Source: Candidatus Staskawiczbacteria bacterium RIFOXYB1_FULL_37_44
GTDB lineage: Bacteria; Patescibacteriota; Minisyncoccia; Minisyncoccales; Staskawiczbacteraceae
Length of the DNA stretch: 38,502 nucleotides
Assembly: GCA_001822065.1 (NCBI GenBank)
Contig: MHPJ01000012.1
Span: 1,125-39,626, forward strand
Direction of reading: 5' to 3'
Positions 1 to 38,502 of the stretch are shown here, piece by piece. Within the stretch, counting starts at the first letter, position 1; each line of letters begins with the position of its first letter. The notes below the pieces were generated by a model. It was not told where the DNA came from. It did no database searches and saw only the letters and a list, made by a program, of their open reading frames with translations. The position numbers and the translations under genes are program-made.

Positions 1-19
1 TTAGACGATCCCGCAAAAT

Positions 20-934
20 TTAAATGTCCAGATATTTTTTGACTACAAAAAAAGCGGAAATTGTTCCAACCGCAATGCCAAAACCTAACTGTATTAAAAC
101 AAAAATCCACAAATTAGTCAAGAAATAATTAAACATATCAAATCCTGGTAAAACTACAGATATTTTTGGCGATATAAAAAATGCAAAAAATCCGGAAATT
201 AAAATACAAATTACAAATGCCGTAAATCCGTAAAATATTCCCTGAATTATAAAGGGCCCGCGCACAAACCAATCGCTTGCTCCAACCAAGCGCATTGTGG
301 AAATTTCTTCTTTTGAATTTTCAATGCCAAGCTTTATTGTGTTAAAAACAACCAATATTGCAAGCAAAATTAGAATTGCTGAAAGCGCAACGCCGAACAT
401 ATTCACATTAGAAGTAATAGAATAAACTTTTTCAATTGTATCTTTTTTTTGCGAAAAATCCACTTTATCAATTAGTTTGCTAAAATCGGAAGTTTGCAAA
501 ATATTAGAAATTTCTTCGTATTGTTGGGGCGCTCCGGTGGTGGTTATGTTTAAAGAAGGCAAAAATGGATTATTTCCCACTTCTTGCAGCGCGTCTGACA
601 AGGCTGTGTCGTTTTTATGCTTTTCACTAAAAGATGTCAGAGCCTGGTTTTTTGAAACATATTCAACATTTTTTATGTTTGGAGATAAATTTAAAATTTG
701 GCTTTTAACATTTAAAATGTCTTCTTCGGCTGAGCCGTCTTTAAAATAAGCTGTTATATCAATTTTATCTTGTATTTGCGCTGTTAAATAACCTGCCATG
801 CCATGAAAAAATACAAGTCCGGTAACCAGCATAATCGTCACAACCAAAACAAAAATTGCGGCAATTGAAATGCCTTTGTTTCTTCCAAAATCATTAAGCG
901 CAAAATTGAAAATTCTTTTAAAATTTGTAAGCAT
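20..934 (-). CDS. ftsX: Cell-division ABC transporter permease FtsX
   Basis: FtsX is the membrane partner of FtsE at the division septum, where the pair passes ATP-driven movement to peptidoglycan hydrolases outside the cell. The 304-residue protein shows the FtsX plan: a cytoplasmic start (MLTNFKRIF), a first membrane helix near residues 22-45, an extracytoplasmic domain of about 130 residues, then three more helices, with the conserved 'EISTMRLVGAS' segment after helix 2. It lies downstream of ftsE, separated by a repeat element. The frame opens four codons earlier (MTRD-), but that ATG lies inside the repeat, so I start at the Met at 934. No EnvC-like hydrolase activator is visible here. 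Family is confident; the start is less certain. Confidence 0.93.
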   Translation of the reverse strand: MLTNFKRIFNFALNDFGRNKGISIAAIFVLVVTIMLVTGLVFFHGMAGYLTAQIQDKIDITAYFKDGSAEEDILNVKSQILNLSPNIKNVEYVSKNQALTSFSEKHKNDTALSDALQEVGNNPFLPSLNITTTGAPQQYEEISNILQTSDFSKLIDKVDFSQKKDTIEKVYSITSNVNMFGVALSAILILLAILVVFNTIKLGIENSKEEISTMRLVGASDWFVRGPFIIQGIFYGFTAFVICILISGFFAFFISPKISVVLPGFDMFNYFLTNLWIFVLIQLGFGIAVGTISAFFVVKKYLDI

Positions 935-941
935 ATCGCGC

Positions 942-1026
942 GTCATTGCGAAGAATGAGCGAGGCGACTAACGAAGCAATCCAAAGTTATAGATTGCCGC
1001 GTCGCCTGCTGGCTCCTCGCAATGAC
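942..1026. repeat. Dispersed inverted repeat, GTCATTGCGA family, copy 1
   Basis: An 85-nt element with perfect inverted ends (GTCATTGCGA ... TCGCAATGAC) and imperfectly paired long arms, between ftsE and ftsX. Related copies or halves lie near 4157, 6803, 8352, 15888 and 19098. It supplies the out-of-family first residues of the ftsX frame. Confidence 0.85.
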
Positions 1027-1038
1027 AATTACACAAGT

Positions 1039-1719
1039 TTATATTATAAATCTTCCTTCGGCTTCATCTCTAATAATTTTTCCATTTTCAACTGTGATAA
1101 CTCTTTTCCCCAGTTTGTTTATTATTTCCCTGTCATGAGTGGACAAAACAACTGTTTTGCCGGCTCTATTTACTTTTTCCAAAAGTGAAATTACTTCATA
1201 ACTATTGTAAGGGTCCAGATTTCCGGTAGGCTCGTCGGCAATTATAATGTCGGGCTGGTTAATTAAAGCCCTTGCAATTGCCAGCCTTTGCTGTTCTCCG
1301 CCGGAAAGCTCTTTTGGAAAATTATTAAATTTTTCTTTCAGCCCGATAATTTCTAAAACTTTTGGAACCTCGCTTTCTATTTCCTCTTTTTCTTTGCCTT
1401 CAACTTCCATAATATATGCCACGTTTTCATAAACTGTTTTATTTGGCAATAATTTATAATCCTGGTAAATGCCGCCGACTTTTCTTCTAATTTTTTGCAT
1501 TTCAGACGAATCAATTTCATTGACATTTTTTCCCTGAAAAAAAACTTGCCCCGAAGTTGGAACTTCCAAACCCATAATTAGCCGTACTAAAGTTGTTTTG
1601 CCTGCTCCGGATTTTCCAACAATAGAAACAAACTCCCCTTCTTTTATTTCAAAAGAAACATCTTGCAAAACAATCGTCTCATCTGAATATATTTTTGTAA
1701 CTTTTTCAAATCTAATCAT
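1039..1719 (-). CDS. ftsE: Cell-division ATP-binding protein FtsE
   Basis: FtsE is the ATPase of the FtsEX complex and drives septal peptidoglycan hydrolysis through FtsX. The 226 residues hold a complete ABC nucleotide-binding domain: Walker A 'GKSGAGKTT' near residue 36, Q-loop 'YQDYKLLPNKTVYEN', signature 'LSGGEQQRLAIARAL', Walker B 'IIIADEPTGNLD' and the switch histidine in 'STHDRE'. Length is normal for the family. Its ATG follows the stop codon of the upstream HTH gene with only one base between, so the two are probably translated together. ftsX follows after a repeat element. Confidence 0.96.
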   Translation of the reverse strand: MIRFEKVTKIYSDETIVLQDVSFEIKEGEFVSIVGKSGAGKTTLVRLIMGLEVPTSGQVFFQGKNVNEIDSSEMQKIRRKVGGIYQDYKLLPNKTVYENVAYIMEVEGKEKEEIESEVPKVLEIIGLKEKFNNFPKELSGGEQQRLAIARALINQPDIIIADEPTGNLDPYNSYEVISLLEKVNRAGKTVVLSTHDREIINKLGKRVITVENGKIIRDEAEGRFII

Positions 1720-1720
1720 T

Positions 1721-1912
1721 CTATTTTCTCAACAATGATTTTACTTTTTTTATGTCAATATCTTTTTTAAATACCACAAAATTTCTGCCCATTTTGTGTC
1801 CTTTTATTGAGCCATTTCCCAATCTGTAAAAAACCGAAATTCTGCTAACCCCTAAAACTTTTGCCAATTCACTCGTAGTATAAAAATTTTTCTTAACCAA
1901 TTCATTCCCCAT
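1721..1912 (-). CDS. Small MerR/excisionase-type helix-turn-helix protein
   Basis: A 63-residue basic protein with the MerR/excisionase winged-HTH pattern: 'YTTSELAKVLGVSRISVFYRLGNGSIKGHKMG' gives the recognition helix, followed by a short beta hairpin ending 'RNFVVFKKDI'. Such proteins bind DNA as recombination directionality factors or as small repressors. No integrase is present, so a repressor role is the likelier inference. It is the first gene of a tight unit with ftsE (one-base gap) and ftsX. A perfect 20-bp palindrome containing its -35 box lies just upstream, and the same palindrome precedes the next two genes. It is therefore my candidate for the protein that binds these sites. Confidence 0.8.
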   Translation of the reverse strand: MGNELVKKNFYTTSELAKVLGVSRISVFYRLGNGSIKGHKMGRNFVVFKKDIDIKKVKSLLRK

Positions 1913-1917
1913 ATTAT

Positions 1918-1949
1918 TTACTATATTTTATCTTAACATATGTTAAGAT
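1918..1949 (-). promoter_or_regulatory. Promoter with palindromic operator, copy 1 (HTH-ftsEX)
   Basis: The perfect palindrome ATCTTAACATATGTTAAGAT lies at 1930-1949. On the minus strand it contains TTAACA (1946-1941), followed by 17 nt and TAGTAA (1923-1918). The -10 ends five bases before the ATG of the HTH gene, so the transcript should be leaderless. The palindrome begins a few bases past the stop codon of the 574-residue gene. Confidence 0.65.
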
Positions 1950-1951
1950 GA

Positions 1952-3676
1952 CTAAGCAACTTCTTGTTGATAGCACTGCTCGCAATAAACTATTTCGGGA
2001 CGATCTGGAGCATATGACGTTTCAAATTCATTAGAACAGCCTTCTTTCATGCATTTTCTGTGCCAAAGCGTCATTGGGTTTCTTTGTTTTAGCCGCTCTT
2101 TATGCCGGCAAGCAAAGCACAATCGCGGCAAGGGTATTTGTAAATTTTTATAGAATTTCAATTCATCTGGCGTAATGCGAAACGCGGTAGCGCAACCGTC
2201 TTGGCATTTTCCTTCGTGCATACATCCAATGGTTTCTTGTGTAATGTTGTCGGGAGCGTCAGAAATTTTAACAGGCGAATCAGCGGCGCGTTTGGTTATT
2301 TTATAATTTCTGGACTGAGTCTTTCCCCAGGAATGTCCTTGCACATCTGCCTCCTCTTTTGTGAGCGGCATATAGTCCTGGGCGACGGTGTCATTGTATG
2401 GTATTGGAGAAATTTCTATTGGAAGAAATTCTCCGTATTTATACACCCGGCCCTTTGCGTCAACATAAGGCATTGAATTCATATGCTCAATAATTTTAGG
2501 AACAAGAGTTTCATATTCTTCTTTGGAATATTGTTTGTTAAAAATACAATACGACTTATTACGTAATGACACACAGCCAAAAAGGTTATTTGAACTATGG
2601 CAATTTATACTGTATTGCACGTCATGCGAATACCACACAACAAAATTAAACATGCATCGCGCGCTTTGTACGCCGATAGAAACTGATTCATATAGCAACT
2701 CAGAATTTCCGCCGGTGCCGGGGCCCGTGTCGTATGAATCTTTAAACTCTCCAGAGCTCCAGTGAGAATATTTCACATTCTCGGCTCCGCTCAAAAAGTC
2801 AAAACAATGATATGCATTCTTTACATTATGAATGTGGTCACCCACTGCGTGGGTGGATTTAAAAATCTGGGCATAGCGATGAGGAACGCTAAGGCTGAGC
2901 TCCGCCACCCGTTGCTTCATATCCTGAACAACATTCCAATCACCCATATCAAATTCTTTTATTTTTTTAAAATATTCTTCTTTGGTATACGGCTTATTAA
3001 AAATATTGTAATTTTTATTTCTCAATCCCGCACAACTAAAACAGTTACTGCAACCGCGGCAGTCGTAAAGAAAATATGAGTCATTACAATCTTTACAAGT
3101 GTGGCTGTAAAACAACCGATACGAATCCTCGCAATATACATTTTCGTAGCAAAATTGGTTGCGGCCGCATATGTAAAGGTCGAGCGAATTTTTGTTGCCG
3201 TCGACGCGGTTCATATACATACAATCTTCGTTGGTCCAGGCTGCACTTACTAAATAACAATTTTTTTGCTCCACTGTCATATTGCAATAACTTGAATTTG
3301 TTGACTTGCTGTCAAAGAGCGCAAGCGTGGGAGTTTGAAGCATAAGCTCCTGCAGTTGCCTAAAAAATGGTCTTGAAAAATCATAGTCTTGGCCATATGC
3401 CAACGGGTCCCACCTATCAGAGAAAAATTCCTCATGCTCATATACCTTCATAGGCGAATCCGACCGGAATATAGAAATGATTTCTTTTTCAGTAGCGGCG
3501 CTCTTTTTGCGGTGCAGGACAAGTTCATTACGAAACGCCATTCTTCTTTGCAACCGGCAATCCGGGCAAAATGTCGGAGGTGGTACTTTTATTTTTTCAT
3601 AAAACGCAAAATCGTCGGGCTCAATTGTGAAGTCCTTTTTGCAGTTCTGACATATTTTGGTTTCTGAATCACTCAT
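1952..3676 (-). CDS. Cysteine-rich multi-zinc-ribbon protein (574 aa)
   Basis: Function unknown. The protein has about 30 cysteines. An N-terminal zinc ribbon (CQNC near residue 9, then 'KVPPPTFCPDCR') is followed by a basic 'RR.A.RNE' segment. A long cysteine-dotted middle comes next, with the motif 'RNK.Y.IFNK.Y.KEEY' twice. The C-terminal zinc ribbons are 'LPRLCFACRHKERLKQRN' and 'CMKEGCSNEF ... YCEQCYQQ'. It is clearly paralogous to the 586-residue protein at 11197-12957. Proteins of this look recur in Patescibacteria and, as I recall, sometimes carry an implausible 'CaiB/BaiF' label; nothing here resembles a CoA transferase. The middle repeats could form a beta-helix-like solenoid (inference). 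No signal peptide or membrane segment is seen. Its promoter carries the shared palindrome. Confidence 0.85.
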   Translation of the reverse strand: MSDSETKICQNCKKDFTIEPDDFAFYEKIKVPPPTFCPDCRLQRRMAFRNELVLHRKKSAATEKEIISIFRSDSPMKVYEHEEFFSDRWDPLAYGQDYDFSRPFFRQLQELMLQTPTLALFDSKSTNSSYCNMTVEQKNCYLVSAAWTNEDCMYMNRVDGNKNSLDLYICGRNQFCYENVYCEDSYRLFYSHTCKDCNDSYFLYDCRGCSNCFSCAGLRNKNYNIFNKPYTKEEYFKKIKEFDMGDWNVVQDMKQRVAELSLSVPHRYAQIFKSTHAVGDHIHNVKNAYHCFDFLSGAENVKYSHWSSGEFKDSYDTGPGTGGNSELLYESVSIGVQSARCMFNFVVWYSHDVQYSINCHSSNNLFGCVSLRNKSYCIFNKQYSKEEYETLVPKIIEHMNSMPYVDAKGRVYKYGEFLPIEISPIPYNDTVAQDYMPLTKEEADVQGHSWGKTQSRNYKITKRAADSPVKISDAPDNITQETIGCMHEGKCQDGCATAFRITPDELKFYKNLQIPLPRLCFACRHKERLKQRNPMTLWHRKCMKEGCSNEFETSYAPDRPEIVYCEQCYQQEVA

Positions 3677-3684
3677 GCTATTTT

Positions 3685-3716
3685 TATTTATTTTTCATCT
3701 TAACATATGTTAAGAT
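3685..3716 (-). promoter_or_regulatory. Promoter with palindromic operator, copy 2 (574-aa gene)
   Basis: The same 20-bp palindrome lies at 3697-3716 and extends here to a perfect 24 bp (TCA...TGA). On the minus strand TTAACA (3713-3708) is followed by 17 nt and TAAATA (3690-3685), eight bases before the ATG of the 574-residue gene. The stop codon of the neighbouring 99-residue gene lies inside the palindrome. Confidence 0.68.
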
Positions 3717-4009
3717 GATTTGCTAAAACCATTAAAATAAATTTGGTCTTCGGGAATTACCTTAACAACCTTATATGTTCCTTTTGTATAAATTTGCCCT
3801 CTTTCTTCAAAATGAGTAGCTTCTAAAATTAGGATACTGGCAATTGGCTTGGACAAAATACTATTACCCTTAGTTTTCAAAAGCGGAACTTCGCCATGTA
3901 AATAATAATTTCTCTGGTCTTTTTTCAAAAAATTATAAATCTTTCCTTCTTCCAGCAATTCGGGTATACATTCTTCGATTTTTCTGTTGCCGGATTTAAA
4001 TTCAGACAT
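3710..4009 (-). CDS. Hypothetical protein, 99 aa
   Basis: I do not recognise this protein. It is small and soluble-looking, with no membrane segment or cysteine ribbon. It begins 'MSEFKSGNRKIEECIPELLEEGKIYNFL', has a hydrophobic stretch 'PIASILILEATHF' and ends in a lysine/valine-rich part 'KGTYKVVKVIPEDQIYF', which suggests a compact alpha/beta or OB-like fold (weak inference). The third copy of the palindrome lies 54 bases upstream and the second copy overlaps its stop codon. It therefore appears to belong to the same small regulon as the HTH-ftsEX unit and the 574-residue protein. Confidence 0.65.
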   Translation of the reverse strand: MSEFKSGNRKIEECIPELLEEGKIYNFLKKDQRNYYLHGEVPLLKTKGNSILSKPIASILILEATHFEERGQIYTKGTYKVVKVIPEDQIYFNGFSKSS

Positions 4010-4049
4010 ATGTCTTAAGGCTAAATCCGGATTAAACTCAACTATGATT

Positions 4050-4082
4050 CCTATAATATTTTATCTTAACATATGTTAAGAT
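4050..4082 (-). promoter_or_regulatory. Promoter with palindromic operator, copy 3 (99-aa gene)
   Basis: The third identical 20-bp palindrome lies at 4063-4082. On the minus strand TTAACA (4079-4074) is followed at 17-18 nt by TTATAG/TATAGG (4056-4050). Unlike copies 1 and 2, the -10 box lies about 40 bases before the start codon. Confidence 0.6.
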
Positions 4083-4156
4083 GATGTTTTTTTATAGACT
4101 ATTTTAGTTTTTTATTCTCTGATTTTTTTAAATAATTATTTTTAGAACACACTCTG

Positions 4157-4197
4157 GATTGCCACGCCCCTCGCTACTGCTCGGAGCTCGCAATGAC
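4157..4197. repeat. GTCATTGCGA-family repeat, partial copy 2
   Basis: Only the right half of the element is present, from GATTGCCACG to CTCGCAATGAC. It lies in the 196-nt gap upstream of the 99-residue gene, beyond the end of prfB. I see nothing else in that gap apart from the palindromic promoter. Confidence 0.7.
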
Positions 4198-4205
4198 ACT
4201 GAAAG

Positions 4206-5235
4206 CTAAGATGGCAATTTTATTTCTGATTCTATGAAGCCGTCTAAATCGCCATTTAGCACAGATTCGGGATCTGAGGTTTCAAATTGCGTTCGCAAAT
4301 CTTTTACCATTTTGTACGGGTGCAAAACATAAGACCTAATTTGGCTTCCGAAAGAAGCTGAAACTTGCTCGCCTTTTATTTTTTTTAATTCTTTCTCTTT
4401 TCCTTCTTCCCTTAACAAATAAAGTTTTGCGCGTAAAATTTTCATTGCGTTTTCTTTGTTTTTTCCTTGCAGCCTTTCAGACTGCGAAGAAACAACAATT
4501 CCCGATGGAATATGGGTAATTCTTATGGCAGATTCGGTTTTATTTACATATTGCCCGCCCGGTCCTCCGGCGCGAAATGTGTCAATTTTCAAATCATCCG
4601 GTTTTATTTCTGCGCCCTCATCTTTTTCAATAATTTCCGGCAAAACATTAACCATTGCAAACGAAGTCTGGCGAAGTTTTTGCGCATTAAACGGCGAAAT
4701 TCTCACCAGCCTATGCGCTCCGGATTCTTTTTTTAAATAGCCGTAAGCGTGGCTTCCCCTAATTTCCATTGTAACAGATTTTGTGCCAATACGGCCTTCG
4801 GGCCCCCCGGCATCTCCAAACGACTGATGCAAAATTGCAAATTTATATCCTTTTTTCGCGCAATATTTTTCATACATCCGCAAAAGCATTGTTGCCCAGT
4901 CTTGCGAATCTTGTCCGCCAGCTCCGGAAAATATTTCTATTATCGCGTTATTTTTGTCGTATTTGCCAGACAAAAAAGTTTTGTTTTCCAATTCTGCAAT
5001 CCCCTTTTCGTCCAAACTGATTTTTAATTTTTCAACATTCTCAATTTCTTCTTTCAGTTCAAAAATTCTCTGGCTTGTCTTTGCCGCTTTTTGGTTATCA
5101 TTCCAAAAATTCGGTTTTTTTGTTTGCGATTCAAGTTCTTTAATTTCTTTTTCTTTATTTTCTATATCAAAGGCGCTCCACCAGCTGATGGAGCTTATTT
5201 TTTAACTCTTCAATTTTATTTTCGCTGTCTGCCAT
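4206..5235 (-). CDS. prfB: Peptide chain release factor 2, made by programmed +1 frameshift
   Basis: RF2 ends translation at UGA and UAA. Reading starts at ATG 5235 and runs 22 codons (MADSENKIEELKNKLHQLVE-RL) to an in-frame TGA at 5169-5167. A +1 shift there (CTT then GAT) continues through 320 more codons, giving 342 residues, close to the usual 350-365. The SPF anticodon-like tripeptide lies near residue 180 ('RISPFNAQ') and the catalytic GGQ near 226 ('AGGPGGQYVNKT'). An internal Met would give a 269-residue protein lacking the N-terminal domain, so that start is rejected. Upstream, TAAGAT ends seven bases before the ATG and may be its -10 box. Confidence 0.95.
5167..5182 (-). promoter_or_regulatory. 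RF2 autoregulatory +1 frameshift signal
   Basis: On the minus strand the sequence reads GGTGGAG, then a 3-nt spacer CGC, then CTT TGA T. This is the classic RF2 recoding site: a Shine-Dalgarno-like stimulator three bases before the slippery CUU, followed by UGA. When RF2 is scarce, slow UGA reading favours the shift and restores RF2. Confidence 0.93.
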
Positions 5236-5276
5236 AATTTTTATCTTATTTTACCATATTAAAAATTATAAAAAAG

Positions 5277-5348
5277 AGCCGAAGGTCGGATTTGAACCGA
5301 CGACCTACTCTTTACGAAAGAGTTGCTCTACCACTGAGCTACTTCGGC
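5277..5348 (-). tRNA. tRNA-Thr (anticodon CGT)
   Basis: Read on the minus strand: acceptor stem GCCGAAG/CTTCGGC, D-arm AGCTCAGTGGTAGAGC, anticodon stem ACTCT/AGAGT around loop TTCGTAA (anticodon CGT, reading ACG), T-arm with GGTTCAAATCC. CCA is not encoded. The first bases overlap the stop codon of the gene upstream. Confidence 0.95.
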
Positions 5349-5614
5349 AAAAATGGCAATTTATCGGAATTTCCTTTTTTTAAATAATCCTTTATTTCCT
5401 CTATTTTTGAATTTAGAAAAACTTTTTTTAAAAGCGGGAAATCTTCAAAAAAATACTCCTTTGTCAGCGCGTCAAAATCTTGCTGATGCGTTTGATAATA
5501 AAAATAAGCCAAATCCCATTCCCTTCTGATTTTTTCATCATTCAAATTTTTTTGCAAATAAACCGCGTATGCTATAACCACCAATAAAATGATACTTAAA
5601 ATATTTTCCAACAT
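5339..5614 (-). CDS. Small membrane-anchored hypothetical protein, 91 aa
   Basis: I do not recognise the family. Residues 4-20 (ILSIILLVVIAYAVYL) form one membrane helix with a very short outside or inside tail. The remaining 70 residues are charged, aromatic-rich and helical in appearance ('REWDLAYFYYQTHQQDFDALTKEYFFEDFPLLKKVF'). It lies between two tRNA genes. Its TAG stop codon is bases 8-10 of tRNA-Thr, so the coding region and the tRNA overlap by ten bases. Coding is supported by the clean membrane-anchor layout rather than by homology. Confidence 0.55.
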   Translation of the reverse strand: MLENILSIILLVVIAYAVYLQKNLNDEKIRREWDLAYFYYQTHQQDFDALTKEYFFEDFPLLKKVFLNSKIEEIKDYLKKGNSDKLPFLPK

Positions 5615-5634
5615 ATTTTTAATTTAAACTTTTG

Positions 5635-5705
5635 AGCGGGTAACGGGAATCGGACCCGTATCTTATCCTTGGGAAGGACACGTTCTGCCACTGAACCATA
5701 CCCGC
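5635..5705 (-). tRNA. tRNA-Gly (anticodon CCC)
   Basis: Read on the minus strand: acceptor stem GCGGGTA/TACCCGC, D-arm GGTTCAGTGGCAGAAC, anticodon stem TGTCC/GGATA around loop TTCCCAA (anticodon CCC, reading GGG), T-arm with GGTCCGATTCC. CCA is not encoded. Confidence 0.95.
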
Positions 5706-5722
5706 GCTAAAAATATCTTACC

Positions 5723-6136
5723 CTAAAATTTGCTTTTTAGCCATCCCAAAATTCCCGAAAGCCACCCGCCCCATGAATTCAAAAAATTTTCAGGTGCAGG
5801 AGGCGCTTGTTCTTTTTTAGGAGGCAAAACAAAAATTATTTCTTTTTCACCGGGCTTTTGCTGGTTAAGCTGTTCATAGGCTATTTTTTCCAAATAATCT
5901 TTGCTGTCTGAATTGGCAATTTGATTTTTCAGGCTTTCGCCGTTTTTTTTTATCTCTTCAATTTGCTTTTTATAAAAATCAATTTGAGAAACCAGATCCT
6001 TTTTTTTCTGGTATATTCTAAGGTCGGCAATAATTAAAATTAAAATTACAAACAAAAATATAATGCCAAAAGCTTTAAATAAAAGCTTATTGACCACTGC
6101 TTCTCCCTTTTGTTTTTTGTTAAAATCTGCTACCAT
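5723..6136 (-). CDS. FtsB/DivIC-like septum formation initiator
   Basis: A 137-residue divisome-type bitopic protein: short basic N-terminus, membrane helix near residues 20-39 (FGIIFLFVILILIIADL), then a coiled coil of about 45 residues ('YQKKKDLVSQIDFYKKQIEEIKKNGESLKNQIA') and the family's 'YLEKIAYEQL....PGE' ending. The tail is proline-rich and then hydrophobic (WGGWLSGILGWLKSKF), longer than in E. coli FtsB. The ATG at 6136 keeps the typical 'DF.KKQ' N-terminus. A GTG at 6097 has a good ribosome-binding site (GGGAG, five bases before it) and is an alternative start. Confidence 0.82.
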   Translation of the reverse strand: MVADFNKKQKGEAVVNKLLFKAFGIIFLFVILILIIADLRIYQKKKDLVSQIDFYKKQIEEIKKNGESLKNQIANSDSKDYLEKIAYEQLNQQKPGEKEIIFVLPPKKEQAPPAPENFLNSWGGWLSGILGWLKSKF

Positions 6137-6144
6137 TAATTAAT

Positions 6145-6246
6145 ATGAAAAAAAGCAAATTATTTAGAGTTACATGGATTATCTTAATAAGTTTGGTAGC
6201 GATAAGCACAATTTTGTTTTTAATTGCGCCTGTTCTAAAATTTTAA
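6145..6246 (+). CDS. Small single-helix membrane protein, 33 aa
   Basis: A plus-strand frame of 33 codons: basic start MKKSKLFR, then one hydrophobic helix (VTWIILISLVAISTILFLIAPVL), ending KF. This is the shape of a genuine small membrane protein rather than a random frame. The extended -10 motif TGCTACCAT (6128-6136) ends eight bases before the ATG, matching the leaderless pattern seen elsewhere in this window. The start codons of this gene and the divergent ftsB-like gene are eight bases apart. No homology is claimed, and no Shine-Dalgarno sequence is present. Confidence 0.5.
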   Translation: MKKSKLFRVTWIILISLVAISTILFLIAPVLKF

Positions 6247-6250
6247 GCGT

Positions 6251-6793
6251 CTAAGCCGATCCGATATTATTTACCGCAAACTCATAAGTCTCCAATATTT
6301 TTTTGGCTTGTTCGACTGATATTTTATAATTTGGATCATAAACAATCGAATTGCGTATTTTGCGGGCAGCCAGCAAATCATTTAAAATTGGGGCAATCAA
6401 ATTGCCAGCTTTTTTTATAGTTTCCTCAAAATCTTTGCCTTCAAATCCCCTCTCCTCTAAAATTTCCGCCAAAAGGTCATCTGCGTCAATTATCGCCAAC
6501 TTGTAATCTGCTTCAGCTCCCGATTCAATTTTCTTTTTAATTCTGTTCCATTGCTTTGAAATTTCTCTGGCGCCATATGCCTGCCAAGAAAAAAATTCTG
6601 TCACGTCTTCCAAAAATTTGTACTGCAGCCACGAAGAATTTATCATAAAATAAATAACAGCAACCAAAAAAAACATTGCAAATACCGCAAAAACCAGCTT
6701 TACCGGAAAAAGCATATCCTGCAATTGCGGAGAGGAAATATAATAAATAAAATCCCTTATTCCAAAAAAATTATATAATTCATCCCATGTCAT
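6251..6793 (-). CDS. Membrane-anchored hypothetical protein with helical C-terminal domain, 180 aa
   Basis: One membrane helix near residues 30-50 (VKLVFAVFAMFFLVAVIYFMI) follows an N-terminal amphipathic part. The C-terminal 110 residues are helical and end 'ARKIRNSIVYDPNYKISVEQAKKILETYEFAVNNI'. That R..RN segment and the following helix recall HEPN-type helical domains, but the usual histidine is a tyrosine here, so no nuclease activity is claimed. The open frame extends 16 codons further upstream into a dispersed repeat. I therefore start at MTWDEL (6793), just before the repeat. Confidence 0.7.
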   Translation of the reverse strand: MTWDELYNFFGIRDFIYYISSPQLQDMLFPVKLVFAVFAMFFLVAVIYFMINSSWLQYKFLEDVTEFFSWQAYGAREISKQWNRIKKKIESGAEADYKLAIIDADDLLAEILEERGFEGKDFEETIKKAGNLIAPILNDLLAARKIRNSIVYDPNYKISVEQAKKILETYEFAVNNIGSA

Positions 6794-6802
6794 TTCATGT
6801 TT

Positions 6803-6906
6803 GTCATTGCAAGGCGCGAGCGATAGCGAGCAACGAAGCAATCCAGAGTTATAGATTGCCGCGTCGCCCTTGCAGGATCTTCGACCTGCGGGCTCCTCGC
6901 AATGAC
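6803..6906. repeat. GTCATTGCGA-family repeat, copy 3, with nested palindrome
   Basis: A full-length element ending in CGCAATGAC. Compared with copy 1 it carries an extra GCAGG...CCTGC hairpin (CTTGCAGGATCTTCGACCTG) in its right arm, shared with copy 4. It lies between gatA and the membrane protein gene. Confidence 0.85.
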
Positions 6907-6917
6907 AGCTTAATTAA

Positions 6918-8342
6918 TTATAGCACTTTTTCCAGTTCTTGCGCTATATCTAAAATTTTATTTTCTTCAAAGTGATTTCCAATTATTTGAAGGCCCACCG
7001 GCAAACCTTCATTTGTTTTTCCAGCCGGCAAAGACAACCCAGGCAGGCCGGCCAGTTTCATAGGAATTGTATAAATATCAGCCAGATACATAGCCATTGG
7101 ATCGTCTGCCTTTTCACCTATTTTAAACGCTGGAAATGGCGACACCGGGCAAAACAGCAAATCAACTTTTTTGAATGCTTCTGCAAATTCCTGCCTGATT
7201 AATTCCCTGACTTCTTGCGCTTTTTTATAATAGGCGTCATAATATCCCGACGACAAACAATATGTTCCAAGCATGATCCTTCTTTTAGCTTCGCTGCCGA
7301 ATCCCCTTCCCCTGCTTTTTAAATATACATCCAGCAAATTTTCCGCAGGTTCGGATAGTCCATATTTTATTCCATCAAACCGCGCCAAATTGGCAGATAT
7401 TTCAGACGGATCAATTACAAAATAGCAGGCCAGCGCATACTCTGAACTTGGTAAACTTATTTCAACAATTTCAGCGCCGGCGTCTTTTGCCTTTTTAATC
7501 ACGTTTCTAATTATTTTCTCAACTTCAGGATCAACGCCCTTTGAAAAATATTCTTTTGGAACACCAATACGTAAATTTCGAATCTCGAATTTCGAATTTC
7601 GAATTTCTGGTTCAACACTTGTTGCATCTAACGAATCTCTTCCGGAAATGGCATCAAAAACAATTCTTGCGTCTTCAACATTTTTTGTAAAAGGTCCGAT
7701 TTGGTCCAAAGATGACGCATGCGCGATCAAGCCATATCTTGATACAGCGCCATAAGTTGGACACAATCCGACAACTCCGCAGAAAGACGCAGGCTGTCGT
7801 ATTGATCCGCCAGTATCAGAACCCAATGAAAAGCAGGCTTCGTTTGCAGCCACGCAAGCAGCCGATCCCCCCGAGCTTCCCCCGGCAACTCTTGTTTTAT
7901 CGTGCGGATTTTTTGTAACTCCAAACGCAGAATTTTCGGTTGAAGAGCCCATTGTAAACTCATCTGTATTTGTTTTTCCTAAAATTACAGCGCCTTGCTC
8001 TTTTAATTTTTTAATAACAGTTGCGTCATAAGGAGCAATATAATTTTCTAAAATTTTAGAGCCGGCTGTGCATTTTTCTCCTTCAACCAAAATTGCGTCT
8101 TTAATTGAGCAAGGAATTCCGCAAAGTTCTGGAAAATCATGCCCTTCGACTTCGCTCAGGGCGATTCTCGCATCGGCTCGAATCGCTTGCGCCAAAGCTA
8201 AATTTTCTGTAACAGAAATAAAAGAATTCAAATCGCTTTTTCTTATTTTTTCCAAATAAGCTTTTGTCAAATCAACAGAAGTAAATTCTTTATTTTTTAA
8301 TCCTTCGTGAGCCGGTTTAATTGTTAAATTAGTTAATTCCAT
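6918..8342 (-). CDS. gatA: Aspartyl/glutamyl-tRNA amidotransferase subunit A
   Basis: GatA releases ammonia from glutamine and, within GatCAB, converts Glu-tRNA(Gln) or Asp-tRNA(Asn) to the correct amide form. The amidase-signature residues are present: Lys81 ('CSIKDAI'), Ser156 ('VAGGSSGGS') and Ser180 ('GSDTGGSIRQPAS'). The 474-residue length is normal. The frame runs 41 codons further upstream, but those codons are repeat sequence, so translation is taken to start at MELTNL (8342). Two in-frame repeat-derived stretches are visible: 'ALSEVEG' near residue 61 and 'EIRNSKFEIRN' before the conserved 'LRIGVPKEYF'. gatC is directly upstream, separated by a repeat; gatB is not in the window. Confidence 0.96.
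   Translation of the reverse strand: MELTNLTIKPAHEGLKNKEFTSVDLTKAYLEKIRKSDLNSFISVTENLALAQAIRADARIALSEVEGHDFPELCGIPCSIKDAILVEGEKCTAGSKILENYIAPYDATVIKKLKEQGAVILGKTNTDEFTMGSSTENSAFGVTKNPHDKTRVAGGSSGGSAACVAANEACFSLGSDTGGSIRQPASFCGVVGLCPTYGAVSRYGLIAHASSLDQIGPFTKNVEDARIVFDAISGRDSLDATSVEPEIRNSKFEIRNLRIGVPKEYFSKGVDPEVEKIIRNVIKKAKDAGAEIVEISLPSSEYALACYFVIDPSEISANLARFDGIKYGLSEPAENLLDVYLKSRGRGFGSEAKRRIMLGTYCLSSGYYDAYYKKAQEVRELIRQEFAEAFKKVDLLFCPVSPFPAFKIGEKADDPMAMYLADIYTIPMKLAGLPGLSLPAGKTNEGLPVGLQIIGNHFEENKILDIAQELEKVL
7574..7607. repeat. TTCGAA tandem repeat inside gatA
   Basis: Tandem units of AATTTCGAAT encode 'EIRNSKFEIRN' in GatA, replacing the usual loop before the 'LRIGVPKEYF' segment. A comparable low-complexity tract lies in tpiA. 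Confidence 0.55.
8141..8162. repeat. LSEVEG palindromic element inside gatA
   Basis: A palindromic 22-mer starting GCCCTTCGACTTCG and ending CTCAGGGC encodes 'ALSEVEG' in frame. The identical sequence, with flanking T and GA, occurs in tpiA at 34212-34233. Confidence 0.8.
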
Positions 8343-8351
8343 TGCTATTTT

Positions 8352-8463
8352 GTCATTACGAGCCATGCGAAGCAGGGCGTGGCAATCCAGAGTTTTTTGC
8401 ACATACAATAGATTGCCACGTCGCCCTTGCAGGATCTTCGACCTGCGGGCTCCTCGCAATGAC
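8352..8463. repeat. GTCATTGCGA-family repeat, copy 4, with nested palindrome
   Basis: This full-length element fills the whole gatC-gatA gap. Its right half is nearly identical to copy 3, including the nested GCAGG...CCTGC hairpin. It ends two bases before the gatC stop codon. Confidence 0.85.
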
Positions 8464-8464
8464 A

Positions 8465-8758
8465 CTACAAAATTGATTTTACTTTTATGTAATCGTCTTT
8501 TTTATTGGGAGACGCTGCAATTATTTTTTGCGCCGTTTCTTTTTTCTGCGGAATTACCTCGTCTTTTCTCAAACCGTTTAATCCGCGGGATTGCACAGTT
8601 TTGTGCAATCCCGCGGATTTTTTTCCGGACGCTTTTTGTAATAAATTAAAATAATTCAAAATTATCGACAAATCTTTTTGCATTTTTTCAATTTCCTTAT
8701 CTGTCAATTCTAATCTCGCCAATTTTGCAATATGCCCTACTTCTTCTTCGCTAATCAT
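8465..8758 (-). CDS. gatC: Aspartyl/glutamyl-tRNA amidotransferase subunit C
   Basis: GatC is the small bridging subunit that stabilises GatA on GatB. The 97 residues begin with the family signature 'ISEEEVGHIAKLARLELTDKEIEKMQKDLSIILNYF' and end with the usual 'KKDDYIKVKSIL'. Between them, the linker that normally reads roughly 'T.....LR.D' carries an inserted hairpin-encoded segment (SAGLHKTVQSRGLN). The extended -10 motif TGATAAATT ends six bases before the ATG, suggesting a leaderless start. gatA follows after a repeat. Confidence 0.93.
   Translation of the reverse strand: MISEEEVGHIAKLARLELTDKEIEKMQKDLSIILNYFNLLQKASGKKSAGLHKTVQSRGLNGLRKDEVIPQKKETAQKIIAASPNKKDDYIKVKSIL
8580..8619. repeat. 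17-bp perfect hairpin inside gatC
   Basis: AATCCGCGGGATTGCAC, a 6-nt loop, then its exact reverse complement, all within the gatC reading frame. It encodes the linker segment 'SAGLHKTVQSRGLN'. The strong stem would also form in the mRNA. Confidence 0.85.
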
Positions 8759-8811
8759 AATATAAATTTATCAAATTTATTTTAAATTTTAAATTTAAAA
8801 TTTTAAATTCG

Positions 8812-9900
8812 TCATGATGGCATATCGCCGTCTTCGTCGCGCGACATTACTTGTGCCAAAGTTTCAATATTTTCCAAAGCAATTCCCGCCCCGCGTACCA
8901 CAGAAGTCAGCGGATCGTCAATTATTTTGCAAGGCATTTTGGTTTCTTTTGAAATTAAAACATCCAAACCTCGCAACAAGCTCCCGCCACCAGCCAAAAA
9001 AATTCCGTTTGACATTACATCTGCCAGCAATTCGGGCGGAGTTTCTTCAATTGTTGTTTTTATCGCAGCAATAATTTGCTTTACAGACCTTTCCAGCGCG
9101 CGCTGGATATCGTCGTTAAAAACCACAACTTCTTCGGGTAATCCGGTTACCAAATTTCTCCCGCGCATTGCCATTTCTTTTTTTTCCTTCAAAGGCATTG
9201 CCGAACCGATATTTATTTTAATCGATTCCGCTGTCCGCTCGCCCACTAAAAGCTTATATTCTTTTTGCGCAAATTCAACAATATCATTATTCAATTTATC
9301 TCCGGCAATTCTCAAGCTTCTAAAAGTTACAATTCCGCCCAAGGAAATTACAGCCACTTCGGTTGTGCCTCCTCCAATGTCAACAATAAAATTCCCCCCT
9401 GCTTCCTGAATTGGCAATTTTGCCCCGATTGCCGAAGCCAAGGGCTCTTCAATTAAAAACACTGTGCGGGCTCCCGCGTTTTTTGCGGCATCCCTTACAG
9501 CCTTTCTTTCAACTTCTGTTACTCCGCATGGAATTCCAATAATTACCCTTGGTATATATCCGAATCCAAACATTTTTTTTCCGGAGGTTGCGGCCTTTTC
9601 AATAAAATATTTCAGCATTTGCTCGGTTACTTCAAAGTCAGAGATAACTCCGTTTACCAAAGGTCTTGTGGCGGAAATATATGAAGGCGTGCGGCCCACC
9701 ATCTTTTTTGCTTCTTCCCCAATTGCCAAAATTTGCCCGGTTTTATTATTTACCGCAACAACCGAGGGCTCGTTAATAATTATTCCCCTGTCTTTTACAT
9801 AAACCAAAGAATTGGCTGTTCCCAAGTCAATTGCCATATCAACGGACAAAAAAGAAAAAATCTTATTCAACGGGTTTCGTTTCATTGTGTTTACCTGCAT
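8812..9900 (-). CDS. mreB: Rod-shape actin homologue MreB (first copy)
   Basis: MreB forms membrane-bound filaments that guide cell-wall synthesis in rod-shaped cells. The 362-residue protein has the actin-fold ATP motifs: phosphate 1 'AIDLGTANSLVYV' near residue 23, phosphate 2 'FIVDIGGGTTEVAVISLGGIV', and the adenosine motif 'GIFLAGGGSLLRGL'. The conserved 'EEPLASAIGA' is also present. The ATG is followed four codons later by a second Met (MKRNPL), which is an equally good start. It follows proS with no gap. A second mreB lies at 17292-18299. Confidence 0.94.
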   Translation of the reverse strand: MQVNTMKRNPLNKIFSFLSVDMAIDLGTANSLVYVKDRGIIINEPSVVAVNNKTGQILAIGEEAKKMVGRTPSYISATRPLVNGVISDFEVTEQMLKYFIEKAATSGKKMFGFGYIPRVIIGIPCGVTEVERKAVRDAAKNAGARTVFLIEEPLASAIGAKLPIQEAGGNFIVDIGGGTTEVAVISLGGIVTFRSLRIAGDKLNNDIVEFAQKEYKLLVGERTAESIKINIGSAMPLKEKKEMAMRGRNLVTGLPEEVVVFNDDIQRALERSVKQIIAAIKTTIEETPPELLADVMSNGIFLAGGGSLLRGLDVLISKETKMPCKIIDDPLTSVVRGAGIALENIETLAQVMSRDEDGDMPS

Positions 9901-11178
9901 TTATTTAAATATTTTTATTAGCTGTTTTATTTTTACAAATTTTACAATATTTTTGCCTCTCTCTTTTATTTCAACGGATTTTTTTTCTAAAGTTTTTTCT
10001 GAAACAATAATTCGCAAAGGAATTCCAATCAGGTCTGCTTCGGCAAATTTTTCTCCCGCGGACTTATCTTCCCTATCATCATATAATACTTTAATGCCTT
10101 CTTTTTTCAAGTCTTGATAAATTTTTTGCGCTGTGTTTTTAACTATCTTTCTTTTAGACTTTAACTCAATTAAATGGCCTGTAAAAGGCGCTATTTTTTT
10201 AGGCCACATAATCCCCTTTTCATCACAGTTGGCCTCCACAACAGCTCCCAATGCGCGTGAGAGGCCTATACCGTAACATCCCATTATTACCGGCTTTTCA
10301 GAGGCATCTTTATCTCTAAATTTCAGGTCAAAGGGAGCCGAATATTTTGTGCCAAGTTTAAAAATGTTTCCCACTTCCACCGCTTTTTTTTCTTCCCAGC
10401 CCGAGGCTGGTCCGCCTTGGGCGGAAAATTTATTCAAGTTATTGCAATTAGGACAGTTCTTAATTTCAAAAAATATTTCTTTGTTAATTGCAGTTTTGCA
10501 TTTTTGGCAAATATAAATTAAGTCTTCACCTGCTTCCGTAACCATTTGAAACTCGTGAGAATATTTTGAAAAGCTTCCTCCGCTTGCCAAAGTCAAATAA
10601 GTCTTATTCCTAATTCCCAATTCTTTAAAAATATTAAAATAAACTTTTATAATTTTGTCATAATATTTATCCAAGTCTTCCTGACTGGCGTGGAAAGAAT
10701 ACATATCTTTCATCAAAAATTCTCTTGTACGCAAAATGCCGGATTTTGCGCGCAGTTCATCTCTAAATTTTGTTTGAATTTGGAAAACCGACATTGGCAA
10801 ATCCCTGTACGAAAAAATAACCTTTTTAGCCAAAGGGCTCACAACTTCCTCGTGTGTTGCGCCCAAAGCATATTCTTTATCTCCGCTTCCTTTCAATTTA
10901 AAAAGCACATCTAAACTTGTCCACCTTCCGGTTTTTAACCAATTTTCTTTTGGCTGTAAAACCGGCATTAAAATTTCCTGACCTCCGGCATTTTCCATAT
11001 TTTCCCTGATTATTTTTTCAATATTTTTTAAAACCAAAAATCCCAGCGGTAAAAAACTAAAAACGCCGGCCATTAACTGGTCTATAAATCCTGCCCGCGC
11101 AAGCAAATCATTTGACACCGATTCCCCTTCAGCTAATTTATTTTTATTTGTTTTTGAAAAAATTTTTGACTGCAACAT
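9901..11178 (-). CDS. proS: Prolyl-tRNA synthetase, short form without insertion domain
   Basis: A class II synthetase that charges tRNA-Pro. Motif 1 lies near residues 50-75 ('GFLVLKNIEKIIRENMENAGGQEILMP'), motif 2 in 'FRDELRAKSGILRTREFLMKDMYSFH' and motif 3 in 'MGCYGIGLSRALGAVVE'. An anticodon-binding domain follows ('LKKEGIKVLYDDR ... GEKFAEADLIGIPLRIIV'). At 425 residues it lacks the editing (INS) domain between motifs 2 and 3 of E. coli-type ProS; a small Cys4 knuckle (CQKC...CPNC) sits there instead. A repeat-encoded stretch 'AQGGPASGW' interrupts just before the conserved 'VEVGNIFKLGTKYS'. It lies downstream of the 586-residue gene and runs directly into mreB. Confidence 0.95.
   Translation of the reverse strand: MLQSKIFSKTNKNKLAEGESVSNDLLARAGFIDQLMAGVFSFLPLGFLVLKNIEKIIRENMENAGGQEILMPVLQPKENWLKTGRWTSLDVLFKLKGSGDKEYALGATHEEVVSPLAKKVIFSYRDLPMSVFQIQTKFRDELRAKSGILRTREFLMKDMYSFHASQEDLDKYYDKIIKVYFNIFKELGIRNKTYLTLASGGSFSKYSHEFQMVTEAGEDLIYICQKCKTAINKEIFFEIKNCPNCNNLNKFSAQGGPASGWEEKKAVEVGNIFKLGTKYSAPFDLKFRDKDASEKPVIMGCYGIGLSRALGAVVEANCDEKGIMWPKKIAPFTGHLIELKSKRKIVKNTAQKIYQDLKKEGIKVLYDDREDKSAGEKFAEADLIGIPLRIIVSEKTLEKKSVEIKERGKNIVKFVKIKQLIKIFK
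10395..10424. repeat. GPASG palindromic element inside proS
   Basis: A compound palindrome (CCCAGCCCGAGGCTGGTCC, then GCCTTGGGCGG) encodes 'AQGGPASGW' in frame. Related copies lie in holB (16699-16730) and tpiA (34725-34743). Confidence 0.78.
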
Positions 11179-11196
11179 AGTTTTATTTCTTAATTA

Positions 11197-12957
11197 TTAA
11201 GCAACTTCTTTTTGGTAGCAGGATTCACAGTAGACAATATTTCCTAATTCTGGATCAAAGCCCGTTTTGAAATTATTACCACAATGTTCATGACCATGCT
11301 CGTGTAAAACTGTGTTTTGATTTTGCCCCGTATCATCTTTATCACCCGCACACATGCATTGGTAACTATACAATTTTATGCCCAACCTGTCTTTTATTCT
11401 TCTTTCATGTCTGCACTCATTGCACATTGTCGGCAAGGGAAGCCGTTCTTTCTTATAAAATGAAAATTCGTCACGCAAAATTCGGTACGCGTTTTGGCAT
11501 TTTTCACATTTAATAATTTCATTTAATATGTTATCGTTTGCGTCATCAATTGATTGAGGTAAGTCTGCTGAGTTTAGCGAAATATTATAATTTCCTTTTT
11601 CTACTTTAACCCATTCATAACCAAAACTCTCCGCTTTTTCTTTTGTCATATCAAAATGCTGAATGGCCAAAGAATTGTTATACCCGAATGGTGAAAATTC
11701 TATTGGAAAAAATTCTCCATATTTATATACGTTTCCCTTTCTATCGACATACGGCACGTCATCCATATGCTTTTTAATTTTAGGAATAAGGGCTTCGTAT
11801 TCTTCTTTTGTATACTGCTTATTTAAAATGCAGTATTGGGCTTTTTTAACGCCCGCGCACCCGAAACAATCTGATGAACTAAATATATTTATACAATACT
11901 CGCTGTCTCTACAAGCCGGCCAACAATTAAAACAAAATTTCAAATTATAAGGACCCTCCCCGCAAACACAAGTTTCATAGGACAATTCGATATTTTCTCC
12001 CCAAACCATACAGTCATAGCAATCTTTATTGCGGGGAACCTGCATAATTTGACAATATTTCAAATTTTCACCTTCCCTTATAAAATAGCTTTCTGTGACA
12101 TTTTTTGAATTCGTCACATAAGATCCGGTTGAATTTAGATTTTGTACGCCTTGATGGTTTTTATTTATCTGTGTTTTCCAGAAATCCCTGGATTTCTGTC
12201 GCACATGGTAAAAACCATCTATAGTAGACAAGCACATCTCGCCAAAAAGTTTTTTATATTCCTCTTTTGTATATTGTTTATTAAAAATACAATACGATGA
12301 TTTTCTCAAATTCACACATCCTAAACAATCGTTGCAACCGAGACAATCACGCGAAAAATACATATTTCGACAATCAACAGACATTATTGTCCCGTAACAT
12401 TGATAACAGTTCTTTAACCAAAAACTGTCGTAACACATTTCAGAATGATTTATATGCGAATTATCAAAACAATCTTTACAGAAATCTATGCCATTGCCAT
12501 ATGAGCAATTTTCGGTGTAATTTGAGCTAAATAATAAATAACAATTTTTCAATCCCGTAGCATTTCCCGAATACGGGCTATTTACCATTAATTTCACATT
12601 TAAGTTATAAATCGGAACTTTTTTTTCAAGCTCCAAAATTTGCTCTAAAAATGGACGAGACCAGTCGATATCCCTGCCATAATCCGTGGGATCCCAAGAA
12701 TCTCCCATCCATTCTTCTTCGGTTACCACTTTTCTTTTTGACTCAGGCGGATACAAAGAAAATATGTCTTCTCCTGTAAAAGCATTTTTATTTTTGAAAA
12801 GCTTACGCTCATTTCTAGAGGCTGCTCTTCTTTCAAATCGACAAATTGGACAAAAAGTAGGCGCAGGGACTTTCATTTTTTCGTAAAACGCAAAATCGTC
12901 GGACTCGATAGTGAAGTCCTTTTTACAATTCTGACAATTTTTAGTTTCCGCTTCCAT
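11197..12957 (-). CDS. Cysteine-rich multi-zinc-ribbon protein (586 aa), paralogue of the 574-aa protein
   Basis: Function unknown. It shares the whole architecture of the protein at 1952-3676: an N-terminal ribbon (CQNC...'FCPIC') with the same 'DFTIE.DDFAFYEK' core, a cysteine-rich middle (about 39 cysteines in all), the repeated 'YCI.NKQYTKEEY' motif and C-terminal ribbons ending 'YCESCYQKEVA'. An insertion in the last ribbon contains the His-rich 'HEHGHEHCG', which the paralogue lacks. No membrane segment is visible. A 35-bp palindromic repeat lies 30 bases upstream and also touches the stop codon of the ArsR-type gene. proS follows 18 bases downstream, so the two may be co-transcribed. 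Confidence 0.85.
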   Translation of the reverse strand: MEAETKNCQNCKKDFTIESDDFAFYEKMKVPAPTFCPICRFERRAASRNERKLFKNKNAFTGEDIFSLYPPESKRKVVTEEEWMGDSWDPTDYGRDIDWSRPFLEQILELEKKVPIYNLNVKLMVNSPYSGNATGLKNCYLLFSSNYTENCSYGNGIDFCKDCFDNSHINHSEMCYDSFWLKNCYQCYGTIMSVDCRNMYFSRDCLGCNDCLGCVNLRKSSYCIFNKQYTKEEYKKLFGEMCLSTIDGFYHVRQKSRDFWKTQINKNHQGVQNLNSTGSYVTNSKNVTESYFIREGENLKYCQIMQVPRNKDCYDCMVWGENIELSYETCVCGEGPYNLKFCFNCWPACRDSEYCINIFSSSDCFGCAGVKKAQYCILNKQYTKEEYEALIPKIKKHMDDVPYVDRKGNVYKYGEFFPIEFSPFGYNNSLAIQHFDMTKEKAESFGYEWVKVEKGNYNISLNSADLPQSIDDANDNILNEIIKCEKCQNAYRILRDEFSFYKKERLPLPTMCNECRHERRIKDRLGIKLYSYQCMCAGDKDDTGQNQNTVLHEHGHEHCGNNFKTGFDPELGNIVYCESCYQKEVA

Positions 12958-12986
12958 AATAATTTAATGTAAAATATTTTATTCGA

Positions 12987-13021
12987 CTATTCCGTTATTC
13001 CGCGGAATATTGGAATAGTTA
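12987..13021. promoter_or_regulatory. 35-bp palindromic repeat, left copy
   Basis: Outer arms CTATTCC/GGAATAG enclose the perfect inner palindrome ATTCCGCGGAAT; the whole is a nearly perfect inverted repeat followed by TTA. It is identical base for base to 14729-14763. It overlaps the stop codon of the ArsR-type gene and lies 30 bases upstream of the 586-residue gene. An operator role is inferred. No T-tract supports a terminator. Confidence 0.75.
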
Positions 13022-13291
13022 TGACAATGTTCTTAAAAAATTTAAAACGGACAAACCTTTATTTGTAATTTTATGCCTGACGGTCAACCCCTCTGATCTT
13101 TTGACAACAAATCCCGCCACAGCTAACTTTTTAATATGATCAGAGGCTGTCCTAAAATTAATATGCAGTTTTTTTGATATGTATACTAGGGACATTTCTG
13201 GCGTCTCCTTTAATAATTCTAAAATCTCAATCCGGCGATGATTTGCGACGCCTTTCACTATTCTCTCAAGTTGGTAATAACTTTTTTTCAT
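13019..13291 (-). CDS. ArsR-like winged-helix transcriptional regulator
   Basis: A 90-residue protein with an ArsR/HTH-5 fold: 'LERIVKGVANHRRIEILELLKETPEMSLVYISKKLHINFRTASDHIKKLAVAGFVVKRSEGLTVRHKITNKG'. Helix 3 and recognition helix 4 are followed by the beta wing (VRHKIT). There are no cysteines for ArsR-type metal sensing, so it may sense another ligand or act constitutively. It is the last gene of a three-gene run (309 aa, 155 aa, this gene), all between two identical 35-bp palindromes. Because palindromes sit upstream of this run and upstream of the 586-residue gene, autoregulation plus control of that gene is the natural inference. Confidence 0.85.
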   Translation of the reverse strand: MKKSYYQLERIVKGVANHRRIEILELLKETPEMSLVYISKKLHINFRTASDHIKKLAVAGFVVKRSEGLTVRHKITNKGLSVLNFLRTLS

Positions 13292-13303
13292 TATATAAAA
13301 ATT

Positions 13304-13771
13304 TTAATCGCATCTGATATCGCCGTCTGGTGGATTTTCGTCATCAACTGCCCAAATTAAATATATATTTTCGCCATCTTTTTGTTTATAATCCTTCAGA
13401 TATTTCTCTCTCCACTCAAGCCATGAACTACCGAGAACTTCATTGCTATCAATAAAATATATTCCTGTTTTTAAAAAATCGTACGGATAAATTTTTTCTA
13501 ATTCCTCTTTTGATAATGAGCTTAATCGGAACTGTCCAACAAGAAATTGGCAGTATGTACCATCTGCCCAATTGCCAATTTCCGCCGCTTCTGCTATTAA
13601 TTTAGATTCTTTAGGATGCAATAAACTAATAAACTTATTAAAATTATACTGAAAAACCCTCAAATGTAAATCATTAAAAGGCATTCTATAGGTTTCATAA
13701 ATAAATAATATTAAAACAGGAGAAACAATAATTAACACAGAAATTATTATTACTTTAAATAAAGTTTTCAT
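13304..13771 (-). CDS. Membrane-anchored or secreted hypothetical protein, 155 aa
   Basis: I do not recognise the family. An N-terminal signal-anchor helix spans residues 5-27 (FKVIIISVLIIVSPVLILFIYET). The rest is a soluble domain with aromatic and acidic residues ('EIGNWADGTYCQFLVGQFRLSSLSKEELEKIYPYDFLKTGIYF') and an acidic end (DDENPPDGDIRCD), which probably lies outside the membrane. It is five bases downstream of the 309-residue gene and 12 bases before the ArsR-type gene, so it is co-transcribed with both. Confidence 0.7.
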   Translation of the reverse strand: MKTLFKVIIISVLIIVSPVLILFIYETYRMPFNDLHLRVFQYNFNKFISLLHPKESKLIAEAAEIGNWADGTYCQFLVGQFRLSSLSKEELEKIYPYDFLKTGIYFIDSNEVLGSSWLEWREKYLKDYKQKDGENIYLIWAVDDENPPDGDIRCD

Positions 13772-13775
13772 TATT

Positions 13776-14705
13776 TTATTTAAACCAATCCTTAGCTATA
13801 TTATAAAATTCATTGGCGATTTGCAAACCGCGATCGTTTGGTTGAGGATTACTTTTAGGATTATCGGCGCTTAATGAATATAGTGTTGTGATAATTTCCG
13901 GTCTTTTACTTAAATCAACGAATCTTTTCCATTCGTCGATAAAATAACGCATTCTTGCGGCCACAAAAAATATACTGTGCTTTGGCTGCTTTATGTATTC
14001 GTATACTTCCTGGCGACTAGCTTTTTTGATTTTCCCTTTAGAAGAAAATTTGTCTAAATCGGGATTATAATAACCAGTCAACATTAACCCTTTTGCCGTG
14101 TCTGTTTTTACCTGGCCAATCCCAGCAGATGTATTCACACCGATAAAATAAACCGCCAACATATCTGTTATATCCTCAATTGGATTTAGTCGTGCTAATT
14201 CATCTATAAGTATAGCAGCTAAAAGATACGGGTCTACATTAAATTTTTTAGCCGCACTGAAAATAATCTTTTTATTAGTTGTTAACTTGTACTGCGCATT
14301 TGCTTTTAATATTCGGGGATGGTCATCGATAATTATGCAAGCACCCAATTTTTCTTGTTGTTCTTGTAATAAATTCTGCTGATATTTTTGCCAGTAATTA
14401 TTAAAAGATGGTATGGACAAAATTTTTCCAATATCCTGCAAGGAATAAAATAATTGATAAGAAGAAATAGAAATACGGTCTAGTTTTTCTTCTTTTAGTA
14501 CGCTCCCTGCCGAACGTAAATAAATATTACCAGAACGGTTCACTATGTAAATATTTTTAAACAATCCATTTTGTACGGCTAAAACAATTTCTCTCAAAGA
14601 ATATATTTTTAAATTTTCGTCCACAAAAATCAAACTTTTCTTTTTGGTATCGGTAATTATTAAAATAATTTTCATTACATTATTATTAATGGATTTATTT
14701 TCCAT
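13776..14705 (-). CDS. DUF3892-like plus lysozyme-fold-like protein, 309 aa
   Basis: Two parts are visible. Residues 10-70 resemble DUF3892-type small domains ('FVDENLKIYSLREIVLAVQNGLFKNIYIVNRSGNIYLRS'). Residues 140-300 look like a lytic-transglycosylase/lysozyme fold: 'AAKKFNVDPYLLAAILIDELARLNPIED', then 'SAGIGQVKTDTAKGL' in the place of the S-G-L-M-Q motif, and later 'FVAARMRYFIDEWKR'. The glutamate in 'IDELARLN' would be the catalytic position. No signal peptide is seen, so export is unexplained. It is the first gene of the ArsR-linked run, with the right 35-bp palindrome 24 bases upstream. A later Met (residue 11) is an alternative start. Assignments are tentative. Confidence 0.65.
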   Translation of the reverse strand: MENKSINNNVMKIILIITDTKKKSLIFVDENLKIYSLREIVLAVQNGLFKNIYIVNRSGNIYLRSAGSVLKEEKLDRISISSYQLFYSLQDIGKILSIPSFNNYWQKYQQNLLQEQQEKLGACIIIDDHPRILKANAQYKLTTNKKIIFSAAKKFNVDPYLLAAILIDELARLNPIEDITDMLAVYFIGVNTSAGIGQVKTDTAKGLMLTGYYNPDLDKFSSKGKIKKASRQEVYEYIKQPKHSIFFVAARMRYFIDEWKRFVDLSKRPEIITTLYSLSADNPKSNPQPNDRGLQIANEFYNIAKDWFK

Positions 14706-14728
14706 TAAGCAGACTTTTACTAATTATG

Positions 14729-14763
14729 CTATTCCGTTATTCCGCGGAATATTGGAATAGTTA
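14729..14763. promoter_or_regulatory. 35-bp palindromic repeat, right copy
   Basis: Identical to 12987-13021, in the same orientation. It lies 24 bases upstream of the 309-residue gene and 13 bases beyond the stop codon of rseP, so it could serve as operator for the three-gene run. Confidence 0.75.
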
Positions 14764-14776
14764 CTTAACGAAATAA

Positions 14777-15880
14777 TTATTTTTGAAAGGCGGCTTTTAG
14801 AAAATTATAAAAACGCGGGATATCAAAGCGTATTGTTATAAAAAGCGACAGCGCGATTAAAATTATAAAGAACACAATAGTAATGTTCTGCTCAATTTTT
14901 ACTGAAACCGGTTTTCCTTTAATTTTTTCAATAAGTAAAAAAATCAATTTTCCACCGTCCAATGCCGGAATTGGAAATAAATTAAATATGGCAATAAGCA
15001 CGGAAATTGTTCCTATAAAATATAGAAAAAATCCCGCTCCGTAGCTTACCGCGTTAGCCAAAAATACTGTAATGCCTAAAGGCCCGGCAAATTCTGCTCC
15101 TTGAGGCAGTCCTTTGCGTGAAACTAAATTTGCAAACACAGAATACAATCCAACAAAGGAGTTTACTGTTGTCTGCCAGGTATAAGCAATGCCTTTAATT
15201 GGGGCTTGATACCACGGATATTTTTGCGCAAGAGTTGCCATCCTTTCCAGCCCGACTCCCACAGAGCCTTGCCCGGCTGGCGGATTAACCCGCGGGGTTA
15301 AACTAAGATTAAAAACTTTTTCGTTTCTTTTAATCTTTATATCTACTGCCTGCCCGCCATTTTCTTTTGCAAAATCTTGAAAATCTTTTACTTTATTAAA
15401 ACCCAGCAATGTGTCGCCAACTCTTATGCCAGCCGCGCTTGCCGGAGAATTTTGCGCAACTTCAAGCACTTTAATTTGCACATTTGTGATTCCTTGAACA
15501 TCTTGGTCCCCCACGGGCAAATCGGCTCCAATTGCAAAAACAACAGAAAAAATAATTATGGCCGCAATCCAAAAAGCCGCCACTCCGCCAATTACAATTA
15601 AAAATCTTTGCCAAATTTTTAGATTTACAAAACTTCGCAAATCGTCCACCCCTCCCTCTTCTCCGTAAATTTTTACAAAAGCCCCAAGTGGCAGCCAATT
15701 TATTGAATAAATTGTTTCTCCAAATTTTTTGCCGTAAATTCTTGGCGGATATCCAATGCCAAACTCATCCACACGCACTCCAAATTTTTTGGCAATAATA
15801 AAATGCCCAAATTCATGTATTATCATTAGGGCGATCAGGCTCAAAAACGCGATTATAAGAATTAAAATTGAAGATAGCAT
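14777..15880 (-). CDS. rseP: Site-2 intramembrane zinc metalloprotease (RseP/RIP type)
   Basis: This family cleaves membrane-embedded substrates such as anti-sigma factors or leftover signal peptides. The 367-residue protein has the zinc motif HEFGH at residues 22-26 in the first membrane helix, a PDZ domain in the middle ('VAQNSPASAAGIRVGDTLLGF') and the C-terminal metal-binding motif 'NLFPIPALDGGK', with flanking membrane helices. The frame opens four codons earlier, but that ATG belongs to a dispersed repeat, so I start at MLSSIL (15880). A palindrome-rich stretch encodes 'RVNPPAGQGSVG' after the PDZ. It follows frr, with the repeat between them. Confidence 0.93.
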   Translation of the reverse strand: MLSSILILIIAFLSLIALMIIHEFGHFIIAKKFGVRVDEFGIGYPPRIYGKKFGETIYSINWLPLGAFVKIYGEEGGVDDLRSFVNLKIWQRFLIVIGGVAAFWIAAIIIFSVVFAIGADLPVGDQDVQGITNVQIKVLEVAQNSPASAAGIRVGDTLLGFNKVKDFQDFAKENGGQAVDIKIKRNEKVFNLSLTPRVNPPAGQGSVGVGLERMATLAQKYPWYQAPIKGIAYTWQTTVNSFVGLYSVFANLVSRKGLPQGAEFAGPLGITVFLANAVSYGAGFFLYFIGTISVLIAIFNLFPIPALDGGKLIFLLIEKIKGKPVSVKIEQNITIVFFIILIALSLFITIRFDIPRFYNFLKAAFQK

Positions 15881-15887
15881 GTGTTGC

Positions 15888-15961
15888 GTCATTGCGAGCG
15901 ATAGCGAAGCAATCTCTAATACATGTTTAGATTGCTTCGTCGCTACGCTCCTCGCAATGAC
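15888..15961. repeat. GTCATTGCGA-family repeat, copy 5
   Basis: A compact 74-nt copy whose arms pair almost throughout (GTCATTGCGAGCG...CGCAATGAC, with GAAGCAATCT/AGATTGCTTC inside). It fills the gap between frr and rseP. Confidence 0.88.
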
Positions 15962-15969
15962 GATAAGCT

Positions 15970-16527
15970 TTACAATAATTCGTTTTTCTTTTTCTCTACT
16001 AAATTTTTTATTTTTTCCTGAAAGTCGTCAACCACTTTTTGCAGTTCGTCTTTTCCCCGGAATTTTTCGTCTTCTGAAATTTCTTTAGCTTTTTGGGCTG
16101 CCTGAATTTTATTCCACGCATCTTCCCTGGCCCGCCGTATTACTTGCTTTGCCTGCTCTGCTTTTTCACCCAAAGTTTTTGATAAAGCATTCCTATATTC
16201 TTCTGTGAGCAAAGGCAAATTAAGCCGTATAATATTTTTATCAACAACCGCCGACATTCCCAGCCCGGACTGGGAAATTGCTTTTTCAATCGGCTCTATA
16301 TATGAAGCATCCCATGGCTGTATGGCAATTTGATTTGTTGAAGGAGTTGAAATTGCGCCAAGTTGTTTTAATGGAAACTTTTGTCCAAAGGCGCTCACTT
16401 CTATATCTTCCACCAAAGCCGGCGAAGCTCTGGATGTTCTTATTTTTTGCAATTCTCCCTCAAAAAACCTAAAAGCTTTTTCAAATTCAGGTTTTACACT
16501 GTTTATAAAATCTTTATAATTTGCCAT
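15970..16527 (-). CDS. frr: Ribosome recycling factor
   Basis: RRF works with EF-G to split the ribosome after termination. The 185-residue length is typical. Family signatures are 'LQKIRTSRASPALVEDIEV' in domain I, 'QLGAISTPSTNQIAIQPWDASYIEPIEKAI' in domain II, and the returning helices 'LPLLTEEYRNALSKTLGEKAEQAKQVIRRAREDAWNKI' and 'DELQKVVDDFQEKI'. It starts four bases after the holB-like gene and shares its operon with murA and mreB. Confidence 0.97.
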   Translation of the reverse strand: MANYKDFINSVKPEFEKAFRFFEGELQKIRTSRASPALVEDIEVSAFGQKFPLKQLGAISTPSTNQIAIQPWDASYIEPIEKAISQSGLGMSAVVDKNIIRLNLPLLTEEYRNALSKTLGEKAEQAKQVIRRAREDAWNKIQAAQKAKEISEDEKFRGKDELQKVVDDFQEKIKNLVEKKKNELL

Positions 16528-16531
16528 AAAT

Positions 16532-17290
16532 TTATAATTCCATTAATAATATTTCCAAAGCTAATTTTTGATTGACGTTTGTAAACATTAATTTGCTATT
16601 TATTTCTTCGGTTAATTCTAAAATTTTTTTATTTTTTAAAAGATCCTGCCTTAAATGTTTTTGTAAAACATATATAATTTCTTGAGCAGAAAGTTTTTCC
16701 CCGCCCGAGGCGGGTCCGCCTTGGGCGGGGAAATCAATTGACTTTACATATTTAAATTTGTCTGCAAAATCCGCATTTATAACCTGCAATAATTCTCCCA
16801 AAATTTTATTTTCTTTTTCGATTTTTTCTTTATTTTCCGGCAATCCTCCAGCGGGCGGATTCGGTTTGAAAAATTTCACAGTTTGGCATCGGGAAAAAAT
16901 TGTTGGTAAAAGCAAATCGGGTTTTGAAGAAATTAAAAAAATAATTGTCTGGCCTTTCGGTTCTTCAAGCGTTTTTAAAAAACAGCTTTGCGCTTCCTGA
17001 TTCATTAGGTGGGCATTGTCCACAATTACAATTTTAGCGCCACCGTTATACGACTTATATGCCAAAAAATTCTGCGCTTCCCTAATTTGCAAAATTTCTA
17101 TTTCACTTTTATCTTCTTTTTTTTCTATTATTTTTAAATCCGGAAACTTGCACCCAATAAATTCTGAAAATTCTTTCGCAAAAAGCTTTTTTCCAATTCC
17201 ATCTTGTCCTGTAAATAAATACGCGTGTGAAAGCTGATTTTGCTCAAACTTTTTTTTAAAAAATTCCCATTGTTTTTGATGCCCAACCAT
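16532..17290 (-). CDS. holB: DNA polymerase III clamp-loader delta' subunit (HolB-like)
   Basis: A clamp-loader AAA+ ATPase-like subunit that helps place the sliding clamp on DNA. Visible features are 'HAYLFTGQDGIGKKLFAKEF' (Walker A-like), 'KIVIVDNAHLMNQEAQSCFLKTLEEP' (Walker B region and sensor), and the SRC motif in 'PTIFSRCQTVKF'. There is no four-cysteine zinc module. At 252 residues it is shorter than E. coli delta' (334), having lost much of the C-terminal collar. Two repeat-encoded insertions are visible: 'NPPAGG' and 'AQGGPASGG'. It lies two bases downstream of mreB2. Confidence 0.88.
   Translation of the reverse strand: MVGHQKQWEFFKKKFEQNQLSHAYLFTGQDGIGKKLFAKEFSEFIGCKFPDLKIIEKKEDKSEIEILQIREAQNFLAYKSYNGGAKIVIVDNAHLMNQEAQSCFLKTLEEPKGQTIIFLISSKPDLLLPTIFSRCQTVKFFKPNPPAGGLPENKEKIEKENKILGELLQVINADFADKFKYVKSIDFPAQGGPASGGEKLSAQEIIYVLQKHLRQDLLKNKKILELTEEINSKLMFTNVNQKLALEILLMEL
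16699..16730. repeat. GPASG palindromic element inside holB
   Basis: CCCCGCCC...GGGCGGGG with an inner CCCGCC/GGCGGG hairpin, encoding 'AQGGPASGG' in frame. It has the same organisation as the proS copy, with base changes that keep the arms paired. Confidence 0.78.
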
Positions 17291-17291
17291 T

Positions 17292-18299
17292 TTACTTTTT
17301 TGACATTACAACTTTTTTGTACTCTTCTAAATGTTCCAAAACTGTTCCCGTTCCTTTTACCACGCAAAACAAGGGTTCTTCGGCAACAAAACACGGCACG
17401 CCAGTGCTTTGGGCGACCAATTCGTTTATTTTTGGAAGCAACGCTCCTCCGCCTGCCATTATAATTCCTTTGTTCATAATATCGGCAGAAAGTTCGGGTG
17501 GAGTTTCGGCCAATACATGTTTTGCAGCCATAACAATTTCTGCCAGCACATCGGAAATTGCTTCGCAAACTTCGTTATTTGAAATTTTGATGTTTCTTGG
17601 CAGGCCCAAAATTAAATCTCGGCCCTGTATTTCCAAAAATCTTAATTCTCTTTGCGGAAGCGCGGTTCCAACTTTTATTTTTATTTCTTCAGCCGATTGC
17701 GTTCCAATTGCCAAATTATATTTCTTTTTTATATATTCAGTTATTGCGGCATCAATTTTATCACCGGCAATCCGCACCGAATGCCATGTTACAATTCCGC
17801 CAAGAGAAATTACCGCCACTTCGGAAGTTCCTCCGCCAATATCAATTATCATATGCCCTGAACACGAGTTAATTGGAATGCCTGCTCCAATTGCCGCCAA
17901 AATTGGTTCTTTGGCAACATAGGCAGATTTCGCTCCCGCCGACAAGGCCGCCTCAATTACAGCTCTTCTTTCTGTGCTTGTAATTCCGGCAGGAACAGAA
18001 ATAACCAATTCCGGCTTTAAAAATTTTAGTTTAGTTGAGGTTTTATTTATAAAATAACGCATCATCGCCTGCGTAACCCTATAGTCCGCGATAACTCCGT
18101 CCTTTAACGGCCTGTAAACTTTTATATCGGCGGGAGTTCGGCCGATCATTTCTTTTGCGTGCTCGCCGACTGCCAAAATTTTATTGTCGGCTAAAGAAAT
18201 TGCCACCACCGACGGCTCATATAAAACAACTCCCTTGCCATGGACATAAACAAGAGAGTTACAAGTTCCTAAATCAATTGCTATTTTATTATTAAACAT
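17292..18299 (-). CDS. mreB: Rod-shape actin homologue MreB (second copy)
   Basis: A 335-residue MreB paralogue. It has 'AIDLGTCNSLVYVHGKGVVLYEPS', 'HMIIDIGGGTSEVAVISLGGIV' and 'GIIMAGGGALLPKI' for nucleotide binding, and 'KEPILAAIGAGIPI'. It lacks the N-terminal extension of the first copy and differs in the segment between the second phosphate motif and the C-terminus ('KHVLAETPPELSADIMNKG'). It lies directly between murA and the holB-like gene with gaps of two to three bases, so it is expressed with wall synthesis. Mbl- or MreBH-like specialisation is possible but cannot be decided from sequence. Confidence 0.93.
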   Translation of the reverse strand: MFNNKIAIDLGTCNSLVYVHGKGVVLYEPSVVAISLADNKILAVGEHAKEMIGRTPADIKVYRPLKDGVIADYRVTQAMMRYFINKTSTKLKFLKPELVISVPAGITSTERRAVIEAALSAGAKSAYVAKEPILAAIGAGIPINSCSGHMIIDIGGGTSEVAVISLGGIVTWHSVRIAGDKIDAAITEYIKKKYNLAIGTQSAEEIKIKVGTALPQRELRFLEIQGRDLILGLPRNIKISNNEVCEAISDVLAEIVMAAKHVLAETPPELSADIMNKGIIMAGGGALLPKINELVAQSTGVPCFVAEEPLFCVVKGTGTVLEHLEEYKKVVMSKK

Positions 18300-18302
18300 A
18301 TT

Positions 18303-19592
18303 TTATTTTACTCTTTTGATATCGGCTCCAATTTTTTGCAAACGCTCTTCAATTTTTTCATACCCCCTATCCACTTGATAAGCATTATTTATCACAGTCG
18401 TGCCTTGCGCCACAAGACCTGCAATAATTAGCGCGGCTCCCGCCCGCAGATCCAAACTTGGCACTTCAATTCCCTGCAAATGCGTTGGACCGTTAATAAT
18501 TGCGCGGTGCGGATCGCAAAAAATTATATCTGCTCCCATTTTATTCAATTCTTCCAAGTATTTCAACCTGCCTTCGTATAATGGATCGTGTATTAAAGTT
18601 CCTCCTTTTGTTTGAGTTGCCAAAACTCCAAACAACGGCAGCAAGTCCGTGCTAATTCCCGGGTGCGGCATGCTTTGAATTTTATCAATTACAATTTTTG
18701 GCGAATACAAAACTTTTACAGACCTCTCACCGGGAAATTCTAAATTTGCCCCAATATTTTTTAATTTTTTAAAAAACAAAGTAAGGTGCTCCGCATCAAC
18801 ATTTTTTATTAAAACCTCTCCTTTTATTGCCAAGGCCATCAAAATAAAAGTACCTGCTTCAATCGGATCAGAAACAATATTATAATTAAATCCTTTCAAT
18901 TTTTCTTTTCCGATAACTTCAAAAATGTGTGGACCTGAAAATTTAATTTTAGCTCCCATTTTCTTTAAAACTTTTGCAACTTCCTGCACCTGATAGTCTT
19001 GGTCGGCAATTTTTAAAGTTGTTTTTTTATTTTGCGAAGCTGCAAACAGCAAAACATTTTCTGTAGCTGTTACCGAAAATTCATCTAAAATAACCTCGTC
19101 ATTGCGAGGAGCGGAGCGACGTGGCAATCCAGAGTTTTGCTCTTTCGCAAACTGATAAAATTTTCCGCTTTGTTTTACATTTACTCCCATTTGCAAAAAC
19201 GCGTCAAAATGCGTGTCCAAAGGACGCGCTCCAATAATACATCCACCAGGGGTTGCAGTTTTAAAATTATCAAACCGCGCCAGTAAAGCTCCCCACAGCA
19301 AAACAGAACCCCTAAAATTACTGACTATTTCATTAGACAATTTCTTGGGGTCAATATTTTCGCAAGTTATTTTTATTTTATTTATGCTCAGCCATTTCAC
19401 AGTTGCTCCCATTTTTTCCAAAATGCCAATCATTTTGAAAACATCTTCCACCAGCGGAATATTTCCAATTATACAAGGTTCTTTTGTCAACATTGAAGCA
19501 ACCAAAACCGGAAAGGCAGTATTTTTTGAGCCCATTACTTCAATTTCTCCCATTAATTTATTCCCTCCGTTTATGACAAATTTTTCTTGCAT
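18303..19592 (-). CDS. murA: UDP-N-acetylglucosamine 1-carboxyvinyltransferase
   Basis: MurA catalyses the first committed step of peptidoglycan synthesis, adding enolpyruvate from PEP to UDP-GlcNAc. The 429 residues hold the family start ('INGGNKLMGEIEVMGSKNTAFPVL'), the catalytic Cys118 in 'PGGCIIGARPLD' and the 'DLRAGAALIIAGL' segment. Residues 155-165 (GLPRRSAPRND) are an 11-codon in-frame piece of the GTCATTGCGA dispersed repeat, placed between strands before 'EVILDEFSVTATENV'. The promoter TTGATA-N17-TAATAT ends nine bases before the ATG. It appears to be the first gene of murA-mreB2-holB-frr-rseP. Confidence 0.96.
   Translation of the reverse strand: MQEKFVINGGNKLMGEIEVMGSKNTAFPVLVASMLTKEPCIIGNIPLVEDVFKMIGILEKMGATVKWLSINKIKITCENIDPKKLSNEIVSNFRGSVLLWGALLARFDNFKTATPGGCIIGARPLDTHFDAFLQMGVNVKQSGKFYQFAKEQNSGLPRRSAPRNDEVILDEFSVTATENVLLFAASQNKKTTLKIADQDYQVQEVAKVLKKMGAKIKFSGPHIFEVIGKEKLKGFNYNIVSDPIEAGTFILMALAIKGEVLIKNVDAEHLTLFFKKLKNIGANLEFPGERSVKVLYSPKIVIDKIQSMPHPGISTDLLPLFGVLATQTKGGTLIHDPLYEGRLKYLEELNKMGADIIFCDPHRAIINGPTHLQGIEVPSLDLRAGAALIIAGLVAQGTTVINNAYQVDRGYEKIEERLQKIGADIKRVK
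19098..19130. repeat. GTCATTGCGA-family half-copy inserted in murA
   Basis: This 33-nt left half of the dispersed repeat (GTCATTGCGAGGAGCGGAGC through GGCAATCC) lies within the murA reading frame. It encodes exactly 11 residues without breaking the gene. Confidence 0.85.
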
Positions 19593-19601
19593 AATAATAT
19601 G

Positions 19602-19630
19602 ATATTAACTCAAAAAAGACAGAATATCAA
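19602..19630 (-). promoter_or_regulatory. murA promoter
   Basis: Minus strand TTGATA (19630-19625), 17-nt spacer, TAATAT (19607-19602), nine bases before the murA ATG. The -35 box overlaps the stop codon of the phosphatase gene. No ribosome-binding site fits in the gap. Confidence 0.65.
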
Positions 19631-20436
19631 GCCTCAAATTTTACAGAAATAAATGTACGGTCTGCGCCGAATTTCTGATCGTTTTCTTCGGCTTTTTGCA
19701 AAACAACGCTGTTTAATTTTTTCTTATCTCCTTCTCGTAAAATTTTAACAAAACCCTTATCTTTTAATAATTCGAAAAACCCGTCCGTGTAAAAAATTAC
19801 TAAATCATTTTTATTTAGTTTTATATTTCCAAATTTATAATAATTTTTCACGCCCTCTTCTCCGCTAAAGCTTCCATATCCTTTTTTATTTGGATTGTTT
19901 CTAAAATCCCTATGAATAATTAATGCTCTTTTTTCTTTTGACAAATTTTCCCAATCTTTATACATTCCTTTAAATTTTTTTAAAGCTGGGGCCACCATAT
20001 CTTTTGTCTGAAATTTTTTCTTATTATTTTTATCAAAAATTATCAATCCACAATCGCCCGTGTAACCATAAAACAGTTTATTTTTTAAAATATATCCAAC
20101 AACTCCAACCGTATCAAGCCAATCATATTCTACATAATTTAATTTTTCATCAATTCCGTATTTTATATTTAATTCTTTAATTTTTCCGTTGGCAAAATTA
20201 AAAGCTTTTTCTAAATCCAAATTCTTTTCTAAAAATTTCACCGCGCTTTTACAAAATATTTCAGCCGATTCTTTGGCGCCGTTTGGGAAAGCATATTTTC
20301 CATTTTTAAAATGCGACTGCGTAACACCGTCGGCCACAGCAAAAATTGGGAATTTTTTTGAAAATAAATAAAAGTCTTCATTTGGCTTTTCGTCAAATTT
20401 AATAAAATCACCATAAGTTGCGTAAAATAATTTCAT
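19627..20436 (-). CDS. PP2C-family protein phosphatase
   Basis: A metal-dependent Ser/Thr phosphatase of the PP2C/SpoIIE fold, soluble, 269 residues. The metal-binding motifs appear in order: 'NEDFYLF', 'FAVADGVTQSHF', 'YGYTGDCGLIIF', 'LVIFYTDGFFELL' and 'GADRTFISVKF'. The HTH/kinase partner usually seen beside such genes is absent, so the substrate is unknown. The frame can be read from a GTG five codons upstream. I choose ATG 20436 because TTGTTT-N16-TATTAT ends six bases before it, which puts the GTG upstream of the probable transcription start. It is transcribed divergently from the YfiH-like gene. Confidence 0.85.
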   Translation of the reverse strand: MKLFYATYGDFIKFDEKPNEDFYLFSKKFPIFAVADGVTQSHFKNGKYAFPNGAKESAEIFCKSAVKFLEKNLDLEKAFNFANGKIKELNIKYGIDEKLNYVEYDWLDTVGVVGYILKNKLFYGYTGDCGLIIFDKNNKKKFQTKDMVAPALKKFKGMYKDWENLSKEKRALIIHRDFRNNPNKKGYGSFSGEEGVKNYYKFGNIKLNKNDLVIFYTDGFFELLKDKGFVKILREGDKKKLNSVVLQKAEENDQKFGADRTFISVKFEA

Positions 20437-20442
20437 ATTTTT

Positions 20443-20470
20443 ATAATACACAATTTTCTTGTAAAAACAA
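20443..20470 (-). promoter_or_regulatory. Promoter of the PP2C phosphatase gene
   Basis: Minus strand TTGTTT (20470-20465), 16-nt spacer, TATTAT (20448-20443), six bases before the ATG at 20436. It overlaps the divergent promoter for the plus-strand gene. Confidence 0.6.
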
Positions 20471-20486
20471 AATTTTCTGCTAAAAT
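20459..20486 (+). promoter_or_regulatory. Promoter of the YfiH-like gene
   Basis: TTGTAA (20459-20464), 16-nt spacer, TAAAAT (20481-20486), preceded by TGC. The start codon is 28 bases further on and has a clear ribosome-binding site (GAAAGGG, five bases before the ATG), so this is a leadered transcript. Confidence 0.65.
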
Positions 20487-20514
20487 ATAGAAAGCTCCTT
20501 TAGAAAGGGAAAAT

Positions 20515-21306
20515 ATGAAAACAATACCAAGACTACGCCACAAAATTTTGGGGATAGAGCATGGTAATTTCAGCCCTTCTCTGCAATCCAGAGAGCAGTT
20601 TTTGGTTCAAATGGAAATGGCAAAAGGGCTTCTTAGCAAGTCTATTACAACAATATTTGCGCCGTCCGTCGGCTTCACAAACAAGCTTGCTGAATTTGGA
20701 CAAGATGACGATGTTTTTACGCCTTGGCTCGTCAGGACAAAAAACAAGGCAGACGCGGGTTTAACACAAAAACCAGGTGTTGCCATTGCGTTTTGCAACG
20801 CCGATTGCCCCATTATCTGCCTATGGCAAGACACAAAACTTGCGGTTTTGCACGGCGGATATCGGTGCCTAATAAGGGAAAATCCCGCCGAAAATGGGAT
20901 TTTGGAAACCGCAATGCAAAAGCTTGATCCTGCCAAAACAAGCGCGTTCATTTTTGGAGGGATTGGCCCGTGTTGCTGGGTTCCGGAAAATGATAAGCCT
21001 GAAATACAAAATCCAAATCTGTGCAGGCATCCAGAATTTTTGACAAAAAGCTTAAGTAAAACCACACGCAGTCCGCTTGGAAAAAATTTAGTTTCAGTAG
21101 ACCTGTACAAACTTTCACGATTGATTCTGCTCAAAGAAGGATTTTTGGCAGAAAAAATCGGCTGGAATCCAACTTGCACCTGCTGCTATTCTGTCCAAGA
21201 TAACGGCGAGCCAGCCTACTGGTCGCACATAAGATTTCTGGCAGAACAAAAAGCTGAGCAAAAAACTATTGACGGCCGTAATTTCACCGTCGCATGGCTA
21301 GAGTAA
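20515..21306 (+). CDS. YfiH/PgeF (DUF152, laccase-domain) family protein, divergent
   Basis: The family includes peptidoglycan-editing and purine-nucleoside-active enzymes with a Cys/His metal site. Visible matches are 'KADAGLTQKPGVAIAFCNADCPIICLWQDTKLAVLHGGYR' (the 'ADC' cysteine and the 'HaGwR' histidine), 'GGIGPCCW', and the end 'YWSHIRFLAEQK....GRNFTVAWL', which mirrors the usual 'SyRRd..tGR'. The family's earlier 'Q.H' histidine is not evident ('FAPSVGF' occupies that part), so the metal site may be altered. At 263 residues the length is normal. The gene is visibly richer in G+C than its neighbours and has its own promoter, ribosome-binding site and terminator, all consistent with transfer. 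Confidence 0.75.
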   Translation: MKTIPRLRHKILGIEHGNFSPSLQSREQFLVQMEMAKGLLSKSITTIFAPSVGFTNKLAEFGQDDDVFTPWLVRTKNKADAGLTQKPGVAIAFCNADCPIICLWQDTKLAVLHGGYRCLIRENPAENGILETAMQKLDPAKTSAFIFGGIGPCCWVPENDKPEIQNPNLCRHPEFLTKSLSKTTRSPLGKNLVSVDLYKLSRLILLKEGFLAEKIGWNPTCTCCYSVQDNGEPAYWSHIRFLAEQKAEQKTIDGRNFTVAWLE

Positions 21307-21343
21307 TTCTTGCTCCTATGCATAGGTGCACAGTAGCAGGATG

Positions 21344-21378
21344 TCGCACAATACAAAATAAATTGTGCGATTTTTTTT
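21344..21378 (+). terminator. Rho-independent terminator of the YfiH-like gene
   Basis: Stem TCGCACAAT/ATTGTGCGA with a 9-nt loop, followed by eight T's. Confidence 0.9.
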
Positions 21379-21389
21379 GGAAAAATTAT

Positions 21390-21424
21390 AAAAAAAATGG
21401 GCTTCCCTATTTCTAAGAAAGCCC
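21390..21424 (-). terminator. Rho-independent terminator of the DUF218 gene
   Basis: On the minus strand a GGGCTT...AAGCCC stem is followed by ATTTTTTTT. It faces the plus-strand terminator next to it. Confidence 0.8.
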
Positions 21425-21462
21425 GAAGCGCTAAGCGTCCCCCGCGAAGGAATTTCCCCCGT

Positions 21463-22118
21463 CTATAAATCCATTAAGGCACTCAGCGATTCGCTATTAG
21501 AAAGCAACCGTCTCATCCAATTTAATGGATACTGCTTGCCGCCCTTGGGCGTGCCATAATACTCACAAACCCGATCAATCTGACCGTTGTCTGCCAAAAT
21601 GTTTTCGACAAAAAGCGGTTCCACGACAAGGCCGGCTTTCAAAAAAACCGGCAACGCCTTCTCCATGTGATACAAGAGTGTGAGGATGGCGATACTCTCA
21701 TTTCCAGTGAACGCCGGACGCCGCCGAAGCAGAATCTTCAGAATCTCGGCGTTCTCCTCCGTGGTTGACGACATTGTCTCAGCGAAAATCCGGCTGGACT
21801 CAACGCCGTAGTCGCACACGAGAATCTCCTTTATCACTGCCGCTTCCGACTTCCTATGGAAATCTGAATTAGCAAACGCTACGAAAGAAAAGTCGGCAGG
21901 CTTGAGGATTTTCTGGTCGTCATATCGAACTCCGAAGTTCGATCCGCCAGTAATGATCAACCTCTCTGCGACCTCCATCTTAAGGGTAATCGCAGACGCT
22001 TCGGTTCGCATCGCTGTATGGGGCGCCAACGAGTAATGACCGGATTCGGGTGCTTCCCCTCATCGTTTTTGGTAAACATTACCTGTGACCCAAGCTGAAC
22101 CACCAAATCGTATTTCAC
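21463..22118 (-). pseudogene. YdcF/SanA-like DUF218 protein, broken by a frameshift
   Basis: The upstream frame reads 'MKYDLVVQLGSQVMF' from GTG 22118, which has a good AAGGAG site eight bases before it, and continues to about 22035. The family then continues in the -1 frame: 'LAPHTAMRTEASAITLKMEVAERLIITGG ... SEAAVIKEILVCDYGVESSRIFAETMSSTTEENAEIL'. Together they make one DUF218 domain (possible envelope-related function; YdcF/ElyC relatives). One base appears to be missing near 22025-22040 and no slippery sequence is seen there. It is either a recent pseudogene or a sequencing error. Base composition is GC-rich relative to the window. Confidence 0.7.
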
Positions 22119-22169
22119 GGCTTCATCTCCTTCAAAGAACAGGTAAACAAAATTCAAACCCTATTATTT

Positions 22170-22198
22170 ATCTTACCATTCTATAGTGTAGTTGTCAA
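22170..22198 (-). promoter_or_regulatory. Promoter of the DUF218 gene
   Basis: Minus strand TTGACA (22198-22193), 17-nt spacer, TAAGAT (22175-22170) preceded by TGG. The start codon is about 50 bases away, with a Shine-Dalgarno sequence. This is the best-matched promoter in the window. Confidence 0.75.
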
Positions 22199-22200
22199 TA

Positions 22201-22229
22201 GTGAAATCTGCAAAGTTCTGTGATAGCAT
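22201..22229 (+). promoter_or_regulatory. Promoter of the PEGA-domain gene
   Basis: GTGAAA (22201-22206), 17-nt spacer, and the extended -10 motif TGATAGCAT (22221-22229). It ends ten bases before ATG 22240, so the message is leaderless or nearly so. Confidence 0.55.
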
Positions 22230-22239
22230 TATTATAAAT

Positions 22240-23577
22240 ATGCAAAAGAAAACTCGGTTAATTATATTGCTTGTTTGCGTTGTTTGCTTTTTTTCAATCG
22301 CGCCAATTTTGGTTGCCTACTCAATGGGATACCGGTTTGATTTTGAAAATAAAAAAATCGTGGCAACCGGAGGAATTTATGTGCGCACTTTTCCGGCAGC
22401 CGGAAAAATTATTATTGATTCAGGAGTTTCGCAAAAACCCGGATTATTTGCAAATTCCATTTTTGTGCAAAGTTTGCTTCCAAAAAATCATACCGTAGCA
22501 ATCGAAAAAACCGGCTATTACGGCTACTCAAAAACTTTAGCTGTTCAGGAAAACCAGGTTACAAAATTGGAAAATGTGCTTTTAATAAAAAATAATATAG
22601 CTTTCAGCAATCTTGCAGATAAAATTGACTATTTTTCTGTGTCGCCAAACAATCAAAATATTATTGGCGCCATTTCTGGAAATAAAATTATAAATTTCAG
22701 TTATTTTTCAATTAATTCTGCAAGCTCTGCAAAAATATTTTCCATATCGCAAACAGGAAAAGTTTCCGAAATAAAATGGTCGGGCGACTCAAGCAAAGCT
22801 TTAATAAAAATTGAAAATTCCGGCAATATTTTTTATTATTTCTTTGATGGCGCCTTACAAAAACCTTCGGCTGCGCGCTTGTCTTACTTAGACAAAAATT
22901 CCCAGCAAATTTCCTTTAATCCGCAAAATCCAAGCGCGCTCTTTTTCATAAAAAATAACACTCTTTACTCCGCCTCGGGAAACAGCGCTTTGCCAATTAT
23001 AAACAATATAATTTCTTACAAAATATCCGGCGCAAATATTATTTGGCTGTCCGCAAAAGGCTCCCTGTCAAGCGCTGATCTTTTAGGAAAAACAGTTTCA
23101 AAAATCAGCTTGAAGGATTATCCGGTTAACAGCAAAAAAGCATACGAAATTACCTCAATTCTTTCTGACACCTTTTTAAAAGAAGACAGCTCGTTATTTA
23201 AATTAAATCCAAATACAAAAACATTTGAAAGCTTTACTATTCCGAAAATTTTAAACTATAAAATTTTAAGTTCGCCAGACAATAAAAATTTAATTTATTG
23301 GAGCGTCGATAACATATATTTATATTCATTTGAAAACGAAAAATTTAGCGAAATATTTTCCGGAAATAAAATAGCCAATTTGCAGTGGCTTAATAACGAC
23401 TATATAATTTTTAATTCCGAAGAGAAAATTATAATTTCTGAAATTGATTATCGGGGCAATGTAAACACAGTAACCCTGCCCCAAACAGCAACAAATATGT
23501 TCTTAAACCAGCAAACCGAAAAACTTTATGTTTTATCGGGCAACTCTCTTTTAGTTTCAGAAAAAATCACCCCATAA
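22240..23577 (+). CDS. Membrane-anchored PEGA-domain protein with beta-propeller-like C-terminus
   Basis: The protein has 445 residues. A basic N-terminus and membrane helix (RLIILLVCVVCFFSIAPILVAYSMGY, residues 5-30) are followed by a PEGA-like beta domain near residues 45-110 ('GGIYVRTFPAAGKIIIDSG ... LLPKNHTVAIEKTGYYGYSKTLAV'). About 320 residues of repeated beta strands follow ('KVSEIKWSGDSSKALIKIENSG', 'YKILSSPDNKNLIYWSVDN', 'NLQWLNNDYIIFNSEEK'), like a WD/TolB-type propeller. The bulk is likely outside the membrane and may bind envelope material (inference). A TTG at 22192 would add 16 residues, but the promoter lies inside that stretch, so ATG 22240 is chosen. Confidence 0.75.
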   Translation: MQKKTRLIILLVCVVCFFSIAPILVAYSMGYRFDFENKKIVATGGIYVRTFPAAGKIIIDSGVSQKPGLFANSIFVQSLLPKNHTVAIEKTGYYGYSKTLAVQENQVTKLENVLLIKNNIAFSNLADKIDYFSVSPNNQNIIGAISGNKIINFSYFSINSASSAKIFSISQTGKVSEIKWSGDSSKALIKIENSGNIFYYFFDGALQKPSAARLSYLDKNSQQISFNPQNPSALFFIKNNTLYSASGNSALPIINNIISYKISGANIIWLSAKGSLSSADLLGKTVSKISLKDYPVNSKKAYEITSILSDTFLKEDSSLFKLNPNTKTFESFTIPKILNYKILSSPDNKNLIYWSVDNIYLYSFENEKFSEIFSGNKIANLQWLNNDYIIFNSEEKIIISEIDYRGNVNTVTLPQTATNMFLNQQTEKLYVLSGNSLLVSEKITP

Positions 23578-23590
23578 GCAAAAAAATAAA

Positions 23591-23634
23591 AAGTTTTTTC
23601 GCTCGGGTTGGCCGTGGGCAGGCGCGCGAAAAAA
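23591..23634. terminator. Bidirectional terminator between convergent genes
   Basis: TTTTTTCGC...GCGAAAAAA with a GC-rich interior lies between the plus-strand PEGA gene and the minus-strand nuclease gene. It is followed by T-rich sequence in both directions. Confidence 0.75.
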
Positions 23635-23637
23635 TAT

Positions 23638-24300
23638 TTATTTTTCTGCTATTTCCTGCTCGTAGGTCTCCCCTTTTGTTGCTTTGCAAACTTCCTTAAA
23701 TGCGCAATAATTACACTGCCAGTTGCGCGGAAAATCCGGTAATTTTTCCGGCACGGAGTTCTGCTCAACCTTGTCTTTTAGCGCGTAAAATTTATCCAGC
23801 AAATCTTTGCAAAGCGTTTCGTCATAGTCCACAAAAAACTCTTTCATTTCTTGGCGATCTTTATCAATGTAAAGCAAGATGCCTTTTTTAATATTAAAAA
23901 AATGCAAGTAAAGCTGGATTTGAAAAACATTTTCCTCTTTTGGCTCGCTTAAATTTCTAAAAATCATGCTATTCATACTTTTAATATCCAGCACATAATT
24001 TTCATTTCCAATGCACAAAATTGCGTCTGCCCTGCCGGAAATTATTTCCTGCGAGGGAATGGGAATTTCTGTGACAACTCCAAGCCGCAACCTGTATAAA
24101 ATATTAAAAATTGATCTATGAATATTTTCTCCGTGCTCAAAAATGCGCATAATTCGCGCGTCCACCGGCTCTCGCGGCGCATTTTTAAATTTAAAAAAAA
24201 CAGCGCGCGGGCATTTTCCTGCGTCTGTAATGTAAAACCTGGTTTGCTCTTTATTTTTCTGGTTTTCCAAATAAAACTGGTCAATAAGTTCTTTTAGCAT
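23638..24300 (-). CDS. Cas4/RecB-like PD-(D/E)XK nuclease with Fe-S cysteines
   Basis: A 220-residue DNA exonuclease-type protein. The active site is visible as 'SGRADAIL' (Asp92) and 'YVLDIKS' (Asp105-Ile-Lys107), with a downstream helix containing 'QIQLYLHFF'. One cysteine early (Cys30 in 'GKCPRAVFF') and three late (C-x2-C-x5-C in 'CNYCAFKEVC') match the Cas4/AddB-type 4Fe-4S cluster. No Cas1, Cas2 pair or CRISPR array is present, so a stand-alone DNA repair or recombination role is more likely. The promoter TTGATA-N17-TAAAAT ends six bases before the ATG. Confidence 0.85.
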   Translation of the reverse strand: MLKELIDQFYLENQKNKEQTRFYITDAGKCPRAVFFKFKNAPREPVDARIMRIFEHGENIHRSIFNILYRLRLGVVTEIPIPSQEIISGRADAILCIGNENYVLDIKSMNSMIFRNLSEPKEENVFQIQLYLHFFNIKKGILLYIDKDRQEMKEFFVDYDETLCKDLLDKFYALKDKVEQNSVPEKLPDFPRNWQCNYCAFKEVCKATKGETYEQEIAEK

Positions 24301-24306
24301 AAAATT

Positions 24307-24335
24307 ATTTTATTTTATTTAACAAAAAATATCAA
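24307..24335 (-). promoter_or_regulatory. Promoter of the Cas4-like nuclease gene
   Basis: Minus strand TTGATA (24335-24330), 17-nt spacer, TAAAAT (24312-24307), six bases before the ATG, implying a leaderless mRNA. Confidence 0.65.
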
Positions 24336-24339
24336 GAGT

Positions 24340-24385
24340 AAAAAAAGAGCCCGGCTGAATGGCTATTTGCCAAACAGACGGGCTT
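24340..24385 (-). terminator. Rho-independent terminator of the PurM-like gene
   Basis: On the minus strand AGCCCG ... CGGGCT, with an inner TTTGGC-AAATA-GCCATT stem, is followed by TCTTTTTTT. Confidence 0.85.
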
Positions 24386-24390
24386 CGATC

Positions 24391-25557
24391 TCAAGGAAGC
24401 TCCACTGGCGCAAACCAGGAAATGGTTTTGCCTGTGAACTTAGACTCGACGGTTACGATGGGGGCAACTTCATAAGTGATTTCGCCAGCGCGACGGGCTT
24501 CGATTCCGAAGCTCGCTGCCATGTCAATAAATCTTTGTTCGTTGCTTGCGTCGATCACCGAGAGAACTCCTTGTCCTCCGTGCCATGTTTCATAGCATTC
24601 TTCATCGCTCATACCACGCCACTTTGCGCACTGCCGCATGATTTCGGGCGGATCCCACAGATTGTCAAGGCGCGCCGATAGTCCCCGCGGAAATAAAATA
24701 TCCTCTGCAAACTTGGATTTGAGGGCTCCGCCTGTTAAATGGACGTTAAGGAAAGAGCGGATAAGCGGCTTAAAGTCTTTAGCGAACCAGCCGTTGGCAG
24801 TTGCTAAAAACTTGTCGTAAAGCACTGCGTGTCTTGCCGCCTTATTGATGGCCTCCCGTGCCGCTGGTTTGGAGTAGTAATCATTTCCAAATTCCATGGC
24901 GAGACTTTTGCGCCCGGAACTAATTCCGTTGTTACGCAAGCCTAGTTCGCGCAGAGCCATCACAGACATACCCGATTGGATCTGGTCGCCCGTGATAATG
25001 GTTTCGGGATTGCAGGCACCAATAGCCACTCCCGACCAAAGATACTTGGTCAGAGCATTCGGATTTGGCGAAGTAACGCAACCGGGAAGCTCTGCGGTTT
25101 CGTCTTTGTACATAACAAGCTGATTTTCGTCAGCAATTCTTTTTACGCTGCGCATCATAGCGCGAAATGCGGTATTCACCGGATCGCCCAGCTTTCCAAT
25201 AGTCTCAGTGTCTAAATTGTTGAGTAAAACCAGTGGAAGACCGCCCCAGCGGGTAATGTCTCCGCAGGTCATTGCAATCCAACCGTAGGCCGCGTTATCG
25301 TAGTCGCCGGCTGCGTCTGTTAGCACAACTTTAGTCCCATCTCCATCGGGCACTGCGTCTATCCAACAGTCAACGGGTAATCCCTTTAGCCGAAAAACTC
25401 TGGGGCCGCGAAAGTGCCCACGGGAAAAATCCCGAATCTCAACATACGGAGAATTATTGTAGGTAGAACGACAAAGGGCACCCGCAAAACTGCTGAACGA
25501 ATCCCCCTCAACCACATCCACCCCGTCTTCCGCGTACTTTTTTTTCACAATGCTCAT
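24391..25557 (-). CDS. PurM-like AIR synthase family protein
   Basis: PurM makes aminoimidazole ribotide from FGAM and ATP in purine synthesis. This 388-residue protein has the family landmarks: 'GTKVVLTDAAGDYDNAAYGWIAMTCGDITRWGGLPLVLLNNL', 'YKDETAELPG', 'ITGDQIQSGMSVMALRELGLRNNGISSGRK', 'NVHLTGGALKSKFAEDIL' and 'WDPPEIMRQC'. It is divergent, and no other purine gene is nearby. It may therefore be a PurM-fold enzyme with another substrate (inference). G+C is high (about 50% by eye against the AT-rich background), suggesting acquisition. It is a single-gene unit with its own promoter, a GAGG ribosome-binding site and a terminator. Confidence 0.8.
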   Translation of the reverse strand: MSIVKKKYAEDGVDVVEGDSFSSFAGALCRSTYNNSPYVEIRDFSRGHFRGPRVFRLKGLPVDCWIDAVPDGDGTKVVLTDAAGDYDNAAYGWIAMTCGDITRWGGLPLVLLNNLDTETIGKLGDPVNTAFRAMMRSVKRIADENQLVMYKDETAELPGCVTSPNPNALTKYLWSGVAIGACNPETIITGDQIQSGMSVMALRELGLRNNGISSGRKSLAMEFGNDYYSKPAAREAINKAARHAVLYDKFLATANGWFAKDFKPLIRSFLNVHLTGGALKSKFAEDILFPRGLSARLDNLWDPPEIMRQCAKWRGMSDEECYETWHGGQGVLSVIDASNEQRFIDMAASFGIEARRAGEITYEVAPIVTVESKFTGKTISWFAPVELP

Positions 25558-25635
25558 GGCAGCCTCAAATCATTTAGTCCTACCTGAAAAACAATCCAAA
25601 CAACTCGGATATTAAATTTTCCAGGTGCTAACGAA

Positions 25636-25664
25636 ATCCTACCATCTTTTAATTATCTTGTCTA
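25636..25664 (-). promoter_or_regulatory. Promoter of the PurM-like gene
   Basis: Minus strand TAGACA (25664-25659), 17-nt spacer, TAGGAT (25641-25636) preceded by TGG. It gives a leader of about 70 bases. Confidence 0.65.
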
Positions 25665-25679
25665 TGTTCTAAAAAACTA

Positions 25680-25713
25680 TTCGTTTTATTTGACGATCGT
25701 CAAATTTAACGAA
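25680..25713. promoter_or_regulatory. 34-bp interrupted palindrome upstream of the PurM-like promoter
   Basis: The central perfect palindrome ATTTGACGATCGTCAAAT (25688-25705) is flanked by TTCGTT/AACGAA arms, with two unpaired T's on each side between. It lies just upstream of the -35 box. It may be an activator or repressor site; no T-run marks it as a terminator. Confidence 0.55.
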
Positions 25714-25725
25714 CAAAATACAGCT

Positions 25726-25753
25726 AAAAGGACCCGTTACATCTGGTCCTTTT
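25726..25753 (-). terminator. Terminator of the ribosomal protein operon
   Basis: AAAAGGACC/GGTCCTTTT stem directly after rpsI. On the minus strand the stem ends in TTTT. It marks the end of the long operon. Confidence 0.8.
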
Positions 25754-25763
25754 AAAAATTTTA

Positions 25764-26366
25764 TTATCGTTTCGCCCATTGAGGCGCGCGGCGGGCTCTG
25801 CGCAAACCGAATTTCTTTCTTTCTCTCATTCTTGGATCTCTTGTCAAAAATCCAGCTTTTCTTAAACGTTTTCTGAAATTGTTATTAAAATTAACCAATA
25901 CTCTGGCAGTTCCGTGCCTAATTGCCTCTGCTTGAGCTGAATGCCCTCCGCCCTTAACCACAACGGTAATTCTAAATTTATCCAAACATTTCATTTTTTT
26001 CATTGAAGCAATCGCTGTTTCCTGGTCTTCTACTGTTTGAAAATATTTTTGGTAGGCCTTGTCGTTTACAACAAATTCCTTATCTCCTTTTGTGTAAAGG
26101 CGGATTCTGGCAACGGCAGTTTTTCTTCGACCGATTGCTTCAAAATATCTGTCTGGCTTGCCGGCTGTTTCCTTTATGGTTTTGGCAATTTCTTTTGAAA
26201 TGTCTTCGTCCCCCATTTCATCTGCATCTTCTGGCGACTCAAAAACAGGAGTTTTTATTTCCTCCGTTGCCTCGCTCGCCTCGCTGGAGTTTCGGCGAAG
26301 CGGGCCGAAACTTTTAGTGGCGGCGGGATTTTTTTCTTCTGATATTGTTTTTTTAGTTCTTGGCAT
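25764..26366 (-). CDS. rpsI: 30S ribosomal protein S9 with N-terminal extension
   Basis: The C-terminal 130 residues are standard S9: 'YFEAIGRRKTAVARIRLY', 'GGGHSAQAEAIRHGTARVLVNF', and the basic tail 'RKKFGLRRARRAPQWAKR' that reaches the P-site tRNA. The first 70 residues are an acidic, low-complexity extension ('EASEATEEIKTPVFESPEDADEMGDEDI') that S9 normally lacks. It includes a hairpin-encoded 'SFGPLRRNSSEA'. The gene is last in the operon, three bases after rplM, and is followed by a terminator. Confidence 0.96.
   Translation of the reverse strand: MPRTKKTISEEKNPAATKSFGPLRRNSSEASEATEEIKTPVFESPEDADEMGDEDISKEIAKTIKETAGKPDRYFEAIGRRKTAVARIRLYTKGDKEFVVNDKAYQKYFQTVEDQETAIASMKKMKCLDKFRITVVVKGGGHSAQAEAIRHGTARVLVNFNNNFRKRLRKAGFLTRDPRMRERKKFGLRRARRAPQWAKR
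26288..26312. repeat. Hairpin element inside the rpsI extension
   Basis: AGTTTCGGC, a 7-nt loop, then GCCGAAACT, in frame within the non-conserved N-terminal extension of S9. Confidence 0.7.
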
Positions 26367-26368
26367 AT

Positions 26369-26731
26369 CTATTTTTCAAATTTTAGCCTTTTAATTTGCT
26401 TATCTCTTAATTTATTTTTGCAAAGCATCCCCATCACAGCGTTTCTCAAAACTTCTTTCGGGCCTTTTTTAATTAAAAATTCTTTCAGCGTTGCTTTTTT
26501 TAAATTTCCCAAATATCCGGTATAGCGGAAATAATTTTTGTTTTCCAATTTATTTCCGGTAAATTTCATTTTATCAATGTTTTTTACAACAACGGTATCA
26601 CCCGCATCTTTGTAGGGAACGTAATCGGGCTTGCTTTTTCCGCGCAGCAAAACAGCCACTTCCACAGCCAGCCTGCCCAAAGCTTTATTTTCAGCGTCTA
26701 TTATAATTGTTTTTCTTTGTATATTTTCCAT
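26369..26731 (-). CDS. rplM: 50S ribosomal protein L13
   Basis: L13 is an early-assembly large-subunit protein. The 120 residues include 'IIIDAENKALGRLAVEVAVLLRGKSKPDYVPYKDAGDTVVVKNIDKMKFTGNK', 'KNYFRYTGYLGNLKK' and 'VLRNAVMGMLCKNKLRDKQIKRLKF'. It is about 20 residues shorter than E. coli L13, with both ends trimmed. Its pairing with rpsI is the usual bacterial arrangement. It starts one base after rplQ. Confidence 0.97.
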   Translation of the reverse strand: MENIQRKTIIIDAENKALGRLAVEVAVLLRGKSKPDYVPYKDAGDTVVVKNIDKMKFTGNKLENKNYFRYTGYLGNLKKATLKEFLIKKGPKEVLRNAVMGMLCKNKLRDKQIKRLKFEK

Positions 26732-26732
26732 T

Positions 26733-27083
26733 TTATTTCAAAAGTTCAATTATTGCCATTTTAGCTCCGTCTGAATTTCTTGGTCCTAATTTTATTATTC
26801 TTGTGTAGCCTCCATTTCTTTCTTTATATCTTGGAGCTACTTCGTCAATTATTTTTTTGGTTAATTTTGGAGTCAAATTTTGAGCCAGCAATCTTCGGTT
26901 TGCCAAACTTGAATCTTTTGCTCTTGTAATCATTTTTTCAGCAATAATTCTCAATTCTTTTGCTTTAGCTTCTGTGGTTTTTATTTTCTCATGCAGCAAA
27001 AAATTATTTACCAAAACCCGAAACATCGCGTTCCTTGGCCCAATCTTCATTGAAAATTTTCTGCCTTTGTTTAGCTTTCTCAT
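26733..27083 (-). CDS. rplQ: 50S ribosomal protein L17
   Basis: L17 sits near the peptide exit tunnel. The 116 residues show the family start 'MRKLNKGRKFSMKIGPRNAMFRVLVNNFLLHEKIKTTEAKAKELR', a basic middle and the closing 'GGYTRIIKLGPRNSDGAKMAIIELL'. It follows rpoA by one base, the conserved alpha-operon order. Confidence 0.97.
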   Translation of the reverse strand: MRKLNKGRKFSMKIGPRNAMFRVLVNNFLLHEKIKTTEAKAKELRIIAEKMITRAKDSSLANRRLLAQNLTPKLTKKIIDEVAPRYKERNGGYTRIIKLGPRNSDGAKMAIIELLK

Positions 27084-27084
27084 C

Positions 27085-28035
27085 TTATTCTTCGCCTTTT
27101 ATTTCTAAGCCTAATTTTTTAATTTTTCTTTTTATTTCAGACATTGCTTTGTCTCCCATGCCTTCAAGCTCGGACAAGCTTTTTTCGGATTTTCTTATAA
27201 CTCCGCCGACAGTTTTTATGCCATTGTTAAGCAAAGCATTGAGCGTTCGGCCGGTTAATTTTAAATCCTCAACCAGTATTTTTGTGGCATCCTGTTCCTC
27301 TTCGTCTTTTTTTTCATCCTTTGCCTCAAGGGAACCTTTAGCAGGGGCGGGGCCGGCTTTCCCTTCAAAAATAATGTTAAAATGTTTTATTAAAATTTCG
27401 CATGCCTGAAAAAATGCTTCTTCGGGAGTGATTGTGCCGTCGGTTTCAATTTCCAGACTCAATTTATCAAAATCTGTTCTGTCGCCAACGCGCATATTTT
27501 CAACCTGAAAATTTACATTTCGTATTGGAGTAAATATGGCGTCAACAGCCATTGCCCCAATTTCAGCTTTTCCTTTTTTGATTTGGTCTTTTGGAATGTA
27601 TCCAATGCCTTTTTCAACTAAAAGCTCTATTTCCAATTCTGTTTTTTTGTCTGTGATTGTGGCAATGTGCAATTCGGGATTTACCAATTTTGCTTGCGAG
27701 GGACATTTAAAATCCGCTCCGGTTACTTCGCTTTCCCCTTTTACTTTCAATTCAATTTTTTGCGATTCGCCTTCAAAAATTTTGAATCTCAAATTTTTGA
27801 TATTTAAAAGTATCATTATTGTATCTTCCAAAACTCCCGAAGTTGTTGAAAACTCGTGAGGAACTCCTTTTATTTTAACTTCGGTTACAGCAGCTCCCTG
27901 CAAAGATGAAAGCAAAACTCTCCTTAGAGCATTTCCAATAGTAACGCCGTAGCCAGGATATAATCCTTCTACTTCAAAAACTGCCTGATTTTTTTTCTTT
28001 TGAATTACTTTTGGTGGTAATGGAAGAGAAATCAT
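27085..28035 (-). CDS. rpoA: DNA-directed RNA polymerase alpha subunit
   Basis: Alpha dimerises through its N-terminal domain to assemble RNA polymerase and contacts DNA and activators through its C-terminal domain. The N-terminal domain covers residues 1-230 ('EGLYPGYGVTIGNALRRVLLSSLQGAAVTEVKIKGVPHEF', 'VDAIFTPIRNVNFQVENMRVGDRTDFDKL'). A charged linker (EAKDEKKDEEEQD) leads to the helical C-terminal domain ('LKLTGRTLNALLNNGIKTVGGVIRKSEKSLSELEGMGDKAMSEIKRKI'). At 316 residues it has normal length. It lies between rpsD and rplQ. Confidence 0.98.
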   Translation of the reverse strand: MISLPLPPKVIQKKKNQAVFEVEGLYPGYGVTIGNALRRVLLSSLQGAAVTEVKIKGVPHEFSTTSGVLEDTIMILLNIKNLRFKIFEGESQKIELKVKGESEVTGADFKCPSQAKLVNPELHIATITDKKTELEIELLVEKGIGYIPKDQIKKGKAEIGAMAVDAIFTPIRNVNFQVENMRVGDRTDFDKLSLEIETDGTITPEEAFFQACEILIKHFNIIFEGKAGPAPAKGSLEAKDEKKDEEEQDATKILVEDLKLTGRTLNALLNNGIKTVGGVIRKSEKSLSELEGMGDKAMSEIKRKIKKLGLEIKGEE

Positions 28036-28060
28036 TGTTTATTATTTTTAATAATAAAAA

Positions 28061-28690
28061 TTAACGTGAATAAAACTCAAATATTAATGAAATTTCTGCC
28101 GGTGGCTTTACTTCGTCCAAGCTTGGCTCTCCAATTGCTTTTGATTCCAATTTATCTTTATTGAGCGACAGCCATACGGGCACTTCTTTTCTTTTTAACT
28201 CGCTGGCCAATTCTTTAAATACGCCTTTGGATTTTTTGTTTTCTTTCAAGCCGATTATATCATCTTTTTTAACTTGATAAGATGGAATGTTAACCGGTTT
28301 TCCGTTTATTAAAAAATAACCGTGCGAAACAAGTTGTCTTGCCATAACGCGCGATTTTGCAAAGCCCAATCTAAAAACAACATTGTCCAATCTTTTTTCC
28401 AGCACTCTTATGAGTTCGGCTGAAACATCGTCAACCTTACCCATTTTCTCAAGAGTTTCGCTAACATATCTTTTAAATTGCCTCTCAGAAACTCCATACC
28501 ATTTTTTTAGGGTTTGCTTTTCTTCAAGCGATTTTTTATACTCCGAAGGCGCGCCTCCTCTTCTTTTTCTTTGGGGTCCTGGAGCAAATGCCCTTCTGGA
28601 AAATGCGCATTTTGAACCAAAACAACGCTCCCCTTTTAAAAAGAGTTTTTGGCCCAATCGCCTGCAAGTTTTACATTGATCGTATATCAT
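28061..28690 (-). CDS. rpsD: 30S ribosomal protein S4
   Basis: S4 is a primary 16S rRNA-binding protein and often an autoregulator of its operon. The 209 residues begin with a zinc-type N-terminus (CKTCRRLG...CFGSKCAFSRR), then the 'APGPQRKRRGGAPSEYKKSLEEKQTLKKWYGVSERQF' segment and the S4 RNA-binding domain ('LEKRLDNVVFRLGFAKSRVMARQLVSHGYFLINGKPVNIPSYQVKKDD'). The zinc-binding cysteines are intact. Adjacent genes are rpsK and rpoA. Confidence 0.98.
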   Translation of the reverse strand: MIYDQCKTCRRLGQKLFLKGERCFGSKCAFSRRAFAPGPQRKRRGGAPSEYKKSLEEKQTLKKWYGVSERQFKRYVSETLEKMGKVDDVSAELIRVLEKRLDNVVFRLGFAKSRVMARQLVSHGYFLINGKPVNIPSYQVKKDDIIGLKENKKSKGVFKELASELKRKEVPVWLSLNKDKLESKAIGEPSLDEVKPPAEISLIFEFYSR

Positions 28691-28699
28691 AATTTTAAA

Positions 28700-29155
28700 T
28701 TATACTCTGCGAACTTTTCTTGGCCTGCACCCGTTGTGAGGAATTGGCGTTACATCTTTTATTGAAATAACGTTTAATCCTTGCGTCACCAAGCTTCGTA
28801 CAGCAGACTCTCGGCCTGCCCCAATGCCTTTTATTAAAACCTCTATTCTGTCAATGCCAATTTTTTTACAAATATTTGCAATAGTTTCTGCAACTCTTGA
28901 AGCTGCAAAAGAAGTTGATTTTTTTGTCCCTTTAAACCCAACCGAACCGGCCGATTTCCAAGCCAAAACTTGCCCTCTTGAATTGGTAAGAGTTACAATT
29001 GTATTGTTATAAGAAGAAGAAACATAAACCTTGCCTTCTTGGACTCCGACAGAAGATGATTTAACTTTAACTTCTTTACCGGCTGTCTTATCAATTTTTT
29101 CCTGTTCTTTTATTGCTTCTTCTTGATTTGTTGCTATAACGTGTTTTTTGCCCAT
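28700..29155 (-). CDS. rpsK: 30S ribosomal protein S11
   Basis: S11 lies in the platform of the small subunit. The conserved core is 'GKVYVSSSYNNTIVTLTNSRGQVLAWKSAGSVGFKGTKKSTSFAASRVAETIA' and the end 'VRSLVTQGLNVISIKDVTPIPHNGCRPRKVRRV'. At 151 residues it carries an N-terminal extension of about 25 charged residues (ATNQEEAIKEQEKIDKTAGKE). It is preceded by an 86-nt gap after rpsM that contains a hairpin. Confidence 0.97.
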   Translation of the reverse strand: MGKKHVIATNQEEAIKEQEKIDKTAGKEVKVKSSSVGVQEGKVYVSSSYNNTIVTLTNSRGQVLAWKSAGSVGFKGTKKSTSFAASRVAETIANICKKIGIDRIEVLIKGIGAGRESAVRSLVTQGLNVISIKDVTPIPHNGCRPRKVRRV

Positions 29156-29180
29156 GTCTATATATTTTCTAGATGTTCAT

Positions 29181-29210
29181 GGATAAGTGTTCGCTTTCGC
29201 TCCCTTACCC
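29181..29210 (-). promoter_or_regulatory. Possible mRNA hairpin between rpsM and rpsK
   Basis: On the minus strand GGGTAAG...CTTATCC encloses GAGCGAAAGCGAAC. It lies in the only sizeable gap (86 nt) of the rpsM-rplQ run. No T-run follows, so it is not an ordinary terminator. A ribosomal-protein binding or attenuation site is possible. Confidence 0.4.
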
Positions 29211-29241
29211 ATTCCTGCTAAATTAGTAATAATATATCGTT

Positions 29242-29631
29242 TTATGTTGGCGCCGCAGCTGGTTTTCTGCCAGATCCCATTGTTTTTCTGACATTTCCCC
29301 TGACTGTCCTGTTATTTGTTTTTGTTCGTTGTCCTCGTACGGGCAAACCTTTAATGTGCCTCAATCCTCTCCATGCTCCCACATCTTTCAATCTTTTTAC
29401 ATTTATCATAACTTGCCTTCTCAAATCTCCTTCAATTTTATATTTTTTTTCAATATAATCTTTCAAATCGTTAATTTCTTTTTGGGTCAATTCGGAAGCT
29501 TTTTTATTTATATCAACTTTTAATTCATCTAAAATTTTTTTAGACAAACTCCTGCCTATTCCATAAATATAGGTCAATGAAATTTCTATTCTTTTGTTTT
29601 CGGGTATATTTACCCCTGCAATACGCGGCAT
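29242..29631 (-). CDS. rpsM: 30S ribosomal protein S13
   Basis: S13 contacts tRNA and the L5/L1 bridges at the subunit head. The 129 residues start 'MPRIAGVNIPENKRIEISLTYIYGIGRSLSKKILDEL', contain 'EKKYKIEGDLRRQVMINVKRLKDVGAWRGLRHIKGLPVRGQRTKTNNRTVRG' and end in a basic tail. Length is slightly above E. coli S13. It follows rpmJ. Confidence 0.98.
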   Translation of the reverse strand: MPRIAGVNIPENKRIEISLTYIYGIGRSLSKKILDELKVDINKKASELTQKEINDLKDYIEKKYKIEGDLRRQVMINVKRLKDVGAWRGLRHIKGLPVRGQRTKTNNRTVRGNVRKTMGSGRKPAAAPT

Positions 29632-29659
29632 AGTTTATAAAGTTATAAGGTTTTTAAAA

Positions 29660-29776
29660 TTAGCCCTGGCGTTGTTTGTGCTTAGGATTTTTTTTGCAAA
29701 TAACATAAATTCTTCCCTCTCTTCTGATGATTTTACACTCGTTGCAAATTTTTTTGATTGCTGGACGTACTTTCAT
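29660..29776 (-). CDS. rpmJ: 50S ribosomal protein L36
   Basis: A 38-residue protein ([19 protein letters not shown]... ending KHKQRQG) that is the classic zinc-binding L36: C11-x2-C14, then C27 and H33 as the remaining ligands. It lies between infA and rpsM, as in most bacteria. Confidence 0.96.
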
Positions 29777-29805
29777 AAAAATTTAAAAATTTAAAAATTG
29801 AAAGA

Positions 29806-30027
29806 TTACTTCAGGCGATACACTATTCTTCCCTTAGCTTCGTCATATGGGCTCATTTCCAATGTGACTCTGTCGCCCGGTAAAATTGTAATTCTGTTCA
29901 TCCGCATTTTTCCTGACAAAAAACCCATAATTTCTTTTCCATCGCTTAGCGCTACCTTAAAAAAGGCATTTGGTAAAGCCTCTATAACTCTCCCTTCAAC
30001 TCTTATAGTTTTTTTAGGATCCTCCAT
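29806..30027 (-). CDS. infA: Translation initiation factor IF-1
   Basis: IF-1 binds the ribosomal A site during initiation. The 73 residues form the S1/OB fold: '[66 protein letters not shown]'. The frame opens 17 codons earlier and overlaps the end of the baseplate-J-like gene. I start at MEDPKK (30027) because that gives the family's usual length. The next gene is rpmJ. Confidence 0.95.
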
Positions 30028-30070
30028 TATAAAATCAATATTAGCAAATCTTTGCCCAAAGGTCAAGTGT

Positions 30071-31372
30071 TTATTCAAATTTTAATTCAACATTAACTCT
30101 GCTTTGGTTTGCGGGAGTTGAAGAAACCCAAAACGGCCAGAATTTAATTTTTACTTTTGAAACATTTTCTCCTAAACTATTTGAAATTGCTTGGTTTATT
30201 TGGCCGGCGTTTTCACCCAGCAATGACAACGACAAAGAATTTTTATCTATATTATTATATATGTTTCCCGCCAAATCCAAATTGAGAGTTATTTTTCCTG
30301 CGGAAACATCCACCAAACTTGCTGAGTAATTCACTTTTAAAGTATTATCCAGTAATGTTTTTCCTTCCGGCATTTGGGAAACAATGTAATCTTTGGCGAA
30401 TAGGTCCAAGTCTGATTTTTTAAAAGCCAAAGCGCTTGCCTTAACTGTTGCCTGATAATTGAATTTATCAGCAACTGTTCCTGATTTTGTTTGTGTCCCA
30501 GCGCTGGCTACATTTGAAGAAATTGCACTGTCCAATAAAATATAATCTGCAGGAATCTGATCTTTTAACGCAAGAACCGCGTCATCGGTTGTTTTTTTAA
30601 CCAAAGCATCTTTTGCTCCTTGGATGTCGTCATCTGTTATTTTTTTGACTTTTCCGGCGTATCCCCCTGACATAGCTTTTGTCGAAGCGGCGCTGATGCT
30701 GTAATAATATGCTGTCCCCTTAAGCCCTGGAACTATAAATGCAGAGGGCGCAATGTTGTACGATTCCCCGCCCTCAACTGCCGTAATTTTTACCTGAATA
30801 GATCCTGAAGTAATTTTATTTCCAGCTTTTTTAGCTGCCGGGATAACAACCTTTTGCGCGACAGTAAAAAGTTTTCCGGAATCAGACATAAAATGAGTTC
30901 CTGCTTTTAAAGTAAGTAGCGAAGGCGGATCGTATTTATTGTAAATTGTTATGGTTCCCGACGCTAAACCCTCGTTTGACGCATTTCCGGTTGCAGGAAA
31001 ATCTTGCGACGCGTTTTTTATAACTTCAAAATATTTTGCCGGCATAACAGCCTGCGTATTATCAATTGAACCTGCAGATTTATCTGCTGTTATTTTTTGC
31101 TGAAAACTCAATACATCAACCTTAGGCCAAATCTGAATTGTGGCTTTTGGAAGTTTAAAAAACAAAAATACGCAAACTAAAAGTAAAATAGCGGCGCCTA
31201 CAATTGAAGCAGGAATCCAAATCGGACGGTTTTCTTTTTTATGCCGACCTTGTTTTTTTACCGCAGTAATTTTAGCAGAATGGTTTTTCTTTTCTCCCAA
31301 AAATTCTTTCAGTTCTTTTTCAACCTTTTTTGCTATTTTTGGAGGCTTGATGTCGTATATTTTCTTGCTCAT
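30071..31372 (-). CDS. Baseplate-J-like single-pass membrane protein, 433 aa
   Basis: A basic cytoplasmic N-terminus of about 50 residues ([15 protein letters not shown]) is followed by one membrane helix near residues 52-75 ([22 protein letters not shown]) and a large external beta-rich domain. The part '[43 protein letters not shown]....[29 protein letters not shown]' matches the baseplate J-like pattern of a value/threshold loop followed by a 'gG..yNi....f' strand. Such proteins are frequent in Patescibacteria; their role is not established. It has no phage gene neighbours, so it is not a prophage remnant. Confidence 0.78.
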
Positions 31373-31486
31373 TGCTAATTTTTAATTTCTAATTTTTCAA
31401 TTTTTAAAATAATGCTTTAATTTTTTAAAAATTTAAACTTTAAGAAATTATTTATAAAAATTATAAAATTTAAAAATTATAAAAAT

Positions 31487-33175
31487 TTATTCAAGTATCG
31501 CCTTTATGCGCCTTATGCCGGCGCTTGAGCTTTCCTCTTTTATAATTTTAAATTTTCCCAAAACTCCTGTGCGTTCCACATGAGGCCCTCCACAAATTTC
31601 TGCGCTTACATTTTCTGCATCTTTACCTACAAAATAAACTTTTACATTTTCTCCGTATTTGTGTTCAAAAACTCCCATTGCGTTTATTCCTTTTGCTTTT
31701 TCCAAATTCATTTCTTCAAACCAAACAGGCATGTCTTTTTTTATTATACCATTTACAAAATTTTCTACATCCCCTATTTGTCCACTGGTCATTTTTTCTT
31801 TATGTGAAAAGTCAAATCTGATTCTTTCTGCTGTAATATTAGCTCCCTTTTGCAAAACCTCATCTCCCAAAACTTTTCTCAACCCGGCCAAAAGCAAATG
31901 CGTGGCAGTGTGTAATTTTGTGGTTTGCTCGGAAGCATCGGCCAATCCCCCCTTAAACATTCCCGCGCTGGCCGTCCTTGAAAGTTTTTGATGCTTTTTT
32001 AATTCACTTTCAAAATCTTCTCTTTTTAAATTTTTAGTTTTTTCCGCATCCAATTCTTTTAAAATATCAAATGGCAAACCAAAACTCTGGTACAAATAAA
32101 ATGCTTTTTCCGCGTTAATATCTTTTATTTTATTATACTCCGCAATCCCTTTTTCCAAAGTTTCCAAAAATTTCTTTTCTTCTCGAACATATTCGTCTAC
32201 GATAAGTTGTGGATTTATTTCTTCATATATTTTTTTATAATCAACAAATACTTTGGCTATTACCGACCTAATAAAATCTTTTTTTATCAAAAATTCGTAA
32301 ACCACAATTCTTCTTATCAACCTTCTTAAAATATACCCTTGTTCTTTGTTTGATGGTTTGACTCCTTCTGAGGCCAAAAAAACAATCGCTCTTGCGTGAT
32401 CTGCAATAATTCTCTGCTTTTGTTTACTTAATTCCGCCGGCATCATTTCGAAAATTCCTGAAAACAAATCAGTTTCAAAAACTGTTAGAACTTTTTGCAT
32501 TACCATTGCCAAGCGCTCCAAACCCATTCCTGTATCAATTCCCGGAGTTTTTAAATTTTCTAATTTTTTGTTTTTATCGCAAAAATATTGGTTAAAAACA
32601 ATATTCCAAATTTCAATTCCATTTACATAAATTTCTGTGGTTGGTCCACAGGGGCCTTCGTCGCCGGTTGGGCCCCAAAAATTATCAGCGCCCTCTTTTT
32701 TTATTTTATTTTCCGAAACACCCAGTTTTTTCCAAATTTCAAAAGACTCTTTATCTTCCGGCACATTTTCATCGCCTTTAAAAACCGTAACATAATCAAT
32801 TTCTAATTTTAGCTCTTTTACAATAAAATCATAAGCCAATTTTATTGCTTCTTCTTTAAAATATCCCGCTCCGCCTTCGCCAAAGGATTCAGCGGACGCA
32901 GCAAAACTAAAGTTTCCTAACATCTCAAAGAACGTTAAATGGCGCTCGTCTCCCACCTCTTCTATATCGGACGTGCGAATACATTTCTGGCAACTGGCCA
33001 CCTTGTTTCCATAAGGCGATTTTTCTCCAATATAATACGGTTTAAATTGCTGCATGCCGGCGGTAGTAAAAAGCACCGACGGGTCGGTTGGCAAAAGCGA
33101 AGAACTTGGCACAATTTTATGCCCGTTTTTCTCAAAATACTCCAAAAATTTCTGCCGCAACGCATCAGATTTCAT
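31487..33175 (-). CDS. alaS: Alanyl-tRNA synthetase lacking the C-terminal domain
   Basis: AlaS charges tRNA-Ala and edits mischarged Ser and Gly. The catalytic core is present ('FLEYFEKNGHKIVPSSSLLPTDPSVLFTTAGMQQFKPYYIG', 'RTSDIEEVGDERHLTFFEMLGNFSF', 'DTGMGLERL'). So are the tRNA-recognition helices and the editing domain with zinc ligands ('LHTATHLLLAGL' and 'CGGPHVERTG'). At 562 residues it stops right after the editing domain, so the C-Ala dimerisation domain (about 300 residues in E. coli) is missing. A strong promoter, TTGCAA-N16-TATAAT, ends six bases before the ATG, so the transcript is leaderless. Confidence 0.96.
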   Translation of the reverse strand: MKSDALRQKFLEYFEKNGHKIVPSSSLLPTDPSVLFTTAGMQQFKPYYIGEKSPYGNKVASCQKCIRTSDIEEVGDERHLTFFEMLGNFSFAASAESFGEGGAGYFKEEAIKLAYDFIVKELKLEIDYVTVFKGDENVPEDKESFEIWKKLGVSENKIKKEGADNFWGPTGDEGPCGPTTEIYVNGIEIWNIVFNQYFCDKNKKLENLKTPGIDTGMGLERLAMVMQKVLTVFETDLFSGIFEMMPAELSKQKQRIIADHARAIVFLASEGVKPSNKEQGYILRRLIRRIVVYEFLIKKDFIRSVIAKVFVDYKKIYEEINPQLIVDEYVREEKKFLETLEKGIAEYNKIKDINAEKAFYLYQSFGLPFDILKELDAEKTKNLKREDFESELKKHQKLSRTASAGMFKGGLADASEQTTKLHTATHLLLAGLRKVLGDEVLQKGANITAERIRFDFSHKEKMTSGQIGDVENFVNGIIKKDMPVWFEEMNLEKAKGINAMGVFEHKYGENVKVYFVGKDAENVSAEICGGPHVERTGVLGKFKIIKEESSSAGIRRIKAILE

Positions 33176-33181
33176 TAGATT

Positions 33182-33209
33182 ATTATACTATAAAAATAAT
33201 TTTTTGCAA
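33182..33209 (-). promoter_or_regulatory. alaS promoter
   Basis: Minus strand TTGCAA (33209-33204), 16-nt spacer, consensus TATAAT (33187-33182), six bases before the alaS ATG. There is no room for a ribosome-binding site. Confidence 0.72.
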
Positions 33210-33234
33210 AAAAAGCCGAGCAAATTTTGCTCGG
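33207..33234 (-). terminator. Terminator of the 73-aa gene
   Basis: On the minus strand the perfect palindrome CCGAGCAAA-A-TTTGCTCGG is followed by CTTTTTTT. The T-run overlaps the alaS -35 box. Confidence 0.85.
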
Positions 33235-33255
33235 ACTGCATAAAATTGCCTGCAT

Positions 33256-33477
33256 CTACGGCGAGGCAAATCGGTTTTTCAGGAGGGCTTTTTTTCTTTT
33301 CCCCTTCCTAACCTTCTGTGATAACACCGCGGCATCATACCAAGTGAAGCTTAAATCTGGGTTCTTGGCAAATTTACCAAGCATTGTCAATATTGCCTGC
33401 GCAGATTCATCGTCATAAAGAAAAACATACCTCTCTATCCCCTTTACCAAAGCTAACATGTTTAAGCCTTGTGACAT
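33256..33477 (-). CDS. Conserved small hypothetical protein, 73 aa
   Basis: I do not know its function. The core 'MLALVKGIERYVFLYDDESAQAILTMLGKFAKNPDLSFTWYDAAVLSQKVR' has the look of a conserved short protein: one alpha/beta unit with 'FLYDDES' and 'LSFTWYDAAVL'. I recall similar short proteins in Planctomycetes and other bacteria, without a known role (memory, not checked). The tail is basic (KGKRKKALLKNRF). The first ATG has AAGGA nine bases upstream and a second Met (residue 7) also has AAGG, so either may be the start. A terminator follows immediately. Confidence 0.65.
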   Translation of the reverse strand: MSQGLNMLALVKGIERYVFLYDDESAQAILTMLGKFAKNPDLSFTWYDAAVLSQKVRKGKRKKALLKNRFASP

Positions 33478-33521
33478 GGTGTGTCATCCTTGATTGGAAA
33501 AGATCTGACATAAAAAAATTA

Positions 33522-34052
33522 CTATGTGTAGCGATCGGCTACTACTGTTGCAGCAAACGAACGGGGTTTAATGCACGGTTCAAAGCCGTTGCTTCTGATT
33601 AGACCAACAACTTCTTTTACCATTTCTTTTGTTTTGCCCACCTCCCCAACATCGGCATGTATATATTGAAATTGGTAATTAAAAGTAGAGGTGGCTTTTC
33701 CGAATTCCTTTTCTAAAGTTTCTCTCAAAGACAACGCCAGTTCGCATGATAAATAAACTTCTTGCAAAATTCTGTTTTTCCAATTTATATGCGCAAACCT
33801 TTTTAAAAAGTTATCGGGATAATGCATTTTTTTTAAAAAAAATCTCCCCCCGGCGCCGGTTCTTAAAACAACAATGGCAATTGGAAAAAACGGCTTGTCA
33901 GAAGACGGCGAATCGCAACCAACCACAATATCATAAAAAAATTCAGGCTGCTCCTGAATATAGCTCTTAATTTCTTTTATAACTTGCCCGAAACTCAAAT
34001 TCCCTTTGCTTGGGCTGAAAAAATGCCCATTGTTTATAATCTCATCATTCAT
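33522..34052 (-). CDS. YkuK/DUF458 family RNase H-like protein
   Basis: A 176-residue member of the DUF458 (YkuK) family, predicted to have an RNase H-like fold. Family landmarks are 'FFSPSKGNLSFGQVIKEIKSYIQEQPEFFYDIVVGCDSPS' (with the first acidic residue in 'GCDS'), 'GAGGRFFLKKM', 'YIHADVGEVGKTKEMVKEVVGLIRSNGFEPCIKPRSFAATVVADRYT'. The substrate is not known. It lies upstream of the 73-residue gene and 16 bases downstream of tpiA, probably in the tpiA transcript. Confidence 0.88.
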   Translation of the reverse strand: MNDEIINNGHFFSPSKGNLSFGQVIKEIKSYIQEQPEFFYDIVVGCDSPSSDKPFFPIAIVVLRTGAGGRFFLKKMHYPDNFLKRFAHINWKNRILQEVYLSCELALSLRETLEKEFGKATSTFNYQFQYIHADVGEVGKTKEMVKEVVGLIRSNGFEPCIKPRSFAATVVADRYT

Positions 34053-34068
34053 ACTCTCAACATTACCA

Positions 34069-34824
34069 CTACTCTGCAGATTTTACAATCTTAACAAATT
34101 CTTCGGCATTCAAAGATGCCCCGCCCACAAGAAGCCCGTTTACACCGGCCTCTTTTATATAAGCTCCTGAATTTTCGCTTTTTACGCTTCCGCCGTATAA
34201 CACTCGCACTTGCCCTTCGACTTCGCTCAGGGCGAGCTTTTCTTTTATAATTTTTATAGAAGCGCTCGTTTCCTCAACTGAACAATTATTTCCTGTGCCA
34301 ATTGCCCAAACAGGCTCATATGCTATCGCTAAATTTTCAATTTTCAATTTTAAATTTTCAATGTCAAGGAGACCGATTTTTAACTGGCGTTCTAAAACTT
34401 CATTCTTTTTCCCGGCATCACGCTCTCCGGCAGTTTCGCCAACACAAAAGATAATTTTCAATCCGGAGGCAAGCGCCATTTTTATTTTTTTATTTACAGT
34501 TTCATCTGTTTCGCCAAAATATTTTCTGCGTTCAGAATGTCCAATTATCACGTATTCCACTCCCAAATCCGTTAGCATTGCAACAGAAATTTCTCCGGTA
34601 AAAGCCCCTTTGTCTTCAAAATAAATATTTTGCGCGCCTAATTTTAATGCAACGTCGGACATTGCAATGTTTTTAAGTACTGGCAAATAAATATTAGGTG
34701 GACAAATTACCACTTCCACACCGTCCCAGCCCGAGGCTGGTCCAACTATGGCGAAAAAAATTTCTTTTGCCTCTTTTTGAGAATTAGGATTCATTTTCCA
34801 ATTCGCTGCAATTAAATTTTTCAT
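34069..34824 (-). CDS. tpiA: Triosephosphate isomerase
   Basis: TpiA interconverts dihydroxyacetone phosphate and glyceraldehyde 3-phosphate in glycolysis. The 251 residues contain the catalytic Lys ('AANWKMN'), His ('IIGHSERR') and Glu ('AYEPVWAIGTG') and the phosphate-binding 'LYGGSVK' and 'GLLVGGASL'. Three repeat-derived stretches sit in surface loops without breaking the frame: 'VGPASGWDGV' near residue 27, 'ENLKLKIENL' just before the catalytic Glu loop, and 'ALSEVEGQ' before 'VRVLYGGS'. A possible promoter (TTTATA-N17-TAGGAT) and a 32-bp palindrome lie upstream. Confidence 0.96.
   Translation of the reverse strand: MKNLIAANWKMNPNSQKEAKEIFFAIVGPASGWDGVEVVICPPNIYLPVLKNIAMSDVALKLGAQNIYFEDKGAFTGEISVAMLTDLGVEYVIIGHSERRKYFGETDETVNKKIKMALASGLKIIFCVGETAGERDAGKKNEVLERQLKIGLLDIENLKLKIENLAIAYEPVWAIGTGNNCSVEETSASIKIIKEKLALSEVEGQVRVLYGGSVKSENSGAYIKEAGVNGLLVGGASLNAEEFVKIVKSAE
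34212..34233. repeat. LSEVEG palindromic element inside tpiA
   Basis: The same 22-mer (GCCCTTCGACTTCG...CTCAGGGC) as in gatA, read in the same frame to give 'ALSEVEG'. Confidence 0.8.
34331..34362. repeat. AATTTTCA tandem repeat inside tpiA
   Basis: Repeated AATTTTCAATTTT units encode 'IENLKLKIENL' before the catalytic Glu loop. Tandem AT-rich units of similar style occur in gatA. Confidence 0.5.
34725..34743. repeat. GPASG palindromic element inside tpiA (short form)
   Basis: CCCAGCCCGAGGCTGGTCC, identical over 19 bases to the start of the proS element, encoding 'GPASGW' in frame. Confidence 0.75.
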
Positions 34825-34846
34825 GTTTTTTTACTTAAATTATTTT

Positions 34847-34875
34847 ATCCTACCACAATAAAATATAATTATAAA
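34847..34875 (-). promoter_or_regulatory. Possible tpiA promoter
   Basis: Minus strand TTTATA (34875-34870), 17-nt spacer, TAGGAT (34852-34847) with TGG before it, the same -10 as the PurM-like promoter. The leader would be about 15 bases. Confidence 0.5.
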
Positions 34876-34883
34876 ATTCACTA

Positions 34884-34915
34884 TACGGCTTTTTGCCTGG
34901 AGGCAAAAAGCCGTA
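34884..34915. promoter_or_regulatory. 32-bp palindrome between paaX-like gene and tpiA (loop GG)
   Basis: Arms TACGGCTTTTTGCCT/AGGCAAAAAGCCGTA pair perfectly around GG. It touches the stop codon of the PaaX/Cas2-like gene and lies about 60 bases upstream of tpiA. No T-run follows on the minus strand, so an operator is likelier than a terminator. Confidence 0.7.
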
Positions 34916-35428
34916 TTAACCTAGTTTAAAATGGTGTATCAATTTATCTTGATCGTCTATTGATTCCAATAATCCAAAACAAATATATTTTTCAATTTTG
35001 AATAATCTGGCAAGCGCTTTTATTTCTTTTTCGCAATTATATGGATACAAAAATAAACTTTCCTGTATTTTATAAAATCCTCCGGCTCTTAGCCTATACG
35101 CCAGCGCTTTTCTCCCTTTAGCGCAAACATCAGGGATATCAAACGATACCATCCTCCATTTGCCGTCCCACCTTTCTTTTCTGTTATCAAATTTTTTGAA
35201 TATCATGTTTAATGCCCTTAATTTTCCTTTTTCCGACAACGAAATCAAAACAGATCCTTCGTAATTTTGTTTTCGTTTTATAGATTCTTCATATTTTAAT
35301 CTTGCTATGGCTATTTTTACATCTCTTTGTTCGTCCTTTTTAAAAAAATTAAAAATATCATCAATTGTAAATGCAGATCCTTCGTTAAATAATCTCAATA
35401 TTATCTTTGTAGTAATTACGCTGCTCAT
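34916..35428 (-). CDS. PaaX-like winged-helix regulator with Cas2-like C-terminal domain
   Basis: The 170-residue protein has an N-terminal winged helix ('TTKIILRLFNEGSAFTIDDIFNFFKKDEQRDVKIAIARLKYEESIKRKQNYEGSVLISLSEKGK') and a C-terminal ferredoxin-like domain ('WDGKWRMVSFDIPDVCAKGRKALAYRLRAGGFYKIQESLFLYPYNCEKEI'), as in PaaX regulators and Cas2. The 'FDIP' strand and 'R..LR..GF...Q.SL...P' pattern are the Cas2/PaaX hallmarks. There is no Cas1 or CRISPR array nearby. The extended -10 motif TGATATAAT ends six bases before the ATG. The gene is bracketed by two 32-bp palindromes with identical arms. Confidence 0.85.
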   Translation of the reverse strand: MSSVITTKIILRLFNEGSAFTIDDIFNFFKKDEQRDVKIAIARLKYEESIKRKQNYEGSVLISLSEKGKLRALNMIFKKFDNRKERWDGKWRMVSFDIPDVCAKGRKALAYRLRAGGFYKIQESLFLYPYNCEKEIKALARLFKIEKYICFGLLESIDDQDKLIHHFKLG

Positions 35429-35434
35429 AATTTT

Positions 35435-35443
35435 ATTATATCA
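35435..35443 (-). promoter_or_regulatory. Extended -10 promoter of the PaaX/Cas2-like gene
   Basis: TGATATAAT on the minus strand, six bases before the start codon, with no good -35 box. The 32-bp palindrome ends 18 bases further upstream, so a protein bound there would cover the -35 region. Confidence 0.65.
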
Positions 35444-35461
35444 CGAATTCGCAAAATTAAA

Positions 35462-35493
35462 TACGGCTTTTTGCCTTCAGGCAAAAAGCCGTA
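35462..35493. promoter_or_regulatory. 32-bp palindrome upstream of paaX-like gene (loop TC)
   Basis: The same arms as at 34884-34915 (TACGGCTTTTTGCCT/AGGCAAAAAGCCGTA) but a different two-base centre. The arms are conserved while the centre varies, as expected for a site read by a dimer. Confidence 0.7.
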
Positions 35494-35520
35494 CATGACT
35501 ACTATATGTTTAAAATAATA

Positions 35521-35555
35521 AAAAAGCCTCGCCTAAACTAATTTAGAACGAGGTT
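35521..35555 (-). terminator. Terminator of the 98-aa gene
   Basis: On the minus strand CCTCG-TT-CTAAA-TTAG-TTTAG-G-CGAGG is followed by CTTTTTTAT, downstream of the hypothetical gene. Confidence 0.8.
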
Positions 35556-35581
35556 AAGCCGGATATCTTAATTTTCATAAA

Positions 35582-35878
35582 TTAAGACTTACGGAAAACG
35601 GCGGCATATCGTTTATTGACAAAATCAAATTCTGTTTTGGCTTCCAAATTAAAAGTCTCCGTAAAAGCCGAAACAACATCGTCAAAATCAGCTTCGTCAT
35701 TAATAACTTTTGCCAATCTGTCTGCTTTGGCTTTATCTGGCCAAAGCATTGATTCGCCATCTTCGTCCAATAGCAACAATGTCTTATTTTTGCACAAAAA
35801 AACAATGAGATACCAGGTCTGATTGAAGTAGCCATAGCCACCTACCTTATAGCACGATTGTCGAGCGAAAAAGAACAT
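35582..35878 (-). CDS. Hypothetical protein, 98 aa
   Basis: I do not recognise the family. The sequence runs from an aromatic N-terminus ('MFFFARQSCYKVGGYGYFNQTWYLIVFLCKNKTLLLLDEDGESMLW') to an acidic helical end ('KAKADRLAKVINDEADFDDVVSAFTETFNLEAKTEF'). It looks like a compact soluble domain. Another frame over the same DNA is basic and unstructured, and I reject it. A Met five codons upstream exists, but TTGACC-N17-TATATT ends five bases before ATG 35878, so I start there. The promoter lies inside the end of map and a terminator follows. Confidence 0.6.
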   Translation of the reverse strand: MFFFARQSCYKVGGYGYFNQTWYLIVFLCKNKTLLLLDEDGESMLWPDKAKADRLAKVINDEADFDDVVSAFTETFNLEAKTEFDFVNKRYAAVFRKS

Positions 35879-35883
35879 ATTAA

Positions 35884-35912
35884 AATATATCATTTCAATT
35901 TATTCCGGTCAA
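35884..35912 (-). promoter_or_regulatory. Promoter of the 98-aa gene
   Basis: Minus strand TTGACC (35912-35907), 17-nt spacer, TATATT (35889-35884) preceded by TGA, five bases before ATG 35878. The -35 box is within the last codons of map. Confidence 0.68.
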
Positions 35913-36647
35913 TATGCAGGGGCCTTTTTTTGTAATAGCAATAGTGTGCTCAAAGTGGGCAGATAATGAGTTGTCTCTTGTGGCGTAGCCATAGCCATCG
36001 TCCGATTTTCGCAAAACATAATTTCCTGCAGAAACCATCGGCTCTATGCAAATTACCATCCCTTCAACTAATTTTTCTCCGCCTCCGCGTTTGCCAAAAT
36101 TTGGGATTTTTGGGTCTTCGTGCAAATTTTTTCCAATTCCATGCCCGCACAAATCGCGCACAACCGCAAAGCCCTGGTATTCAACGAATCTCTGAATTGT
36201 GTTGCCAATATCGCCCACTGTGTTACCAGGCTTTACTCTTTTAATTCCCAATCTTAGGGCTTTTTTTGTTACATTAATTAATCTTTTTGCTTCAAAGGAA
36301 ACTCCTCCAACAGGCACGGTAATTGCCATATCTGTATAAAAATTTTTATAAAAAACTCCCAAGTCCAGACCAATTATATCTCCGTCTTTTAAAACATAGT
36401 TTGACGGATATCCATGCACAACATTTTCATTTACCGAGGCGCATAAAGAATAAGGAAAACCGTTATAACCTTTAAATCCGGGTTTTGCTCCCTTAGACAA
36501 AATAAGAGCCTCTGCGGCTCTGTCCAATTCTTTTGTGGTAATTCCGGGCTTTGCCATTTTCTCCAATTCTTTTATAGCATAAGCCAAAATTATCCCTCCC
36601 TCCCTTATAATTTCAATTTCTTCTTGTGTTTTTAAAATTATCGCCAT
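35895..36647 (-). CDS. map: Methionine aminopeptidase, type I
   Basis: Removes the initiator methionine from new proteins. The 250-residue 'pita-bread' fold shows all five metal ligands: two Asp ('GLDLGVFYKNFYTDMAIT'), His ('LCGHGIGKNLHEDP'), Glu ('CIEPMVSAG') and Glu ('SAHFEHTIAIT'). The N-terminus 'LKTQEEIEIIREGGIILAYAIKEL' is standard. It lies eight bases downstream of adk. The usual next gene, infA, is about 6 kb away. Confidence 0.97.
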   Translation of the reverse strand: MAIILKTQEEIEIIREGGIILAYAIKELEKMAKPGITTKELDRAAEALILSKGAKPGFKGYNGFPYSLCASVNENVVHGYPSNYVLKDGDIIGLDLGVFYKNFYTDMAITVPVGGVSFEAKRLINVTKKALRLGIKRVKPGNTVGDIGNTIQRFVEYQGFAVVRDLCGHGIGKNLHEDPKIPNFGKRGGGEKLVEGMVICIEPMVSAGNYVLRKSDDGYGYATRDNSLSAHFEHTIAITKKGPCILTGIN

Positions 36648-36655
36648 TTAAAATT

Positions 36656-37348
36656 TTACAATATTGCTTTTAAAATGTCCTTATGGACGTCTGCAACAAA
36701 TTGCTCTCCGTTGATTTTTCGCACCTGAAAATTATTTTTTTCAAAATATTCAACCATTGGAAGCGTGCGGCCGTTGTATTCTTTAATTCTTACTTTAATT
36801 GTTTCCGGATCATCCAAATCTTTTCTTTTTACTAAATTAGAGCCATCTATCGGGCAAATTGTAAGATTTTCCGTTTCTCTATTAAACAAAATTGAGTGGC
36901 GCATCAATTCGCAAATTTTTCTGTGAGAATTTCTAAAAATTGTTGTTTCGGCTGTTATTCCGATTAAAATAATCTTAATATTTTCTTTTCCGTAAAGTTT
37001 TTCTAAAACAGGCATTTCTTTTTCCACTTCATAAATTGTCCTTGGAGATCCGGACATAATAAAACTCTCTCCCTGCCCGGCTAATTTTTTGATTTGCTCC
37101 ATCATTAAAACTGTAATAAACGGAGGACTTGTCAAAACTCCTGTTTTCCAATTTTCAATTTCTTCGCCGACACTGTAATCTTTGCCATCAATGCTAAAAA
37201 CTTTATTTAGATCTTCGTTCTTAAAACAGTATTCAAGAACCTTGCTTGATTCCAAATGGTAATATCCCAAGTTTTCCGATAATAATCCGGCTTGAGTTCC
37301 TTTGCCGGCGCCTGGCGCCCCAAAAATAATTATAACTTGTTTTTCCAT
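36656..37348 (-). CDS. adk: Adenylate kinase, divergent form
   Basis: Adk converts ATP plus AMP to two ADP. The P-loop 'FGAPGAGKGTQAGLL' and the substrate-binding segment 'SGSPRTIYEVE' (usually 'DGFPRT') are present, followed by a LID region with 'RHSILFNRETENLTICPIDGSNLVKRKDLDDPETIKVRIKEYNGRTLPMVEYF'. The LID lacks the Cys4 zinc site of Gram-positive enzymes and differs from the usual 'R....G..YH' form. The segment between the P-loop and AMP site is also unusual (SIDGKDYSVGEEIENWKTG). At 230 residues it is slightly long. Its position between secY and map supports the assignment. Confidence 0.9.
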   Translation of the reverse strand: MEKQVIIIFGAPGAGKGTQAGLLSENLGYYHLESSKVLEYCFKNEDLNKVFSIDGKDYSVGEEIENWKTGVLTSPPFITVLMMEQIKKLAGQGESFIMSGSPRTIYEVEKEMPVLEKLYGKENIKIILIGITAETTIFRNSHRKICELMRHSILFNRETENLTICPIDGSNLVKRKDLDDPETIKVRIKEYNGRTLPMVEYFEKNNFQVRKINGEQFVADVHKDILKAIL

Positions 37349-37349
37349 T

Positions 37350-38502
37350 CTAAAAAGTTTCGTATTCGCGCATTTGAAGCTGCGAATTTATTTGCCTTGC
37401 CGTATCCAAAACAACACTGACAACGATTAATAAAGATGTCCCTCCAACCAAAAATGTAAATCCAGTAACGCCTGTAACTCCCGCAACTATTGAGGGCAAA
37501 ATTGCAATTAAGCCCAGAAATATTGCGCCAGTAAATAATACTCTGTTTAAAATGTGTTTCATAAAATCAGACGTTGATTTCCCCGGTCTTACGCCCGGAA
37601 TAAATCCACCCATTTTTTGCAAATTTTCGGCGATTGTTTTTGGATCAAAGGTTACGGCAGTATAAAAATATGTAAAAAGAATAACTAAGAAAAAATACAA
37701 AACTCCATTTATCCAAACATTGTTAAAAAACAAGCCGATATTTGTGGCAACAACTCCAACGAGCCCTGCGTACGTTCCAAAATAGCTGGCAATCATGCCG
37801 GGAAATAAAAGTATTGAAAGCGCAAAAATAATTGGAATAACTCCGGCAGGATTTACGCTTAAAGGCAAATAAGTTGAAGTTCCGCCATACATTTTCATTC
37901 CTCTTACTCTTTTTGCGTAAGAAACCGGAATATTTCTGCGGGCTTCCGTAATTAAAACCACCCCGGCAATTATAACTACAGAAAGCGCGGCAAAAGCCAC
38001 ATAAGCGGGAATTTTTGATGTGTCAAATGTTACAAATGTTTGAAAAATATTGATTGGCATTCCGGCAACTATACCCGCAAAAATCAAAAGAGAAATTCCG
38101 TTTCCCATGCCCTGTTCAGAAATAATTTCTCCAATCCACATTAAAAACACAGCGCCGGCTGTAATTGTCAAAATTGCCGAAATCATAACCGGTAAGGAAA
38201 GACCGGAAATAATTCCCTGGCGGGAAAAAACAGTTAACATGCCGTATCCCTCAAATGCAGCCAGTGGAATAGTAAGAAGCCTGGAATATTGGTTAAATTT
38301 TTGCCTGCCGGCTTCGCCCTCTTCTTTATACAGTTTTTCTAAAGCGGGAAAAATCATTGTCAAGAGCTGTAAAATAATTGTGGCAGTAATATAAGGACCA
38401 AGCCCCAGCAAAACAATTGAAAAATTGCTTAAAGCTCCGCCTGTAAATAAATTTAAAAGCCCGAAAACCTGGTTTTGATCAAAAAATTTCCTTAAATTTT
38501 CT
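37350..38502 (-). CDS. secY: Preprotein translocase subunit SecY (5' end outside the window)
   Basis: SecY forms the membrane channel for protein export. The reading frame continues past the window edge ('ENLRKFFDQNQVFGLLNLFTGGALSNFSIVLLGLGPYITATIILQLL'), so only the N-terminal part is missing. Visible are several membrane helices, the conserved 'RLLTIPLAAFEGYGML', the loop 'SYAKRVRGMKMYGGTSTYLPLSVNPAGVIPIIFA' and the cytoplasmic 'DPKTIAENLQKMGGFIPGVRPGKSTSDFMKHILNRV'. It is immediately upstream of adk (one base), the standard arrangement. Confidence 0.97.
   Translation of the reverse strand, partial: ENLRKFFDQNQVFGLLNLFTGGALSNFSIVLLGLGPYITATIILQLLTMIFPALEKLYKEEGEAGRQKFNQYSRLLTIPLAAFEGYGMLTVFSRQGIISGLSLPVMISAILTITAGAVFLMWIGEIISEQGMGNGISLLIFAGIVAGMPINIFQTFVTFDTSKIPAYVAFAALSVVIIAGVVLITEARRNIPVSYAKRVRGMKMYGGTSTYLPLSVNPAGVIPIIFALSILLFPGMIASYFGTYAGLVGVVATNIGLFFNNVWINGVLYFFLVILFTYFYTAVTFDPKTIAENLQKMGGFIPGVRPGKSTSDFMKHILNRVLFTGAIFLGLIAILPSIVAGVTGVTGFTFLVGGTSLLIVVSVVLDTARQINSQLQMREYETF

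Follow-up and report, generated by a model that had tools for sequence, protein, structure and literature searches.

What is the relationship between a small gene predicted to code for a DNA-binding protein and the two palindromes that bracket it in a genome of Candidatus Staskawiczbacteria (bacterium RIFOXYB1_FULL_37_44)? The window that we analysed is a stretch of 38,502 nucleotides from this genome, and near its end a unit of about 610 bp combines the gene with two palindromes that have identical arms and different centres. A first-pass annotation had read the palindromes as operators, and its interpretation as a whole is partly supported by the results described here. The locus is organised as follows:

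34884..34915, no strand assigned: downstream palindromic end with 15-bp arms and centre GG, touching the stop codon (from the sequence and from matched pairs in relatives)
34916..35428, minus strand: gene of the element, coding for a 170-aa winged-helix and Cas2-like (PaaX_M) protein (ORF, Pfam PF20803, AlphaFold, Foldseek)
35435..35443, minus strand: TGATATAAT, extended -10 element in the promoter of the PaaX/Cas2-like gene (consensus match only)
35462..35493, no strand assigned: upstream palindromic end with 15-bp arms and centre TC, over the -35 position of the gene (from the sequence and from the pairs of relatives)

As had been annotated, the two 32-bp palindromes share exactly the same 15-bp arms, TACGGCTTTTTGCCT/AGGCAAAAAGCCGTA, and the downstream copy is in contact with the stop codon (TAA, 34916-34918, minus strand). 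With the gene on the minus strand, the copy at 35462-35493 is the upstream end. It had been described as abutting the extended -10 element, which is roughly right: it ends 21 bp before TGATATAAT, and thus sits at the -35 position. The genome-wide search proposed along with that description recovers the exact 15-bp arm twice in forward and twice in reverse orientation in the 836-kb genome, all at this locus. About 714 kb of the genome was read section by section. The sequence also bears out that neither palindrome is followed by a T-run. The latter point bears on the simplest reading, namely that these are bidirectional terminators resembling each other by chance. Hairpins containing G+C at gene ends would suit such a role, but the T-run is absent, one copy precedes the promoter, the members of a pair match mutually while varying between loci, and comparable copies occur within uvrC; hence, we regard this reading as barely credible.

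The assignment of the product to the PaaX/Cas2-like proteins proved correct. Its match to PaaX_M (Pfam PF20803), which is the Cas2-like domain found in PaaX, scores 58.2 bits against a gathering cut-off of 24, while the protein remains below the cut-offs of the curated PaaX model (TIGR02277 of NCBIfam: 32.6 bits against 264.55) and of the curated Cas2 model (17.8 bits against 24.5). The AlphaFold model has a mean pLDDT of 95, and a Foldseek search of the PDB retrieves E. coli PaaX as the best match, followed with weaker scores by Cas2-type and winged-helix proteins. Together, Pfam, AlphaFold and Foldseek place a winged helix and a Cas2-like domain in the same polypeptide, as in the PaaX repressors, which bind phenylacetyl-CoA and regulate paa genes. 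The latter (TIGR02277, PDB 8a39) likewise display an N-terminal winged helix, a central Cas2-like domain and possible autorepression; however, they are about 280-316 aa long, whereas members of the family described here are about 160-210 aa, leaving no room for the C-terminal domain, and have palindrome pairs on both sides. With Cas2 and the Cas2/VapD nucleases the protein shares a ferredoxin-like domain, a conserved Asp in the F-D-I-P strand and weak profile matches, but here the domain is fused to a winged helix and misses the Cas2 cut-off. On reading the ORFs next to the gene in the window we recognised neither cas1 nor a CRISPR array.

Across 69 homologues the motifs W-D-G-K-W-R, F-D-I-P and Q-x-S are conserved and Asp97 is retained in at least 90%; no His or Tyr is invariant, and beyond Asp97 the alignment presents no apparent candidate catalytic set. 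PF20803 is the only domain matched, and the Y1 transposase domain (PF01797), with its HUH motif and catalytic Tyr, is absent. No Cas2-fold protein is known to act as a transposase. We found no homologue in phages or plasmids, and no confirmed one on viral contigs. For scanning genome contigs, the closer subfamily gave a workable profile, whereas the full family has too few conserved stretches.

The association of gene and palindromes holds across the whole gene family, as the link drawn between them in the first-pass annotation would have it. Under fixed thresholds, which were set after the first examples had been seen, a matched palindrome pair surrounds 30 of 34 homologues in this and related genomes, whereas 4 of the 252 remaining genes that code for 140-260 aa in these sequences have one. 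A set of further patescibacterial loci from GTDB genomes, which played no part in forming the idea and was scored by the same kind of rule, gave a matched pair at 47 of 61 loci as opposed to 12 of 500 random windows. Judging from the listed scores of the phylum-wide set, most short PaaX-like proteins have such a pair while the long ones (236-258 aa) never do (0/8). The ends are almost perfectly palindromic and often contain a 6-bp core, for example CGATCG or CTCGAG; the members of a pair match each other and differ from those of other loci, so that each pair is specific to its gene copy. A perfect pair is kept even around a decayed copy with a stop codon (L306), and the downstream end is present whatever the orientation of the neighbour, convergent genes included. 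Under a strict palindrome filter no clear pair emerged around another six copies, of which three are in G005, two are in G011 and one, decayed, is in G004. Gene subfamily and palindrome type do not correspond one to one, since two relatives, G008 and G015, carry the window subfamily with other end sequences.

One of the four control genes with a matched pair, L055:7194-7895, coincides with a Y1 transposase match (G000:C1:27419-27640, G000 being the genome under study) and is a RAYT-like case of the known type, making it a useful positive control for the pair test. More fully, the Y1 gene at L055:7141-7929 is flanked by a pair of its own, GTTGAAGTC..GACTTCAAC, with a third copy of the palindrome also present; it looks like a RAYT/REP case within this very genome. 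RAYT genes are small and always lie between two palindromic REPs, forming "REPtrons" (PMC2817692, PMC3116915); the RAYT type correlates with the dispersed copies of its palindrome, and the ends change yet stay palindromic (PMC2817692). The unit in the window parallels these in having its gene between matching palindromes, in the co-variation of ends and gene, and in the dispersed copies in gene-carrying genomes; it differs in its winged-helix and Cas2-like protein in place of Y1/HUH, in its fewer solo copies and in its near-perfect palindromes. By analogy it resembles a REPtron in the function that we predict for it, but it is not one by membership because the Y1 domain, when tested for, is absent.

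The presence of Y1 genes in this genome and in some relatives raises the alternative that a Y1 (RAYT/IS200-type) transposase moves the palindromes, with the PaaX-like gene as a passenger or a host-side binder. The Y1 gene flanked by its own palindromes (L055:7141 and 7889) speaks for such an activity, but that palindrome differs in sequence from the PaaX-type ones, and G007, a 97% complete genome without a Y1 match, is nevertheless rich in both palindrome types, which makes this alternative quite improbable. IS200/IS605 elements are tiny single-gene units with hairpins at both ends. The unit described here is similarly a tiny one-gene unit with hairpin ends, but it lacks the Y1_Tnp domain and has full palindromes at its very edges.

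The distribution of the gene is that of a multicopy and patchy element. We detected 12 copies in this genome; among relatives its occurrence is patchy, with some copies interrupted by stop codons. Within a genome the copies are mostly 25-40% identical, which gives no sign of a recent burst of whole units. G000 lacks the gene at sites where its relatives have it, several sites are reused, and the same intergenic sites are occupied by different gene subfamilies. In a tree of 35 copies those at the same site do not form one clade: the copy closest to that of the window (63%) sits at a different site, and the copy found at tpiA in G015 is closest to a G007 copy at another locus. Where copies from different sites are compared, their DNA is similar from palindrome to palindrome, plus short AT-rich extensions. 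These comparisons suggest that the unit may transpose. We also considered a pre-existing palindromic target that is duplicated upon insertion; this was not seen at map-tpiA or at other unoccupied sites.

The map-tpiA site also speaks to the original reading, according to which the palindromes are a pair of operators through which the protein regulates its own gene and tpiA, with nothing mobile. While the placement of the upstream palindrome with respect to the promoter fits this proposal, in several relatives tpiA directly follows map, without the element and without such a palindrome. This leaves the control of tpiA unsupported, and as all the evidence for a mobile unit likewise counts against the two-operator reading, we consider it very unlikely.

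Copies of the palindromes are also found away from the genes. Near-perfect palindromes occur at 55 sites in the genome, while first-order Markov resamplings give 4-8. The pattern TTTTTGSCNNNNGSCAAAAA, the core of the window subfamily, has 4-10 copies in each of six genomes (G000, G002, G004, G005, G007 and G019), all of which encode the matching gene subfamily; among 26 other genomes it occurs only in G003 (1) and G018 (2), and a reversed-pattern control gave 0 matches. A second palindrome type, restricted to G002, G004 and G007, repeats this pattern to a lesser extent. Arms found in relatives without any PaaX-like gene had been named at the outset as a sign against a link between protein and palindrome. 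Such copies do exist locally, as solos, but at the level of genomes those that lack a gene subfamily nearly always lack its palindromes as well. When 28 solos were compared with element ends, 21 best matched those of their own genome, against 6.3 expected under label shuffling, a result to be taken loosely because the rows lack independence and a single site was entered twice; the remaining seven, four of them in G000, best match another genome. Solos are few by the standard of classical REPs: counting the ends as well, each type has 4-10 sites in a genome. One solo falls in the window:

25678..25715, no strand assigned: solo palindrome that belongs to a different subfamily (core GACGATCGTC) and is similar to the ends of the PaaX-like element at G000:C1 (L058:6308-6850)

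Solos are mainly intergenic, and several adjoin genes of a family of zinc-ribbon proteins, 550-590 aa long, that is present in multiple copies. This CxxC family (CQNCKKDFxIEPDDFAFYEKM), with hardly any Pfam match and often beside solo palindromes, is found in the window at 1952-3676 and 11197-12957, at L019:5449-8882, and in L158, L150, L140 and L152. Nearly identical copies of a further palindrome, TCATCTTAACATATGTTAAGATGA, flank its 574-aa zinc-ribbon-like member in the window (1928-1951 and 3695-3718), and an exact 32-bp palindrome, CTATTCCGTTATTCCGCGGAATATTGGAATAG, at 12987-13018 and 14729-14760 flanks a three-gene group. The PaaX-like gene had been counted as the third regulator in the window with its own pair; the count is apt for the three-gene group, which includes an ArsR/MarR-like HTH gene, but the 574-aa protein is not an obvious regulator. 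The CTATTCCGTTATTCCGCGGAATATTGGAATAG copies are possibly ordinary operators because each also lies upstream of a gene. Elsewhere, solos of two families are found about 55 bp apart (L061:11865/11920, L073:12237/12291 and L145 near 2950-3021), which suggests shared insertion hot spots, and a palindrome family with three copies, TTCTCACATTCTCGAGAATGTGAGAA (L062:5083, L070:8231 and L070:8545), has no recognised partner gene.

Other solos lie within a coding sequence, in frame in the uvrC linker of G007 and G019; the linker of G000 also contains an in-frame palindrome, which resembles the ends of its own element L006. No PaaX-type partner could be assigned to the uvrC palindromes of G005, G011 and G004. 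We also observed unrelated palindrome-like stretches in this linker in several species (L160-L170 and L153). Rickettsia palindromic elements (RPEs) are palindromes inserted in frame in housekeeping genes, and no partner gene is known for them; the uvrC palindromes are comparable in being in frame, but here a partner gene is suggested.

The strongest competing explanation is that the protein is a regulator or a chromosome-organising protein, with the palindromes as regulon-like sites that were spread by recombination or by another element. The winged helix and the similarity to PaaX repressors, the upstream end over the -35 position and the mostly intergenic solos all accord with it, as does the repression by E. 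coli PaaX of its own promoter (PMC9493321). However, it does not sit well with a downstream end that is kept regardless of the orientation of the neighbour, with solos in frame within uvrC, with different subfamilies taking the same intergenic sites, or with the co-variation of ends and solos within species. On balance we hold it to be unlikely, though well worth considering.

It is the recurrence of the arrangement and the scatter of loose palindromes, even inside genes, that lead us to prefer a mobile unit over an ordinary repressor with its operators. Support from sequence for mobility comes from copy-specific ends, multicopy and patchy occurrence, differing sites, homology limits, and solos, including those in genes, that match their own genome. 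Accordingly, the gene and its two palindromes probably constitute one mobile-element-like unit that the protein spreads together with bare ends, in a RAYT/REP-like manner. The best reading is thus of a new REP/RAYT-like mobile unit in Patescibacteria, previously unrecognised, with autoregulation as a plausible by-product; the open-licence literature yielded nothing on PaaX or REP in Patescibacteria/CPR, an absence that is weak evidence.

We envisage that the protein, which we assume to be a dimer, would recognise its own palindromic ends via the winged helix, and that through these ends the whole unit and bare end copies would be carried to new sites, as in RAYT/REP. The protein would in this case be the mobilising factor, with the Cas2-like domain predicted to cut or join DNA by way of a hairpin or duplex. 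With the -35 position lying under the upstream end, the protein would probably also repress itself, a plausible parallel to PaaX; here we agree with the first-pass annotation. A stronger version, which we put forward tentatively and rate at somewhat under an even chance, is that this short protein, with its winged helix and Cas2 fold, acts alone as the enzyme of a novel class of patescibacterial mobile elements, moving both itself and bare palindromic ends.

If the mobile-unit reading is right, a gene family filed under PaaX/Cas2 in Patescibacteria would mostly be the core of a mobile palindrome system, and REP-like repeats would gain a non-HUH partner. Part of the palindrome excess in these reduced genomes would be accounted for, and caution would be due before these genes are labelled Cas2 or phenylacetate repressors. 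It would also offer a testable connection of the Cas2 fold with palindromic repeats that do not belong to CRISPR. Were the protein indeed the sole enzyme, a Cas2-like protein would be acting on non-CRISPR palindromic repeats, which might serve as a model for the origin of Cas2 and of palindromic repeats; such a link to Cas2 origins is speculation.
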